DNA of 55,226 bases from positions 1 through 55,226 of the forward strand of contig JACDGP010000020.1 of NCBI GenBank assembly GCA_013821605.1, in the 5' to 3' direction. The notes beneath the pieces are model-generated. The model was not told where the DNA came from. It saw only the letters and a list, made by a program, of their open reading frames with translations, and did not search any database. Positions 1 through 55,226 of the stretch are shown here, piece after piece. The translations under genes and the position numbers were made by a program. Origin of the DNA: Herpetosiphonaceae bacterium. Lineage in GTDB: Bacteria > Chloroflexota > Chloroflexia > Chloroflexales > Kallotenuaceae. The stretch's first letter is position 1; each line of letters opens with the position of its first letter.

Positions 1-1
1 C

Positions 2-781
2 AAGCGGCAGGACCCAGAGGCGGTGATGGTCGTGCTGTCGGCCGATCATCTGATTCGCAATGTCGCCGCCTTTAACGCCGCCCTGCAGGCTGCGGTTGAG
101 GTTGCCAGGCAAGGCTTCCTGGTCACGCTTGGTATCACGCCCGATGAGCCACATACCGGCTTTGGTTATATCCAACGCGGCTCGCTGCTACGTGAGGTCG
201 GCGTCTTTAGCGCCTACCGCGTCGCGCGCTTCGTGGAGAAACCGGATCGCGGGCATGCCGAAGCATATCTGCGCGATGGTGGCTATAGTTGGAATGCCGG
301 TATTTTCGTATGGCGGGTTGACGCCATCATGCAGGCCTTTCAACGCTATATGCCGCAGCTCTATGATCAACTGATGGCGATCGAAGCACGGGGTGGGCCG
401 CACGAGCCGGCGGCGTTTGAGGGCGTGTGGGACCAAGTTGCCAATACGACCATCGACTATGGCGTGCTGGAGCAGGCCGAGCAGATGGCGGTGATTCCGG
501 TTGATATTGGCTGGAATGACGTAGGCGATTGGAATACCCTCACCAGCCTCGCCAATAGTTCCAGCGCTGGCAACGTCGTCCAGGCGAACCATATTCATGT
601 CGATACGACCGGCACCCTGATTTATAGTGATGGGAATCGCCTGATTGCTACCGTTGGCCTTGAAAATTTCCTGGTGATCGACACTGGCGACGTGCTGCTC
701 ATTGCGCCCCGCGAACGCGCCCAGGATGTCAAAAAACTGGTCGACCAACTCCGTTCCCACGGCCGTAGCGACGTTCTCTAA
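2..781 (+). CDS. manC: Mannose-1-phosphate guanylyltransferase, 5' end outside window
   Basis: Predicted to make GDP-mannose from mannose-1-phosphate and GTP. The open frame runs through the left edge, so the N-terminal part with the GGxGTRLWP nucleotide-binding loop (roughly 90 residues) is missing. Visible family features are VVLSADHLI near the edge, GFGYIQRG, FVEKPD, the sugar-binding stretch YSWNAGIFVW and DIGWNDVGDWNTL near the C-terminus. No C-terminal isomerase (cupin) domain follows, so this is the short monofunctional form. The next gene starts 11 bases after the stop and is another sugar nucleotidyltransferase, followed by a phosphohexomutase, which fits a nucleotide-sugar operon. 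Family assignment is firm; sugar specificity is inferred from motif resemblance. Confidence 0.88.
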   Translation, partial: KRQDPEAVMVVLSADHLIRNVAAFNAALQAAVEVARQGFLVTLGITPDEPHTGFGYIQRGSLLREVGVFSAYRVARFVEKPDRGHAEAYLRDGGYSWNAGIFVWRVDAIMQAFQRYMPQLYDQLMAIEARGGPHEPAAFEGVWDQVANTTIDYGVLEQAEQMAVIPVDIGWNDVGDWNTLTSLANSSSAGNVVQANHIHVDTTGTLIYSDGNRLIATVGLENFLVIDTGDVLLIAPRERAQDVKKLVDQLRSHGRSDVL

Positions 782-792
782 GGCGCGGACCG

Positions 793-1896
793 GTGCAAGC
801 TGTCATACTCGTTGGTGGACAAGGGACGCGTTTACGGCCCCTGACGTTGACCACGCCGAAGCCGCTAGTACCACTGGCGAATCGGCCAACCTTGGCTCAT
901 ATTCTGCGCTGGCTCGCGGCGGGCGGAGTTGAAGAAGTCATCCTCGCGATGCAGTATGCGGCCGCCGCCTTTGAGCCTTTTTTGCGTCATTGGCATGGGC
1001 TGCCGGTGCGAGCAATACAAGAACCGGTCCCGCTCGGAACGGCCGGCGCTGTGCGCAACATACGGGCGCAGTTACACGGGCCGACCGTCATCGTGAACGG
1101 CGACAACTTAACCGATCTTGATCTCCAGGCACTGTGGCAGAGCCACACCGCTAGCGGCGCACAGGCCACGATTGCGGTTGGTGAGGTCGCTGATCCCAGC
1201 GGTTGCGGAGTAGTCGTCAGTGATGCAACCGGGCGGGTTAGCTGCTTCCAGGAGAAGCCCGCCGCCGGACTAGCGCTGGCCAACACGATCAACACCGGCA
1301 CCTATCTGATCGATCCAGCAGTACTCGATCATCTAGTGCAGGGCGAAGTTGCCATGTGGGAAACTGACCTTTTTCCGGCGCTGATCGCCGCCGACGTACC
1401 GGTCTTTGCGGCCACGCTGCCCCACCAATGGGTAGATGTTGGTACGCCACGGGGCTATTTTCGTGGTCAAGCCGCGCTACTGGCAGGTCTGCTGGGGACG
1501 CCACCTGGCACCATGCTACAGGCCGGGCAATGGGCCGAAGCACAGGTGAGCCTGGCCGCCGACGCCATCGTGACAGGCCCGCTCACGCTCGGCTTTGGGG
1601 CGATCATTGCGGCAGGAGCACGCCTCACCGGGCCGCTCATGCTCGGTCGGGAGACACACGTGTTTGCCGGTGCCACCATCACGCGTAGTGCGCTGTGGGA
1701 CGGATGCATGATCGAGCACGGCGCAACCATTAGCGATAGCATCCTCGGCTATAATTGCTATGTTGGAGCCGGTGTGCAACTACAGGGTGCATTAGTTGGT
1801 GACGGCGCGGTGATTCAGGCAGGAACCACGCTCCCGGCGGGTGCAATCGTTGCACCGGGGACAGTCTTTAATGTGGCAACGCAGCCAGCAGGTTAA
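793..1896 (+). CDS. Sugar-1-phosphate nucleotidyltransferase with left-handed beta-helix tail
   Basis: A 367-residue NDP-sugar pyrophosphorylase. Residues 1-30 carry the signature AVILVGGQGTRLRPLTLTTPKP, whose GGxGTRLRPLT loop binds the NTP. ETDLFPALI and HQWVDVGTPRGYF complete the Rossmann-like catalytic domain (about 1-235). Residues 250-360 are rich in hexapeptide-like turns (GAIIAAGARLTGP, IEHGATISDSILG), typical of the C-terminal beta-helix in GDP-mannose or glucose-1-phosphate pyrophosphorylases. The start is GTG at 793 with a GGCGCGGA-like ribosome site overlapping the previous stop, implying translational coupling. The exact nucleotide and sugar cannot be fixed; mannose-1-phosphate guanylyltransferase and glucose-1-phosphate thymidylyltransferase are both possible. 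Confidence 0.85.
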   Translation: MQAVILVGGQGTRLRPLTLTTPKPLVPLANRPTLAHILRWLAAGGVEEVILAMQYAAAAFEPFLRHWHGLPVRAIQEPVPLGTAGAVRNIRAQLHGPTVIVNGDNLTDLDLQALWQSHTASGAQATIAVGEVADPSGCGVVVSDATGRVSCFQEKPAAGLALANTINTGTYLIDPAVLDHLVQGEVAMWETDLFPALIAADVPVFAATLPHQWVDVGTPRGYFRGQAALLAGLLGTPPGTMLQAGQWAEAQVSLAADAIVTGPLTLGFGAIIAAGARLTGPLMLGRETHVFAGATITRSALWDGCMIEHGATISDSILGYNCYVGAGVQLQGALVGDGAVIQAGTTLPAGAIVAPGTVFNVATQPAG

Positions 1897-1908
1897 GGAG
1901 GATTTGCC

Positions 1909-3321
1909 ATGACAACCATCAAATTCGGTACCGACGGCTGGCGCGCGGTCATTGCCGAAGACTATACCTTTGCGAATGTACGGCTGGTGAGTCAAGCTGT
2001 AGCCGATTATCTGCACGAGGCACATCTGGCCGAGCGCGGCTTAATCGTGGGTTATGACACCCGCTTTGGTTCGGATCGCTTCGCTGCTGCCTGTGCCGAG
2101 GTACTGGCTGCCAATGGAATTCATGTGTATCTTACGGGGAAGCCGACGCCGACGCCGGTGATCTCGTTTGCGATTCTGCAAAAGCGCGCGGGCGGGGCCG
2201 CAATCATAACGGCCTCGCATAATCCCGGCTCCGATAATGGCTTTAAATACAAGCCGGAATATGCAGGCTCGGCCTCACCAGAGGTCGTTGACCGTCTGGA
2301 AGGCAAGCTAGAGGCAAACCCGATCAAGCAACTGCCGCTCGCTGAAGCTGAGAAGCGCGGCTTGGTCGAAAGGTTCGATGCAATGCCGTCCTATATGCAG
2401 CAGCTCGGTGGTCTTGTTGATCTTGACAGCATCAAACGTGCGGGCAAAACCATTATCGTGGACTCAATGTATGGTGCCGGGGCCGGTTACCTGCCGCAGC
2501 TCTTAGATGGTGGCACAACCAAAGTCATCCCGCTCAACGCTGAACGTAATCCAACCTTTCCCGGCATTCGCGCGCCCGAGCCGATCGACTCTAACTTAAG
2601 CAAGCTCAAAAAGGTGGTCAAAGAAAGCGGGGCCGACATCGGGATCGCCTATGATGGTGATGCCGACCGCGTCGGACTGGTGGACGAAAAAGGACGCTTT
2701 GTTAACCAACTCCAGGTCTTTGGCCTGCTCGCCTATTACTTGCTTGACGTGCGGGGCTGGCGCGGCGCGATGGTCAAGTCGATCTCCACAACCTCGATGA
2801 TCAACCGCTTGGGCGAACTCTATGGTGTGCCGGTCTTTGAAACACCCGTCGGTTTCAAGTATATCGGACCAAAGATGATCGAGCAAAAGGCGATCATCGG
2901 GGGCGAAGAGTCGGGCGGCTTTGGCTTCGACCGACATATTCCTGAACGCGATGGCATCCTGGCCAGCCTATATCTGATCGACTTTATGCTCAAGCGCAAT
3001 AAAACACCCTCGAAACTGCTCGAAGAACTCTTCACCAAGGTCGGGCAGCATTTTTATGACCGCATCGACATGAGCTACCCGTCGGAGCAGCGCCCGGCGA
3101 TTGTGCAGCGTGTAGCCGATGCCCAACCGGAGAACTTAGGCGGACTGCAGGTTGTCAAAAAGACCACGGAGGGCGGCTACAAATTTCTGTTACAAGATGG
3201 CTCGTGGCTGTTGATCCGCTTTTCCGGCACCGAGCCGTTGCTGCGGGTTTATTGCGAGGCGCACAGCCAGGAGATCATCCCGCAACTGTTATCAGACGGT
3301 CGCGCACTCACCGGTATTTAA
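1909..3321 (+). CDS. Phosphoglucomutase/phosphomannomutase family protein
   Basis: A 470-residue alpha-D-phosphohexomutase interconverting hexose-6-phosphates and hexose-1-phosphates, supplying the two nucleotidyltransferases upstream. It starts [17 protein letters not shown]. The catalytic phosphoserine is S103 in [11 protein letters not shown]. The metal-binding loop is [12 protein letters not shown], the sugar-specificity loop is [10 protein letters not shown], and the C-terminal phosphate-binding loop is [13 protein letters not shown] strong AAGGAGGA ribosome site sits 7 bases before the ATG. Length and motif order match the family. Whether glucose or mannose is the main substrate cannot be told from sequence, though the ManC-like neighbour favours mannose. 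Confidence 0.92.
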
Positions 3322-3346
3322 CATAGCAACCGTTCATAGGCAAGCC

Positions 3347-3778
3347 ATGCATCTTCTTGTGCTCCACGGACCGAACTTGAACCAACTCGGGACACGCGAG
3401 CCACAAATCTACGGCAGCACGACGCTGGCAGAGATTAATGCTACCCTCGAACGTCATGCAACGGCTGCGGGTGCCACGCTGCGTACATTTCAGTCTAACC
3501 ACGAAGGCGCGTTGATCGACCTCATCCAGGCCGAGGCAGCGCAGAGCAACGGCGTTATCATCAACGCTGGTGCGCTGACACACTATAGCTATGCTCTGCG
3601 CGATGCACTCGCGGCGACTAAGCTACCGGTGATCGAGGTGCATCTTTCGAATGTGTATGCCCGCGAGGCCTTTCGACATACTTCGGTGATCGCACCGATT
3701 GCTACCGGGCAGATCGTCGGTCTGGGCTGGCGCGGCTACCTGCTCGCCTTGGAGTGGTTGCTCAACCAAGCTAGCTAA
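3347..3778 (+). CDS. aroQ: 3-dehydroquinate dehydratase, type II
   Basis: A 143-residue type II dehydroquinase that converts 3-dehydroquinate to 3-dehydroshikimate in the shikimate pathway. The N-terminus [20 protein letters not shown] holds the conserved NLN loop, Arg and catalytic Tyr. [31 protein letters not shown] and [17 protein letters not shown] (catalytic His, substrate-binding Asn and Arg) follow in the usual order. Length is typical (140-150). It lies 25 bases after the mutase and may be cotranscribed, although the two pathways are unrelated. Confidence 0.95.
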
Positions 3779-3820
3779 GGGGTTAAGGTCGCCCCTGCTG
3801 CAACCTGTTACAATACTGCT

Positions 3821-4534
3821 ATGCCAACGATTTTACTGGTCGAAGACGAGGCGGTGCTGGGCGAGACGTTGCGCTATAACCTTGAGCGCGAAGGCCATAC
3901 GGTGTTGCACGCGACCGATGGTGTGCAAGGTCTGGAACTGGCCCGTAGTTCGCAGCCAGATTTAGTGATCCTGGATGTCATGCTGCCCCGGCTCGACGGT
4001 TTTTCGGTCTGCCGCATTCTACGAACTGAGTCGGCGGTGCCGATCCTGATGCTGACGGCCCGCCAGGACGAGGTAGATCGCATCGCCGGCTTGGAACTCG
4101 GAGCCGATGATTATGTGATCAAGCCCTTTAGCCTGGGCGAGCTGCTGGCGCGGGTGCGGGCGATCTTAAGGCGCGGCCAGCGCGACACTGCAGGGCTGCA
4201 ACGCGAACTGCTTCAAAGCGGCGAACTTAAAGTTGATACCGGTTCGCGCCGTATGTGGCGCGGGAACCAAGAAGTCGTTTTATCGGCCAAGGAGTTCGAT
4301 CTACTGGCGTGCTTGATGCGTCATCGTGGCATGGCATTGTCGCGCGATTTGTTGCTCGAACGCGTGTGGGGCTACGAGTTCATCGGTGACTCGCGCACGG
4401 TCGATGTACATGTCCGCTGGCTACGAGAAAAGATCGAGCGTGACCCATCTCAGCCCGAGTATGTAACCACGGTGCGTGGTATCGGCTACCGCTTTCAGAG
4501 CCCCGAAGATGTGCCGGCCCCGGCGCACTCGTAA
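3821..4534 (+). CDS. OmpR/PhoB-family response regulator
   Basis: A 237-residue two-component response regulator. Residues 1-120 are a receiver domain with acidic pocket E8-D9, phosphoacceptor D52 in LVILDVMLP, and the switch Lys in DDYVIKPF. Residues 135-230 are a winged-helix DNA-binding domain ([28 protein letters not shown], then [16 protein letters not shown] and VRGIGYRF). The histidine kinase starts 9 bases downstream, so the pair forms one operon. The resemblance is to PhoB/PhoP-type regulators; no Pho genes are nearby, so the signal is unknown. Confidence 0.93.
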
Positions 4535-4543
4535 GTATAGCTG

Positions 4544-5731
4544 ATGTGGTGGTTAAGCGGCGCACTGCTCGTCGCGCTCCTGCTCCTAGGTGTCTGGGCC
4601 CTACAGCTTCGGCGCAAACTCGCGCGAGCGGTGGCTCCTCCGTCGCCACCACCGCCCGCCTTTGATAAGCTGCCAGGGTTGCTCCAGGCGATTGGCAGCA
4701 GTCTCGTCGAGGGCTTGTTGATCTTCGAAGCCGACCGGCGGATCTCGTTTGCCAACCCGGCGTTGAGCGAGATTCTAGAAGCGCAGTTCGACCATATCAT
4801 CAACCAGAGCTTAATCACCGTGTTGCGCGACTATTACGCCGACGACCTGATCACCCATGCGTTGGCGACTGGCGAGCAGCAAACCACGACCCTGCAACCA
4901 ATCCTCTCGCAGCGCCGGCTGATGCTCACCTGCCAGCCGCTGCCCCCGATGATCGGGGGTGGCGTGATCGTGGTGCGTGATCTGACGCAGCTCGTACAGT
5001 TGGAGCGAGCGCGGCGCGAACTTGTTGCCAATATTTCACACGAGCTCCGTACGCCCCTGGCCTCGATCCGCCTGCTTGTTGATACGTTGGCCAGCGATCC
5101 ACCACCCGAGGTGGCGCGCCGGATGGTCGGGCAAATCAACGATGAAACTGAGGCGATGACGCAGTTACTTGATGAGCTACGCGAGTTAGCCCAGATCGAG
5201 TCGGGACGCGCGGCCTTGCAGCTTGAGCCAATCGACATATGTGAGGTCATCGAGCGCGCGGTCACGCGTTTACGACCGCAGGCCGAGCGGCGCGGGCTGC
5301 ATATTGATACCACCTGTGGAGCAGATTTGCCACTTGTGATGATCGATGCCGAACGGATCGGGCAGGTCTTGCTGAACTTATTGCACAACGCGATCAAGTT
5401 CACCCCGGATGGTGGCATGATCACGATCCAGGTGTGTCCGGCGACTCCAGCTCCCACACCACGCGTCGCCCGTGAACTGCAGCAGGTCGAGGGTGACACG
5501 TGGGTTGTGGTAGCTATGACCGACACCGGCATCGGTATCCCTAGTCGGGAGATCGAGCGGGTTTTTGAGCGATTCTATAAAGTAGACCGGGCGCGGACCC
5601 GTAACAGTGGTGGCACCGGCCTGGGGCTAGCGATTGCCAAGCATCTGGTCGAACGCCATGGCGGAAGGATCTGGGTCGAATCGCGCGAAGGACACGGCAG
5701 TACCTTTAGCATGCTTTTGCGAGCCGCCTAA
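4544..5731 (+). CDS. PhoR-like sensor histidine kinase
   Basis: A 395-residue membrane sensor kinase, partner of the response regulator just upstream. It has one N-terminal transmembrane helix (about residues 2-20, [17 protein letters not shown]), a proline-rich linker, then a PAS-like domain (about 45-150). The HisKA region has phosphoacceptor H166 in [13 protein letters not shown]. The HATPase domain shows [16 protein letters not shown] (N box), DTGIGIP (G1), [12 protein letters not shown] (F box) and [15 protein letters not shown] (G2). There is no large periplasmic sensor domain, so sensing probably happens at the PAS domain or membrane. Its stop lies 10 bases from the end of the convergent CHAT gene. 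Confidence 0.93.
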
Positions 5732-5741
5732 GCGAGCGCAG

Positions 5742-8700
5742 CTACTTCGGCACGCAACTGATCGTGTCGGGATCGACGCGCCCCACCTTCGCCTGTCCCA
5801 GACACGACTGGATACTCCACACGTTATGTCGCACACTTTCCGCCAGTCCAGTCGTTGCTAGCAGGCGATTGAGGCTTTGGAGCAGATCGGTGTAGAGCGC
5901 CGTACGGACCGATTTTGGCAGATTCGCCACATCATGGATCGTCTGCTCATAGGCTTGGGCAGCTGTCAAAGGTACGGAGTTCCGGGTATGCGTATTCATG
6001 ATCGGCTGGCCGGTGGCTAGCGCCACGAAACCGCTCAGCAAGAAGTAATCAGGCTGTGGTCCCGAGTCGTTAGCGGTTGGATCAGCGACATCGACGGCCT
6101 GCAACTCCTCGCGCGCCCGCTCATATGCTGCCGCGCTATCTGCCGGATGATCGAGCGCCTGGGCAATCGCGGCTTCCGCCAGCGCCAGACGAGCAGCATT
6201 GTGAGCCAAATATTGGCTCCAATTCAACCATTCGGTGCCGTAGCTTTGCGCACGCTTAGGGTCCGGGTCGGTCTCGGTACCGGCGGTAAAATCATCAACG
6301 GCAGCGCTGTATTCGGGCAAGATCGTACGCCAGGGATGGGAGCCGCAGCTATGTCCTTGCCACGTCAGGGCCAGGGCCATATGGAGCCGTCCACGCCAAT
6401 AATGATAGGCGACCAGCTCCGGCAATGGTTGTTGAGGGGTTGGGGAGCCCCGCTGCTCAATGGTCGCCGCATCAATCGCTTGGTCCATATCACGGATTGC
6501 GCGCTGTATCCAAATATCGTAATTCTCGGTAAGACAGCCCGGCAGATCCACCATATCGCGATAGCCGACGGTTGCCTCATGATCGCTGCGAGCAATATCA
6601 TCAACTGCGCTCGAAACATTGTTAAGCGCGGGCGTTTTCCGTAGGTTGTAGTACAAGATCGAACGGGTCGCGTAATATTGACCAAGCGTCCCACGCGTGG
6701 GAGTAGTCGACTTGAGCGCCTTGGTTTGCTGAATTAACTCGGTTTGGGTCAAGGCAATTGTGTATTGCTCAACCGCATGCAAGAGCAGCCGTTGGTAGCC
6801 AGCCCGTAGCGCTCCACTGGGTGCCGCCGGAATCTGCTCGCCTTGCAACCACCAAGCCAAGCCGCTGAACGTTGGATAGCGCGGGTCTTGTGGCGCGTTG
6901 AGATGTGCCTGTAAGAGTGGATACTGCGCCTGATCCCAGGCGTCCAGCAACATTGCAGTCCAGGCTACGCCGGCGTTGGCCTCAGGATCGGCGGGCTGCA
7001 CCAGCGTCGCGCGACGATACGCCGCTTGCGCCTCCATATAGGAAGCGTGGGCTCCGGGAGCGTCGACCGGACGTATTGTCACCGGAACATTGCCGCGTTC
7101 CAGCCAAGCTGCAGCCAAGCCCATGAGACTATCATAGTGGGCTTGCGTGTTGCTCGCCGGTGCATCAGCAATGGCCGTATAAAGCCGAATCGCGGTGCCC
7201 AAATCTTCCCAAGCACGAATCGGCCGACAATCGAAAGGGCGGCTCACGCCAGCGGTATCACTGACCTTTTCGCTCGCAGTCAACGGATTGGAGACGTAAT
7301 AATTCGTTACGGGCACATTCGGATGCTCAAACGCGGTGAGTTGTTGGACGGCCCTGTTATACCAGATATCGGCATACTGTAGGGCGTACTGCGTATCACC
7401 CGAGTTCAAGCGTAGCACCTCGAGTGGTGGAGCATTCGAGGTGCTCGTGGCGAAGCATTGGGCGAAACCTCGTGGGACCGGAAATGTGTCGACCGTCCTG
7501 GCAACCTGTGGCAGCACCGCGCTGCGGTAGCTGTAAAGCGCGGCGCTGAAGGCAGTGGCGGGAGTAATCCCAGCACCACCCTGAGCCTGACGTGCGTACA
7601 CTTCGCCTAGGCTCGCCGCGAGATTTCGCCGCGCTGCCCCATAGAAGCGTGGCAACTGGTTCTGAGCCTGCTCAAAATACCCGGCTGCACCGATCGTCGC
7701 ACCCGCGCGCAGCGCCGTAAAGCCACGCGCGCCATAGCCCTCCGGATCAGCACCACGCAGTTCGATCATACGTGCATAGCGCCGGTCCGCCTCCTGTAGG
7801 GCTGGGCACTGGAAATCTTTACACGACGGATCGCCACCGGCAAGCTCAAGTGCTCGATTTCCCAAGATCAGGTTGCGGTACCAGAGACCATCGTTCCATA
7901 CGTGATACATGCAAAAGAGCAGTGGCACGAGCGCAAGGAGCGCGAGGAGCCTCGTGCTAGCTCGATCCTGCACGGTCTCGCGCGTGGCGTAGTGGTGGCG
8001 CAGACGTAGCAAGCCCAGGGCAGTGAGCGCCAATGCAATGGCCAGCAGCGGCAGCAACAGGTCGGGATTAAGACCAACACGCGATAGATCCACACCCCAG
8101 AAGAGCGCAGCACTGATAGCGAGTGCAATCGCTACTGCGAGGAGGGCACAGCTACGACTCACATAACGGACCGTCAAACTCGCAAGTGGTTGCCAGACAA
8201 AAACCCAGCATAATGGGAGCAGCAACCCCGGGGTCGCCAGAATATACAGCTCGGTAAGATGAACGGGGCCGTTGCCGGGACGCAGCAGCATGACCGTGGG
8301 ATAGAAGGTGATCAACGCCAGAAATAGACCGATGCCAATGATCGTGAGCACGAATAAACTACCGGCTACCGAACGGACGAGATCGCCGGCCAGTCGCTGC
8401 TGGGGTGCGACAATACGGTGCGCAAGCTCCCCCACCAACTCGTCGTAACGCGCGACCGAGCCATCGATTACGAGTGCTGGTGCCGTGGGCGTTTCCGGCA
8501 GCAGCACGCGCTCCGACAAATCATAGACCACCAGACCGTTGACGCGGCGCTCCGTCACCAGTGTCGCTTTGACGTCGGAATAGGCGAGCCGTCGCTCAGT
8601 CTGCACTTCAGCGGGTTCGCTTGTCTCGGGCAGCGTCGGGTTGGGCAATAAGCCTCTGCCGATCCGGCGCTGGATCGAGGTCAGCGAGCGCAGGAAGAGT

Positions 8701-11700
8701 GTGCGCCAGGTACGCCAGCGGCTGCCACTGATCGGCGTGCCGCGCCAGATGATCATCTCTGCGCGCAAAATGAGACGCCCAGGGCGGTAGCTTTGGAATT
8801 TGTTTGGTTCGGAGATCAGGATGAACAGCAAACCACCGAGGGTATACAGCAAGATGGCAATGACGATGCCTCGGCCAATCGCCAGCAATGTTGTACTGGC
8901 ATACACGAGCGGGCTGCCGGTCTTTAGGATGATCTCGCCACTGTCGCTCGCGGTGCTCTGGACCAGCGTTAACGCCTGAACGCCCTTCACCGAGCTATGG
9001 GTTCCTACTAGATTGTCTGGGAATCCACGCAGATCAACGAGCGGCGGCTGAAGGATGGTCTTGGTACGCGCTGGCACGAATTCAAGTGTGCTGGGCAGCT
9101 GTATTGCCCAAAGCAGACCAACCAGCAGCAAGAGCGGGTTAACAACAATCGCCGCAGCCTGAAACCAGTAGAGCAGGGGATGCTCGAAGCGCTGCGGAAA
9201 GTGACGTTCGATCGAGCGATCAAGCAAGCCGTCGGCACGCAGTTGCTGTTCTTCCGCCAAGACATTGGTTTGGCGTAAGCTCCAAACCGTACCGAGCAGA
9301 CGGCTACGCCCGGCAGCCGGATCCACTTGCGTGACGTCATCACCTTCCAGTGTGCTCAAGTGGTTCCATGCCACCACCCCATCTTCGGCACGACGCAGAG
9401 CCAGATCTTCGTAGTTGGCAGCACCTTGCTCGTCGCCATGGAGCCGGAGCAGCTGTGCCTGATGCACATATGTATAGACTAGCGCATTGCAGGTTCGCGC
9501 CTGAGGCATCGGAGCATCCTGCGCCATAAACTGGCGTAAGGCCGCTTCGAGCAATGGGGCGGCGCGGCCACTTTGACCCAGCCGCGCTAGGACTTCACCC
9601 AGGCGCAAACGCCATAACGCTTCTTGCCATGGCCGGTCAATAGTAGAAGTGCTGGCAAGCAGATCATTAAAGGCCGTAGCAGCACCATACAACGCATCAC
9701 AACGCACATATATCTGGCCGATACGATCATGAAGCTCTTCCACGCTCGCCGTATCACCACGCCGGTCGGCGATGACCACTGCTCTGGTATAAGAACGCAG
9801 GGAGCGTACCAGCAGTCGTACGACGCTCCAATCGCGGCCCCGGCAGAGCCATGGACAGCCTAAGGCGAGATCCTTTAAGGTAAGACCCGAGCGCAGCAGC
9901 GGAATTGCGCTATACAACAACGCCGGCAGGCGTAGCAACATACCCCAGAGCACCACTAAACTGCGTAACGGCCCACCATGCGGGATTGGTCGCATTTCGT
10001 CGGTGCCGAGCAACTGCTCCGCAATGATCGTGTACGCGTCGCCCTGCGCGAGCAGTGTCCGCTCTAGCTCCTCCAAGGCCACTTCCGTTTGCGGTGAACG
10101 TTGACGGTCGGTGAAGTACAGCCGCCGGCCGCGCCGCAAGGGCGCAAGGGCACGTGCCCGCATGATCCCGGCTTCCGCCGATTTGAGGAGCGCAACAGCA
10201 GTAGTCCAGGCGTTGGGGCGCATCGTACCGGGATCAAGCAATGCAAGCGCTTGAGCACGCAAGACCCGCGCGCGCAAGAGCGGATCTGGGACTTGATCCT
10301 CGAGTTGCTGCAGGTCGGTCAGGAGCGGCACTACCCTCACCCCAGCCGCTGTGCCGGCAGGGGCAGTTGTGATACCGAGTTGTAGGCCGCGTTGCAGATG
10401 ACGCCACCGATAGTGCGCACGGTAGCTACTCATCTCGCTGTCACCGTTATCCGCTTGAGCTTCCAGCACCTCTGCCAGCCCGCGATCCCACACCCGACCT
10501 GTCTCGGGTAAGGTCGTGCGTAGATAATCGGCAAAGGAACGGCTGTATAAGGCATACAGCGCGGGCTGCGTCATGGATGGAGGAGCAAGGACGCTGTTCA
10601 ATCGTTCGAGCGACGTGTGTACTGCTGTTTGAGCACAGCCGGTGAGCAGCGCCAACAGATGCTCGCTGAGCGGAGCGAAGGTGATCGCCAGCCCAGCGAG
10701 GACCGCTTCATCTGTGGCATCGGGCACCGCATCCAGATTATGGTGGAGCTGCACCAGCACATCGCTATAGGCACTCACCAGTGCAGCATCAAGCTGCTCG
10801 GGGTGTTGGAGCAAGGTGGCCGGGTCGATCCCTTCCGGGCTGCCGGTGCTACCTAAGGCGCTATGGAGCGTATCGACAAAGCGCCGAGCGTATAAGAATG
10901 ATCCTTCGGTCGCAGCAGCTACATTGGTCATTAAAGCCGGCAGCCGGTTATCAGTCGTAAGTGAAGCATAGGGCTCAGTAGCTTGCAACAACATGTTGAG
11001 CTTCGTACGCGCCCCGGCCTGCAGCCGCTCGTTCCATTCCACACTTAAATAGTGTGTGATGTCGTTGATGGTTGTCACGACATCTTGGCCCAGGTTCAAC
11101 ACTCGTACACCGCCATGTGTCCGCAAGGTTTGCACTGCTGCTCCTGGACGCGCCGTGCAAATGAAGTTGACCCAGGGTGGCATGTCCTGGACTTCACTCA
11201 ACAGTGTCACGATGTTGCCGGATTGACCGCCATCCCACTCCCACGCCCGATCCAACGCATCAACCATAATGGCCAGTGGCACCGGCTGATTATCTGGCCC
11301 AAGTTCGCGCCGGTAGTCCTTTAAAGGCTGCTGGATCAAACGACGAAACGCTTCGCGAGGATGGACTTCGCCCAGATTAATGTCGCCGGTATGAATACCT
11401 TCGACGTTGCCACGATTCGTCGCAACCTGCACGTTGCTCTGCAAGATCAGCGTTGTAGTACCGGTGGCGGAAGGTGCCGCGACGGTATAGTTCGGCAGCA
11501 ACGTTTTGATCTGATTGGCCAACTGTTGAATGAAATCCTGGGGATTATCGCCGTCGTCAACGCCGCAAAAATGGTAGAGCCAAGGATACGCCGTCGTAGC
11601 CGATTGGGCAACGCGCCAAGCACCCAAGGCGGTTTTGCCAGAACCGGGCGGTCCGACAATGACCAACATGCGATTGCGTACCGTCAAAAACTCGTTGATC

Positions 11701-13307
11701 TCACGCTCGATCGTCGGGCGTTCGACAAAGTTGCTCGTTTCTGCAAACAGGGTCTGGACAGCGGGAGACGTCGCCATCAAGTTTGCTGGGAGCGCAGCAG
11801 CCGTGGTGGTTGCAACACTCGCAGTGGTGACGGTGGGAGTTAGCGCAGCTTCGACCGGCTCAAGATGCGCTGCAGCCACCGGATCGGCGGGACGCGGCGG
11901 TGGCATCGTTGCCGCCGAATCAGGTACGGAACCATTCGTATGACCATCCGCCCCACCATTTTTGCCATCACTGTGGAGATCCAGATTCACAACACGTAGA
12001 CCAACGACGGTGCCAGATTGCTCAACAGCATCGATCTGTTGGTTAACAACCAGTTGGCCATTCTCTACCACGACGGTACCGAGGTCGAGACCGATCACGC
12101 TACCGGCGATATGTTTGATCGCTTGGTTAACCACCAGCGCGGCTTGAGCCTGCTCCAAGGCTGCCGTCAACGGTGTGCTGTAGTGGAAGAGCCGTGCTTC
12201 GGTAGTGCGCATATAGATCACGGGGCAGCCCCAGCCAGTCGTCAGCGGGACGCTACCGGCCATACGCAAACGCCCCTCGGCGACGGCAACATCGACGGTC
12301 GAACCGGTAGCCAGGGCCGTATAAAAGCCAGCGGCAAAGGCACGCGCCTCATCATCGCCCACCGGGAACTGCATCGCAACGACAGCAGGAACTCCTGCAG
12401 CGAGCAATTGCTGCGCGACGCCATTCCAAACACCCCGGTCTACGCGTGCCGACTCGCAGGCGGATAGCACGACGACCTTCACACCCTTGCCGTGGAATTC
12501 TGCTGCCAGATCGTCGGCAGTGACCAGATGGCTGGTGTTGGGATCTTCGTCGTCGTGAAAGATGAGGCCCGTGCTGCCACCGGAAAAATAACCATGACCA
12601 GCGAAATGCAACAGATCGACATGGCGATCACCGGCCAGGGCAGTCTGAAGATCCGGCCAACGTGCCTGCTTGAGAACAGGTAATTGTATGAGTGCCCCAG
12701 CGGGCAACTGCTGTAAACCGGCTTCGACACGCTGCTCTTCTTGCTGGAGCTTAAGTGGCGGTTGATCGGGCGGCTCGGCTAACACCAACAAGACATCAAG
12801 CGGCAAATGGTCGTCGGTAACGGGCAGCACAATATCCTGTGGATCACCGCCCACCCGCACAAATGAGATGCGCGGGTCGCCGAGCAATGCCAAAGGTGGG
12901 CCATCCGGCAGCAGCGGCACCTGCAGGTATTCCCACGGTGGTACAGCTAGCACCGGTAGGCTGCATTGCAGCCGCAGGCGCAACGAGCCGTTATGCGTGG
13001 CCACGTCGCGCCACAGCACTTGAAAGGCCGGTCGTATCAGCGCCGGCGGCAGCAACAGATCGCCCAGCGTCACCCCCAGCGTTTGTTGTTGGTCGCGTGG
13101 GAGGGTAGGTGTAGTGCTCAGTTGCGCACCGAGCTGCTCAAGCAGTGCAGCATCATAGGGCACGACCACCGGGCCCACCACCGGACCCGCACCGCTTAGG
13201 CTGACGGCAAGATGCATGGCATCCGGTTGATCAAGCATGATCGTCAGATTAGCGGTAGAACGTTCCTCCACCGGCGGCGAGCTAGGGTTGAGAGCTGTCA
13301 TGGTCAT
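5742..13307 (-). CDS. Giant CHAT-domain protease/P-loop ATPase/TPR membrane protein
   Basis: One uninterrupted 2521-residue protein. Residues about 90-370 form a CHAT (caspase-like) domain with the catalytic dyad visible: His near 236 in LLHFAGHGYF and Cys near 284 in VVVLSACESA. A Thr/Ala/Pro-rich linker (about 450-520) leads to a NACHT/AAA-like ATPase with Walker A IVGPPGSGKTALG near 552 and a Walker B-like IMVDALDRAWEW. Residues about 850-1370 are helical and TPR-like. Two hydrophobic helices lie near 1385 and 1480, and about five more between 1650 and 1795 (for example LFVLTIIGIGLFLALITF). Residues about 1800-2500 are again helical repeats. CHAT proteins are known peptidases, some of them activated by partner sensors; substrate and trigger here are unknown. 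It is convergent with the PhoR-like gene and divergent from the secreted propeller gene. Confidence 0.85.
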   Translation of the reverse strand: MTMTALNPSSPPVEERSTANLTIMLDQPDAMHLAVSLSGAGPVVGPVVVPYDAALLEQLGAQLSTTPTLPRDQQQTLGVTLGDLLLPPALIRPAFQVLWRDVATHNGSLRLRLQCSLPVLAVPPWEYLQVPLLPDGPPLALLGDPRISFVRVGGDPQDIVLPVTDDHLPLDVLLVLAEPPDQPPLKLQQEEQRVEAGLQQLPAGALIQLPVLKQARWPDLQTALAGDRHVDLLHFAGHGYFSGGSTGLIFHDDEDPNTSHLVTADDLAAEFHGKGVKVVVLSACESARVDRGVWNGVAQQLLAAGVPAVVAMQFPVGDDEARAFAAGFYTALATGSTVDVAVAEGRLRMAGSVPLTTGWGCPVIYMRTTEARLFHYSTPLTAALEQAQAALVVNQAIKHIAGSVIGLDLGTVVVENGQLVVNQQIDAVEQSGTVVGLRVVNLDLHSDGKNGGADGHTNGSVPDSAATMPPPRPADPVAAAHLEPVEAALTPTVTTASVATTTAAALPANLMATSPAVQTLFAETSNFVERPTIEREINEFLTVRNRMLVIVGPPGSGKTALGAWRVAQSATTAYPWLYHFCGVDDGDNPQDFIQQLANQIKTLLPNYTVAAPSATGTTTLILQSNVQVATNRGNVEGIHTGDINLGEVHPREAFRRLIQQPLKDYRRELGPDNQPVPLAIMVDALDRAWEWDGGQSGNIVTLLSEVQDMPPWVNFICTARPGAAVQTLRTHGGVRVLNLGQDVVTTINDITHYLSVEWNERLQAGARTKLNMLLQATEPYASLTTDNRLPALMTNVAAATEGSFLYARRFVDTLHSALGSTGSPEGIDPATLLQHPEQLDAALVSAYSDVLVQLHHNLDAVPDATDEAVLAGLAITFAPLSEHLLALLTGCAQTAVHTSLERLNSVLAPPSMTQPALYALYSRSFADYLRTTLPETGRVWDRGLAEVLEAQADNGDSEMSSYRAHYRWRHLQRGLQLGITTAPAGTAAGVRVVPLLTDLQQLEDQVPDPLLRARVLRAQALALLDPGTMRPNAWTTAVALLKSAEAGIMRARALAPLRRGRRLYFTDRQRSPQTEVALEELERTLLAQGDAYTIIAEQLLGTDEMRPIPHGGPLRSLVVLWGMLLRLPALLYSAIPLLRSGLTLKDLALGCPWLCRGRDWSVVRLLVRSLRSYTRAVVIADRRGDTASVEELHDRIGQIYVRCDALYGAATAFNDLLASTSTIDRPWQEALWRLRLGEVLARLGQSGRAAPLLEAALRQFMAQDAPMPQARTCNALVYTYVHQAQLLRLHGDEQGAANYEDLALRRAEDGVVAWNHLSTLEGDDVTQVDPAAGRSRLLGTVWSLRQTNVLAEEQQLRADGLLDRSIERHFPQRFEHPLLYWFQAAAIVVNPLLLLVGLLWAIQLPSTLEFVPARTKTILQPPLVDLRGFPDNLVGTHSSVKGVQALTLVQSTASDSGEIILKTGSPLVYASTTLLAIGRGIVIAILLYTLGGLLFILISEPNKFQSYRPGRLILRAEMIIWRGTPISGSRWRTWRTLFLRSLTSIQRRIGRGLLPNPTLPETSEPAEVQTERRLAYSDVKATLVTERRVNGLVVYDLSERVLLPETPTAPALVIDGSVARYDELVGELAHRIVAPQQRLAGDLVRSVAGSLFVLTIIGIGLFLALITFYPTVMLLRPGNGPVHLTELYILATPGLLLPLCWVFVWQPLASLTVRYVSRSCALLAVAIALAISAALFWGVDLSRVGLNPDLLLPLLAIALALTALGLLRLRHHYATRETVQDRASTRLLALLALVPLLFCMYHVWNDGLWYRNLILGNRALELAGGDPSCKDFQCPALQEADRRYARMIELRGADPEGYGARGFTALRAGATIGAAGYFEQAQNQLPRFYGAARRNLAASLGEVYARQAQGGAGITPATAFSAALYSYRSAVLPQVARTVDTFPVPRGFAQCFATSTSNAPPLEVLRLNSGDTQYALQYADIWYNRAVQQLTAFEHPNVPVTNYYVSNPLTASEKVSDTAGVSRPFDCRPIRAWEDLGTAIRLYTAIADAPASNTQAHYDSLMGLAAAWLERGNVPVTIRPVDAPGAHASYMEAQAAYRRATLVQPADPEANAGVAWTAMLLDAWDQAQYPLLQAHLNAPQDPRYPTFSGLAWWLQGEQIPAAPSGALRAGYQRLLLHAVEQYTIALTQTELIQQTKALKSTTPTRGTLGQYYATRSILYYNLRKTPALNNVSSAVDDIARSDHEATVGYRDMVDLPGCLTENYDIWIQRAIRDMDQAIDAATIEQRGSPTPQQPLPELVAYHYWRGRLHMALALTWQGHSCGSHPWRTILPEYSAAVDDFTAGTETDPDPKRAQSYGTEWLNWSQYLAHNAARLALAEAAIAQALDHPADSAAAYERAREELQAVDVADPTANDSGPQPDYFLLSGFVALATGQPIMNTHTRNSVPLTAAQAYEQTIHDVANLPKSVRTALYTDLLQSLNRLLATTGLAESVRHNVWSIQSCLGQAKVGRVDPDTISCVPK

Positions 13308-13439
13308 GGCGTGAGGCTCTTGTATGAGACTGTGATCAGTATAACGAACGGTGTCAACTTTCGATGTTTCTTTTTCTGTAAGGTCTTGGTTAGAACACGT
13401 TAATGCAGCGCGCCTATGCTACAGGAGCTTAGCACATGA

Positions 13440-13466
13440 CGATGCTCTGATCTGGCGAGAGCATCG
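13440..13466. promoter_or_regulatory. 9-bp perfect inverted repeat in divergent intergenic region
   Basis: CGATGCTCT at 13440-13448 and AGAGCATCG at 13458-13466 are perfect inverted copies with a 9-base spacer. They lie in the 233-bp gap between the divergent CHAT and propeller genes, about 75 bases before the propeller start. It could be an operator or a leader hairpin. There is no T-run, so a terminator is unlikely. Confidence 0.45.
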
Positions 13467-13540
13467 GGAAAGGGGAAGAGCCTCATAGGAAACGTACGCC
13501 AAACCGCAGGAATTCGTTACCGTATAGGAAGGAATCACTC

Positions 13541-14674
13541 ATGAAGCCTAGCGCTTTTGCCCGTCCCGCTATGATCTTGTTCGCGCTCATGCTCGTCGTA
13601 CCCACCTTTGTGTTGAACACTGGCAGCGCCAGTGCCGCCACGCCCACAGTCGGCGCAGTTTATACACTCACCAACGCCACAACCGGGAATGCAGTCGTGG
13701 TTTTTAAGCGTGCCGCCGATGGTAGCCTCACGCTCAAAAACACTGTTGCAACCGGTGGCCTAGGTACCGGAGCTGGTCTCGGCTCGGAAGGCGCCTTGGT
13801 GCTGGGCGAGGATAAGCAATGGCTGTTCGCGGTCAACGCCGGCAGCAATACCGTTTCAGTCTTCGCCATCGGCGTTGACGGCCTGCACTTAACCCAAACC
13901 ATCGCCTCCGGTGGTGTAACCCCGATCAGTATTGCGGTCCATGGTGAACTCATGTATGTATTAAATGCGGGTGGCACGGGAAACATCACGGGCTTCACGC
14001 AAAACGAGGAAGGTTTCCTCGCACCATTGCCCGCCTCAACGCGGCCCTTGAGCACAGCGGCGGCGGGCCCCGCTCAAATCGCCTTCAATCCGGCCGGGAC
14101 CGTGCTTGTGGTTACCGAAAAGACGACCAACAGCATTGACACCTATACCATCGACAACAACAGCATCGCGAATGGGCCAATCGTCACACCATCATCTGGC
14201 ATGACGCCCTTTGGCTTTGCGTGGACCAAGCGCGGCCAGTTACTCGTTTCGGAAGCCTCCGGGGGCAACACCAACGCCAGTGCAGCCTCGTCCTACCAGG
14301 TGCATGACAATGGCTCCATTCATGCCATCTCTGCTTCAGTGCCGACACATCAAACGGCAGCTTGTTGGCTGGTTGCGACCGATAACAGCCGCTATGCCTA
14401 CACGGCGAATGCCGGTAGTGGCACGATTTCGGGATATAGCGTTGGCAGCAACGGCAGCTTAAGTCTGCTCAATAGTGACGGTATCACCGGCGTAACCGGT
14501 GCCAACAGTCATCCGATTGACATGGCACTAAGCCGCTTTAGTCACTACCTGTACGTGCTCAACAGTGGCAACAGTACGATCAGTGTCTTCGCCGTGCAGA
14601 CCAATGGCAGCCTCCTCCCGCTCAATGGTGTAAGTGGGCTGGCGCTCAGCGTGTCCGGTTTGGCAGCACGCTAA
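13541..14674 (+). CDS. Secreted seven-bladed beta-propeller (lactonase-like) protein
   Basis: A 377-residue exported protein. Residues 1-33 are a signal peptide (basic start, hydrophobic core MILFALMLVVPTFVL, cleavage near ASA-AT). The rest consists of repeated blades of the YVTN/lactonase type: LFAVNAGSNTVSVFAIGVDG, MYVLNAGGTGNITGFTQNE, RYAYTANAGSGTISGYSVG and LYVLNSGNSTISVFAVQTNG. The fold is clear. Enzyme activity is not; relatives include 6-phosphogluconolactonase but also non-enzymatic propellers. A good AGGAAGGA ribosome site precedes the ATG. A stem-loop follows at 14702. Confidence 0.82.
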   Translation: MKPSAFARPAMILFALMLVVPTFVLNTGSASAATPTVGAVYTLTNATTGNAVVVFKRAADGSLTLKNTVATGGLGTGAGLGSEGALVLGEDKQWLFAVNAGSNTVSVFAIGVDGLHLTQTIASGGVTPISIAVHGELMYVLNAGGTGNITGFTQNEEGFLAPLPASTRPLSTAAAGPAQIAFNPAGTVLVVTEKTTNSIDTYTIDNNSIANGPIVTPSSGMTPFGFAWTKRGQLLVSEASGGNTNASAASSYQVHDNGSIHAISASVPTHQTAACWLVATDNSRYAYTANAGSGTISGYSVGSNGSLSLLNSDGITGVTGANSHPIDMALSRFSHYLYVLNSGNSTISVFAVQTNGSLLPLNGVSGLALSVSGLAAR

Positions 14675-14701
14675 TGCAATAGGTCATGTAAGGCTAACGA
14701 G

Positions 14702-14730
14702 GAGGTGCCGTCCAGCAAGGGCGGCATCTC
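14702..14730 (+). terminator. Stem-loop after propeller gene
   Basis: A 12-bp stem (14702-14713 pairing with 14719-14730, two G-T pairs) closes an AGCAA loop, 28 bases after the stop of the propeller gene. No T-run follows, so termination is inferred from position only. A related hairpin with the same loop lies at 18586-18606. Confidence 0.5.
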
Positions 14731-14807
14731 TGCGTGGATGTAGCATCCCTCGCTGTTCACTGAGTTGGTCGGTATTGTAAAATGCCCCATCATTCGGAGG
14801 AGCAATC

Positions 14808-15548
14808 ATGGCGACTACGTCGCTCGCTGAGAAGCTGGGCATCAAAGAAGGGCAGCATATCCTCCTGCTTCGCGCACCGGACGGCTACCGCGAGCGGCTT
14901 GAGCCCCTGCCGGAAGGTGTCGAAGTCGCGGAGCAGCCAAAAGACAGCTATGACGTCGTGCAACTGTTTGCGAAGGATAAAGCCACGCTTGATCGCGCGG
15001 CTCCAGTAGCGATCCAGGCGTTGAAGCCGGATGGGCGCTTATGGATTGCCTTTCCAAAGGGCAACGCGAAGGACAAGCAAGGCCTGACGCGAGATGTGGG
15101 CTGGGAGACGGTCGCGAATGCTGGCATGGGTGCAACTACATTGATCGCTCTTGACGATGTCTGGTCGGCATTCCGGTTCCAACGGCAAGCACGCGCCAGC
15201 GAGCAGGATCTGCTTGCGCAGCAATATGCTGGAGCCAAAGCAGGACTCCGTCCGATCTATGAGCGGATCGTTGAGGTTGCTCGACAATGGCTTGATGTGC
15301 GGTTTGAGACGCGTAACACCTACGTGGCACTCCTTCGCAAGCGCCAGTTCTGCACGATTCAACCGGCGACGCGCACCCGCATTGACTTGGGGCTGAAGTT
15401 ACACAGCATAACACCGACCGAGCGGCTCCAAGCTGCAACCGGCACCAGCAGTGGGGCAATGACCCATCGCGTCGTGCTCTCAGCAGTCGAAGATGTTGAC
15501 GATGAGGTGATCGGCTGGATCAGGATAGCCTATGAGCAGTCGCAGTAG
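14808..15548 (+). CDS. DUF3052-like/DUF5655-like two-domain protein
   Basis: A 246-residue soluble protein of unknown function. Residues about 1-125 (SLAEKLGIKEGQHILLLRAPDGY, YDVVQLFAKDKATLDRAAP, LKPDGRLWIAFPKG) resemble DUF3052, a small Rossmann-like domain. Residues about 130-240 (YERIVEVARQWLDVRFETRNTYVALLRKRQFCTIQPATRTRIDLGLKL) resemble the DUF5655 domain. The family names come from recognised motifs, not from a search. A GGAGGAG ribosome site precedes the ATG. It stands alone between a plus-strand propeller gene and a minus-strand mannonate dehydratase, so context gives no clue to its role. Confidence 0.75.
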   Translation: MATTSLAEKLGIKEGQHILLLRAPDGYRERLEPLPEGVEVAEQPKDSYDVVQLFAKDKATLDRAAPVAIQALKPDGRLWIAFPKGNAKDKQGLTRDVGWETVANAGMGATTLIALDDVWSAFRFQRQARASEQDLLAQQYAGAKAGLRPIYERIVEVARQWLDVRFETRNTYVALLRKRQFCTIQPATRTRIDLGLKLHSITPTERLQAATGTSSGAMTHRVVLSAVEDVDDEVIGWIRIAYEQSQ

Positions 15549-15631
15549 TAGCAAAGGCGCGGAGGTAGCATCACATCCTCACAGGTAAACTCCCTGGAGC
15601 GTGACCACTACCCTTGGCGACGAAAGGGAAC

Positions 15632-16681
15632 TTACGCAGGTACAGCGGCAGCAACCTCTTCGTTCGCCCGCTGCAGCAAAGCCTTCATATAGGCGACCGT
15701 GTAAGCCGTGCCAATGCGCGGGTCACCGGCCATCAGCGGAATATGATCGGCGATGGCTACCCCATTGAAGCCTACTTCGCGCAGCGTACGCATGACCTTG
15801 TACATATCCATGCAGCCATCGTCTACGAAGGTTTCCACGAAGTGGGGCAGTGGCGCGTCGACATTACGGAAGTGGACCTTGAAGAGCTTGCCTTGTTCAC
15901 CAAAGTAACGGAGCGACTCAAGCAGCCCTTTGCCCATCAACTCGCCACCCTCCAGCCAACAGCCCGCGCAGAAGCAGACGCCAACATTGGGGCTATCGGC
16001 AAGCTCCATGGCCCGCTTGTAGCCGGCGAAATTGCCGAAGATGCAGCGCGGGATGCCGCCGAGATCCACACCGGGCGGGTCATCGGGATGAATGCCGATG
16101 CGCACCCCTGCCTCCTCGGCCACCGGTGCGACCTCGCCAATAAACGAGGCAAAGTTTTCCCAGATCTCGTCTTCACTATAAACACGTCCGTGGGACAGCG
16201 GCGTGAAATAGCGCTGGCCATGCCAGTGACCGCTTTCGGCCTTCGCCTTGTCAAAGGCGCGGGCGGGCGCACCACCGCGCGTCGGCTCAGGGTCGGTGCT
16301 CCAGATGCCATTCGCCATGTGGGCGTAGGTCGTATAGGGGATGCCGGCACGACCCAGAGCGCGCAGATGCTGCTTGTACTGCTCAACCTTGGCATCACGA
16401 CCGGGTAGTTTCAGCACAATCGCGTCTTGATTATGAACATCCAGGTTGCCGAAGCCGTAGATCGTGAGCCCGGCGCGCTCGAAAAGCTCACGACGGCTGG
16501 CGTAATAGTCGTAGCCGGCGTGGGCACCATCAGTCCACAGTACGACATACTTCACGCCGAGCTGGTGAGCAAACTGGAGATCAGCCTCGGTAGGCTCGGC
16601 CGGCATCTGAAGAGCCAGCTGTGTGCCAGTCGGGATCGCGGCCATGGGTAGGGAATGCGACGTTGCATCAGACTCTGTCAT
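15632..16681 (-). CDS. uxuA: Mannonate dehydratase (UxuA family)
   Basis: A 349-residue TIM-barrel enzyme expected to dehydrate D-mannonate to 2-keto-3-deoxygluconate in hexuronate breakdown. Family hallmarks: GVRIGIHPDDPPG (metal-binding His), VGVCFCAGCW, FKVHFRNVDAPLPHFVETFVDDG, GFNGVAIADHIPLMAGD and GTAYTVAYMKAL at the C-terminus. It is slightly shorter than E. coli UxuA (394). No other glucuronate genes are adjacent. It is transcribed alone and divergently from the antitoxin/PIN pair. A broader sugar isomerase/epimerase role is the main alternative. Confidence 0.8.
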   Translation of the reverse strand: MTESDATSHSLPMAAIPTGTQLALQMPAEPTEADLQFAHQLGVKYVVLWTDGAHAGYDYYASRRELFERAGLTIYGFGNLDVHNQDAIVLKLPGRDAKVEQYKQHLRALGRAGIPYTTYAHMANGIWSTDPEPTRGGAPARAFDKAKAESGHWHGQRYFTPLSHGRVYSEDEIWENFASFIGEVAPVAEEAGVRIGIHPDDPPGVDLGGIPRCIFGNFAGYKRAMELADSPNVGVCFCAGCWLEGGELMGKGLLESLRYFGEQGKLFKVHFRNVDAPLPHFVETFVDDGCMDMYKVMRTLREVGFNGVAIADHIPLMAGDPRIGTAYTVAYMKALLQRANEEVAAAVPA

Positions 16682-16838
16682 GTGAGTTCCTCAAATAGAT
16701 GTGGTTAGCAAAGCTATCGTGCGGCAAGTGTAACATGGGTATAGGAGAGTACAATACCTTAAAATCATCATGTCAGGGGAGCTATCCGAATCGGATCGGT
16801 TACGCAACGGTTCAGAACCCCAATTCAAAAGGTGTATT

Positions 16839-17090
16839 ATGATCGAACGCCATCTGGATGAGTTGTACGTAACACATATTAAGCCGCTGCCATCAGCAGA
16901 AAGGTTGCGGCTGTTAGCAATCATTGCCCAAGACCTCGCACAACCTCAAGCGGAGCGAGCACCGAGCGAACAACTAACAATTACAGAACGCCTTGCACAA
17001 GCTCACTATCAACCAGGGACGTTGTTCAAAACCGCCGAAGAAGTGGATGCTTTTATTCGCGAGGAGCGTGATTCGTGGGAACGCTCATAG
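16839..17090 (+). CDS. Putative antitoxin of a PIN-toxin pair
   Basis: An 83-residue protein, start chosen at the ATG at 16839; an in-frame upstream start at 16770 would add an unlikely extension. The sequence (MIERHLDELYVTHIKPLPSA, LLAIIAQDLAQ, EEVDAFIREERDSWE) is short, helical and ends acidic. It overlaps the PIN-domain gene by 16 bases. This overlap and order are typical of VapBC-like operons, so antitoxin function is inferred from position. No DNA-binding motif was identified with certainty. Confidence 0.65.
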   Translation: MIERHLDELYVTHIKPLPSAERLRLLAIIAQDLAQPQAERAPSEQLTITERLAQAHYQPGTLFKTAEEVDAFIREERDSWERS

Positions 17091-17407
17091 TACCATCTCG
17101 CGGTTCCATTTATGTCGATGCAAATATTATCATTTATCGCGTTGAAGACATTCAGCCATTTGTTGCTGCGATGGCTCCATTATGGGATGCCCTGGATAAG
17201 ATCATGTGCTTGGTTACCACAAGCGAGTTGAGTGTGCTAGAAGTACTGGTCAAGCTCGTGCAGCAAGGGAACATGGCACTCCAAACGCTATTTCATGGTG
17301 TAATGTTCCATACGCCCAATTTCACCTGCATCCCAATCACACGCCAAATCCTGCAAGCCGCTGCACAACTACGGGCCACGACGGGTCTCAAAACAAGCGA
17401 GTGCTGA
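17075..17407 (+). pseudogene. PIN-domain toxin truncated at its C-terminus
   Basis: A VapC-like RNase toxin fragment, 110 codons. The N-terminal PIN motif is present (SIYVDANIIIYRVED, first catalytic Asp in VDANI), as is the following acidic residue region (TTSELSVLEVLV). The frame ends at TGLKTSEC-stop, exactly where intact relatives continue LKTPDAIHAATA with the third catalytic Asp and the final strand. From about 17400 the DNA instead reads as a transposase in another frame. The toxin has thus lost roughly its last 40 residues and is probably inactive. Confidence 0.72.
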
Positions 17408-18525
17408 ACTCACCTGGTTTACGGGGGCAACGGTCAGCCGCGATACCGCACGACGCCTGACGGAAGCCGCAGGGGCCGCACCCGTCGCTGTCCAGACGGC
17501 TGAGGTTGAGCGGATCGAGCGGGACTATCCGACGCCACCGTGTGGGCCTGAGCGGTTGGTCTTTCACGTTGATGGCGCCATGGTGCCGCTCGTGCAGGGC
17601 GAGTGGACCGAAGTGCGAACGTTAGCGGTTGGTGAGGTAGCAGCAGCCGTGGAGCGGGCGGGTGAGGTGGTGATTGAGACGGAGGAGCTGTCGTACTTTT
17701 CACGCCTGGCGGCTAGTGCGAGCTTCAGTCGGCTAACCTTGGGCGAACTTCATCGGCGTGGGCTTGAGCGGGCGGGCCAGGTCGGCGTGGTGGTGGACGG
17801 TGCTGAGTGGTGCCAGACGTTGATTGACCTGCAGGCACCCCTGGCGTTGCGCATCCTCGACTTCCCGCATGCTGCTGAGTATGTGAGTGCGATGGGGCAA
17901 AACCAGTGTGGCAGGTCAGCCGTTGCTCACCAGAGCAGACGTGACCGCCCTCTGCCACGACCTCTCGCACCAGGGACCGGCGGCTGTGCTTCCCCGCTTA
18001 CAGGCGTTGTGCGCTGCTCACCCTGAGCTGCCAGATCTCGCCAAGCACTACGCCTACCTTGCGAAGCGGAGCGCGCAGATGCAGTATCCAGCGTTTCGAG
18101 CAGCGGGCTGGCCAATCGGCAGCGGGAGTGTGGAAAGTGCTAACAAGCTGGTGGTGGAAGACCGTCTCAAGGGCAGCGGGATGCATTGGGCACGGGAGAA
18201 CGTGAATCCGCTGTTGGCCTTACGGAATGCGGTGTGCAATGACCGCTGGGATGAGGTCTGGAGCCAGATTGAGGGCGAACAGCGCACGCAGGTGCAAGCC
18301 GAGCGACAGCAACGACGCTGTGCGCGGACGCCAGGGCACTATCTTCCACCTGCGCCTGCGCTCCGACCTCGCGTCGCTCAAGCTGATCGACCCCAGGCTG
18401 ATGTGCCCCATCCCGTCCTCGTCCCGCCCGAGGTCCTTTCGCCCCATCGGCCTGCTACTGATCATCCCTGGCGTCGCGCATGGAGCAAACGCCAACAAGC
18501 AGAACAGGTTCCTGCAACAACATAA
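17403..18525 (+). pseudogene. ISKra4-like transposase remnant, 5'-truncated and frameshifted
   Basis: Reading from about 17406 gives ELTWFTGATVSRDTARRLTEAAG, then VFHVDGAMVPLVQGEWTEVRTLAVG, VGVVVDGAEWCQTLIDL and LRILDFPHAAEYVSAMG. This is the core of an ISKra4-type DDE transposase. Near 17890-17915 the frame changes. The second part continues WGKTSVAGQPLLTRADV and PAFRAAGWPIGSGSVESANK, with the conserved GSGSVESANK, to a tail with ATDHPWRR ending at 18525. The N-terminal region and start codon are missing, so the element cannot move by itself. Its left end sits inside the PIN gene. Terminal inverted repeats were not identified. Confidence 0.78.
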
Positions 18526-18536
18526 GTCACACCCCC

Positions 18537-18561
18537 CACTCAGTCTCAGTCCTCAGTCATA
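18537..18561. repeat. Heptamer-type CTCAGTC repeat
   Basis: A short run of CTCAGTC/CTCAGTCC units just after the transposase remnant. Similar runs lie at 20975-21003 and 24577-24602. All three are intergenic. Function unknown. Confidence 0.55.
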
Positions 18562-18585
18562 CTCCCCCTGTGTTATACTACTCCA

Positions 18586-18606
18586 TGCCGGCCAGCAAGG
18601 ACGGCA
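18586..18606 (+). other. Imperfect hairpin with AGCAA loop before pepQ-like gene
   Basis: TGCCGGCC (18586-18593) pairs with GGACGGCA (18599-18606), one mismatch, around an AGCAA loop, followed by CCTTTTG. It lies 25 bases before the peptidase start and just after a TATACT hexamer at 18574-18579. Loop and stem resemble the hairpin at 14702-14730. It could be a leader terminator or a small repeat family. Confidence 0.4.
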
Positions 18607-18630
18607 CCTTTTGTTGTGCCTGGGAGTGAT

Positions 18631-19713
18631 ATGGATCGAGTTGCGCGTGCCCGCGCCCTATTTCATGATGCCGAGATCGAGGCGCTGTTGGTCAGCGCGG
18701 ACGAAAACCGGCGCTACCTGAGCGGTTTTACCGGCTCGGCCGGCTACCTCCTGCTCACACAGGACCACGCGCTCTTGATCTCCGATGGTCGCTATACCAC
18801 ACAGGCCGGCCAGCAGGCTCCCAACTGGGACTTCCACCTTATCACGCCGCCCCAGCACTCGCTCATCGACGTTCTCAAAGCCGAACTTCCTAAGCTTGGA
18901 CTCCAACGGCTCGGCTTCGAGGCCGCGCACGTGACGGTCACCCAACATACTGGTCTGACTCGTGAACTCGGGGACATGGTTACGCTCGTTCCCACCGAAG
19001 GTCTGATCGAGGGGCTGCGCGAAACGAAAGACGCCGGCGAGCTAGCCCTGCTGGAGCGTGCTATTGCCATCACCGACCACGCCTTCGCCCAGATCCGCCC
19101 GCTGCTTCGTCCGACCATGCGCGAGCGCGATGTTGCCTGGGAGATCGAGAAAGCGCTCCACGACGCGGGTGCTACCGGCTTGGCCTTTTCGGTGATCGTC
19201 GCCGCTGGCTTAAACGCTGCCAAACCGCATGCCCGCCCCGGTGACGACCAACTAGGCGTCGGGCAGCCGGTCGTCCTCGACTTTGGTGCTCTTTACCAGG
19301 GCTATCACGGCGATATGACCCGCACCGTGATCCTGGGCGAAGTGGATGAGCAATGGCAGCGTATCTACGCTCTGGTACTCGCGGCCCAGCAGCATGCTGC
19401 AACCGAGGTTAAGGTGGGCATGACCGGTGCGGCGGCCGATGCCCTGGCGCGTGACCACTTCGCCGCCGCCGACCTCGTCGATGCCTTTTCGCATGGTCTG
19501 GGCCACGGCGTTGGCCTCGCGATCCACGAGGGCCCATCGCTGCGCCGGGCCAGCGACGTACCTTTACCCGCCGGTTCCGTCTTCTCGATCGAGCCCGGCT
19601 TGTATCTCCCGGATTGGGGCGGTGTGCGCATCGAAGACTTACTCCTGCTCGAAACCACTGGTCCGCGCACCCTGACCCAATCATCAAAAGAGCCGCTCAT
19701 CACATGGGACTAA
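18631..19713 (+). CDS. Xaa-Pro aminopeptidase/dipeptidase (M24B)
   Basis: A 360-residue metallopeptidase that releases N-terminal residues before proline or cleaves Xaa-Pro dipeptides. Residues 1-125 are the creatinase-like N-domain (NRRYLSGFTGSAGYLLLTQDHALLISDGRYTTQA). The pita-bread catalytic domain has the metal ligands in order: VLDFGALYQGYHGDMTRT (two Asp), AFSHGLGHGVGLAIHEGPSL (His), SIEPGLYLPDWGGVRIEDLL (two Glu). The start is the ATG at 18631 behind TGGGAGTG; a GTG five codons upstream is also possible. It is followed by efp, a neighbour arrangement common in bacteria. PepP and PepQ cannot be told apart here. Confidence 0.9.
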   Translation: MDRVARARALFHDAEIEALLVSADENRRYLSGFTGSAGYLLLTQDHALLISDGRYTTQAGQQAPNWDFHLITPPQHSLIDVLKAELPKLGLQRLGFEAAHVTVTQHTGLTRELGDMVTLVPTEGLIEGLRETKDAGELALLERAIAITDHAFAQIRPLLRPTMRERDVAWEIEKALHDAGATGLAFSVIVAAGLNAAKPHARPGDDQLGVGQPVVLDFGALYQGYHGDMTRTVILGEVDEQWQRIYALVLAAQQHAATEVKVGMTGAAADALARDHFAAADLVDAFSHGLGHGVGLAIHEGPSLRRASDVPLPAGSVFSIEPGLYLPDWGGVRIEDLLLLETTGPRTLTQSSKEPLITWD

Positions 19714-19730
19714 CCAAAGCCGCATCCGTT

Positions 19731-19758
19731 CCCCTTCTCCCACACGGGGGAGAAGGGG
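19731..19758. terminator. 11-bp perfect stem-loop between peptidase gene and efp
   Basis: CCCCTTCTCCC (19731-19741) and GGGAGAAGGGG (19748-19758) form a perfect stem with a 6-base loop, followed by CTAGGGGATGAGGGG. It is 18 bases after the peptidase stop and 45 before efp. There is no T-run; it may be a terminator or a dispersed palindromic repeat. Confidence 0.55.
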
Positions 19759-19803
19759 CTAGGGGATGAGGGGCATACCCACTATATTAAGGAGTTTTAG
19801 GAT

Positions 19804-20361
19804 ATGATCGATACTGGCACACTACGCAAAGGCATCACCATCATCGTTGATGGCGAACTCTGCCGCATCATGGAGTACAACCACGTCAAGCAGGGTCGCG
19901 GCACCGCCTTTGTGCGCCTGACGTTGCGTAAGGTCCGCACGGGCGCGACTTTTATCAAAACTGTAATGGCCGGCGAGCGCTTCGAGCAAGCTCGCCTCGA
20001 CACCAAAAAAGTCACCTTTTTATACCGCGACGGCGATGATTACTACTTCATGGATCAAGAAACCTATGATCAACCCTCGGTCAATGTCGCCATCGTCGGC
20101 GACGCTGCCAAATATATGCGCGAAGGCCAGGAGCTAGAGCTGCTGTACTATGGCGATGAAGCCCTCGACATTTCGCTGCCGCCTTCGGTCGAGCTTACAG
20201 TAGCCGATACCGAACCCAACTACAAGGGCGATACGAGCAGTGGCGGCAAGCCTGCCACCCTCGAAACTGGTGCAGTGACCACCGTGCCGTTCTTCGTTGG
20301 CCGTGGCGAAAAGATCCGCGTCGATACCCGCACGGGCGATTACATCGAACGAGCTGGCTAG
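19804..20361 (+). CDS. efp: Translation elongation factor P
   Basis: A 185-residue EF-P that rescues ribosomes stalled at proline runs. The three OB-like domains are complete: N-terminal KOW-like part ([27 protein letters not shown]), middle domain ([15 protein letters not shown]) and C-terminal signature ([23 protein letters not shown]). The tip residue, lysine 34 in E. coli (KPGKG), is arginine 32 here (KQGRG). Arginine at this place is also known in Thermus EF-P and in rhamnosylated EF-P. No modification enzyme gene (earP, epmAB) is in the window. A TAAGGAG ribosome site precedes the ATG. The location upstream of accB is a common arrangement. Confidence 0.96.
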
Positions 20362-20423
20362 CCGGTACCTGCCCTACAACAACTCTCCCGGGCTCGAAAG
20401 GCTGGGAGTCTAAGGAGACCCGC

Positions 20424-20930
20424 ATGTCTGAAGAGCCGACCAAGCCGCTCTTGACCGATGATCTTCGTGAACTCATTGAAATGGTCCAACAAAGCGATCT
20501 GGCCGAAGTGCTGATCGAGCGCGGCGATGCACGCGTGCACATCAAGCGCGCCCTGCCCCAGCCCTCGATTGTCAACATGGTCGCTGCCCCACCCCCGGCC
20601 ACGGGCTACACGCTCCCGCCTCAAACTGCCGTGCTCCCTGCCGCTGTGCCTACGGCTTCAGGCGTGGTCGTCGCGCCGGTCTCGACCGGTCTGCCTGTTA
20701 CCGCCCCGATGGTCGGCACCTTCTATGCCTCGTCCTCGCCCAAGGACCCGCCCTATGTGCGGGTGGGCGACGAAGTCCGGCCCGGCGATGTGGTTGGCAT
20801 TATCGAGGCGATGAAGACCATGAACGAGATCGAATGTGAGCTCCATGGTCGCATCTTGGAGCTGCTGGTAGCCAATGGGCAGCCGGTCGAGTATGGCCAA
20901 GCCCTATTGCTGATCGAGCCCACTGGCTAG
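20424..20930 (+). CDS. accB: Acetyl-CoA carboxylase biotin carboxyl carrier protein
   Basis: A 168-residue BCCP subunit. The N-terminal helix region ([34 protein letters not shown]) is followed by an Ala/Pro-rich linker (about 55-90). The C-terminal biotinyl domain has the target K131 in [12 protein letters not shown], followed by [25 protein letters not shown]. It carries CO2 between biotin carboxylase and carboxyltransferase in fatty-acid synthesis. AccC is not adjacent; xseA follows instead. The ribosome site is AAGGAG, 9 bases before ATG. Confidence 0.95.
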
Positions 20931-21003
20931 GACTGAGAACTGAGCTTTGTGGACCGAGTGGTATTCATCCTTCACTCAGTCCTCATCCCTCATCCCTCAT
21001 CCC
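20930..21003. repeat. Hairpin arms plus TCATCCC heptamer repeat between accB and xseA
   Basis: GGACTGAG at 20930-20937 is inverted as CTCAGTCC at 20975-20982, and three tandem TCATCCC units follow at 20983-21003. The arms could pair across a 37-base loop. The same heptamer theme recurs at 18537 and 24577. Function unknown; it fills most of the 80-base intergenic gap. Confidence 0.55.
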
Positions 21004-21010
21004 TCCGTCT

Positions 21011-22189
21011 ATGCAGGTCCTTACCGTTCAGCAGATCACCGCCTACCTCAACGCCGTCTTCGAAAGCGATCCGGTGTTGGCCGATATATGGCTGGAAGGC
21101 GAGGTGAGCGGCTGGAGCCAGTCACAGGCCGGTCATTGCTACTGGACCTTACGCGAAGGCGAGGCGCAGTTACGGGCGGTCTGCTTTCGGCGTGACGTTG
21201 CGCGCCAGCCGCAAATGCCACATAACGGCGATCTGGTGCTGGCCCACGGTGCGATTCGGTTGTACAACAGTCGCATCGATCTAATCGTTGATGCCGTGCG
21301 CCCGGCCGGCATCGGCCTACTCCAGGCTCAGCTTGACGCACTCCGAGTCCGCTTGGAAGGGGAAGGCCTTTTTGCCCGCAAGCGCCCCTTGCCCGAGTTC
21401 CCACGGCGCATTGGGGTGGTTACCTCGCCCACCGGAGCGGCCCTGCGCGACATCCTGACCGTCATCGCCCGCCGTTGGCCCCTGTGTGAGGTGCTCCTCT
21501 CGCCGTCGGCGGTCCAGGGCGAGGACGCTCCCGGCCAACTCGTCGAAGCCTTGTATAACTTGTATGAGTTAGAGCTGGATCTCATCATCGTCGCCCGTGG
21601 CGGTGGCTCCGTCGAAGACCTGTGGGCCTTCAACGACGAAGCGGTCGTGCGCGCCGTCTATGCCTCGCCCGTGCCCACCATTACGGGCGTAGGTCATGAG
21701 ACCGACACCACCCTGGTCGATTACGTCGCCGACCTGCGTGCCGCCACCCCTTCGGTTGCCGCCGAAAAAGCCACTCCCGATATCGAAATCCTGCGCGATG
21801 CCGTCGCCGAGTTAGGTGATCGCTTGCTCGATGCCATGGCCGGTCGCATCGCCTTGGCGGGCCAAACCCTCCACGAACAGCTACGTCACGTGGCGCGCCG
21901 CTCACCCGACCTGCGCCTGGCCAACGACCGCCAAACCGTCGACCAACTCCAAGCTCGCCTTGAGCGCGCCGTCAGGCGCCAGCTTGATGGGAAACGTGCC
22001 CTGTTCGCCATCGCCCGTGCTCAGCTTGCCGCCCTCAGCCCCCGTAGCACCCTTGGGCGTGGCTATGCCATCGTCCGTCGTCCTCATGGGCCGGTCGTGA
22101 CCAGCAGCCACGCGGTCGATCCTGGTGACGCCCTCCTGATCGACCTGCACGATGGCGCACTCAACGCCACCGTGGATGACGAGGGGTAG
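21011..22189 (+). CDS. xseA: Exodeoxyribonuclease VII large subunit
   Basis: A 392-residue catalytic subunit of exonuclease VII, which degrades single-stranded DNA. The N-terminal OB-fold is present (VLADIWLEGEVSGWSQSQAGHCYWTLREGEAQLRAVCFR). The catalytic core follows: PRRIGVVTSPTGAALRDILTVIARRWP, DLIIVARGGGSVEDLWAFNDEAVVRAV and TGVGHETDTTLVDYVADLRAATPSVAAE. A helical middle region and the C-terminal LGRGYAIVRR complete it. It is a little short for the family (about 400-450). xseB follows 126 bases downstream. Confidence 0.95.
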   Translation: MQVLTVQQITAYLNAVFESDPVLADIWLEGEVSGWSQSQAGHCYWTLREGEAQLRAVCFRRDVARQPQMPHNGDLVLAHGAIRLYNSRIDLIVDAVRPAGIGLLQAQLDALRVRLEGEGLFARKRPLPEFPRRIGVVTSPTGAALRDILTVIARRWPLCEVLLSPSAVQGEDAPGQLVEALYNLYELELDLIIVARGGGSVEDLWAFNDEAVVRAVYASPVPTITGVGHETDTTLVDYVADLRAATPSVAAEKATPDIEILRDAVAELGDRLLDAMAGRIALAGQTLHEQLRHVARRSPDLRLANDRQTVDQLQARLERAVRRQLDGKRALFAIARAQLAALSPRSTLGRGYAIVRRPHGPVVTSSHAVDPGDALLIDLHDGALNATVDDEG

Positions 22190-22315
22190 CCAGCCGGCCC
22201 GGTTAGGAGTCCTACGCTCCGCCACACGATCGGTAGGCCCACATCAGGACCCAGATCGCGCTTTCACCCTTGATCATCTCGCCGCAAATCATCATAATTG
22301 GGAAGAGGTAACCGC

Positions 22316-22552
22316 ATGGCTAAACCAACACCTCCGGCTGAACCATCGTATGAAGCGCAACTGGCGCGACTCGTTACGGTTGTCGCCCGGCTCGAAACCG
22401 GCGACCTGGCCCTAGCCGAAGCCTTGCAGCTGTATGAAGAAGGCGTCGTGCTGGGTGTGCAGTGCCAGCAGTTGCTGGACGCTGCCGAAGTGCGTGTTAG
22501 GCAGTTGAGCAATGATGGCAAAACGCTGGAGCCCTGGTCGCCAGACGACTGA
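22316..22552 (+). CDS. xseB: Exodeoxyribonuclease VII small subunit
   Basis: A 78-residue XseB, the helical partner of XseA. The start is the ATG at 22316 with a GAAGAGG ribosome site 8 bases before; an earlier in-frame start at 22298 is less likely. The family signature is present: YEAQLARLVTVVARLETGDLALAEALQLYEEGV, then a helix with CQQLLDAAEVRVRQL. The 126-base gap from xseA holds no other feature that I could see. Confidence 0.9.
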   Translation: MAKPTPPAEPSYEAQLARLVTVVARLETGDLALAEALQLYEEGVVLGVQCQQLLDAAEVRVRQLSNDGKTLEPWSPDD

Positions 22553-22586
22553 CCGGACCAGCTCCTGAAAGACGTTGGCGACTATT

Positions 22587-23456
22587 ATGATGGTAGACGA
22601 ACATATCTACGACTATCCGCGCCGCTTCAGCCTGCCGCTCGAACTCTTGAGCGCTATTCTCGTGGCGTTGACCACGCTTAACTTCGGTCGCGCGGTGCTC
22701 GTTTTCCTGATTAACGACCACCGCCTACACAACCTCGTCAACCAACAGAAACCCTGGCTACGCGACATCCTGGCGTGGTTCCAGGATAGTGGTAGCAATG
22801 TTGGCTCACTCATCGGTCTGGTCATGCCGCTGCTCTGGCTCCTGCTCGCCGGCCTAGCGCTCTGGCAGTATGTACGCGCATGGATCACCTTCGCCTACTA
22901 CCAATTTCCCCATATTCGGACCACGACCCTGGAACATCTAGCGCAGGGTAGCGTTGTCTCACCTCTAGGTATGTTACTCGGTGCCCACGTGGCGCTACTG
23001 GCTGTCGCAGTCGTCGTTGGGCTCCTGTATCACCTGTTCCCCAATGTCGCCGCCGATGGGAGCGGCATCACGCTCACGACCTTTGGCCGCACCCGACAAC
23101 TTAGCTGGCGTGACGTGCGCGTCGTCAAGGCGACCACGCTGTCCCCCGACCGACACGTCGTCTTGATCGAGTCGTTTGGTTCCGCTCTACCGTGGTGGTA
23201 CCGGATTGGCCCGCTGGCTTATGAGGGTGGCTTTGGACGCGGCGGACTGATATGGCCCATGGCGCTGAATTTCGAGGCCTTGATGCAACGCATTACCCTG
23301 GAGCTGACCCGCCAGCCACATGCCGACAGCGATGATCCGCGGCTGGGGGATTGGGAAGCGCTGTATGTCTGGCGGGGGATTTCGCTGGTTGGCGGCGCGC
23401 TGATCGGTGTGCTCTTCCAGCTGCTCACCTTGACCGGCGTGGCACTCATTCGCTAG
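22587..23456 (+). CDS. Multi-pass membrane protein of unknown function
   Basis: About 289 residues with four likely transmembrane helices: LLSAILVALTTLNFG (near 15-35), SLIGLVMPLLWLLLAGLALW (near 75-97), VALLAVAVVVGLLYHLF (near 135-155) and LVGGALIGVLFQLLTLTGVALI at the C-terminus. Between helices 3 and 4 lies a roughly 110-residue segment (GSGITLTTFGRTRQLSWRDVRVVKA, HVVLIESFGSALPWWYRI) with a strand-rich pattern that loosely recalls bacterial PH-like domains. No family was recognised with confidence. The start is uncertain: TTG at 22575, ATG at 22587 or ATG at 22590. It sits 34 bases after xseB. Confidence 0.65.
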   Translation: MMVDEHIYDYPRRFSLPLELLSAILVALTTLNFGRAVLVFLINDHRLHNLVNQQKPWLRDILAWFQDSGSNVGSLIGLVMPLLWLLLAGLALWQYVRAWITFAYYQFPHIRTTTLEHLAQGSVVSPLGMLLGAHVALLAVAVVVGLLYHLFPNVAADGSGITLTTFGRTRQLSWRDVRVVKATTLSPDRHVVLIESFGSALPWWYRIGPLAYEGGFGRGGLIWPMALNFEALMQRITLELTRQPHADSDDPRLGDWEALYVWRGISLVGGALIGVLFQLLTLTGVALIR

Positions 23457-23565
23457 CGTTAAGTGGGCGACCCAAGGCAAAGCTGCCTATCAAGGTTGAA
23501 CTACGGTCGTCGTTGCGGTATTATTTCGTCGCTACCACATGCCGCTCCTTATCAGGAGATAGTCC

Positions 23566-24468
23566 TTGAAAAACATTCGAACGGTTTGTGGCTGGCGCAT
23601 CTCTTTAATAGTCCTGCTCGCCGCTGTGCTCGTCTTACCGGCCACGCGTCCGGCGTCCGCTACCGCCAGTAGCGGAGACTATCTCGCGCTCGGTGACTCG
23701 CTCGCCTTTGGCTCCAATCCACTCCTCGATCCCAACAATGCCGCGAATTTTGTCGGCTATCCCGACTACGTGGCGCAAACGCGGGACCTGACCGTGACCA
23801 ATCCTTCCTGCCCCGGCGAAACCAGCAGCGGCTTCATTTCGTTCACGGGCACCGACTACCAGTGCCGCCCCTACCGCGCCAGCTACCCTTTGCACGTTAC
23901 GTACCCTACTTCCACCACCTCACAATTAGAGTATGCCGTTGCCTTCCTCGCCAGCCATCCTGACACGCAGCTCGTGACTCTCAACATCGGTGCCAACGAT
24001 GTGTTCTTGATGGAACAGCAGTGCATGCTGGTGACGAGCTGTATCATGGGGAGCCTAAAGCCCGTACTAGACCTACTCAAGAGCAACCTTGCCACCATCT
24101 ACGACCAACTCAAGGCCAACTACCACCACCAGATCATCACGCTGACCTACTACCCGCCGAGTTACAATGACCCAACCAACGTCCAAATCTTCACTGAACT
24201 CAACCAAGCGATCACAGATGCTGCTACCGCTGCCAACGCCTCCGGCTCCATTGTCACCGTTGCCGATGGCTACGCCGCCTTCCAAACGGCCTCGTTAGCT
24301 GGTAATATCTGTGCTGCCGGTCTCTTAATCCCGCTGCCCCCCGGAGGACCACCCTGCGATTACCATGCCTCTACGGCCGGCCAGCAACTTCTCGCGCAAA
24401 CGATCACTCACGTCACAGTAGCTACGATTAAAAGCTCGACGGTTCTGCTCCCGCTCGTTATGAGGTAA
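23566..24468 (+). CDS. Secreted SGNH/GDSL-family hydrolase
   Basis: A 300-residue exported esterase/lipase-like protein. The start is TTG at 23566, supported by AGGAG about 10 bases upstream. Residues 1-37 are a signal peptide (SLIVLLAAVLVLPATRPASA). SGNH blocks follow in order: YLALGDSLAFG (nucleophile Ser), CPGETSSGF (Gly), LNIGANDVFL (Asn) and CDYHAST near the C-terminus (Asp and His). The many cysteines (SCPGE, YQCRP, QQCML, SCIMG, NICAA, PCDYH) suggest disulfides outside the cell. Substrate unknown; actinobacterial secreted lipases are the closest type that comes to mind. Confidence 0.85.
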   Translation: MKNIRTVCGWRISLIVLLAAVLVLPATRPASATASSGDYLALGDSLAFGSNPLLDPNNAANFVGYPDYVAQTRDLTVTNPSCPGETSSGFISFTGTDYQCRPYRASYPLHVTYPTSTTSQLEYAVAFLASHPDTQLVTLNIGANDVFLMEQQCMLVTSCIMGSLKPVLDLLKSNLATIYDQLKANYHHQIITLTYYPPSYNDPTNVQIFTELNQAITDAATAANASGSIVTVADGYAAFQTASLAGNICAAGLLIPLPPGGPPCDYHASTAGQQLLAQTITHVTVATIKSSTVLLPLVMR

Positions 24469-24576
24469 CAGCGCTCAAAAACCGCCTCTATGCACAAAGC
24501 TATTCAAGCAATCTATGGCTGCTATTGCTCCTCGGCGCTAGCATCACGTAGCCCAGTATGCTACCCTGTGACTGAT

Positions 24577-24602
24577 CACTCAGTCCTCATCCCTCAGTCC
24601 TC
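24577..24602. repeat. Heptamer-type CTCAGTCC/TCATCCC repeat
   Basis: CACTCAGTCC, CTCATCC, CTCAGTCCTC run together just before the methyltransferase ribosome site. This is the same repeat theme as at 18537 and 20975. Confidence 0.5.
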
Positions 24603-24613
24603 AAAGGAGCTTT

Positions 24614-25405
24614 ATGGATGCCGATAGGTTAAAACAGGCGGTACAAGCGCAATTCGGCGCTAGTGCTGCGGCATATGTGGCGAGCGCGGTGCATGCGCAA
24701 CGCGATGATCTCCGGCGCATGCTGGAACTGGCCGCGCCCCGTGGTGATGAGCGTGTGCTTGACATCGCGACGGGCGGTGGTCATACGGCCCTCGCCTTTG
24801 CACCACATGTTCGTGAGGTGATCGCGACCGATCTCACTCCGCTGATGCTTGAGGCAGCAGAACGTTTTATCACCGGGCAGGGCATCGCGAACGTGTACTT
24901 CCAACAGGCCGACGCCGAGGCCTTGCCGTTTCCCGCTGAGCACTTCGATATCGTTACCTGCCGTGTGGCAGCTCATCATTTCGCCGATGTGCCGCAGTTC
25001 GCTCGTGAAGCAGCACGCGTCCTGCGCCCGGATGGTGTGCTCGTGCTCGACGATACCATTGCTCCCACTGAAACGGAACTTGATATCTTTATTAACAGCA
25101 TCGAGACCGAGCGCGACCCCACGCATGTGCGCGACTATACAGAGACCGAATGGCTCCGCTTCTGCACCGAGGCCGGATTAGTGGTGCAACATAGTGAAAC
25201 CGGCACCAAGCAACTCCCATTCGTGGATTGGTGCCGTCGTGCCCGTGTCGAGCTGGCAACCGAGGCCGACCTGAACCGCCGCTTACGGGAAGCGACGCCC
25301 GCTGCCAAAGCAGCCGTCGCCATCACGACGGTGGACGAGCAGGTCACGGCCTTTGCCCTCCATAGCCTCGTGCTTGTCGCCCGCAAGCCCGCCCAACGCC
25401 GGTAG
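24614..25405 (+). CDS. Class I SAM-dependent methyltransferase
   Basis: A 263-residue small-molecule methyltransferase. Motif I is VLDIATGGGHTALAFA, with the acidic residue of motif II in IATDLTP. The following QQADAEALPFPAEHFDIVTCRVAAHHF and ARVLRPDGVLVLDD are typical of the UbiE/Methyltransf_11 group. The tail has QLPFVDWCRRARV, seen in methyltransferases near this group. AAAGGAGC precedes the ATG. Substrate unknown. It converges on the orphan kinase gene, ending 13 bases from its stop. Confidence 0.87.
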   Translation: MDADRLKQAVQAQFGASAAAYVASAVHAQRDDLRRMLELAAPRGDERVLDIATGGGHTALAFAPHVREVIATDLTPLMLEAAERFITGQGIANVYFQQADAEALPFPAEHFDIVTCRVAAHHFADVPQFAREAARVLRPDGVLVLDDTIAPTETELDIFINSIETERDPTHVRDYTETEWLRFCTEAGLVVQHSETGTKQLPFVDWCRRARVELATEADLNRRLREATPAAKAAVAITTVDEQVTAFALHSLVLVARKPAQRR

Positions 25406-25418
25406 CGCGGACTGCATT

Positions 25419-26708
25419 TCAACTCTGGCTGTCGCTCGCCATAGGTGTGCGCGCTGCGGCAGGTAGCGCGAGGTAGAAGGTCGTGCCCTGCCGTAGCGTG
25501 CTCTCCACCCATATTCGCCCGTCGTGCAGATCAATCACCCGCTTGGCGATCACTAGCCCAAGTCCCGACCCACCGGCTGCCGAGGTGAAGTGATGGAAAC
25601 GCTCGAAGATGCCCGCAAGGCGCTCTCGGGGGATGCCCGGTCCGGTGTCATGTATCGATAAGCGCACCTCGTCAGCTGTCACCTCACTTGCAATCGCAAT
25701 GCGTGTACCGGACGGCGTATGATTGTGTGCATTGGCCAGCAAGTTCACGACCACCTGTTCCAGCCGCCGCGCGTCGCCCGCAACCGGCAGCGGCTCGGGT
25801 AGCGCAACTTCCAGTATCTGTGCTTTCTCTCGCATCAATGGATGCACCACCGTCATAGCATCCATCACAACTGCGCGTAAGTCGAGTAGTTCGCGATCGA
25901 GCTGTAGAGTTCCGGCCTCAAGCTGATTATGGGTGAGGAGTCCACTGATTTGGAGCTCCAGCCGGTCAACATTGCGCCGAGCATTGCCGAGCAACTCCTG
26001 CTCGTCTGGCCGTAGCCGTTGCTCGGCACTCGTTTGGAGCAAGCCTAACCCTGCCCGCGTTGCGGTCAGGGGCGTCATAAGATCATGCGAGACCGTGGCC
26101 ACGAAATCAGCACGCAGTTGGTCAAGCATCTCCAGCCGTGCGGCCTCATCGCTGCCTGCCCGGCTTGCGATCTGCTCCAGCTGCAATCGTCGCCGCAAAA
26201 CTGCCGTGCCTGTACCAAGCAGCACCAGCATAACCAGCTGCGTAGCAGCTTGTCGCACATCGACCGCCGTGAGCGTCCACATATGCAGCCCGAGGTCGAT
26301 CAGCACGGCACTGACTGTCACGACTGCTGTGTAGATCAGGCTCCCGCGTAAGTCCAAGCTGATCGCAGCGCAAGTGATGGCCAGAAAAAGGAGCACGAAA
26401 AGCGGCCCCCCCGCATCAGCGCCTACGAAGTAAAGCACACCGCCGACGCCCAAGTCCAGGTACGCCTTCCAGTTAAAGCTCTGGACCGCCGGTACATACG
26501 CCCGTACGATGGTGAGAAGCAACCTGTAGCCAATCGCCAACAGCAGGAGTGTCCAGGTCGGTACCCCGCCTCGGCCGGTGGTCGGCTGTATCAGCGTAAT
26601 GAGCAGCAGGACAAGTAAGGTAGCCGACTCGAACCAAAAGAGCGCGCGATCCACGAAGCGGTGAAACTCTGCATCGCCGTGAGCCGTTCCCTCAGACTGC
26701 GGTTCCAT
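25419..26708 (-). CDS. Orphan membrane sensor histidine kinase
   Basis: A 429-residue kinase; start chosen at the ATG at 26708 because GAGGAG lies 7 bases upstream. Residues about 25-170 are five or six transmembrane helices (LLVLLLITLIQP, LLLLAIGYRLLLTIV, GVLYFVGADAGGPLFVLLFLAITC, LVMLVLLGTGTAVL), with no soluble input domain. HisKA has H208 in VATVSHDLMTPLTATRAGL. HATPase has VVNLLANAHNHTPSG, DTGPGIP and GGSGLGLVIAKRVIDLHDGRIWVES. It is the last gene of a five-gene operon with GH1, GMC, hydrolase and SDR genes, 37 bases after the GH1 stop. No regulator is adjacent, so its partner is elsewhere. Confidence 0.88.
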   Translation of the reverse strand: MEPQSEGTAHGDAEFHRFVDRALFWFESATLLVLLLITLIQPTTGRGGVPTWTLLLLAIGYRLLLTIVRAYVPAVQSFNWKAYLDLGVGGVLYFVGADAGGPLFVLLFLAITCAAISLDLRGSLIYTAVVTVSAVLIDLGLHMWTLTAVDVRQAATQLVMLVLLGTGTAVLRRRLQLEQIASRAGSDEAARLEMLDQLRADFVATVSHDLMTPLTATRAGLGLLQTSAEQRLRPDEQELLGNARRNVDRLELQISGLLTHNQLEAGTLQLDRELLDLRAVVMDAMTVVHPLMREKAQILEVALPEPLPVAGDARRLEQVVVNLLANAHNHTPSGTRIAIASEVTADEVRLSIHDTGPGIPRERLAGIFERFHHFTSAAGGSGLGLVIAKRVIDLHDGRIWVESTLRQGTTFYLALPAAARTPMASDSQS

Positions 26709-26745
26709 TGCTCTGCTCCTCTGCCCCAATAACGCCCCTGAGCAA

Positions 26746-28086
26746 TTAGACCTCCATCTTAAGCATGGCCGGTCGGTCCGTGACGTCGAACATTTCGCCG
26801 TGCGGTACTACCGTGATCTGGCCGAACTCCGCCAGCAAGGCCCGGTAGGCGGCCGCCACGGGATGTGGCCGGCGGTCGAGATCATAGAGCCCGTTGGCGT
26901 TCACGTGTCCCAGCTTCTCCTTCAATTCGATATCCCAATCGATCTGATCGATCAGGCTATACCAAGTAAATCCCAGCACCGGCACCCCATCCGCCCGCAT
27001 ACGCAGCACATTGATCCACTGCTTCCATAGCCAGGTCGGTGCTACTTCAACATCGGCTACATTGGTTTCGGTGTGCATCACCGGCTTCTTGTACCGCTCG
27101 TAATATTCCTTGGTAATCAGGTACCAGCCTGCTACGTCTTCCGCCTGGCAACTCTTGCCATCGGGCAGCAGAATGCGCTCATTGTGGCCATAATAGTCGT
27201 TGCCCATCACCTGGTAGCCGGGCGGCTCACCCGCCATAAACCAATGATACTCTTCCCGACTGAGGCCGTTATCCAGCAAGTACATGTACACATCCGCGTC
27301 CGGTGGATGCGCATACAGCAGGTCGAGCGACAGAAAGCGCAGTTTATTGGCCAACTTGACCTCCGGCGACTGCACGGCTTTCGCCTCATGCACAAACTCG
27401 GCACTTTCACTTTGGATAATGACGGCATCCGGTCGCTGCCGCGCGATGCTCTGGGTGGCGAGAATACTGGACGCGACGATATGCTTCATCGCCGTCACAA
27501 AGCTCTGGTCGGACTTAAGCTGTTCGTTCCACAGACCGTCCTTGGCGCTGACCCGCGCCGTGACATATATTTCATTGACGGGAGTGTAATACCGCACCCA
27601 AGGGTAGCGTTTGGCGACGGCGGCAGCGTAGTCGGCAAAGTGGATCGGCAACTCAGGGTTCTGGAAGTTGCCGAGCCAGTCGGGGATGCCAAAGTGCAGC
27701 AGGTCAAGGATCGGCGTGATCTCGATCCGTTGCATCTCACGCATCACTTCGTCGCTAAAGCTCCAGTCATAGCGTCCGGGGCCTAGGTGCGCGCTGTAAT
27801 ACGGCAGCCCATAGCGCAATACCTTCAAGCCCAGCTCCTTGACCAGCCGCAAATCGTCACGCCACCGCTCGTAATGGCCACATTCGGCCAGTTCATCGCG
27901 TCGGACACGTCCTTGTTCAATCGTCGGATACGAACATTCAATCCCGGTCGCGAACATGAAATTACCGGCCACACCGGTCGGTAATCCGCTCCCGCTAGTG
28001 CCCGCAGCTCCCCCATACTGGTCGCCCGCGTAGTTGCCGTCACCCCGTTGCCGCTTGATGATGTCAAGAAAGCTGTTTTGTGTCAT
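26746..28086 (-). CDS. Glycoside hydrolase family 1-like protein
   Basis: A 446-residue clan GH-A protein resembling family 1 beta-glucosidases. The N-terminus has NFMFATGIECSYPTIEQGRVRRDE, then a typical barrel region (EITPILDLLHFGIPDWLGN). The acid/base E172 is in YTPVNEIYV (family pattern TxNE). The nucleophile is probably E340 in VMHTETNVADV, which departs from the usual ITENG. GFTWYSLIDQIDWDIELKEKLGHVNANGLYDLDRRP matches the GH1 C-terminal part. No signal peptide was seen, so it is probably cytoplasmic. It begins 1 base after the GMC oxidoreductase gene, so a joint role in glycoside or sugar oxidation is likely. Confidence 0.83.
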   Translation of the reverse strand: MTQNSFLDIIKRQRGDGNYAGDQYGGAAGTSGSGLPTGVAGNFMFATGIECSYPTIEQGRVRRDELAECGHYERWRDDLRLVKELGLKVLRYGLPYYSAHLGPGRYDWSFSDEVMREMQRIEITPILDLLHFGIPDWLGNFQNPELPIHFADYAAAVAKRYPWVRYYTPVNEIYVTARVSAKDGLWNEQLKSDQSFVTAMKHIVASSILATQSIARQRPDAVIIQSESAEFVHEAKAVQSPEVKLANKLRFLSLDLLYAHPPDADVYMYLLDNGLSREEYHWFMAGEPPGYQVMGNDYYGHNERILLPDGKSCQAEDVAGWYLITKEYYERYKKPVMHTETNVADVEVAPTWLWKQWINVLRMRADGVPVLGFTWYSLIDQIDWDIELKEKLGHVNANGLYDLDRRPHPVAAAYRALLAEFGQITVVPHGEMFDVTDRPAMLKMEV

Positions 28087-28087
28087 C

Positions 28088-30349
28088 TTAAACCTCTCCT
28101 CGTCGAGCGCGCTCCAGAAAGCGGTCGGCTGTACGTAATGAGAGCGCCATAATTGTGAGCGCCGGGTTAGCGCTCAAGGCACTCGGAAAGACCGAGTTAT
28201 CCATGATGTAAAGATTAGGGACGTCCCACGCGCGCCCGTCGTGGTCCACCACCGACTGTGCGGCGTCTCTGCCCATCTTGCATGTACCGATCGTGTGTGC
28301 GAAACGTGGGAAGGCCCACACGTCATGCCCACCGGCCTCGGTCCAGATCGCGCGCATCAGCTTTTCGGCATGCGCCGTCATACGCTGCTCATTCACGCCT
28401 TGTGTGAAATGTATCCGCGGCTTCGGTAAGCCTCGCGCGTCAGCTTCGTCCGACAGTTCCACACAATTCTGCGCATAAGGTAGGCAGTCGCCGAGGATAT
28501 TAATGCCTGCCGTGTGGTTGTACCCCTGCATATGGTCGCGCAAGGCCGCACCCCAGAGTCCCCGTCCCCGCCCGGTCTGCGATGCGTACGTCACCGGCAT
28601 CACACCGATGCTTTGTAACAGGTAGCCCCCCGCAAAATCGGCGTCGGTCGGACGATGCGTGTCTTCCGAAATCAGCCCACCAGGAATCCCTTTGTAGGGC
28701 CGCACCTGCTCAGCGAACCGGCCCCACACCTGTAGTCCCGTGTGCGCCATGAAGTTGCGGCCCACCTGACCACTGCTGTTGGCCAGACCGTTCATAAGCA
28801 ACAACCGTGGTGTCTCGATCGCTCCGGCACACAGAAACACGGTCCGGCACCGCTGCCGCTGCTCGACCCCGTCATGCATATACACCACGCTCGTGATCCG
28901 ACCGGTATCATCTGTCTCAAGCTGCGTCACAAAACATTCTGGCCGGACCTCGGCTCCGGCCTGCCGGGCCTGCCGCATAAAGGTGACATCCATGCTGGCC
29001 TTCGCACCAGTGCTACACCCTGCCTGGCAAAAGCCACGATTCGTGCATGCGGCCCGCCATCCCACCCCGGCTTGAAAGTACGGAGCAGACAGGGCAGCGT
29101 TGGGTGCGGGCGACGTACGAATGCCCAACGCCGCGCAGCTCCGTTGCATAAGCTGCGCCGCCCCGTTCAGCGGCAGTGGCGCCAGCGGGTAGGCTGTATG
29201 CCGGGCCGGTCCCCACGGGTATGGCACCGGCCCGGAAACTCCCAGAAAGTGTTCAAGCTCATCATAATAGCGCTCAAGGTCATGATAGCTCAGCGGCCAG
29301 TCCGCGCCCACGCCGAACTCTGTGTACAGCCGGAAGTCGTCGGGCTGTGGCCGCGGCACATACGCCGTGTAATGCAGCGTCGAGCCGCCCACGCCGATCC
29401 CGGAGTTATTGTTCCCGAAGGCCAGCGGGTCGCCGCCTGCGCTGAGTCGCTCGTCGTTCCAGAAGAGTTTTGCTTGAGCTCGCTCGTCGGTTGCGAAATC
29501 GCTTGCCGGATTCCACTGTTGCCCAGCCTCAAGCGCGACGACCCGCAAGCCGGCTGCCGCCAATCGTGCGATCAGCGGTGCGCCACCGGCCCCGGTCCCG
29601 ATCACCACAGCATCAACCTCAGCCTCAGCCTGCGGGAGCGGCGGCAAGCGGTCTGTGACCTCCATCTCGCGTCGTGGCGGTGGCGCTACGGGCCCGGCGT
29701 CAGCGATCCGCGTTTGTGCTGCCCGGACCAACGAACCCTGCGTGCTGTCGCCCGTCCGCTCCTCCGGTTCCCATTCTTCGCGTTCGTCCAGGCCGATCGC
29801 CCGCCAACCATGCGCATCGGCCAACCCCACGTAGCCAATCTCCTCTTGCGCGAGGGGGTCGCTGTAGTAGCACTCGCTCAACTCCGCCAGCAGCTCCTCA
29901 AAGAAGCGCTTCGCTGGCAGTCTCTGCCACGTCGCTTCCGGGACGTCACTCCGCTGGACGGCCAGCAAAATCTCATCCTGGCGGCCCCCTTCAAGGGTCG
30001 CAAACTCCAGCCCAAAGCATGCCTGCGCTATTTCGTCCAGGCCGGCGAGCCCGCGGCGGTATGCTTCCCCGTCCTCGGGCATGACGTCGTAGCGCCAGCC
30101 ATCACTTTTACCATCAGCGAGTCGTGCGTCAAGCGCGGCAGCGAGGTTGACCGGATCGGCTCGATCTGCTTGGGGGATCAGGCGCTCACAGACCGCGCGC
30201 AGTGTGCGCAATTCCTGCTCGTTAAAGAAGCGGGGCATCTGATCTGGCTGCGCATCAAGGCGCGACTGGATCACCTCACGCGTTTGTGGTGTCACCAGTT
30301 CCGTCTTAACCAACGCACGGACGGTGTGGGATGGATAGCGTGTTTGCAT
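28088..30349 (-). CDS. GMC oxidoreductase fused to gluconate dehydrogenase subunit 3-like domain
   Basis: A 753-residue FAD-dependent alcohol or sugar dehydrogenase. Residues about 30-190 (MPRFFNEQELRTLRAVCERLIPQADRADPVN, ARLADGKSDGWRYDVMPEDG, YRRGLAGLDEIAQACFG) resemble the separate small subunit 3 of gluconate 2-dehydrogenases. From about 240 the GMC domain begins with the FAD loop VVIGTGAGGAPLIARLAAAGLRVVALEAG. It continues with GVGGSTLHYTAY and ends with FAHTIGTCKMG and NLYIMDNSVFPSALSANPALTIMALS. The natural fusion of a normally separate subunit is notable. No twin-arginine signal is evident. Electron acceptor unknown. It lies between the alpha/beta hydrolase and GH1 genes. Confidence 0.87.
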   Translation of the reverse strand: MQTRYPSHTVRALVKTELVTPQTREVIQSRLDAQPDQMPRFFNEQELRTLRAVCERLIPQADRADPVNLAAALDARLADGKSDGWRYDVMPEDGEAYRRGLAGLDEIAQACFGLEFATLEGGRQDEILLAVQRSDVPEATWQRLPAKRFFEELLAELSECYYSDPLAQEEIGYVGLADAHGWRAIGLDEREEWEPEERTGDSTQGSLVRAAQTRIADAGPVAPPPRREMEVTDRLPPLPQAEAEVDAVVIGTGAGGAPLIARLAAAGLRVVALEAGQQWNPASDFATDERAQAKLFWNDERLSAGGDPLAFGNNNSGIGVGGSTLHYTAYVPRPQPDDFRLYTEFGVGADWPLSYHDLERYYDELEHFLGVSGPVPYPWGPARHTAYPLAPLPLNGAAQLMQRSCAALGIRTSPAPNAALSAPYFQAGVGWRAACTNRGFCQAGCSTGAKASMDVTFMRQARQAGAEVRPECFVTQLETDDTGRITSVVYMHDGVEQRQRCRTVFLCAGAIETPRLLLMNGLANSSGQVGRNFMAHTGLQVWGRFAEQVRPYKGIPGGLISEDTHRPTDADFAGGYLLQSIGVMPVTYASQTGRGRGLWGAALRDHMQGYNHTAGINILGDCLPYAQNCVELSDEADARGLPKPRIHFTQGVNEQRMTAHAEKLMRAIWTEAGGHDVWAFPRFAHTIGTCKMGRDAAQSVVDHDGRAWDVPNLYIMDNSVFPSALSANPALTIMALSLRTADRFLERARRGEV

Positions 30350-30360
30350 AACCTAACTCT

Positions 30361-31131
30361 TCAAAGCATCACTGCCAGCTTCGACGCCAGCACCTGTGGG
30401 GCTTCCAGGGGCACCAGGTGACCCAGCTTTGGGAGGATGTCTACCCGAGGAGCGGTACCGCTGAGATACGGGACGACCTCCTGCTCGATCAAGGCGCGCG
30501 AGATCACGGGATCATGCTCACCGGCGATAATGCTGACCGGCACGTCGATCTGCGCCATGCGGTCTGAAATATCTTCAAGGCTCCCGTGCTCTAGCCAGGC
30601 CCGCCATCCCGCAGGCGAGCTTCTTAAAGTATCGCTGATCGCACGCTCCAGCTGTGGTTGTGGCAGTGGCCGGAACGTGATCTTGCGAATCGTGTCAAGG
30701 GCCGCTTGTCGTTGGCCATGCGTCTGGAGCAGCTGCTCGCGCTCCTCCTCCTCCATCGGCTCCGGCGTCGGTGGCGAAGGAGCAACCAGCACGAGCGCTC
30801 GCAAGCCGGCTGGCCTGCGGGCAGCCAGCGCCAGCGCGATCTTACCCCCCATCGAATGGCCAACCACGGTAAAGCGTTCCAGCGCGAGCAGCCGAATGAG
30901 CGCTTCGAGATCATCGGCATAATCGTCAACGCTATACCCTATCGGCGGCGCGCCGCTTTCACCGAAGCCCCGCAGGTCGGGGGCGACGCAGCGCGCTGTC
31001 CCAACGCCCTCAATGACCTCTCGCCATGACTGGGACGAGCCACCGAAGTAATGGAGCAGGAGCAGATGATCTCCCGTACCCCGTGCATGCACTTCGACCT
31101 TGTAGCTTACGCCGTTGAGCTCACACCGCAC
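30361..31131 (-). CDS. Alpha/beta hydrolase
   Basis: A 256-residue serine hydrolase. The oxyanion region is LLLLHYFGGSSQSWREVI, followed by VAPDLRGFGESG. The nucleophile is S93 in VVGHSMGGKIALA, the acid is probably the Asp in IAGEHDPVIS, and the catalytic His is in LPKLGHLVPLEAPQ. Length and order are standard for the family. The gene is 11 bases before the GMC gene and 10 after the SDR gene. Lactone or ester hydrolysis after sugar oxidation would fit the operon, but this is inference. Confidence 0.87.
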   Translation of the reverse strand: MRCELNGVSYKVEVHARGTGDHLLLLHYFGGSSQSWREVIEGVGTARCVAPDLRGFGESGAPPIGYSVDDYADDLEALIRLLALERFTVVGHSMGGKIALALAARRPAGLRALVLVAPSPPTPEPMEEEEREQLLQTHGQRQAALDTIRKITFRPLPQPQLERAISDTLRSSPAGWRAWLEHGSLEDISDRMAQIDVPVSIIAGEHDPVISRALIEQEVVPYLSGTAPRVDILPKLGHLVPLEAPQVLASKLAVML

Positions 31132-31141
31132 CTTCTAGCTC

Positions 31142-32011
31142 CTACCCGCTCGACAGCTTGCCGCCCGTGACCTCAAGCAAGCTCCCGGTGACAAAGCTCG
31201 CGTCGCTCGACGCCAGGAAGACATATGCCGGAGCCAGTTCCTCGGGTTGCCCCGGACGTGCCAGCGCTACCTCGTGGCCGAAATGTTCAACCTCTTCGAT
31301 GGGCATCGTCCCAGGTATATTGGGCGTCCATACCGGACCCGGCACCACCGCGTTGACTCGAATCCCCCGTTCCGCCAGATTTAAGGCCAGCGCCTTGGTA
31401 AAGGCGTGAATCGCACCCTTGCTGGCGCAGTAATCGACCAACAACTGATTCCCCACTAGTCCCACGATACTCCCGGTGTTGACGATCGCATCTCCCGTCG
31501 TCAGATGGGGCAAGGCGGCTTTGACCATATAAAAATAGCCAAAGATGTTGGTTTCCAACGTGCGCCGAAACTGCTCCTCGCTCACATCCTCAAAACGCGC
31601 TTGTGCCATCTGATAGGCGGCATTGTTGACCAGGATGTTCAAGCCACCCAGTTCGGCGATCACGCGCTCAACCGCCGCCCGGCAATCCTGTGACTGGCGC
31701 ACATCGCCCCGAATGACCGAGCAACGCCTGCCCTTGGCCTTGACCATCGCTTGCGTGGTATGCGCATCGTCGTCGTTTTCGTTATAGAAAATAGCGACAT
31801 CAGCCCCTTCCAGTGCGAATGCGATGGCCACGGCTCGCCCAATACCCGAATCCCCGCCGGTGATCAGCGCCGTTTTACCTTTAAGTTTACCGGCCGGTTG
31901 GTAGTTCGATAGGTCGCTATCAGGGGCTGGGTCCATGTCGACTTGCCGGGCAGGATACGGCAGTTTCTGCCCTGGAATCTCCTCCGCCGTTGGTCGCCGC
32001 TCATCTGTCAT
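31142..32011 (-). CDS. Short-chain dehydrogenase/reductase (YghA/YhdF-like)
   Basis: A 289-residue NAD(P)-dependent oxidoreductase, first gene of the five-gene operon. The start is the ATG at 32011 with AAGGAG 7 bases upstream; longer starts would run through a conserved-looking inverted repeat. The N-terminal extension (EIPGQKLPYPARQVDMDPAPDSDLSNY) is typical of the YghA subfamily. The Rossmann loop is ALITGGDSGIGRAVA, the active site NNAAYQM, then GSIVG and YCASKG (Tyr-x-x-x-Lys). The C-terminus FVTGSLLEVTGGKLSSG is also standard. Substrate unknown; general stress or glucose dehydrogenase-like roles are described for relatives. Confidence 0.88.
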   Translation of the reverse strand: MTDERRPTAEEIPGQKLPYPARQVDMDPAPDSDLSNYQPAGKLKGKTALITGGDSGIGRAVAIAFALEGADVAIFYNENDDDAHTTQAMVKAKGRRCSVIRGDVRQSQDCRAAVERVIAELGGLNILVNNAAYQMAQARFEDVSEEQFRRTLETNIFGYFYMVKAALPHLTTGDAIVNTGSIVGLVGNQLLVDYCASKGAIHAFTKALALNLAERGIRVNAVVPGPVWTPNIPGTMPIEEVEHFGHEVALARPGQPEELAPAYVFLASSDASFVTGSLLEVTGGKLSSG

Positions 32012-32024
32012 ACCATGCTCCTTG

Positions 32025-32080
32025 CGTGCCATGACTATCGCGCATCGGTATATCTTGGACGACGCTTCCGTCATGGCACG
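32025..32080 (-). promoter_or_regulatory. Perfect 11-bp inverted repeat upstream of SDR operon
   Basis: CGTGCCATGAC (32025-32035) and GTCATGGCACG (32070-32080) are perfect inverted copies, 34 bases apart. The promoter-proximal end of the inner arm lies directly next to the AAGGAG ribosome site of the first operon gene at 32011. In RNA it would form a stem ending at that site; in DNA it could be a two-site operator. Confidence 0.5.
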
Positions 32081-32212
32081 TTATGCCGAAGCGACTGGCT
32101 ACAGCTCATGCGACTGAGACAGTGTGTCGTCAGATTACGGGGTAGCACCGTTGATCTGCAAGTTATGTGCCGGGCCGGTGCGCTGTGTTCAACGTGCTGG
32201 GGGCCGCTAACT

Positions 32213-32248
32213 ATGGAACTGCAAGGCAGCGCTGCCTTGCAGTTCCAT
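32213..32248. terminator. Perfect 36-bp palindrome
   Basis: Positions 32213-32248 read identically on both strands, an 18-bp arm with no spacer (centre GGCAGCGCTGCC). It begins 14 bases after the stop of the secreted-protein gene (minus strand) and lies in the 251-base gap before the SDR operon start. It has no T-run. Position favours a terminator or transcript-end hairpin; a repeat-element remnant is possible. Confidence 0.55.
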
Positions 32249-32262
32249 CTGACTCAGGGGGT

Positions 32263-33477
32263 CTAGTCAGACAATGGATTAGGAACCAAATCCGCGCTCG
32301 GTTCCTTGTTCAGAAATGCGATGGCCGGGCAATTGATGACGAAGCCGGCCGAACCGTAGGGCGCGCCATCCGGGCCGGTGATCATCCCTTTGACTGCCAG
32401 CGTCAAGATCGCGTTCTCATCTGTCTGGCGCTTGTTCAAACCCTGCGCCACCGCCTCTGGGGTCCACATCCCAACCTGTGCATCCCATAGTGGGCTGTAG
32501 GCGTTGGCATGCCGAGGGTCGTTGAGCGTTGGGAAGTCACCCTGAACATTGAGCGTGTCACCGTCACCACGCAAAGAGCCAATCAGGGCCGCGTTGGCCA
32601 TACTAGCATCCTCAGTCGCGTGTCCGTCCAGGATCAGATGAGCAAGACCCTGCGCCTGTGGGTTGGCGTTGCCGGTCTGACCGTTCGCCATCACAAAGAT
32701 GCGCTCACGGGCTGCACCTAGGAAATCATCACCACCCAGGAAAGGTGATTTCTGGAGTAGTGGCACGAAGGTGGACCGCTCGAGCGTCGCGGCCATCGGG
32801 TCCGACGCTTCGGTACTGAGATACAGAATGGGCTGGCCCGAGTCGAAGCCTTTGACGAACAGCACATCAATGGTCCTGGTTTCGGTGTTGATGTACAGTA
32901 CACGATCTTCGGTATTGGTATGTGTTACAACATCGAAAGGGCCTGCACCGGTGGCAAGGATCGCCGCGTTGTAGATAACGCTGGAACCTTGAATGCGGAT
33001 GAACGGGCTATACTTGGCATCACCAACCGAGCCAGGTTGCGCTTTCGCCGGTGGGAAGCCCATCGGGCCTGCCTCAAGCACTCGCATCGGACTAAAGTCC
33101 GGCACACCTTGGAAGTTAACGATCGCCTCGCCAAACTTATTGCCGGGCGGTGTTGTGAGCGTAACTTCCTGAACACATTCCGGGCAACCAATCGCCATGT
33201 TGGCGAGCTTGGGCGCATAGTTGACATTCAGATCGTGCGCCAGACCGAAGTCAGAAGCGTCGGTAATGATGTAATACACCGGCGTGCCCTGAAAGTCCCC
33301 TTTGTGGAGGCGGAACGTGGCGAAGTGGTGCGTCATATTCACGCCCAACATGCTCTTGACCGTGAATTTGCTTTCGGGGAGGTATTGATCACCCGGTGCA
33401 CCACTCCAGTTGAAAGCTGACAAACTCAAGCCAAACACAACGGCGAGCGCTAACATACATGCGGCTTTGGTCTTCAT
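32263..33477 (-). CDS. Secreted protein of unknown function (about 404 residues)
   Basis: An exported protein with a signal peptide (MKTKAACMLALAVVFGLSLSA, cleavage near residue 21). The mature part is strand-rich, with no transmembrane helix and no enzyme motif I can name. Recognisable stretches are VNMTHHFATFRLHKGDFQGTPVYYIITDASD, CPECVQEVTLTTPPGNKFGEAIVNFQG, HTNTEDRVLYINTETRTIDVLFVKGFDSGQP and LDGHATEDASMANAALIGSL. Similar uncharacterised proteins are known to me from environmental bacteria, but I cannot name the family with confidence. AAGGAGT precedes the ATG. It is preceded by a small gene and followed by a 36-bp palindrome. Confidence 0.7.
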   Translation of the reverse strand: MKTKAACMLALAVVFGLSLSAFNWSGAPGDQYLPESKFTVKSMLGVNMTHHFATFRLHKGDFQGTPVYYIITDASDFGLAHDLNVNYAPKLANMAIGCPECVQEVTLTTPPGNKFGEAIVNFQGVPDFSPMRVLEAGPMGFPPAKAQPGSVGDAKYSPFIRIQGSSVIYNAAILATGAGPFDVVTHTNTEDRVLYINTETRTIDVLFVKGFDSGQPILYLSTEASDPMAATLERSTFVPLLQKSPFLGGDDFLGAARERIFVMANGQTGNANPQAQGLAHLILDGHATEDASMANAALIGSLRGDGDTLNVQGDFPTLNDPRHANAYSPLWDAQVGMWTPEAVAQGLNKRQTDENAILTLAVKGMITGPDGAPYGSAGFVINCPAIAFLNKEPSADLVPNPLSD

Positions 33478-33541
33478 GAGTACTCCTTAATTAATGTCTT
33501 TTCAAACCCGTTATTCCAAATACTGCCCGCTGCTCCTTTCT

Positions 33542-33772
33542 TTAAGCTTTAGCCGCACGCCGTAAGCCTGCCTGGATCGCTTCGGTTGGCTCGAGATAGA
33601 ACTCCACCGTCCGGCTCTCTGGATCTTCACACCAAGTGTAATAACCCCCGCCCCAAGCGGCCTCAGCGATATACACCCAGCATTGTTGGCCTTGAATCTT
33701 TACCCAACGATCCTCAAGCTCGGCTTCACCTTCCAGTCCTAGGGCATGGAGCGCTTCGACTAATCGTGTCAT
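33542..33772 (-). CDS. Small hypothetical protein (76 residues)
   Basis: The start is the ATG at 33772. A longer frame to 33943 would include a repeat cluster translated into unlikely sequence, so the short form is preferred. The protein (MTRLVEALHALGLEGEAELEDRWVKIQGQQCWVYIAEAAWGGG in part, then YYTWCEDPESRTVEFYLEPTEAIQAGLRRAAKA) has two cysteines and several tryptophans and no known motif. It lies between the response regulator and the secreted protein, all on the minus strand. Five GTGAA repeats sit 75-136 bases upstream. Confidence 0.55.
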   Translation of the reverse strand: MTRLVEALHALGLEGEAELEDRWVKIQGQQCWVYIAEAAWGGGYYTWCEDPESRTVEFYLEPTEAIQAGLRRAAKA

Positions 33773-33846
33773 TGCGCCCTGCTTGGTCCACTCGGCAGTA
33801 TAGTTCCGGGTGTGACCAATCCTTTCACTAACTCTATCAAGGAGCG

Positions 33847-33908
33847 GTGAACAGGCCGGTAAGCAGAAGTGAATATTGAGGTGAACAGCGGTGAATAATG
33901 GTGAACAT
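33847..33908. promoter_or_regulatory. Cluster of five GTGAAY direct repeats
   Basis: GTGAACAG, GTGAATAT, GTGAACAG, GTGAATAA and GTGAACAT begin at 33847, 33869, 33881, 33891 and 33901. The last three are spaced exactly 10 bases apart, one helical turn. The cluster lies between the response regulator stop and the 76-residue gene. The pattern suits cooperative binding by an OmpR-family or other dimeric regulator. Confidence 0.5.
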
Positions 33909-33996
33909 CTGGGAGCATCAGTCCGTGGCGAGCCGCAGCGCACGTACTGCCTCGAATGTTATCGAGCGTAGGTTATAGGGTAGTCAAGCTCAGAAG

Positions 33997-34686
33997 CTAG
34001 CGAGGTGGGGCGAGGCGGTAGCCCATACCCCACTCGGTCTGGATATACCGCGGCTGCTCAGGATCGTCGCCAAGTTTGTGGCGCAACCGCCGGACAAAGA
34101 CCTTGAGGTAGTGTGTGTCACCCGTATATTCGGGTCCCCACACCTGTTCAAGCAGAAATTGATGTGAGAGCACCGTACCGGCATGCCGTGCCAGTTCTGC
34201 CAGTAGGCGATACTCCGTGGAGGTCAGGTGGATGAGCGTGCCCCGAACCCGCACCTCATGCGTCGTGAAATCGAGCGTCACGTCTCCTACAGCCAGCTGG
34301 GGGTGAGATGGCACGGGTGATCCACTTGCGCGACGCATCAGCGCCCGCAAACGTGCCAGGAGTTCGAGGTGATCGAAGGGCTTGGTCAAATAATCATCCG
34401 CGCCAAGATCAAGCGCACGGATTTTATCCAGCATTGCGTCGCGCACCGTCAGCATCAGGATCGGTACTTGTGAAATTTCTCGAATGCGCCGACAAACCTC
34501 GAAACCATCGGGCGCTGGCATCGTGACATCAAGCACCACCAAATCCGCTGGCTCTACGGCAAAGGAGCGCAGTGCTTCGCTACCATCGGATGCAATTTGC
34601 ACTTGGCAATCCGGCCAAGTCATCCGGGCACCGAAGGCTACCACCTCCGCAACGTCACGAGCGTCCTCAGCAATCAGCAGCTTCAA
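33997..34686 (-). CDS. OmpR-family response regulator, last gene of hydrogenase-like operon
   Basis: A 229-residue regulator. The start is TTG at 34686 with AGAAGG 6 bases upstream; GTG at 34692 is the alternative. The receiver domain has the acidic pocket AEDARD, phosphoacceptor D53 in LVVLDVTMPAPDG and the Lys in DDYLTKPFDHLELL. The winged-helix output domain has LIHLTSTEYRLLAELARHAGTVLSHQFLLEQVWG and YLKVFVRRLRHKLG, ending WGMGYRLAPPR (KdpE-like). It follows the NuoH-like gene by 41 bases on the same strand, so it is probably cotranscribed with the membrane complex. No kinase is adjacent. Confidence 0.9.
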   Translation of the reverse strand: MKLLIAEDARDVAEVVAFGARMTWPDCQVQIASDGSEALRSFAVEPADLVVLDVTMPAPDGFEVCRRIREISQVPILMLTVRDAMLDKIRALDLGADDYLTKPFDHLELLARLRALMRRASGSPVPSHPQLAVGDVTLDFTTHEVRVRGTLIHLTSTEYRLLAELARHAGTVLSHQFLLEQVWGPEYTGDTHYLKVFVRRLRHKLGDDPEQPRYIQTEWGMGYRLAPPR

Positions 34687-34727
34687 GATCACCCTTCTTT
34701 CCAGGCACGGCGTTTCTGTTAGTTGGA

Positions 34728-35531
34728 TTATAGCTGGAGTGCCAGCAACAACACGCCCACCACCGCCAGCGGTACCAGCAAGTTCCACCACCAGCGTAAT
34801 CCCCAATGGAGCCGTTGCTCGACCACGGTGCCCCGCAAGCCGCGCCCGATCGCTGCCAAGGCGATGATGGTGATCACTTGCGCCAAGGTGGCGAGCGGCA
34901 TTGCCACCCCTGTCACGACCACCATGAACGTTGCTGCCAGTGCCAGCAGCGTGGTTTCTCGTAGCGTAAGGAGCAACGCAGCCACCGGATGAGTTGGACG
35001 GGGCAAGCTTTTGGTCCACGCCGACGGCTTGGCCGGGCCAAACGGTGGCCAGTTCAACGCAAGCGGGAGTGCGAGCAGCCCTGCGACCGTCGCTACGGCG
35101 CGCGCTACGACGTTGCCCTCGAGCGCTGCGCTCCATGCGACGCTCACTCCGAGCCACAGTGCCGCCCGTCCAGCCATCGTAAGCTGTGCTTCTCGCGTGG
35201 CCAGCCGGTTGATCTGTGGATCAGCATGACTAAGGGCCGGTAGCAACCATAGCAGCTGTGATGCCTCGATCAACCCCCACAACAGCCATAGGTTGGGTCG
35301 CGGTGCCCCTGCCGCTGCCATCGGCCAGGGCAACAAGGCCAGCGCTGTTGCCTGAGCAGCTACCGCCCCCAGCCAGCTTAAAGGCGTCGCCGCCTGACCC
35401 AGCCCAACGATCCCCCGGATGAGCAGGCCAAGCCGACCATGCACGAGCCCCATCACGACTATAAGTACTACCACCCATAGTATGCCAGTATACAGCAGCA
35501 CCAGTCCCAAACTATGCAGAATGTCTTGCAC
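34728..35531 (-). CDS. NuoH/HyfC-like membrane subunit, divergent
   Basis: About 267 residues (GTG start at 35531), with about eight transmembrane helices such as LGLVLLYTGILWVVVLIVVMGLV and LLALAATFMVVVTGVAMPLATLAQVITIIALA. Position and the pattern LWGLIEASQLLWLLPALSHADPQINRLATREAQLTMAGRAAL correspond to the NuoH/HyfC region that reads AE..R.PFD..EAE.EL..GY..EYSG in complex I. Most of the acidic residues of that quinone-site loop appear missing. It lies between the small-subunit gene and the response regulator. Membership in the complex is firm by context; function of the loop is doubtful. Confidence 0.72.
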   Translation of the reverse strand: MQDILHSLGLVLLYTGILWVVVLIVVMGLVHGRLGLLIRGIVGLGQAATPLSWLGAVAAQATALALLPWPMAAAGAPRPNLWLLWGLIEASQLLWLLPALSHADPQINRLATREAQLTMAGRAALWLGVSVAWSAALEGNVVARAVATVAGLLALPLALNWPPFGPAKPSAWTKSLPRPTHPVAALLLTLRETTLLALAATFMVVVTGVAMPLATLAQVITIIALAAIGRGLRGTVVEQRLHWGLRWWWNLLVPLAVVGVLLLALQL

Positions 35532-35553
35532 GGTTAGGGCCTCATCTGAGCAC

Positions 35554-35937
35554 TCATGGTCGCTCCTGCACGGCGCGTAGCAGCACATCGACAATCACCT
35601 TAGGGACCGGCGGGCAGCCGTCGACTCGGCCATTCACCATAATTTGCTGCTCCTGATCCTCCCCAGCCCATTGGCCGATGCCGCCCTGCCCGAACGGTGT
35701 ACCGTGCAGTGCACAACGCCCGACGACGACCAACGGCAGGTGCGCACAATACGTTTTCAGTGTTCGTCGCAACGCGCCCTGGATCGCAGGCATGGCAGCT
35801 CCGGTCAGGGCCACCACCTGTGCCTCGGCCGGGGTTTGGGTTAATGCCAGCTCCGGCGCTGCAGCTACGGTCGCCTGTAGCTCGGCTCCACAGCCGCCGC
35901 AGCCACCGGCGTCCAGATGAAAAACATAGATCGGCAC
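35554..35937 (-). CDS. NuoB/HyfI-like small subunit with [4Fe-4S] site
   Basis: A 127-residue hydrogenase/complex-I small subunit. Four cysteines in family positions are kept: C13 and C16 in LDAGGCGGCGAEL, C75 in VVVGRCALHG and C108 in VDGCPPVPKVIVD. These match the proximal (N2-type) cluster ligands of group 4 hydrogenases (CxxC, GxC, PGCPP). C64 is extra. It starts MPIYVFHLDAGG and lacks any export signal, so it faces the cytoplasm. It abuts the preceding NuoN-like gene without a gap. Confidence 0.82.
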   Translation of the reverse strand: MPIYVFHLDAGGCGGCGAELQATVAAAPELALTQTPAEAQVVALTGAAMPAIQGALRRTLKTYCAHLPLVVVGRCALHGTPFGQGGIGQWAGEDQEQQIMVNGRVDGCPPVPKVIVDVLLRAVQERP

Positions 35938-37335
35938 TTATCCCGCTCCTACGAAGGGTAGCCCCTGTGTAATCGTCGTGATCGGTTCGAGAAACAGATG
36001 AGGAAACAGGCCGCCTACCACGCCCAGGCCGATCAGCACGAGCAGCAATAGTCGTAAGGATAGCGGTGCATAATCGGGCACAACGGTCGGCAACAGCTGA
36101 ACCTCATCATACGAGGCCGGATCAGCAGTGGCTACTTGCGGGCGCAGCAAGAAATTCTGGATCAGCTGTGCCACTGCCAGTGCCAGCAAGAGCAGGCCAA
36201 TACCCCCCACGGCCAACACCTGCGGGTGACGGCGCAACGCTCCAATCACCAGTGCCAGCGGGGTAAAACCTTGCAACGGCGGCACGCCTAGCAGCGTCAG
36301 CAGCGCCATCATCAAGCCGGTCGCCGCCAATGGTCGTTCGCGTAACAAGCTTGCCGTCTCGGTGCGACCGGCCACACGCCGCTCAAGCAAGCTCAGGCTC
36401 ACGACCAGCAACGCTACACTCAAACCGTGTCCGATCAGTAGTGCCAGCGCGCCCACCACGCCCAGCTGTTGGCTGCTTGCGAGCCCCAGTGCGATGAAGC
36501 CCCAATGTGCTGTCAAGATGAACATCAGCGCGCGGCGCGGTGGAGCCAGCAGTGCCCACGCCCCGCCACCCAGGACCGTAATGCTCCCCAGCGCCAGCAC
36601 CAGTTGCTGGCTCAGCGGGTTACTCAACAGCTCAGGCTGGACATCCAGCGTTGTGACGATCAGCAATAATGCTAGCAGCTGGAGGCTACCGGTCACCAGC
36701 CCCAACGCCGGCAGTGTTGTTTCTGCGGCAAGCTCGGGTAGCGCCAGGTGAAATGGCACCAACCCCAGCAGCAACGCCCAGCCCAACACAATCAAAGCGA
36801 GGGCGAGCCGTTGGCCGGGCACTGCTGTCTGCAGCATCAGCCCAATGAACAGCAGGGTCACGCCCAGGAACACGAGCAGCAGAAACTTGAGTGCCGTGCC
36901 GATTGTTGCTGGCGCGGTCAGAGCCGCACTTGTGCTGGGCAGGTCCAGGATCAGCCAGACGGCTAGGCTCCCGGCGATCAGCATCAGGACCGTCCCCAGC
37001 AGGGGTGTTGCCAACAGCGCAATGCCGGCTCCACAACTCAACAGCAACAGTGCGATCGCCGGGGTATGTTCGCCCTGTGGCAGGGCGCAGCTGACCAGCA
37101 GGCTGACCAACGTCCCCGCGACCACGAGGCCGAAGACCAGTTGGGCACTACCTCCGAGCACCACGCTCAAGCCCAGGACGCGTAATGGATCATCGACTGG
37201 CGAGCGCATCACGATCAGCAGTTCGACCAGCGTTGCTGCGCTCGCCAGTGCTGCGGCGAAGGCTGCTGCACGCCGCAACAGCCAGCAACTGCCAGCCATC
37301 GCACACGGCCAGGCGATCAGCAGTACCGCATTCAT
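35938..37335 (-). CDS. NuoN/HyfF-like antiporter-type membrane subunit
   Basis: A 465-residue polytopic protein with roughly 13 helices. LALALIVLGWALLLGLVPFHLALPELAAET corresponds to helix 7 of NuoL/M/N, which normally reads K.xxxPFHxW; the lysine is not there. LAPPRRALMFILTAHWGFIALGLASS matches the helix 8/9 region (xxKRxLAYSSIxHxGxxLxGL) with Arg in place. GHGLSVALLVVSLSLLERR matches HAxxKxxLF, again without Lys. The start codon overlaps the stop of the HyfE-like gene by 4 bases (ATGA). It is a membrane-arm subunit by homology; proton translocation is doubtful. Confidence 0.8.
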   Translation of the reverse strand: MNAVLLIAWPCAMAGSCWLLRRAAAFAAALASAATLVELLIVMRSPVDDPLRVLGLSVVLGGSAQLVFGLVVAGTLVSLLVSCALPQGEHTPAIALLLLSCGAGIALLATPLLGTVLMLIAGSLAVWLILDLPSTSAALTAPATIGTALKFLLLVFLGVTLLFIGLMLQTAVPGQRLALALIVLGWALLLGLVPFHLALPELAAETTLPALGLVTGSLQLLALLLIVTTLDVQPELLSNPLSQQLVLALGSITVLGGGAWALLAPPRRALMFILTAHWGFIALGLASSQQLGVVGALALLIGHGLSVALLVVSLSLLERRVAGRTETASLLRERPLAATGLMMALLTLLGVPPLQGFTPLALVIGALRRHPQVLAVGGIGLLLLALAVAQLIQNFLLRPQVATADPASYDEVQLLPTVVPDYAPLSLRLLLLVLIGLGVVGGLFPHLFLEPITTITQGLPFVGAG

Positions 37336-38084
37336 CGTAGGGTGCCCCCCGGCTGCCTGCTCACGAGCCCTTCCCGCTGGCTGTACAGCTCATCGAGATC
37401 CAACGTTTGCAGCCGACCATACAACAGTCCGCATAGGTAGGCCACGACCAGTGCGAGGACGATCATGGCGATATGCAGCAGAGCCAGCACCGGCAGCCCA
37501 ATACTCGTGCTCCCATCCAGGTAGAAGAGCTGTAAGCCGAGGCCGATCAGCAAGATGCCGCCGCCCAGCTTCAGCATATCCTGCGCGATGATCAATTGTA
37601 TCATTCCGGCCAGCACCAACAAGGTCCAGCTATACTGCGCATCCAGCGAGCCGCCCGCCGCACCGGTCAAGCGATATATGTGCGGCAGGAGCGTGGTGGC
37701 TACGAGGGCGATCACGAAGCCCGCTACCGGTAGCAGGTAGTCACTCCATTCCGCCGGCTGCGCGAGCCGGAAGGAGCGGCGGGCAACCCGCCGTAGCTCC
37801 ATCAGACTAACCTCATCAAGCTGTTCTGGCCGTTCGTCGCGCCCAAAGGTTAAGCCGGTCACGAGCAAGATGCCGACGACCACCACACCACTCACGACCT
37901 CAGCGAGTGGCAGGATCCAACGCGTGATGCCCAAGGCGAGGTCGGTCGCCAGCGGTTGCTGGAAGAGGAAGCCTGCGACACACATATATACCACCAGCAA
38001 GGCGACCACTAGCCACAACCACTGCCGCGCCAGCAACATCCCGCCCGTGGCCAGCGCCAGCCCACTCAACAAGAGCCAGTCCAT
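37332..38084 (-). CDS. HyfE-like membrane subunit
   Basis: A 250-residue membrane protein with about seven helices (LLLSGLALATGGMLLA, LWLVVALLVVYMCVAGFLF, ILPLAEVVSGVVVVGILLVTGL, YLLPVAGFVIALVATTLLPHIY, LLVLAGMIQLIIAQDMLKLGGG, IGLPVLALLHIAMIVLALVVAYLCGLLYG). A charged cytoplasmic loop near 80-115 (GRDERPEQLDEVSLMELRRVARR) follows the third helix. Length and position between HyfB- and HyfF-like genes agree with hydrogenase-4 component E, itself a NuoK-like protein. The start is 2 bases after the stop of the HyfB-like gene. Confidence 0.7.
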   Translation of the reverse strand: MDWLLLSGLALATGGMLLARQWLWLVVALLVVYMCVAGFLFQQPLATDLALGITRWILPLAEVVSGVVVVGILLVTGLTFGRDERPEQLDEVSLMELRRVARRSFRLAQPAEWSDYLLPVAGFVIALVATTLLPHIYRLTGAAGGSLDAQYSWTLLVLAGMIQLIIAQDMLKLGGGILLIGLGLQLFYLDGSTSIGLPVLALLHIAMIVLALVVAYLCGLLYGRLQTLDLDELYSQREGLVSRQPGGTLR

Positions 38085-38086
38085 GT

Positions 38087-39772
38087 TTATGGCCCGCTAC
38101 CACTGGCCACGGCCAGCAACACCACAATGACGACTGCCAGCACGAGGCTTAGGTAGTAGCGCCGGGCGAGGAGACGCGTCAGTGGTTGAGCTGTCGTCGC
38201 CATACGCGTAAGGACTTGTTCACTGCTATGCAACACCGCTTGGAAGGCGTCGAGGACGTTTGGAGCGAGCACCGCTCGTAAGCCGCTCCAGGGGAGCGCC
38301 CAGCCGGGCTCCTTGTCAAGCGGTTCACCTCCGGCAAAGACCGGCGGCGCTTCCGTCTGGCGTAGTCGCCGGTTCGCTAACGCCAAAAGGAGCAGTGCGC
38401 TACATATCCGTAGACCGCCAGCTATGATCGTTTGCGGCACGATCCGGCCCGGCTCCAGCAGCAACAGCTGCACGATGTCCCACACGCTGCCAAGCACAAG
38501 CACGAGTGCTCCTAACAGCGCGGGCATGCTCCCTGGTTCACTGTTGTGTTGCACTCCTGCATATGCCGGGCGACGAATACAAGCCGCCAGCGGCGGTATC
38601 AGGGCCAGGGCCAGCAGAGCATGCGCGGCAAATACGACTGCGACCAAGGCACCGGGTAGACGCGCAAGCAACTGGGCATGCAGCAGGTAACCCGCCAGCA
38701 GTGGGGCTCCGGCCACCGAAGCTGCGGCCACCCCATAGATCAAGGCGACCCGGCGCAGGGGTGTTGTGAATGGCGGCAGGTCAGCAATCTGGGCCGTGCC
38801 AGCTGCTTGTTCGAGCGCACTTACTGCCCAGCCGAGTAGTACGGTGCTCCAAGTGGCATGAATCAGCAATGCCAGGGCCGGGCCACGCCCCCCTAGCGCC
38901 AAGCCCACCAGACCCAATTGGGCCGTCCACTGTCCGGCGACGATTTGGCTCAGCCGGGTGGCCGTAACAGCCCAGACCGCACCCCCCACCAGTAGCAGGA
39001 TACCCCCCAATGAGCAGGCCACAAAAGCCGTGGGTGACCAGATACCCGGGGTTGTGGTCATGCTATGGACCAGCAACCAGCCACCCAGTGTTGGCAAGCC
39101 CAGCACAAGTGCGAGCGTTTGCAGCAAGGCTGGTACGCGCCCCCGCCCAATGCGTAGCGGACCGCTGCACAATAAGAGCAAGCAGCCCAGAGCCCACACC
39201 GGGGTCGTCGTGAGCAGGGTTGCATCCCACATCGTTGCTGCTGCCAGCGTCAGGGAGCCTGCAACGAGCGGCATGATCCCGCCAACCGTCGTGCCACGAT
39301 CACTCGGCACACTGCTTAGCTCAATTAGCAGACCACCTAGCCCGGCCATCCCGACCCCGGCTACAGCGACCAGCCCATTGACCGCCCCAATGGTTACGCA
39401 ACTACCCGTGACGACGAACAACAATCCCAGCACGGAGAGGGTCCCGCTTTTGGCTCCTGCAGCTACAGGCAAGCCATATGCGGCGATGCCGCCAGCTCCC
39501 AGCAGCAGCACTACGACCATCATCAGATCACGTCCCGCACTCCACTCCATCGCTAGGTCGCTTGAGCGCAGGCCAATGCCCAACCAATCCACCGATGGCG
39601 TTCGCAGTGGCCAGCCCCAGCGTGGCAGGAGTGCTGCACCGGCTGCTAGCAGCAGCAGCAGCATATTCATCCAGGTGAGCTGGCGCACCGTCACGCGCCC
39701 ATTGGCCAGCAGGACGATGACGATCCCCAGCAGCGGGAGCAGCAGCGAAGCGAGCGGCAATTGGAGTGTCAT
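38087..39772 (-). CDS. NuoL/HyfB-like antiporter-type membrane subunit
   Basis: A 561-residue polytopic protein with about 14 helices. The start is the ATG at 39772, which overlaps the stop of the large-subunit gene as ATGA; a GTG at 39784 is the alternative. Helix 7 reads LGCLLLLCSGPLRIGRGRVPALLQT where NuoL has AKSAQxPxHxWLPDAMxxPTPVSA. Helix 8 reads ATRLSQIVAGQWTAQLGLVGLALGG where NuoL has DLKRxLAYSTxSQxGYMxxALG. A later stretch, HATWSTVLLGWAVSALEQ, matches HAxxKAxLFLxAGSVIH. In all three the conserved lysine is absent by eye. The C-terminal helix is followed by no lateral extension. Confidence 0.78.
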   Translation of the reverse strand: MTLQLPLASLLLPLLGIVIVLLANGRVTVRQLTWMNMLLLLLAAGAALLPRWGWPLRTPSVDWLGIGLRSSDLAMEWSAGRDLMMVVVLLLGAGGIAAYGLPVAAGAKSGTLSVLGLLFVVTGSCVTIGAVNGLVAVAGVGMAGLGGLLIELSSVPSDRGTTVGGIMPLVAGSLTLAAATMWDATLLTTTPVWALGCLLLLCSGPLRIGRGRVPALLQTLALVLGLPTLGGWLLVHSMTTTPGIWSPTAFVACSLGGILLLVGGAVWAVTATRLSQIVAGQWTAQLGLVGLALGGRGPALALLIHATWSTVLLGWAVSALEQAAGTAQIADLPPFTTPLRRVALIYGVAAASVAGAPLLAGYLLHAQLLARLPGALVAVVFAAHALLALALIPPLAACIRRPAYAGVQHNSEPGSMPALLGALVLVLGSVWDIVQLLLLEPGRIVPQTIIAGGLRICSALLLLALANRRLRQTEAPPVFAGGEPLDKEPGWALPWSGLRAVLAPNVLDAFQAVLHSSEQVLTRMATTAQPLTRLLARRYYLSLVLAVVIVVLLAVASGSGP

Positions 39773-40845
39773 GCTTCCGCGCACGTTACACAGGACGCTA
39801 GGGATGCGATAACGAGGGGTCCATCTTCCGCTGCTTGACCCACCAGCAAAGCCCGTAGCAACCAGCGATCAGCCAACTGCGGACCATCGATGATAACCTC
39901 GGTCAACTGTACGCCATCACTGCGCAGCATATAGCGTAACGGACCGGTCGGTGCCTCGACCTCCACCGTCGCACTGCCCTCTGGCAGGGAATCCAGTGGG
40001 TCGCCACGCCACAGTCCCTCCGGTAACTCCTGGAGCAGTCGCTGCGCCAAGCTGATACTTTCATAGCTTTCGAGCAGCCAGATAAACAAACGACTTTGCA
40101 CATCGCCGCCCCGCTGCTGGACCAGCCGGGGTTGCCATACATCATAACCTGCATAGGGTGCATCACGTCGAATGTCGGTGCTTGAGCCGGCGGCCCGTGC
40201 AAAGACCCCGCGTACGGCAAATTGCGCCATCAAGGTAGCGCTCAGCGTGCCGATGCCGCCGGTGCGCGTGCTTAAGCCGCGCGTATGAATGAGTCCTTCG
40301 ATCACCTGTCGTAGCTCGCGCTCCTGCTTGCCGAGCAACGCCCGCAGTGCGCGTACTTCGTCACTATGGAGATCATGCTGGACGCCGCCGGGTAGCGCGA
40401 ACTCATGAACGCACCGCTGGCCGGTCAACATTTGCAGCCCTTGGAGCGTGGCTTCGTGAAGCTTCAGCAGCGTCGTATGGACCAGCTCCAGACCCAGCAG
40501 TTCGACAACGCCCGCCGCAGCGTGTACATGCGAGGCGACCCGTTCACCTTCCGCAACCAGCAAGCGTAACACCTGCGCTCGCGGCGGCACCTCAAGCCCG
40601 GCGATGGCTTCCAGCGCCAATGTCCAGGCCAGCAGATGATGATGTCCGTGGACGCCACAGATGCGGCTCACGAGGGGGGCGGTGTTACGAAGATCAAGCC
40701 GCAGGAGGCGCACGGCACAATCGCGAGCGGCGTAGCCATCGCGGAGTTCGATCTCCGTGATCCGCTCGTCATCGACGTGCAAGCTGATTCGTTGTGGTCC
40801 GCGCCACACCGTGCCAAACGGCCCGAGCGCAAGTTGGTATGCCAC
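39769..40845 (-). CDS. Group 4 [NiFe]-hydrogenase large subunit/NuoD-like protein with altered metal motif
   Basis: A 358-residue protein, first gene of the operon. The N-terminal motif reads SRICGVHGHHHLL: C63 is kept, but the second Cys of RxCGxCxxxH is H66, and H70 is kept. The C-terminus ASCVTCAEA keeps the CxxC pair (C352, C355), but the usual Asp before it (DPCxxC) is Ala. Other parts match HycE/NuoD (HVHAAAGVVELLGLE, EFALPGGVQHDL, TRTGGIGTLSA). The start is GTG at 40845 behind GAAGGGCG. With three of four Ni-Fe cysteines, it may bind a different metal or be an energy-converting-hydrogenase-related (Ehr) type protein. Confidence 0.82.
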   Translation of the reverse strand: MAYQLALGPFGTVWRGPQRISLHVDDERITEIELRDGYAARDCAVRLLRLDLRNTAPLVSRICGVHGHHHLLAWTLALEAIAGLEVPPRAQVLRLLVAEGERVASHVHAAAGVVELLGLELVHTTLLKLHEATLQGLQMLTGQRCVHEFALPGGVQHDLHSDEVRALRALLGKQERELRQVIEGLIHTRGLSTRTGGIGTLSATLMAQFAVRGVFARAAGSSTDIRRDAPYAGYDVWQPRLVQQRGGDVQSRLFIWLLESYESISLAQRLLQELPEGLWRGDPLDSLPEGSATVEVEAPTGPLRYMLRSDGVQLTEVIIDGPQLADRWLLRALLVGQAAEDGPLVIASLASCVTCAEA

Positions 40846-40876
40846 GGTTCGCCCTTCGCTTAGGGGTCGGGCGGCG

Positions 40877-40885
40877 ATTATACCA
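40877..40885 (-). promoter_or_regulatory. Extended -10 promoter for hydrogenase-like operon
   Basis: On the minus strand the sequence reads TGGTATAAT, a perfect extended -10 element, about 32 bases before the GTG start of the large-subunit gene. No clear -35 was found at the proper distance, which fits the extended type. Confidence 0.5.
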
Positions 40886-40886
40886 T

Positions 40887-40903
40887 AGCCCGGTTGACGG
40901 GCT
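40887..40903 (-). terminator. Small hairpin after rlmN
   Basis: AGCCCG and CGGGCT form a 6-bp perfect stem around a 5-base loop, 6 bases after the rlmN stop on the minus strand and just before the -10 element of the next operon. No T-run follows. Confidence 0.4.
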
Positions 40904-40908
40904 CCCTC

Positions 40909-41985
40909 TCAGGCTACTACGAGTGGCATCCCCGCGGGAAGTGCTGCCAATTGGCCGCAGGCTGCTGCGATCTCCAGGCCTCGTTCAACACGCACGGTAC
41001 ACGGAATGCCGCGCTCGACCAGGACCTGCTGAAAGGTCTCGACCTGTCGCCGGTGCGACCGGTGCAGCGGCGTGCCCGGCACCGGGTTCCACGGAATCAA
41101 GTTCACGTGGCACAACATGCCGCCGACCAGATCGGCCAGTTCTGCGGCTAGTTCGCGTGTGTCATTCTGGCCCTGCAACAGCACATATTCAAACGAGACT
41201 CGTCGTCGTGTCCGCTCAATGTATTCTTGGACGGCAGCTAACAACTCATGCAACGGGAAGCGCTGGTTAACCGGCATCAATGCCGACCGCAACTGATCAC
41301 TGGGCGCATGGAGCGAAACGGCCAGGTTAACCGGCAGCGTCTCACTCGCTAAACGGTGTATGCCGGGCACCAATCCCACTGTCGAGACCGTCATATTGCG
41401 GGCACCAAAGTTGAAGCCCTGGGGATCATGCAGGCGCTCGACGGCTGCCCACCAGCGATCATAGTTCGCGAAAGGCTCACCCATGCCCATAAATACCAGA
41501 TTCGTGAGGTGCGCGCCGTTCGTCCGCAGGACACGCTGCATATGCAGCACCTGTTCCACGATCTCGCCCGTCGAAACGTTGCGCAGCAGCCCCATCTGGC
41601 CGGTCGCACAAAAAACGCAGCCCATTGCACAGCCGGCCTGCGTCGATACGCACACCGTCGCCCGCTCCGGGTAGCGCATCAGTACCGTTTCGATTACCGC
41701 CTCGCCTGGCAAGGCCCATAATGCTTTGCGCGTATCACCACTGTCGGCCATCTGCTCGCGCCGCAGGTCCAGGCTACCGAGACGGGTCTCCTCAGCCAGG
41801 CGCGCCCTCAACGCTACGGGCAGATCGGTCATCGCCTCAAACGAAGCTGCCAGGTTAACATATAGCTGGCGGTAGAGTTGCCGTGCACGAAATGTGGGCT
41901 GCCCCCAGCCTTGGAGCAGCGCCTCAAGCTCCGGCAGCGTATAGTCGTATACATTGGGTTTCAGTTGTTGTATTTGCTTTAACAT
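40909..41985 (-). CDS. rlmN: 23S rRNA (adenine-2503-C2)-methyltransferase
   Basis: A 358-residue radical SAM enzyme methylating A2503 of 23S rRNA and A37 of some tRNAs. The start is the ATG at 41985 ([20 protein letters not shown]), which gives normal family length; a longer frame to 42186 has no homology-like content. The [4Fe-4S]/SAM motif is [19 protein letters not shown] (CxxxCxxC). Before it lie [15 protein letters not shown] and [17 protein letters not shown]-like features, then [10 protein letters not shown] and [13 protein letters not shown] near the end. A Cys near the C-terminus ([21 protein letters not shown]) holds the catalytic site. Confidence 0.95.
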
Positions 41986-42058
41986 AATATAGCCGTATAT
42001 TGTACCATTCGCGGCTGTGGCCGCTCTGAGACGCGCGCTATGGGGAGATCTACTAATA

Positions 42059-42793
42059 ATGCTCGAAACGCTTGATCTATCGCTCAAGCTGCCCAAGGAC
42101 AAGTACAACGACCAGCTTGACGAACTCCAAGCTGCGTTGCGTACCCTCCACCTGCGCATGGTCGAACGGCATCGGCCCTTGATCATCGCTTACGAAGGCT
42201 GGGATGCGGCGGGCAAGGGTGGCAACATTAAGCGCTTGACCGAGCGGCTCGATCCACGCTTTATAACCGTCTATGGCATCAGCAAGCCGACACCGGAAGA
42301 GCTCGATCATCATTACCTGTGGCGCTTCTGGACCAAGCTCCCATCCCGCGATCATACCGTGATCTTCGACCGATCCTGGTATGGCCGGCTGCTGGTCGAA
42401 CGAGTCGAAGGCTTTGCGACGACCACCGAATGGCAGCGCGCCTATGATGAGATCAACGAGTTTGAGCGCTTGTTAAGCGATGACGGCGCGATCATCATCA
42501 AAATCTGGCTGCATGTATCGCCAGAAGAGCAACTGCGCCGCTTTGAAAGTCGCATGGCGGACCCGGCCAAGCGCTGGAAGATGAACGATGAAGATTGGCG
42601 CAACCGTGGCAAATGGGACGAATACCTCACCGCCGCCGAGGAAATGTTCACCCGCACCACCACGTCCTACGCTCCCTGGACCTTAGTGGAAGGGGATAAC
42701 AAGCGCTGGGCCCGCATCAAGGTCCTGCGAGCTGTCGTTGATCGTCTGCAACTAATCCTCGGCCCCGCGCCCGACGTGGCGAGCGCCACCTAA
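42059..42793 (+). CDS. ppk2: Polyphosphate kinase 2 family protein
   Basis: A 244-residue PPK2 that transfers phosphate between polyphosphate and nucleotides. The start is the ATG at 42059; a longer frame upstream is unlikely. The Walker A loop is [16 protein letters not shown]. Family motifs follow: [36 protein letters not shown] (with the Walker B Asp in FDRSWYGR), then [16 protein letters not shown] and [18 protein letters not shown], and [18 protein letters not shown] at the end. One-domain length fits PPK2 class I or III; direction (ADP or GDP synthesis, or AMP use) cannot be read off. It is divergent from rlmN. Confidence 0.93.
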
Positions 42794-42877
42794 AGGCATA
42801 CAGCAATCTGTCGTCATAATGCGTGACAACGCCGATCACAGCTGCCCTGCTCCTTGTGATCAACACTTTTTAACCTA

Positions 42878-42907
42878 TTGACAGCTCTACTACCGGGGGT
42901 ATATACT
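42878..42907 (+). promoter_or_regulatory. Sigma-70-type promoter upstream of leader ORF and BNR protein
   Basis: TTGACA (42878-42883) and TATACT (42902-42907) are separated by 18 bases. Transcription would start near 42914, about 240 bases before the BNR-protein start. This is the best consensus promoter seen in the window. Confidence 0.65.
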
Positions 42908-42916
42908 TATTATTAA

Positions 42917-42932
42917 TGGTACTTCGGTACCA
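42917..42932 (+). other. UUCG tetraloop hairpin at transcript start
   Basis: TGGTAC-TTCG-GTACCA is a perfect 6-bp stem with the very stable UUCG loop. It lies within about 5 bases of the expected start of transcription, so it would cap the 5' end of the leader RNA. Confidence 0.6.
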
Positions 42933-42959
42933 GACCCGTTCCCGGACTATTGGGGTATG

Positions 42960-42980
42960 AGGCAGCTGTACTGCTTTTTT
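42960..42980 (+). terminator. Attenuator-like terminator in leader
   Basis: AGGCAG pairs with CTGCTT (one G-T) around a CTGTA loop, with TTTTTT from 42975. It lies about 50 bases into the leader and would give a short RNA of about 65 bases unless read through. Confidence 0.5.
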
Positions 42981-43003
42981 AACACCCATTCCCAGGAGTC
43001 TCA

Positions 43004-43159
43004 ATGGAGCGACGACCACAACTCTGCTTAGACGACCACTGTTTTGTGTCGATCCGCACGCGGGCCCCGCCACTATGGAGGTATTACTTCGCGTCCACGC
43101 TGTCGATCCACCGGTCACTTCACGCAATCGACCCGCTCTCTAAGGGAGAATTTCGATGA
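43004..43159 (+). CDS. 51-residue leader ORF overlapping the BNR-protein start
   Basis: ATG at 43004 is preceded by AGGAG at the right distance. The frame runs 51 codons (begins MERRPQLCLDDHCF, ends DPLSKGEFR) and stops at TGA 43157-43159, overlapping the ATG of the next gene at 43156 (ATGA). The product is basic with no hydrophobic segment and no recognised family. The overlap implies translational coupling. The second gene also has its own AAGGGAG site inside this ORF, so the ORF could be regulatory or chance. Confidence 0.45.
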   Translation: MERRPQLCLDDHCFVSIRTRAPPLWRYYFASTLSIHRSLHAIDPLSKGEFR

Positions 43160-45072
43160 ATTTTCGAAGATTCCGGCCACTGATTGCTCTCGCCGCCGTT
43201 GGCGTTTTGCTGTTGCAATCTAACACGGCACCCGCCCTTGCTACACCCGTTAATTACTCAACCTTGACTAAATTGCAGCACCGGTTGCTGTCCGGACTGG
43301 CTGACTTAGAACTTAATCCAAAGACGGCGACGACCCCGATAGCACCGAAGAACTATTATCCGCATGGCACTGATGATGCCTGTGCCGCCAAGATCGGCTC
43401 CACCATCAAGGTCAACCAAAATTGCCTCAACTTGACCGATGCCGGCCTTGAAGGACGCGCACAGGCCCAAAACGAGACCTCAATCGCCGTTGATCCCAAC
43501 AACTCCAGCCACCTGGTCGCTTCCTACAACGATTACCGGCGCGGCGATGGCAACTGCTACACGGCCTACTCGCTGGACAAAGGGCAGACGTGGAACGATT
43601 CCACCGTACCTATGGGCTTCACCAGTGGAGCACCATTTGGTGGGGTGTCACGCGAATACTGGACGAGCGGTGGTGACACCTCGGTTGCCTGGGATACCAA
43701 GGGCAATGCATATCTGAGTTGCCAGGTCTTTCAACGTGGACTGGCGAGTACGAACAATCCCGATGCATCAAGCGCGTTCCTGCTCTTCCGTTCGACCCAG
43801 AATAAGGGTGCATCCTGGAACTTCCCCGGACGCTATGTGGTAGCTCGCAACGATGTTGCCGGTGCTGGCAATACCTTACTGGACAAGCAGCTGATGACGG
43901 TCGATAACCACGTCGGCAGCCCCTTCCAGGACCGCGTCTACGTGACGTATACCGATTTCGCTGTAGACGGTACTGCCTATATTTATGAGTCCTACTCGGC
44001 CGATTACGGCGAAACGTTCAGCACACCTGTCGTTGTGAGCAACGATAGCCCGCTCTGCACGAACACCTATGGCCTACCCACCCCGTTCGGTAAGTGCAAC
44101 GAGAACCAGTTCTCGCAGCCCTTCACCGGCTCGGATGGTGCGCTGTATGTTGCCTGGGCCAACTTCAGCAACCCCGTGTCGGATGGCGGTGGCGGCGACA
44201 GCCCCACATCGAAGGCCAATGACAACCACAACCAGATGCTGTTGGCCAAGTCGACCGACGGTGGCCAGAGCTTTGGAGCCCCGGTCTTGATTTCCAATTA
44301 TCATGATCTGCCCGATTGCGCGACGTATCAGAACGGCCAGGATGCTGGACGTGCCTGCGTCCCGGAGAAAGGGAGCACTACCAACTCATTCTTCCGCGCC
44401 ACGAACTATCCTTCGGGTGCCGTGAATCCTACCAACCCGCAACAGGTGGTGGTCACCTTCGGCTCCTACATCAACAGCCACTCGAATGAGACGAATGGGT
44501 GTTTCGCTGCTGGTCTTAGCCCGGACACGGGGGGCAATCTGTACACCGGTGTGAAGACGGACGGTGCCTGCAACAATGACATCCTGCTAAGCGTGTCGAA
44601 CGATGGCGGGGCAACCTTTAACGGGAGCACCACCAATGTGCGCAAGCTAACGAGCGTCACCCAGAATGCGGGCAAGACGGACCAGTGGTGGCAGTGGGCT
44701 GCCTTCACGAGCAGCGGCAAATTGGCCGTATCATATTATGATCGCCAATACGGCACTGACGAAACAACCGGTTTCTCCGATGTCAGTTTGGCTAGCTCAA
44801 GCAACCTGAGCATTTTCAACAGTGTCCGTGTGACCTCCTCGCCGATGCCACCGCCAACCCAGTTCAGCGGCCAGTTCTTCGGTGACTATACGGGTCTGGC
44901 TGCGACGACGGATAAGGCGTACCCGCTGTGGATGGACACCCACAAGCCGGAACTGTTCTTGTGTGCCGTACCGACGGCCACTACGCCTCCGGCAGCCTGC
45001 ACCGCGAGTGCTGCGAACGCCAGCGTTGCCAACGATCAAGATATTTATACATCAGGCGTAGCACTGCCATAG
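43156..45072 (+). CDS. Secreted BNR/Asp-box (sialidase-like) protein
   Basis: A 638-residue exported protein with signal peptide (residues 1-30, LIALAAVGVLLLQSNTAPALA). The mature part holds at least four Asp-box motifs (SxDxGxTW type): YSLDKGQTWND, YSADYGETFSTP, KSTDGGQSFGAP and VSNDGGATFNGS. This indicates a six-bladed sialidase-type propeller. NETSIAVDPNNSSHLVASYNDYRR and GGDTSVAWDTKGNAYLS are typical of the non-sialidase exo-proteins with BNR repeats. The Arg triad of true sialidases could not be assigned, so enzyme function is open. It is followed by a strong stem-loop at 45095. Confidence 0.83.
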   Translation: MNFRRFRPLIALAAVGVLLLQSNTAPALATPVNYSTLTKLQHRLLSGLADLELNPKTATTPIAPKNYYPHGTDDACAAKIGSTIKVNQNCLNLTDAGLEGRAQAQNETSIAVDPNNSSHLVASYNDYRRGDGNCYTAYSLDKGQTWNDSTVPMGFTSGAPFGGVSREYWTSGGDTSVAWDTKGNAYLSCQVFQRGLASTNNPDASSAFLLFRSTQNKGASWNFPGRYVVARNDVAGAGNTLLDKQLMTVDNHVGSPFQDRVYVTYTDFAVDGTAYIYESYSADYGETFSTPVVVSNDSPLCTNTYGLPTPFGKCNENQFSQPFTGSDGALYVAWANFSNPVSDGGGGDSPTSKANDNHNQMLLAKSTDGGQSFGAPVLISNYHDLPDCATYQNGQDAGRACVPEKGSTTNSFFRATNYPSGAVNPTNPQQVVVTFGSYINSHSNETNGCFAAGLSPDTGGNLYTGVKTDGACNNDILLSVSNDGGATFNGSTTNVRKLTSVTQNAGKTDQWWQWAAFTSSGKLAVSYYDRQYGTDETTGFSDVSLASSSNLSIFNSVRVTSSPMPPPTQFSGQFFGDYTGLAATTDKAYPLWMDTHKPELFLCAVPTATTPPAACTASAANASVANDQDIYTSGVALP

Positions 45073-45094
45073 CGTGGATACTATCTTGAACGCA

Positions 45095-45123
45095 GCGGGG
45101 ACCGAGCCTAGCTCGGTCTCCGC
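45095..45123 (+). terminator. 13-bp stem-loop after BNR gene
   Basis: Positions 45095-45107 pair with 45111-45123 (one G-T pair) around a CTA loop, 22 bases after the stop. There is no long T-run, but stem strength and position favour transcription termination. Confidence 0.65.
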
Positions 45124-45187
45124 TCGTTAAACACCTTGTAAGCCTGCTCCCCTGCGGGTATCAGCATACGAAAACAGGAGGCGACTT

Positions 45188-45397
45188 TTGCCTGTTCAAC
45201 CGGACATACTCGGCATCACTGAAGCGCATGGCGAGGTCATCACACCCAATGGCTACCGCATCGCGTGGGATACCGAAGCTTTAGCCAAAAGCATCTGTCC
45301 TGACTGTGGATCTATGGTCGTCGTTAGCTCGCCGAGGTGGGAGCGTACGCCGGGCTATGCAGTCTCGCTTGACTCCCAGGTAACCTGGCATCCGTAA
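45188..45397 (+). CDS. Small hypothetical protein with CPDCG motif
   Basis: A 69-residue protein. The start is TTG at 45188 with CAGGAGG about 6 bases upstream, which supports reality. The sequence MPVQPDILGITEAHGEVIT, then YRIAWDTEALAKSICPDCGSMVVVSS, has a single CxxC pair (half of a zinc ribbon). Its last 74 bases overlap the end of the pentapeptide gene on the other strand. Function unknown. Confidence 0.5.
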   Translation: MPVQPDILGITEAHGEVITPNGYRIAWDTEALAKSICPDCGSMVVVSSPRWERTPGYAVSLDSQVTWHP

Positions 45398-46637
45398 CAG
45401 ATTTGCACGTTGCCAGCTGCGCTGCTGTTATGATCGTACCTTGGAGATTGGTACCAGCCAGGATAGCACCCGTGAGATTGGCCTGTGAGAGGTTGGCGTG
45501 GGCGAGATTGGCCTGCGCGAGGTTCGCTTGCTCCAGGTTCGCTTGGGACAAATCAGCTCCTACCAGATCGGTCCCGGCCAGGATGGCTCCCGCCAGGATG
45601 GCTCCCGCCAGGTTAGCACCACCCAAGTTGGCCCCACCTAGGTTCGCTTGTGCCAGGTTAGCACCACCGAGATTAGCTCCCGTCATGTTCGCCTGAGCTA
45701 GATTAGTACCTGCCAGGTTGGCTGCTTCCAAACTGGCCGATGCCAAATTAGCCCCTGACAGGTTAGCCCATGGTACGTTGGCGCGAAACAGGTTGGCCCG
45801 AAACAGGTTGGCTAATGACAAGTTAGCCCACGACAGATTGGCCCACGACAGATTGGCCTCTTTCAAGTTCGTACCCGGCAGATCGGCTCCCGCTAAGTTG
45901 GCTTGTGACAGGTCGGCCCCCGATACATCGGCCTCATTCAAACTCACATCTTTCAGACTAGCCCCGGCCAATTGTGCCCCTGCAAGATCGGCTCTGCCCA
46001 AAGCCACCACGCTTGTTTTTTTGGCGACTAACTCGGCTTCATACAGAAAGCGGAGCAACCGCCCTTTGCGCACTCCATCAAGTATGTGTAAGGCTGTTAA
46101 TGTCCTAGCCCGCGCAACGGCGCGGACATCGCTGCCCGCAGCCGATCTGCGCAATCCCTTATCCAGAAGTAATTCTGCCATGCGGTCAAGATATTCTCGC
46201 AGCGTAGCATCCCGCTGATTGTCCGCTGCGATCTCGTGTTCGAGTGCCACGTGCTGTGCGGCCCGCTGGCGCTCGGCGGCGTTCTGCTGCTCGGCTTGCT
46301 TCCGGCGCACCTCAGCCTGCTCCTCAGCCCGCAGCTGGCCGACGGCCACTCGTTCAGCCTCTGCTGCTTTTTCCCGCTGATGGTATGTCATGCCGATCAC
46401 CGCCAACACCAGTGGTATGGCGTACACGCCCAACAGCCCGAGCCAGTCCCATAATGTTTTTGCTGGACGGAGGCCCGTGACCGGACAGGCCCCAAAGCCG
46501 GTCCAATCACAGCCATATGGCTGTTGTGATAGATAAAAGAGTGCCACGACCACAATCACACCGAAGCACAGGCTGCCGACGAATACCCAAACCAACGTGC
46601 GTACCGCTCGCCACTGTGGCTTCACATTGCTGCTCAT
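45324..46637 (-). CDS. Membrane-anchored pentapeptide-repeat protein
   Basis: A 437-residue protein. Two transmembrane helices lie near residues 12-35 (LVWVFVGSLCFGVIVVVALFYL) and 62-83 (LGLLGVYAIPLVLAVIGM). A charged coiled coil follows (about 85-150, AEAERVAVGQLRAEEQAEVRRKQAEQQ), then about 60 residues of helix. The pentapeptide domain from about 225 to 400 has the A(D/N)Lxx pattern (GADLSQANLAGADLPGTNL and so on), giving a right-handed quadrilateral helix of about 35 units. The coding DNA is therefore a degenerate 15-bp repeat. Anchored repeats of this type are common in cyanobacteria and Chloroflexota; function unknown. AAAGGAA precedes the ATG. Confidence 0.85.
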   Translation of the reverse strand: MSSNVKPQWRAVRTLVWVFVGSLCFGVIVVVALFYLSQQPYGCDWTGFGACPVTGLRPAKTLWDWLGLLGVYAIPLVLAVIGMTYHQREKAAEAERVAVGQLRAEEQAEVRRKQAEQQNAAERQRAAQHVALEHEIAADNQRDATLREYLDRMAELLLDKGLRRSAAGSDVRAVARARTLTALHILDGVRKGRLLRFLYEAELVAKKTSVVALGRADLAGAQLAGASLKDVSLNEADVSGADLSQANLAGADLPGTNLKEANLSWANLSWANLSLANLFRANLFRANVPWANLSGANLASASLEAANLAGTNLAQANMTGANLGGANLAQANLGGANLGGANLAGAILAGAILAGTDLVGADLSQANLEQANLAQANLAHANLSQANLTGAILAGTNLQGTIITAAQLATCKSVTDARLPGSQARLHSPAYAPTSAS

Positions 46638-46840
46638 TGAGCATTCCTTTGGTGGATCGGCTGCATGGTCGCACTAGCATACGCGAGAATAGCGATACCG
46701 GCAACTCGTGGGGAAATGCACTATTATCATGATTCCCACTATCCGAACCGGCATTCATATGCTATAAGTAGATACGCTTTTCCACGCTAGCACTGGTTGT
46801 CCCCTATTTCTTGCGCACGCCATTTAAAAGGAGTCGTTGC

Positions 46841-48358
<1,518 letters not shown>

Positions 48359-48365
48359 AGGTACA

Positions 48366-48620
48366 ATGAAACCGATTAGATTTTCACACCATGCCCGTCA
48401 GCAAATGATCGAGCGTGGTGCTCAGGAAGCGGAAGTCATCGACACTATTCGGACCGGCGAGAAAGTACCGGCAAAAAAAGGTCGCCAGGGATTCCGCAAG
48501 AACTTTCAGTATGATCAACTGTGGGGTGGCCGCACGTATTCCATCAAGCAAGTTCTGGCGATTGTCGCCGAAGAGCCCGAAGCGATGATCGTTGTCACAG
48601 TCTACACGTTCTATTTCTAA
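48366..48620 (+). CDS. DUF4258-like putative RelE-type toxin
   Basis: An 84-residue protein (PIRFSHHARQQMIERGAQEAEVIDTIRTGE, RKNFQYDQLWGGRTYSIKQVLAIVAEEPEAMIVVTVYTFYF) with the DUF4258 pattern: His-x-x-x-Arg-x-x-x-Arg-Gly near the start and a VVTVY strand at the end. DUF4258 proteins are RelE-like and often paired with DUF2283, as here. It begins 7 bases after comM. A broken second copy of its first 23 codons is at 54885. Confidence 0.72.
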   Translation: MKPIRFSHHARQQMIERGAQEAEVIDTIRTGEKVPAKKGRQGFRKNFQYDQLWGGRTYSIKQVLAIVAEEPEAMIVVTVYTFYF

Positions 48621-48634
48621 TGGGGAGTTGCCAC

Positions 48635-48856
48635 ATGAAAATCAGCTTTGACCCTGAGGTCGATGCAATGTATATCAAATTTGTGGACGAACTTTTCGAG
48701 GTCACGACACAGCGTCTGTCCGAGGATGTGGCGGTCAACTACGCGCCGGACGGACGCATCGTCGGAATTGAGATACTTGATGCAAGTAGCTATGTGTTTC
48801 GTCCTGGCATGGAAGGCCAGATTGAAGTTGATAACCTTACTCCTGTTACAGCCTAG
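48635..48856 (+). CDS. DUF2283-like small protein
   Basis: A 73-residue protein with the DUF2283 signature (MKISFDPEVDAMYIKFVD, LSEDVAVNYAPDGRIVGIEILDASSYV). The GGGGAG ribosome site lies 7 bases before the ATG. It follows the DUF4258-like gene by 14 bases; such pairs are candidate toxin-antitoxin modules, this being the likely antitoxin. Its last 30 bases recur at 54958-54987. Confidence 0.72.
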   Translation: MKISFDPEVDAMYIKFVDELFEVTTQRLSEDVAVNYAPDGRIVGIEILDASSYVFRPGMEGQIEVDNLTPVTA

Positions 48857-48910
48857 TTACCGTAAATGCCGGCATTCTCGCCCATAGGGCAGCGTTTTAC
48901 GAGGATATTG

Positions 48911-49135
48911 ATGAGCGAGCAAGGAGAGAACATCATCGTTACCACGTCTCCCGATGTACTAAGCGGAACACCTGTTTTTGCAGGCACTCGTGTACCGATC
49001 CAAACGCTGATGGATTACCTTGAAGGTGGCGATTCCATTGACGAGTTCTTAGACGGTTTTCCAACTGTGACACGTGAGCAAGTCATCGGGTTTCTCGAAG
49101 CAGCCAAGGAACGTATGCTGGCAACAATGGAGTGA
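48911..49135 (+). CDS. DUF433-family antitoxin-like protein
   Basis: A 74-residue protein with the DUF433 pattern (ITTSPDVLSGTPVFAGTRVPIQTLMDYLEGG-like, DEFLDGFPTVTREQVIGFLEAAKERML). DUF433 proteins have a winged-helix-like fold and pair with DUF5615 PIN-like toxins, exactly as the next gene. The start is the ATG at 48911 with GAGGA upstream. Only one base separates its stop from the next ATG. Confidence 0.8.
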   Translation: MSEQGENIIVTTSPDVLSGTPVFAGTRVPIQTLMDYLEGGDSIDEFLDGFPTVTREQVIGFLEAAKERMLATME

Positions 49136-49136
49136 C

Positions 49137-49457
49137 ATGCGAGTTCTTTTGGATGAATGCGTAGATCAGCGGTTGGCAGCAGAGATCCAGGGACATGAAG
49201 TCAAGACGGTGCCGGAAATGGGATGGGCGAACTTCAAGAACGGCCAGTTACTCACTCTTGCCCAACACATATTCGATGTGTTTGTTACCGTTGATCACAA
49301 TCTGCAGCACCAACAAAATCTCTCTAAATTTGACATCGCGGTAATCGTTCTGCGAGCACCGACTAATCGACTTGTTGACCTGAAACCGCTTATTCCGTCC
49401 TTGCTTCGTCAACTGCCCACGGTACTCGTTGGTCAAGCAACGGTAATTGAGCATTGA
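49137..49457 (+). CDS. DUF5615 PIN-like toxin
   Basis: A 106-residue PIN-like nuclease candidate (MRVLLDECVDQRLAAEIQGHEVKTVPEMGW, DVFVTVDHNLQHQQNL, VIVLRAPTNRLVDLKPLIPSLLRQL). The acidic residues in LLDECVD and VTVDHN are those expected for the metal site. Intact length, so probably active, unlike the PIN fragment at 17075. It forms a type II toxin-antitoxin candidate with the DUF433 gene. Confidence 0.8.
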   Translation: MRVLLDECVDQRLAAEIQGHEVKTVPEMGWANFKNGQLLTLAQHIFDVFVTVDHNLQHQQNLSKFDIAVIVLRAPTNRLVDLKPLIPSLLRQLPTVLVGQATVIEH

Positions 49458-49467
49458 GGTAACAGTG

Positions 49468-49626
49468 ATGTCAAAACCAAGCACCTCTGAAACAAGAACA
49501 CCCGCTGAAATACTTGCCACGATTGCTGCCATGAATACAGCTATCGGCGATGAAGAATATGCAAGCCGCGATCACGACAAGATTCTCTATGGTGAGCTTG
49601 ACTACCGTACAGAAAATATGAGCTAG
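49468..49626 (+). CDS. 52-residue small protein, antitoxin-like
   Basis: ATG at 49468 with GAGG upstream, 52 codons (begins MSKPSTSETRTPAEILATI, ends DHDKILYGELDYRTENMS). The Asp-His-Asp-x-x-Leu-Tyr-Gly end is reminiscent of short proteins encoded before PIN toxins. No toxin follows directly; the next gene is another antitoxin-like protein. It is a weak but plausible gene by start site and context. Confidence 0.5.
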   Translation: MSKPSTSETRTPAEILATIAAMNTAIGDEEYASRDHDKILYGELDYRTENMS

Positions 49627-49643
49627 AGCAGTGAGAGGCACAT

Positions 49644-49916
49644 ATGACGACTATCACCCTTCCGCCCGATATTGCGGAACCGTTAGTCGAACAAGCTTGC
49701 AAACAAGCAACGACCCCAGAGTTGCTGGCGATAGATAGCTTAAGGGCTCTCTTTGCTCTGCCCATACTAGATGGCGAGCAGACCGGCGAAACATTGTATG
49801 AATTCCTGTCGAGTTGTGTCGGCACGGTGGATGGCACGACGGAAGTGCTGTCAGAGAATACCGGGCAACATTTTACCCAGGGCATGGCAGACAAACAACG
49901 CCAAGGATACCTTTAG
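49644..49916 (+). CDS. Orphan antitoxin-like protein
   Basis: A 90-residue protein (MTTITLPPDIAEPLVEQACKQATTPELLAIDSLRALFALP, then VGTVDGTTEVLSENTGQHFTQGMADKQRQGYL). The start TITLPPDIAEPLVEQA resembles ribbon-helix-helix-like antitoxins such as VapB. A PIN toxin usually begins directly after such a protein; here 376 bases without a recognisable gene follow, so the toxin seems lost. Confidence 0.6.
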   Translation: MTTITLPPDIAEPLVEQACKQATTPELLAIDSLRALFALPILDGEQTGETLYEFLSSCVGTVDGTTEVLSENTGQHFTQGMADKQRQGYL

Positions 49917-50292
49917 CTCCTGAGCATGCGGATAGCGATTATGGTGCTCTTTTGCCCTTTCGCTTCGGTGGAATGTACTCGTTGAATATCGAGATTGTTA
50001 TTTTCACGGATGTCCTTACAACCATTTTGGCGACACAGACCATTTATGCAGAAGTACCTCATCTTCGCCCATTGCCATGGGCAGCCCTCATGCCTGTTTC
50101 GAGCATGGTATGGTGATTCCCTGCTTGACTCGGGCTGTTGCATAGATTGCTGAGACAACAAGCCGACAAGGTATGATTAGTGCGTGGAACGACTGCAAAA
50201 TTACGCCAGGCAACGAGTGGGTGGGAGACATCGATGAGCACCCTAGTGCGTGTTAAGGAACAACACTTTTGCCGATCATAAGCTCTTAACTA
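49917..50292. other. Gene-poor stretch after antitoxin-like gene
   Basis: No reading frame in these 376 bases could be supported. Short frames exist on both strands but lack ribosome sites and recognisable motifs. A decayed toxin gene or insertion remnant is possible. Confidence 0.4.
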
Positions 50293-51957
50293 TTATTTGC
50301 AGTTCGGTTCGACCACACCCAGTGTGATGCAAGTTCGGTTGACAAAGCGGTCGGGCATGGCCTTATCAAGACCATACACAACAAACTTACCATCATACGT
50401 CGGTGCATAGACGCGACCTTTAGCAATCGTCGGGGACACAAACTTTGCAAAATGACCTAAGCTATCAGCAGCACTGCTACTATTCCAAATTTCGTTCAGA
50501 CTTATTGCATTAAACGCTCGAAGAACCCCATCAACGCAGATCTGTCGGTTAGCATTTTCGTCAGCGATCCCGACTTGCAATGGTAGTAGTGCCCAGATGA
50601 TAGCATCTGCGGTATCGTTAGCAGATAGGGACAGCATCCCACCTGGCATCCCATTAGGAGCGACAAGCGTGCTGCTAGCAACAGGTGTCTTTGATAACCG
50701 TCCTGTGGCACGATCAATTGTAAATGCCTTTAGAACATCATTTTCCCCCCAAAGATAGATCTGACTCAAAGGCTCAAAGTACACGGCTGCCCCATGTATG
50801 TGATGGTCAGGGTCTGGATTTGGGTTCGGAGGGTTATAGGTGGCTTGGACCTCGTCCACAATGTTGTTGGGTGCAGTTGCCGTTACGCCCCCAAGATTGC
50901 TCCGATTTAATGAATAGAGGATGCCTTCCTTTCCAGCGCCAATAATATAGCTAGTTCCTGGAATCGATACAGGCCCCGATGAACCTAAATCCTCATCAAC
51001 CGGATTTAGTGCTGACCAATTCCAAGGAGTGAACGAACTTAGAACGCTCAGGGTGTCGCAGGACAACTTCACAAAGCTATTACCAAAATTATTACTTCCA
51101 AAGTCCCCATTACCTGTCATGACATAGACATTGCCTTCCTCATCAGCACACATGCCAGCACCTGCCTGCCAAATGCCACCTTGATTACCACTTGGAGTCG
51201 AGCACCAAATCGCCTTCTGCGTAAGGATAGCTCCATCGTACGCCAAGACCCAGCCATGAAAAACGGCACTCTCGATTGACGCACCAAAACCAATATAAAT
51301 AGTGCCTTCTGAGCCTACACGGTCCTGTTGGCCTTGTGGTAGATCTTCGGGTCGCAACAACAGCAGACCGGGCCGCTGCTTCTGAAAAATGGGGTCAAAG
51401 GTTGGATATGGGGCATCCGGCGCTTTTCCTGCGATGATCACTTCGCCAATGGAATCACCTGTTAAGAGGTCTCGCTTATGGAGTTTGTACGTTCCCCCAT
51501 TCTCATTATGCCACATCACGACGTACACACATTGTCGATTTTGGTCGATAACTGGTGTGCTTAGGATCCCCCATTCGGGATTTGTTCCATGTATATCCTT
51601 ACAGTCGTTTATGTTGCCATTGAGGTCCAGCAAGTCTAAAACTGGCTGGCCTAACCATTTTGCCCAAAGGAGAGCGCAGTTGTCCGTTGCATCATAGGCG
51701 TAAACTGTTCCATGCATTGTGCAGACAAGGACTATGTCCTTTATCGTGCCATCATTCCAGCGCATGTTAGATGCAAATAATGGTTGCGCAACGATTTGAC
51801 TAGCCCAAAGGCTTGGCCCTCCTCCGCTGGTTGGATCCACCTCAATTTCGAACATCTTATGAAATTGAGTTTGGACCGCGCTGATCGTCAAAATCGTTTC
51901 CGCTCGGTTAACTCCGGTCCGCCAGTTGTCATTGTGCTGTGTTGGAACAGAGGCCAC
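50293..51957 (-). CDS. PQQ-type beta-propeller protein
   Basis: A 554-residue protein. The start is GTG at 51957, supported by TAGGAGGTG 7 bases upstream. Repeated propeller blades of PQQ-dehydrogenase or BamB type are seen: IVLVCTMHGTVYAYDATDNCALLWAKWLG, GILSTPVIDQNRQCVYVVMWHNENGGTYKLHKRDLLTG, EGNVYVMTGNGDFG and GRVYAPTYDGKFVVYGL. No signal peptide is evident with this start. PQQ-binding or catalytic residues could not be assigned. Codon use looks more AT-rich than in the operons to the left, in keeping with an accessory island. Function unknown. Confidence 0.8.
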   Translation of the reverse strand: MASVPTQHNDNWRTGVNRAETILTISAVQTQFHKMFEIEVDPTSGGGPSLWASQIVAQPLFASNMRWNDGTIKDIVLVCTMHGTVYAYDATDNCALLWAKWLGQPVLDLLDLNGNINDCKDIHGTNPEWGILSTPVIDQNRQCVYVVMWHNENGGTYKLHKRDLLTGDSIGEVIIAGKAPDAPYPTFDPIFQKQRPGLLLLRPEDLPQGQQDRVGSEGTIYIGFGASIESAVFHGWVLAYDGAILTQKAIWCSTPSGNQGGIWQAGAGMCADEEGNVYVMTGNGDFGSNNFGNSFVKLSCDTLSVLSSFTPWNWSALNPVDEDLGSSGPVSIPGTSYIIGAGKEGILYSLNRSNLGGVTATAPNNIVDEVQATYNPPNPNPDPDHHIHGAAVYFEPLSQIYLWGENDVLKAFTIDRATGRLSKTPVASSTLVAPNGMPGGMLSLSANDTADAIIWALLPLQVGIADENANRQICVDGVLRAFNAISLNEIWNSSSAADSLGHFAKFVSPTIAKGRVYAPTYDGKFVVYGLDKAMPDRFVNRTCITLGVVEPNCK

Positions 51958-52467
51958 GGTACACCTCCTAATGCCGATCATGGAAGGTCACTGAGACTTT
52001 AATACGCAAATCGAAATAGTTCAACCTTCAATCTTGCTGTCAGCAGAAGGCAGCATTGAGATGATACATGGAAACCTTAAGTCTGCACGACTAAGTTCGC
52101 CTGCTGAACCGAATCAGAAATGGGGCGACCTTTTACAAGACCCAGCCTCCCGATGGTAATATTCTGTAGCTCTGCCCTAACCATCCCAGCAATATGAGTC
52201 AAAACCGCTTGTACTGGATGACTAATTTGTTAGTCTAATCGAAGACCGTCACACGCATCTGACCTTGACCACCAAAGGGCACCTTCAAGGAGTTTAGTAC
52301 ACGAGTCGCAGAAACTGCCATTAGCATGGTTTGACAGATGCACAGGCACTTGAGCCCCTTGCCTTGACTCTCAGTTGTACAATCGCTGTACTACGTTTCA
52401 CGGTCATATCCTGCCCGTCTTCACCATAAGGTTCATTTAGGCTCAGAGCTCCAGATACTCAAGTAAC
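51958..52467. other. Intergenic region with candidate promoter
   Basis: No gene was supported in this 510-base gap. TTGACT (52364-52369) and TGTACT (52387-52392), 17 bases apart, could drive the hydrolase gene at 52468. A 25-base direct repeat at 52269-52293 recurs after that gene. Confidence 0.4.
52269..52293. repeat. 25-bp direct repeat, left copy
   Basis: This matches 54352-54376 at 23 of 25 bases (core ACCTTCAAGGAGT). The copies flank the alpha/beta-hydrolase gene about 2.1 kb apart. Confidence 0.55.
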
Positions 52468-54063
52468 ATGAGCATGAAGGATAAAGCAGTGCCTGAACTA
52501 GAAACCAGTAATATAGTTGCCGCAGGCTCCACGGAAACGCGTCGCCAAGTCGTTCTTTTACTGCATGGCATTAGGACTCAGGGCGATTGGCAAGAGATGG
52601 TTGTGGAGCACCTTGAGGAAGGTGACTCTATCATCGTGCTCCCAATCCGTTTTGAATATCTTGACCTCTTGAAGTTCTGGTTTCCATTTTTTACGAGAGA
52701 GCGTGCAATCAGACGAGTATTGAGAGAAGTTCGAACTGCTAAAGACAAATATCGGGACTATAACCTATCAATAATTGCTCATAGTTTTGGGACATATGCA
52801 GTTGCAAGAATACTTCAGGACAATCCTGACATTGAAATTTTCCGGCTCATCCTTTGTGGGTCAATCATACCGCGTGGATTTCGTTGGGATCTTCTGAGAG
52901 GACGACTTCGATCCGTTGCTATCAATGATTGTGGAACACGAGATATATGGCCGGTGCTAGCTCAATCGACAACGTGGGGATATGGTGCCTCTGGAATATT
53001 CGGTTTTGGCACAGTTCCCGTCCGTGACCGCTTTCACGACTATGCCCACAGTGATTACTTCAATGTTGATTTCGTAGAGCGGTTTTGGGCTCCATTCATA
53101 AAACGAGGCGAAATTGTTCGGACCGAGTATGAGAGTCGTAGACCGCCGTCACCGTGGTGGATGTCGCTTCTCAGCATTGTCCCCTTTAAGTATCTAATAA
53201 CCCTATCCGCTATAGCTCTGATCCTGACTCAGTTTTTTTTGCGATCCTACCAGTGTACAGTACCAAGTTTTCTTAACAGCCTTAGCGCGAGGGATCAAGT
53301 AGGCAATGAAGGTACAATTGATGTGTTTCAATTAAAGTCCAATGACACGATACGTATCGAAAGCGGCAAGTACGACGAAGATCTAAGACTCTGGTTTCAA
53401 GTAATGAGGCCCGACGGTGTTACAGGCTGGGTTCCCAGTTCTCCTTTAAGAAACGGAAAGCAACTTGGTGAACTGAACTGCAATTTTAGGTATAGTTCAG
53501 TGTTTGACCCCAATCAGCCTCGGGATATCAGGAATTTCCTTGCTTACGGTCCACCTATGGCTACACCTAAACCAACACCTACATTGACAGCTGTGCCCAC
53601 ACTGACACCAACCGCCCAACTTCCCTCACCAACCTCAACCATTACGCCCTTATCCCCGACCCTAACGCGCACTGCAGTTCCGAGCTCCCCTCCGCTAGTA
53701 CCAAGCCAAACTGCAAAGCCAATGTTACAGTCTATAGCTGTAATTACTCCGCAGCATGGGGCAGCCATTAGAGTTCAGGCTGCATCTCTAGCAGCTACTT
53801 ATGATCCAAATGAATATCAATGGTTATTATTGGAAAATGGGGCACCGGTGCCCTTCGATACAATGAAGAGCTTTGAGATAGGCAAAGATGATGGAGTACC
53901 GGGGCTTCCGGTAGTAATTATTTTGCTAGATAGCCGAGTCGTCAATCAACGCATTGCAGCAAGCTGGATTAAGCCGGTTAAAATATGGGGAAAGGAAGAA
54001 TCGTCGGGGCAGCTTCATTCGATCAACCTCGCTGAGGTGAAGCGAATTGAATTTCAGCGGTAA
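52468..54063 (+). CDS. Alpha/beta-hydrolase membrane protein with SH3-like and Pro/Thr-rich parts
   Basis: A 531-residue protein. Residues 25-215 resemble an alpha/beta hydrolase: VVLLLHGIRTQGDWQEM, nucleophile S106 in SIIAHSFGTYAVAR, and a possible His in RFHDYAHSDYF (near 194). One transmembrane helix lies at about 240-262 (YLITLSAIALILTQFFL). Residues 270-345 look like a bacterial SH3 domain (WFQVMRPDGVTGWVPSSPL). A Pro/Thr-rich linker (about 367-425) and a C-terminal domain of unknown type follow. The hydrolase part would be cytoplasmic and the SH3 part outside. Base composition is clearly more AT-rich than the surroundings, suggesting transfer. Confidence 0.75.
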   Translation: MSMKDKAVPELETSNIVAAGSTETRRQVVLLLHGIRTQGDWQEMVVEHLEEGDSIIVLPIRFEYLDLLKFWFPFFTRERAIRRVLREVRTAKDKYRDYNLSIIAHSFGTYAVARILQDNPDIEIFRLILCGSIIPRGFRWDLLRGRLRSVAINDCGTRDIWPVLAQSTTWGYGASGIFGFGTVPVRDRFHDYAHSDYFNVDFVERFWAPFIKRGEIVRTEYESRRPPSPWWMSLLSIVPFKYLITLSAIALILTQFFLRSYQCTVPSFLNSLSARDQVGNEGTIDVFQLKSNDTIRIESGKYDEDLRLWFQVMRPDGVTGWVPSSPLRNGKQLGELNCNFRYSSVFDPNQPRDIRNFLAYGPPMATPKPTPTLTAVPTLTPTAQLPSPTSTITPLSPTLTRTAVPSSPPLVPSQTAKPMLQSIAVITPQHGAAIRVQAASLAATYDPNEYQWLLLENGAPVPFDTMKSFEIGKDDGVPGLPVVIILLDSRVVNQRIAASWIKPVKIWGKEESSGQLHSINLAEVKRIEFQR

Positions 54064-54406
54064 AACGATGGTCAGGCCACGAGAAATGATGGAGCTTCTT
54101 GGCGCTAAAGTACGTAAAGGACAACAAGACGCGAACTAGGTTGACGCTGCATGTGGCTTAGTTTTGGAGGTGAAGTGCGGTTAGGATACAGCGCTTCGAA
54201 TCTAGAATGGGATCTGCTCCAGCACACGAGTGGAAGTCAAAGGTTGTCGTTCTTTCAGCAACCGACTAAGAGCAACTGGCGTGCTGTGGTCACATCAACG
54301 AGTCATTCAACCGTACTTTAGCTAATCTCGATTACATGCAGTTCCCCTCGCCCACCAAATGGGACCTTCAAGGAGTAGTGCAAAACTGATGTTTTGTTAT
54401 TATCCC
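54064..54406. other. AT-rich intergenic stretch at island edge
   Basis: No gene could be supported in these 343 bases. The only structure seen is the 25-bp repeat at 54352-54376, 30 bases before the comM duplication begins. Confidence 0.4.
54352..54376. repeat. 25-bp direct repeat, right copy
   Basis: The partner of 52269-52293, with 2 mismatches. It ends 30 bases before the start of the comM fragment. Confidence 0.55.
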
Positions 54407-54877
<471 letters not shown>

Positions 54878-54884
54878 AGGGACA

Positions 54885-54987
54885 ATGAAAGCAATGAGAT
54901 TCTCGCGTCACGCTCGACCACTTGTTGACGAACGTGATACTCAGGAAGCGGAAGAACAGATTGAGGTTGATAACCTTATGCCTGTTA
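54885..54987 (+). pseudogene. Fused remnant of DUF4258 and DUF2283 genes
   Basis: ATG at 54885 begins MKAMRFSRHARPLVDERDTQEAEEQ, a diverged copy of the first codons of the DUF4258 gene (48366). At GGAAG it jumps to QIEVDNLMPV, the end of the DUF2283 gene. In the intact copy GGAAG occurs at 48431 and 48811, so a 380-base deletion between these short repeats explains the fusion. The open frame continues to 55055 into the antisense of nth and is not a likely gene. Confidence 0.8.
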
Positions 54988-55226
54988 TCTATCCTTCCCC
55001 ATCACTTTACGCCCGTAATCACAGATCCGCAGTAGCGGGCACTGATCGCACTTAGGACTTGACCAGGTACAGATGCGTTGGCCATGTCGTAAGGTATCGA
55101 CGTGGAAGTTATACAGGATCTGTGGATCATGTGGCAAGAGTGCCAGCAGCAGCGCATGAGCAGCGGTTGGATCGACCTTGGGGCCGATCAAGCCAACGCG
55201 CTGCGAGACGCGATGGACATGCGTGT
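54985..55226 (-). CDS. nth: Endonuclease III, C-terminal part
   Basis: The frame enters from the right edge, reading THVHRVSQRVGL then IGPKVDPTAAHALLLALLP, the family region that follows the catalytic Asp (VDTHVHR). The C-terminus has the [4Fe-4S] cluster loop ICTWSSPKCDQCPLLRICDYG with spacing C-x6-C-x2-C-x5-C, as in Nth/MutY. It is a DNA glycosylase/AP lyase removing oxidised pyrimidines. About 80 residues are in the window; the helix-hairpin-helix and catalytic Lys lie beyond it. Confidence 0.92.
   Translation of the reverse strand, partial: THVHRVSQRVGLIGPKVDPTAAHALLLALLPHDPQILYNFHVDTLRHGQRICTWSSPKCDQCPLLRICDYGRKVMGKDR

Follow-up and report, generated by a model that had tools for sequence, protein, structure and literature searches.

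A predicted membrane-integral STAND ATPase with an N-terminal CHAT protease domain in a Chloroflexales bacterium

Overall architecture

A single gene on the minus strand of the window, the whole 55,226-nucleotide stretch of Herpetosiphonaceae DNA that was analysed, encodes a 2521-residue protein (5742..13307, ATG start) that joins a CHAT caspase-like protease, a predicted STAND-type ATPase, a helical region, seven predicted transmembrane helices and a C-terminal domain predicted to lie outside the cytoplasmic membrane. The theme is known; the CHAT–STAND–seven-helix–outside-domain architecture is genuine and unusual, and it was not found in the literature that we searched. The reading that we favour, on an evenly balanced judgement, is an NLR-like STAND receptor built into the membrane, whose caspase-like CHAT effector is switched on by a signal from outside or from the envelope.

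The boundaries of the open reading frame are exactly those given by a first-pass annotation. Homology extends from about residue 16 to about residue 1880, which rules out a frame error or a chance open reading frame. The gene is single-copy in its host, a member of the order Chloroflexales, and the sole other match in that genome, on another contig, is to a shorter CHAT protein. This second CHAT protein of the host (L002; G000:C63:45397-46254) has a 623-amino-acid frame and is hydrophobic in two stretches, at 418 and 530.

A divergent lactonase-like gene lies upstream. Downstream, an OmpR-type response regulator and a PAS-HisKA-HATPase kinase (3821-5731) converge on the gene with 10 bases between the ends, and an operon with these two-component genes was rejected because of this orientation. 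The remaining neighbours examined are housekeeping genes (sugar-nucleotide enzymes, phosphoglucomutase, dehydroquinase, EF-P, exonuclease VII and similar); no defence genes or defence island was seen in this neighbourhood, which counts against the receptor reading.

CHAT protease domain

The CHAT domain and its N-terminal strands occupy residues 18-380 (12168..13256, minus strand, as for all features below). PF12770 matches residues 174-350 with 102.4 bits against a curated cutoff of 24 (E=4e-29). His238 (HFAGHG motif; codon 12594..12596) and Cys284 (LSAC motif; codon 12456..12458) are the predicted catalytic residues, the dyad that the first-pass annotation had recognised. Loss of this pair in relatives was not seen: Cys284 is kept in 29/29 and His238 in 28/29 aligned CHAT relatives of the order, the lone exception being an alignment gap.

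In the predicted model, the domain has a caspase-type fold. Residues 164-369 match the CHAT part of SAVED-CHAT (8tl0) with a Z score of 20.3 and an rmsd of 2.6 over 186 residues, caspase-7 with Z 12.9 and the TPR-CHAT protein of Craspase (Csx29) with Z 12.2. The likeness to SAVED-CHAT and TPR-CHAT lies in the CHAT fold; these proteins are switched by a nucleotide-sensing SAVED domain and by guided RNA recognition, respectively, and not by a fused STAND ATPase.

The protease is followed by linker strands with a GTVVG-type motif (residues 405-445; 11973..12095) and then by a low-complexity linker to about residue 520, where the model pLDDT is below 50. PDB sequence searches with the CHAT domain and linker gave no relatives. 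The motif recurs in the nearest CHAT relative, L004 (L004:1291-3408), a 706-residue CHAT protein without an ATPase that carries several GTVxGxxIG-type strand repeats after its CHAT domain; the same motif lies at residues 412-442 of the window protein and is possibly a homotypic adaptor.

Chloroflexales include filamentous bacteria, and the alternative role that we take most seriously is that of a HetF-like morphogenesis protease, that is, a membrane CHAT protein acting in division or filament structure whose outer domain touches envelope machinery and whose STAND domain serves as a local switch. The NCBIfam HetF model matches residues 105-368 at 6e-10, and no defence genes were seen in the neighbourhood examined. 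HetF of Anabaena, a CHAT-TM-TPR protein of the divisome, shares the N-terminal CHAT domain and membrane anchoring with the window protein and has a TPR region where the window protein has TPR-like stretches, but it has one transmembrane helix and is not shown with a STAND domain (PMC8406250). Moreover, the HetF match is limited to the CHAT domain and reaches 38.1 bits, far below the equivalog cutoff of 1200, and the gene is patchy even inside its own family, unlike a core division gene. We consider such a role unlikely.

STAND-type ATPase and first helical region

Residues 520-845 (10773..11750) form the ATPase domain, with a Walker A motif GPPGSGKT (residues 552-559; 11631..11654) and a Walker B motif MVDALD (residues 681-686; 11250..11267) of the hydrophobic D-[GA]-h-D kind found in STAND ATPases. 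The G, K and T of the P-loop and the DxLD motif are invariant across four sequences. This part of the model has a pLDDT of mostly 70-88, and its structural matches include the MalT complex (8bob chain C, Z 13.8), Avs3 (Z 13.7), a STAND-TPR protein (6mfv, Z 12.6) and plant NRC2 (Z 11.9); Foldseek matches also include Apaf-1, NOD2, RPP1 and Dark. Since ORC/Cdc6 entries score like STAND entries (Z 12-14), the fold by itself cannot tell a STAND from an ORC ATPase.

None of the Pfam cutoffs is reached: AAA_16 scores 26.1 against 32.6 (E 1.4e-5), NPHP3_N 24.1 against 24.8 (E 4.7e-5) and nSTAND3 15.1 against 27.2, and the Pfam scan of the window protein lists neither NACHT nor NB-ARC. PADLOC assigns no Avs model to the protein, only SAVED_CHAT (on the CHAT part) and weak BovA and BrxF matches, and PDB sequence searches outside the CHAT domain and linker returned only P-loop or chance-level matches. 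Taking motifs, modelled fold and domain order together, we predict a STAND ATPase that is not NACHT or NB-ARC proper. The P-loop ATPase of the first-pass annotation thus stands on its Walker motifs and STAND-type model, whereas the NACHT-like part that it mentioned has no NACHT model among the Pfam matches.

The ATPase is followed by a winged-helix-like and helical, TPR-like region (residues 846-1383; 9159..10772) that ends in a conserved juxtamembrane motif, ERHFPQRFEHP. The winged-helix position is helical in the model, with a pLDDT of about 40-60, and the region as a whole is modelled as all-helical; its TPR matches are weak (E 0.05, and TPR_12 at 6e-4 in the distant relative L003). One further, moderately hydrophobic helix (residues 1117-1135; 9903..9959) is conserved in L003 and interrupted by an arginine. 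It probably lies on the membrane surface or is buried, and we do not count it as transmembrane.

Membrane core and topology

Seven predicted transmembrane helices lie at residues 1384-1805 (7893..9158), as the first-pass annotation had proposed for the middle of the chain. These strongly hydrophobic helices start at residues 1384, 1480, 1650, 1687, 1721, 1749 and 1787 with mean hydropathies of 1.86-2.68, and none of 3000 shuffles matches seven such helices within about 420 residues. All seven recur in L003, the only distant relative whose sequence spans the core (32% identical here), the sixth being weaker. Hydropathy, recurrence and the shuffles led us to reject buried helices of a soluble protein, the finding that would have undone the earlier proposal, in favour of a true membrane core. 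In a profile search of the membrane half over 400 genomes of the phylum, matches outside the window genome were marginal only (45-113 residues, best E 2.6e-4).

Lys/Arg residues beside the helices favour an N-in/C-out orientation. In the window protein, 17 are inside and 8 outside (Fisher p 0.06), a signal weak enough on its own to count against the receptor reading; in L003, the numbers are 19 and 4 (p 4e-4), and for the two proteins pooled, p=1.7e-4. An eight-helix reading that counts residues 1117-1135 was rejected, as it would place Arg/Lys-rich loops outside. The positive charges around the helices, which are composition and not measurement, predict that the CHAT domain, ATPase, helical region and loop 2 are cytoplasmic and that loop 1 and the last 716 residues are outside. 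Such a topology would suit a membrane sensor whose protease lies in the cytoplasm. Loop 1 (77 residues, 1403-1479; 8871..9101) contains a conserved GFPDN motif, and loop 2 (151 residues, 1499-1649; 8361..8813) is 14.6% Lys/Arg.

The end of loop 2 and the third helix also resemble a separate small membrane protein in Kouleothrix (G079:C3389; L051, L076, L077). On that contig, the same 113-residue match occurs on both strands, indicating either an inverted duplication or an assembly hairpin.

C-terminal domain

The C-terminal domain (residues 1806-2521; 5745..7892), 716 residues that are predicted to be outside, contains eight cysteines, of which the pair C1829/C1834 is conserved in L003. Its TPR matches are sub-threshold (best E 0.12; TPR_1 at 1e-4 at the corresponding start in L003), so that TPR similarity of this half, as read from sequence, is suggestive only. 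An AlphaFold model of the membrane and C-terminal half, made from a two-row alignment, has a mean pLDDT of 37 and was not used. Of the two long helical-repeat regions described by the first-pass annotation, the first (about 846-1383) is all-helical in the model with weak TPR matches, and the second has neither a TPR match above threshold nor a confident model. Beyond the first 74 residues of the domain, no relatives were found among 158 genomes of the class; this, together with the lack of a usable model, counts against the receptor reading.

Relatives and origin of the architecture

The ATPase half was found in four genomes, namely the window's, G048, Kouleothrix aurantiaca and another Kouleothrix. 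The ATPases of the three STAND proteins from the other genomes (L003 from G048; L032 and L033 from Kouleothrix) are 33-39% identical to that of the window protein. All three proteins start directly at the ATPase, and the divergent gene just upstream leaves no space in which CHAT could be encoded. In L003, the similarity takes in the entire helical and seven-helix region and continues to about residue 1871; the contigs of the two Kouleothrix copies end before the membrane part. A search for the same architecture in related genomes thus recovered the ATPase half, with the membrane core in L003, in each case without CHAT.

We examined 20 long CHAT open reading frames of the order; in nine of them the CHAT domain is soon followed by a Walker A motif, and none of the 20 has a multi-helix membrane core. 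Five of the nine (L052, L054, L063, L066 and L071) were scanned with Pfam and are CHAT-STAND-TPR or CHAT-STAND-WD40 proteins. They have the N-terminal CHAT domain and STAND-type ATPase in the same order as the window protein, followed by repeats, but they have 0-2 isolated hydrophobic stretches, no transmembrane cluster and no predicted outside domain, and their TPR/WD40 matches in Pfam are strong, mostly with a clear NACHT or nSTAND1 match. The CHAT-STAND pairing is therefore ordinary in Chloroflexales and is reused, whereas the ATPase-membrane half is rare and also occurs without CHAT. The earlier view that joining CHAT and ATPase to a membrane core is unusual holds for the core and not for the CHAT-STAND-repeat half.

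A tree of 48 CHAT domains pairs the window CHAT with L004 (support 0.84), apart from the CHAT-STAND fusions; the ATPase half is closest to CHAT-less proteins. The two halves thus differ in their closest relatives, consistent with a fusion, through either gain here or loss elsewhere. The same pattern is what might be expected if CHAT were a recent passenger, weakly used or decaying, on a protein that chiefly does what the membrane STAND module does in the absence of CHAT; with both catalytic residues and the surrounding motifs intact, we regard this as highly improbable.

The CHAT-less relatives bear on the receptor reading in two ways. The module must have another output in them, which counts against that reading, and since three other genomes encode the ATPase half without CHAT, release of protease activity is not a family-wide job. 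The protein may alternatively be a membrane-anchored NLR that senses the cytoplasm through an intracellular ligand (e.g., a phage protein bound by residues 846-1383), with the membrane core positioning the complex or acting as a pore effector that also serves the CHAT-less relatives. Retention of the ATPase and membrane core in L003 fits a membrane part that is its output, and Avs proteins sense phage proteins by their C-terminal repeats (summarised in PMC10907252). This alternative nevertheless leaves the 716-residue predicted outside domain, the conserved outside cysteine pair and the loop unexplained, and no defence genes were seen in the neighbourhood examined; we judge it rather unlikely.

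Proposed mechanism

In the receptor reading that we prefer, the C-terminal domain and loop 1, outside the cytoplasmic membrane, would bind a ligand or an adjacent surface protein or respond to a signal of envelope damage. Through the membrane helices and the helical segment, the change would reach the cytoplasmic ATPase, and the ATPase would exchange nucleotide and oligomerise in the plane of the membrane. CHAT domains would thereby be brought together and could cleave a cytoplasmic target or neighbouring copies. The outside ligand, ATP-driven oligomerisation, protease activation and any link to defence or cell death are proposed here by analogy with known systems.

Several lines of evidence favour this reading. 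The order effector–STAND–helical region–sensor is that of NLR and Avs proteins, and the ATPase model matches Avs3, MalT, NRC2, 6mfv, Apaf-1, NOD2, RPP1 and Dark. Antiviral Avs proteins are soluble, unlike the window protein, which also lacks an Avs model in PADLOC. The CHAT model matches the activated SAVED-CHAT filament with Z 20.3 and its dyad is conserved, the pooled positive-inside counts support N-in/C-out, and the CHAT-STAND pairing is reused in the order. There is also a precedent for coupling a caspase homologue to a receptor domain outside the cell: the Trichodesmium metacaspase-CHASE2 protein has a caspase-superfamily protease predicted inside, a receptor domain predicted outside and several transmembrane helices, although its protease is a metacaspase and not CHAT, its sensor is CHASE2 and no STAND ATPase is mentioned (PMC3501461). 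Conflict systems with membrane and caspase parts have been described in multicellular bacteria (PMC7159879). The self-contained membrane sensor releasing protease activity that the first-pass annotation had envisaged is consistent with the dyad, STAND-type ATPase, membrane core and topology of this protein, though not as the common function of its relatives.

Implications

The bacterial NLR-like proteins compared here sense intracellularly, and the window protein may be a membrane-spanning cousin of these usually soluble receptors. A membrane-built STAND ATPase with a large outside domain would let surface signals feed directly into a single polypeptide that combines an NLR-type switch with a caspase-like protease. 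A tentative and, in our view, doubtful extension is that Chloroflexales possess a class of transmembrane NLR-like receptors in which a membrane STAND switch carries an outside sensor and a CHAT effector can be added. If this were true, surface events such as phage adsorption, neighbour or kin contact, or envelope damage would be linked directly to proteolysis in the cytoplasm, and perhaps to cell death. The CHAT-less relatives provide a natural pair with the window protein, the membrane module alone against what CHAT adds to it.

Follow-up and report, generated by a model that had tools for sequence, protein, structure and literature searches.

The window analysed here, the whole stretch of 55,226 nucleotides from a Herpetosiphonaceae bacterium of the order Chloroflexales (contig JACDGP010000020.1), contains on its minus strand six intact, tightly packed frames in the gene order LSU-B-E-F-SSU-H, followed by the gene of a response regulator. 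The features are as follows.

39769..40845, minus strand: LSU, NuoD/HyfG-like large subunit, 358 aa (Pfam Complex1_49kDa 8.6e-31, NiFeSe_Hases 3.2e-6, alignments)
38087..39784, minus strand: B, NuoL/HyfB-like antiporter subunit, 565 aa (HHalign 99.5%, AlphaFold fold match)
37332..38084, minus strand: E, membrane protein of 250 aa at the HyfE position (HyfE-like by place only; an order-wide family)
35938..37335, minus strand: F, NuoM/NuoN/HyfF-like antiporter subunit, 465 aa (Pfam Proton_antipo_M 3.3e-11, TIGR01972 8e-17)
35554..35937, minus strand: SSU, NuoB/HyfI-like Fe-S small subunit, 127 aa (Pfam Oxidored_q6 1.1e-8)
34728..35594, minus strand: H, NuoH/HyfC-like membrane subunit (AlphaFold pLDDT 89.9, Foldseek to NuoH/HycD; the profile match alone is weak, 38.7%)
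33997..34686, minus strand: response regulator of the OmpR type, directly after H (its domains begin at residue 161 of a long ORF)

The comparison of the E profile with those of E. coli HyfE and NuoK gave no match, and E is therefore named by position. Neither an NADH module nor NuoC or NuoI was found among the six cluster genes or the scanned window neighbours, and promoter and terminator scans gave no clear excess over shuffles.

Channel residues of the membrane subunits

The profile of B matched that of the NuoL/HyfB type with an E value of 5.7e-23, and its AlphaFold model (mean pLDDT 80.5) matched NuoL chains with Z about 31 and E. coli 7p7e_L over 476 residues with an rmsd of 3.5. The model has TM12 broken as in the NuoL-type fold, with helices at 344-358 and 364-375. 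F was assigned by Pfam PF00361 (43.4 bits), and H is NuoH-like by fold, its AlphaFold model reaching a TM-score of 0.75 to E. coli NuoH in Foldseek.

B and F of the window were aligned by MAFFT with E. coli NuoL/M/N, HyfB/D/F and HycC and with their complex I counterparts from this genome. The ten reference rows contain the TM5 Glu (10/10), the TM7 Lys (9/10) and a Lys or Glu in TM12 (10/10). In F the TM5 Glu is replaced by Leu, the TM7 Lys by Leu189, the TM12 Lys/Glu by Leu360 and the TM8 Lys by Gln (NuoN column) or Leu (NuoM column); in B the TM5 Glu is replaced by Gly, the TM7 Lys by Leu204, the TM12 Lys by His369, and His334, His338 and Lys342 of TM11 by Leu, Ala and Thr. Every tested channel position (TM5 Glu, TM7 Lys, central TM8/TM11 Lys, TM12 Lys/Glu) is thus lost in both subunits, as the first-pass annotation had suspected for the lysines of helices 7, 8 and 12. 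These lysines have not shifted to nearby positions, since none lies within 10 residues of the channel columns; B contains two lysines in all (residues 112 and 491) and F one (150). An alignment slip as the cause was ruled out by the HHalign comparison and by the B model, in which the NuoL fold is kept, and the losses stand. One segment quoted as a lost lysine site, GHGLSVALLVV, has to be withdrawn: it aligns to H348 of NuoM, where NuoM and NuoN contain no Lys, and its His is kept. A missing TM7 Lys by itself is known elsewhere, from E. coli HycC (Leu208) and from a third NuoM of the window's genome; otherwise the complex I subunits of this genome retain nearly all channel residues. The reported lack of most quinone-loop acids in H was also confirmed, the loop FGPAKPSAWTKSLPRPTHP containing no Asp or Glu, and from the E-channel acids of HycD a single one is retained in H, at E130 (REAQ).

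The relatives have undergone the same losses to a lesser extent (gaps not counted). In F, the TM5 Glu and the TM7 Lys are found in 0/41 rows, while TM7 contains Arg in 41/41, TM8 Asn in 31/41 and TM12 Lys or Arg in 29/40; in B, the TM5 Glu, the TM7 Lys and Lys342 of TM11 are each present in 0/38 rows and TM12 contains Arg in 33/38. Chloroflexus-type rows (genus g6 of family f2) have Trp at the TM12 position of B and Tyr or Ser at that of F. The window lacks even the residues of its relatives, that is the TM7 Arg and TM12 Lys/Arg of F and the TM12 Arg of B, and judged from these rows it is the most charge-depleted form. In reconstituted antiporter modules, the single replacements K385I in one and K235M or E377Q in another are described as blocking proton conduction (PMC11496545), and we infer that proton translocation by the known route would be absent from the complex.

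Metal and iron-sulfur sites

The LSU of the window contains the motif RICGVH (C63, with His66 in place of the second Ni-type Cys), H70 and a C-terminal CVTC (C352, C355), and ends three residues past this CxxC with no cleavable tail. The His of the GPxH motif is replaced by Gly and the canopy Asp by Ala, both residues being present in 5/5 reference rows. All four Ni-type cysteines occur in 23/40 LSU rows, the window having one replaced, and C63, H70, C352 and C355 are retained together in 33/40, which suggests continued use of a metal site. A [NiFe] site is unlikely, since HypD was not found in many carriers (G051, G052 and G055 of f1; G043-G048 and G050 of f3; G056, G057 and G070-G081 of the Roseiflexus-type family f4). 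A HypD encoded in the window's genome was not counted as evidence that LSU undergoes [NiFe] maturation; it sits in a separate hyp operon of its own, near the end of another contig. A search of genome contigs with LSU gave a single relative, from a canonical group 4 cluster (L021).

The SSU of the window has the hydrogenase-type CxxC (C13, C16) together with C75 and C108. These four cysteines are kept in 18/23 fetched copies, the window included; the four f3 (Herpetosiphon-type) copies that were fetched lack all of them, and that of G051 lacks one. No dedicated SSU copy was found in the f2 genera g6, g7, g14, g17, g19 and g21 or in g26 of f4, and the subunit is missing from most Chloroflexaceae examined.

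Spread in the order and the neighbouring exporter

Searches with the E subunit detected the cluster in 74/82 genomes of the order and in 55/56 of the good ones, including Chloroflexus aurantiacus. The fetched loci, a part of the 74 carriers, comprise 39 B, 40 LSU and 23 SSU rows. For F there are 43 rows, two of them fragments from a single genome (L028, L141) and another being one of two F pieces of L027; L021, L033-L035 and L144-L147 are excluded from the family counts. In a tree of LSU, E and F the families f1-f4 each fall on one side of a branch. The window forms the longest end branch within the order (0.99); strongly faster evolution of this copy was not supported, the paths of its f1 sisters being nearly equal in length (about 0.8-0.9). 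Among 32 genome pairs dN/dS was at most 0.42 wherever computable and mostly 0.01-0.3; these values describe the relatives, the ratio being not computable for the window copy, whose f1 relatives are about 30-49% identical. The available text of the C. aurantiacus genome paper gives two complex I operons and makes no mention of the cluster (PMC3150298), and that of the C. aggregans paper likewise gives two sets of complex I along with two hydrogenases and does not mention it (PMC8004040).

In most of the order a two-gene ABC-2-type exporter (ATPase and permease) adjoins the complex. The permease family occurs in 78/82 genomes (56/56 good ones). Of the 73 genomes holding the permease together with E or H, 56 have it no more than 6.5 kb from E or H on a shared contig. 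Herpetosiphon-type genomes have SSU-H apart from LSU-B-E-F, and there the ABC pair stays with SSU-H. In the six f1 genomes, that of the window included, the permease is on another contig, and the window lineage therefore stands outside the evidence for an exporter partnership. Since the carriers with a neighbouring ABC pair all belong to one order, their proximity may reflect common descent instead of a functional link.

Possible function

The complex probably does another job than pumping, since the proton-carrying residues are gone and, in several lineages, the Fe-S subunit or its ligands as well. The reading that we prefer tentatively, giving it slightly less than an even chance, is that of a group-4-hydrogenase-derived complex which has lost redox chemistry and pumping and has another membrane role, possibly in conjunction with the exporter. 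It builds on what was observed directly: the lost residues, the folds of B and of H, the wide occurrence in the order, purifying selection among relatives, the dispensable Fe-S subunit and the gene neighbourhood. The six genes would encode a membrane complex of the group-4-hydrogenase/complex I type that descended vertically in the order, lost first its [NiFe] chemistry and next its charged proton-carrying residues, and in some lineages the Fe-S cluster or the entire Fe-S subunit, being retained through an acquired non-respiratory role in the membrane. A foot of LSU and H and a membrane arm of B, E and F could form a non-pumping membrane assembly; over most of the order the locus encoding it also encodes the ABC-2-type exporter, which it would probably assist or gate; this partnership we infer from the neighbourhood. 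A stricter form, in which both chemistries were lost across the whole order, the machine works with the ABC exporter, and C63, H70, C352 and C355 form a replacement metal site at the old [NiFe] position, is possible but doubtful. Against the preferred reading count the arginines at TM7 of F and TM12 of B, which could still be part of a path for protons or anions, the joint retention of C63, H70, C352 and C355 in most LSU rows, and the Fe-S cysteines of 18/23 SSU copies.

The cysteines would find a use in a residual Ehr-like redox complex which, at least in the window lineage, transfers electrons through the Fe-S cluster of SSU to quinone but does not pump, or acts as a redox sensor. The intact SSU of the window, an LSU that is a clear NuoD/HyfG homologue and the response regulator after H speak for such a complex. 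We consider it unlikely: the ligands or the subunit are lost elsewhere in the order as described, the GPxH and canopy residues and the quinone-loop acids are missing from the window itself, and the regulator is not listed among the flanking genes of two f1 relatives (L023, L025). The first-pass annotation had argued from a kept Fe-S site and absent proton wires to a new role such as redox sensing; the loss of the known wires and another role are supported, but redox sensing as a role throughout the order is not, given that the SSU or its cysteines are lost in some lineages while purifying selection still acts on the remaining subunits. A redox role of the window lineage alone is possible.

An ion or proton route through other residues (Arg in TM7 and TM12, Asn in TM8, His) would account for the arginines and the asparagine of the relatives, and it resembles the alternative path proposed for E. 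coli HycC, described as having no TM7 Lys and a non-conserved N-side path (PMC9474812). It appears still less probable, considering that the TM5 Glu, TM7 Lys and TM11 Lys are found in none of the 39 B rows, that the f2 g6 rows have uncharged residues at both TM12 positions, and that the window retains only His369. Decay of the window copy towards a pseudogene is improbable: its long branch and the loss of residues that relatives keep would fit, but its six frames are intact and closely packed, its sister paths are nearly as long, the four Fe-S cysteines and C63, H70 and the CxxC of LSU are kept, and purifying selection is strong elsewhere. A working group 4 [NiFe] hydrogenase in the lineages with all four Ni-type cysteines (23/40 LSU rows) is scarcely credible, given that HypD was not found in four of these carriers (G057, G070, G071, G078) nor an SSU in Chloroflexus, and that the second of these cysteines is replaced by His in the window, whose genome encodes HypD in a hyp operon on another contig.

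The proposed non-pumping, non-redox complex can be compared with several known systems. Energy-converting hydrogenase-related (Ehr) complexes likewise combine group-4-hydrogenase-like with antiporter-like subunits; they have a defective [NiFe] site (PMC6349859), which the window may resemble in part, one of its four ligands being replaced where other LSU copies keep all four. Ehr complexes are suspected to couple redox chemistry to charge translocation, against which the residues appear to argue here; the antiporter residues are absent, the Fe-S subunit is dispensable, and the flanking genes examined included no recognisable oxidoreductase partner. E. coli Hyf and Hyc share the LSU, B, F, SSU and H subunit types, the hydrogenase-type CxxC in SSU and, in HycC, the missing TM7 Lys, whereas they retain the TM5 Glu, the four Ni cysteines with the C-terminal tail and the E-channel acids, lost here wholly or partly, and contain HyfA- and HyfH-type ferredoxin subunits that the cluster lacks. 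The genome's own two complex I operons (L033, L034) encode NuoD-, NuoB-, NuoH-, NuoL- and NuoN-type subunits and folds, but their NuoL/M/N keep the channel residues, save the TM7 Lys of the extra NuoM, and NuoC, I, E, F and G are missing from the cluster. B-E-F trios of the same type occur in other Chloroflexota (L145, L146, L147), unlike here with no LSU, SSU or H alongside; B of L146 keeps the TM5 Glu, TM7 Lys and TM12 Lys, while L145 and L147 have lost the TM5 Glu and TM7 Lys.

The finding concerns an order with cultured members, in which the architecture of the complex was retained while pumping and redox residues were lost stepwise, so that its natural sequences could separate positions needed for fold stability from those needed for pumping only. 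Automatic labels such as 'NADH dehydrogenase' or 'hydrogenase-4' for these genes in the order would mislead, and the cluster may offer a testable non-respiratory use of the complex I fold.

The gene cluster and its relatives

Six intact genes, closely packed and in part overlapping, lie on the minus strand of the window:

40845-39769, minus strand: LSU (NuoD/HyfG-like), complex I/hydrogenase subunit match in Pfam
39784-38087, minus strand: B, NuoL/HyfB homologue by profile and predicted fold
38084-37332, minus strand: E, named from its position only
37335-35938, minus strand: F (NuoM/NuoN/HyfF-like), PF00361 match
35937-35554, minus strand: SSU (NuoB/HyfI-like Fe-S subunit), complex I/hydrogenase subunit match in Pfam
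35594-34728, minus strand: H, NuoH homologue by fold, profile match weak

The Pfam search gave no family match for B, E or H, and the best NCBIfam matches of B were found at 6e-4 and 0.033. The HHalign comparison of B with the NuoL/HyfB profile (99.5%, E 5.7e-23) and its predicted fold (pLDDT 80.5, Z about 31 against NuoL chains) identify it as a NuoL/HyfB homologue. The profile match of H was weak (38.7%, HHalign), and the subunit is assigned as a NuoH homologue by its predicted fold (pLDDT 89.9, TM-score up to 0.75 against E. coli NuoH). Upstream of the cluster a polyphosphate kinase 2 (PPK2) gene (42017-42793) and an RlmN-like gene lie in head-to-head orientation.

B was matched in 12 of 158 genomes of the class, the window's own among them. 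The E family is wider: at E<=1e-4 it occurs in 60 of the 400 genomes sampled from the phylum, in 74/82 genomes of the order at E<=1e-10, and in 55 of the 56 order genomes with at least 90% completeness and at most 5% contamination. When LSU, E and F were used to build a tree, by a quick method without bootstrap, each of the order's four families was recovered, which is what vertical descent would predict. The maximum dN/dS among 32 genome pairs was 0.42 where computable (H, G035/G037), and pairs within the Herpetosiphon-type family (f3) gave values <=0.07 for all four genes; B was the fastest subunit or among the fastest.

Residues of the proton path

The reference set of ten subunits, which includes three encoded in the window genome's own complex I operons, carries TM5 Glu (10/10), TM7 Lys (9/10) and TM12 Lys or Glu (10/10); the sole exception at TM7 is HycC, whose Leu208 has already been published (PMC9474812). 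In the F subunit of the window these positions are Leu (TM5), Leu (TM7), Gln/Leu (TM8 Lys) and Leu (TM12 Lys/Glu), and in B they are Gly (TM5), Leu (TM7), Thr (TM11 Lys342) and His (TM12 Lys). H retains one HycD E-channel acid (REAQ) and none of the loop acids. Substitutions of such central and terminal residues (K235M, E377Q, K385I) stop conduction in isolated antiporter modules (PMC11496545). The window genome's second complex I operon also encodes a third NuoM-like protein (L034, 4863-6449), and this has Leu for TM7 Lys.

When rows gapped at the column are excluded, TM5 Glu occurs in 0/41 F and 0/38 B relatives from the fetched loci, and TM7 Lys likewise in none. Arg occupies TM7 of F in 41/41 relatives and TM12 of B in 33/38, and an unconventional Arg-lined route may exist; the window is devoid of both arginines as well. 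Earlier steps of the loss are visible outside the order: in G085, B retains TM5 Glu as well as TM7 Lys but carries Arg at TM12, and the B of L146 has the canonical set.

Stand-alone B-E-F trios, devoid of LSU, SSU and H, were observed in other Chloroflexota (L145 5334-9136, L147 5427-9707, L146 5657-9560); TM5 Glu and TM7 Lys are missing in two of the three, and the third has the canonical residues.

Metal centres

LSU retains C63, C352 and C355 in 35/40 rows, 33 of which have H70 too. At the second Ni position 27 rows carry Cys, 5 His (f1, the window's family), 6 Asp (f3) and 2 Ala, and all four cysteines occur in 23/40. HypD was not found in many carriers, including four with a four-Cys LSU (G057, G070, G071, G078), and a [NiFe] centre is therefore unlikely as the general cofactor; as a binding site for one metal ion, e.g. 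zinc, the set C63-H70-C352-C355 would be suitable. A hyp operon with accessory genes lies close to a contig end (L079, 4636-15777). Since LSU was the only [NiFe] large subunit found in the window genome, the structural genes for this operon may sit in an assembly gap.

All four cluster cysteines of SSU are present in 18/23 copies; one is missing in G051, and all of them are missing from each of the four f3 copies that were fetched. No SSU was found between F and H in genera g6, g7, g14, g17, g19 and g21 of the family including Chloroflexus-type genomes (f2) or in g26 of f4. For these genera the genome-wide search returned only weak matches (5e-6 to 3e-4), which fall in longer reading frames and probably represent the NuoB of complex I. 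The genome search gave nothing for G033 and G035, and located SSU in G004, G005, G020 and G022. Outside the order, G085 has an SSU homologue devoid of cluster cysteines (L128, 5190-5678) beside a four-Cys LSU. The first-pass annotation had proposed, from missing channel lysines and a retained Fe-S site, a role such as redox sensing; as a general account this fails because the Fe-S cluster is dispensable, and the lineage of the window may have a redox role.

The ABC exporter and placement of the complex

In families f2, f3 and f4, H is followed downstream by an ABC ATPase and a permease; in Herpetosiphon-type genomes LSU-B-E-F is separated from SSU-H, and the ABC pair adjoins SSU-H. The closest ATPase models are DrrA and GldA, below their cut-offs, and the permease had no match in Pfam or NCBIfam. 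The permease family (about 250 aa, e.g. L112 11124-11903 and homologues) occurs in 78/82 genomes of the order. Of the 73 genomes having it together with E or H, 56 place it no further than 6.5 kb from E or H. Six of the other 17 belong to f1, the window's included, with the permease on a separate contig, adjoining a polA-like gene in the three loci inspected (L150-L152); in the remaining 11, permease and E/H are split between contigs, of which many are short. This gene order suggests a partnership with the exporter.

Ehr complexes are alike in make-up (PMC6349859); unlike what is expected of them, redox-ion coupling seems unlikely here on the residues, and the complex also lacks those characteristic of pumping antiporter families. 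It is therefore placed as a variant within the group-4/Ehr kind. The residue losses, the folds, the spread and the selection are direct results of the analysis, and the lack of transport and the exporter partnership are deduced. In the best-supported reading, a group-4-derived complex would have lost pumping via the known wires, would no longer need electrons, and would be retained for some role in the membrane, one that gene order ties to an ABC exporter across most of the order.
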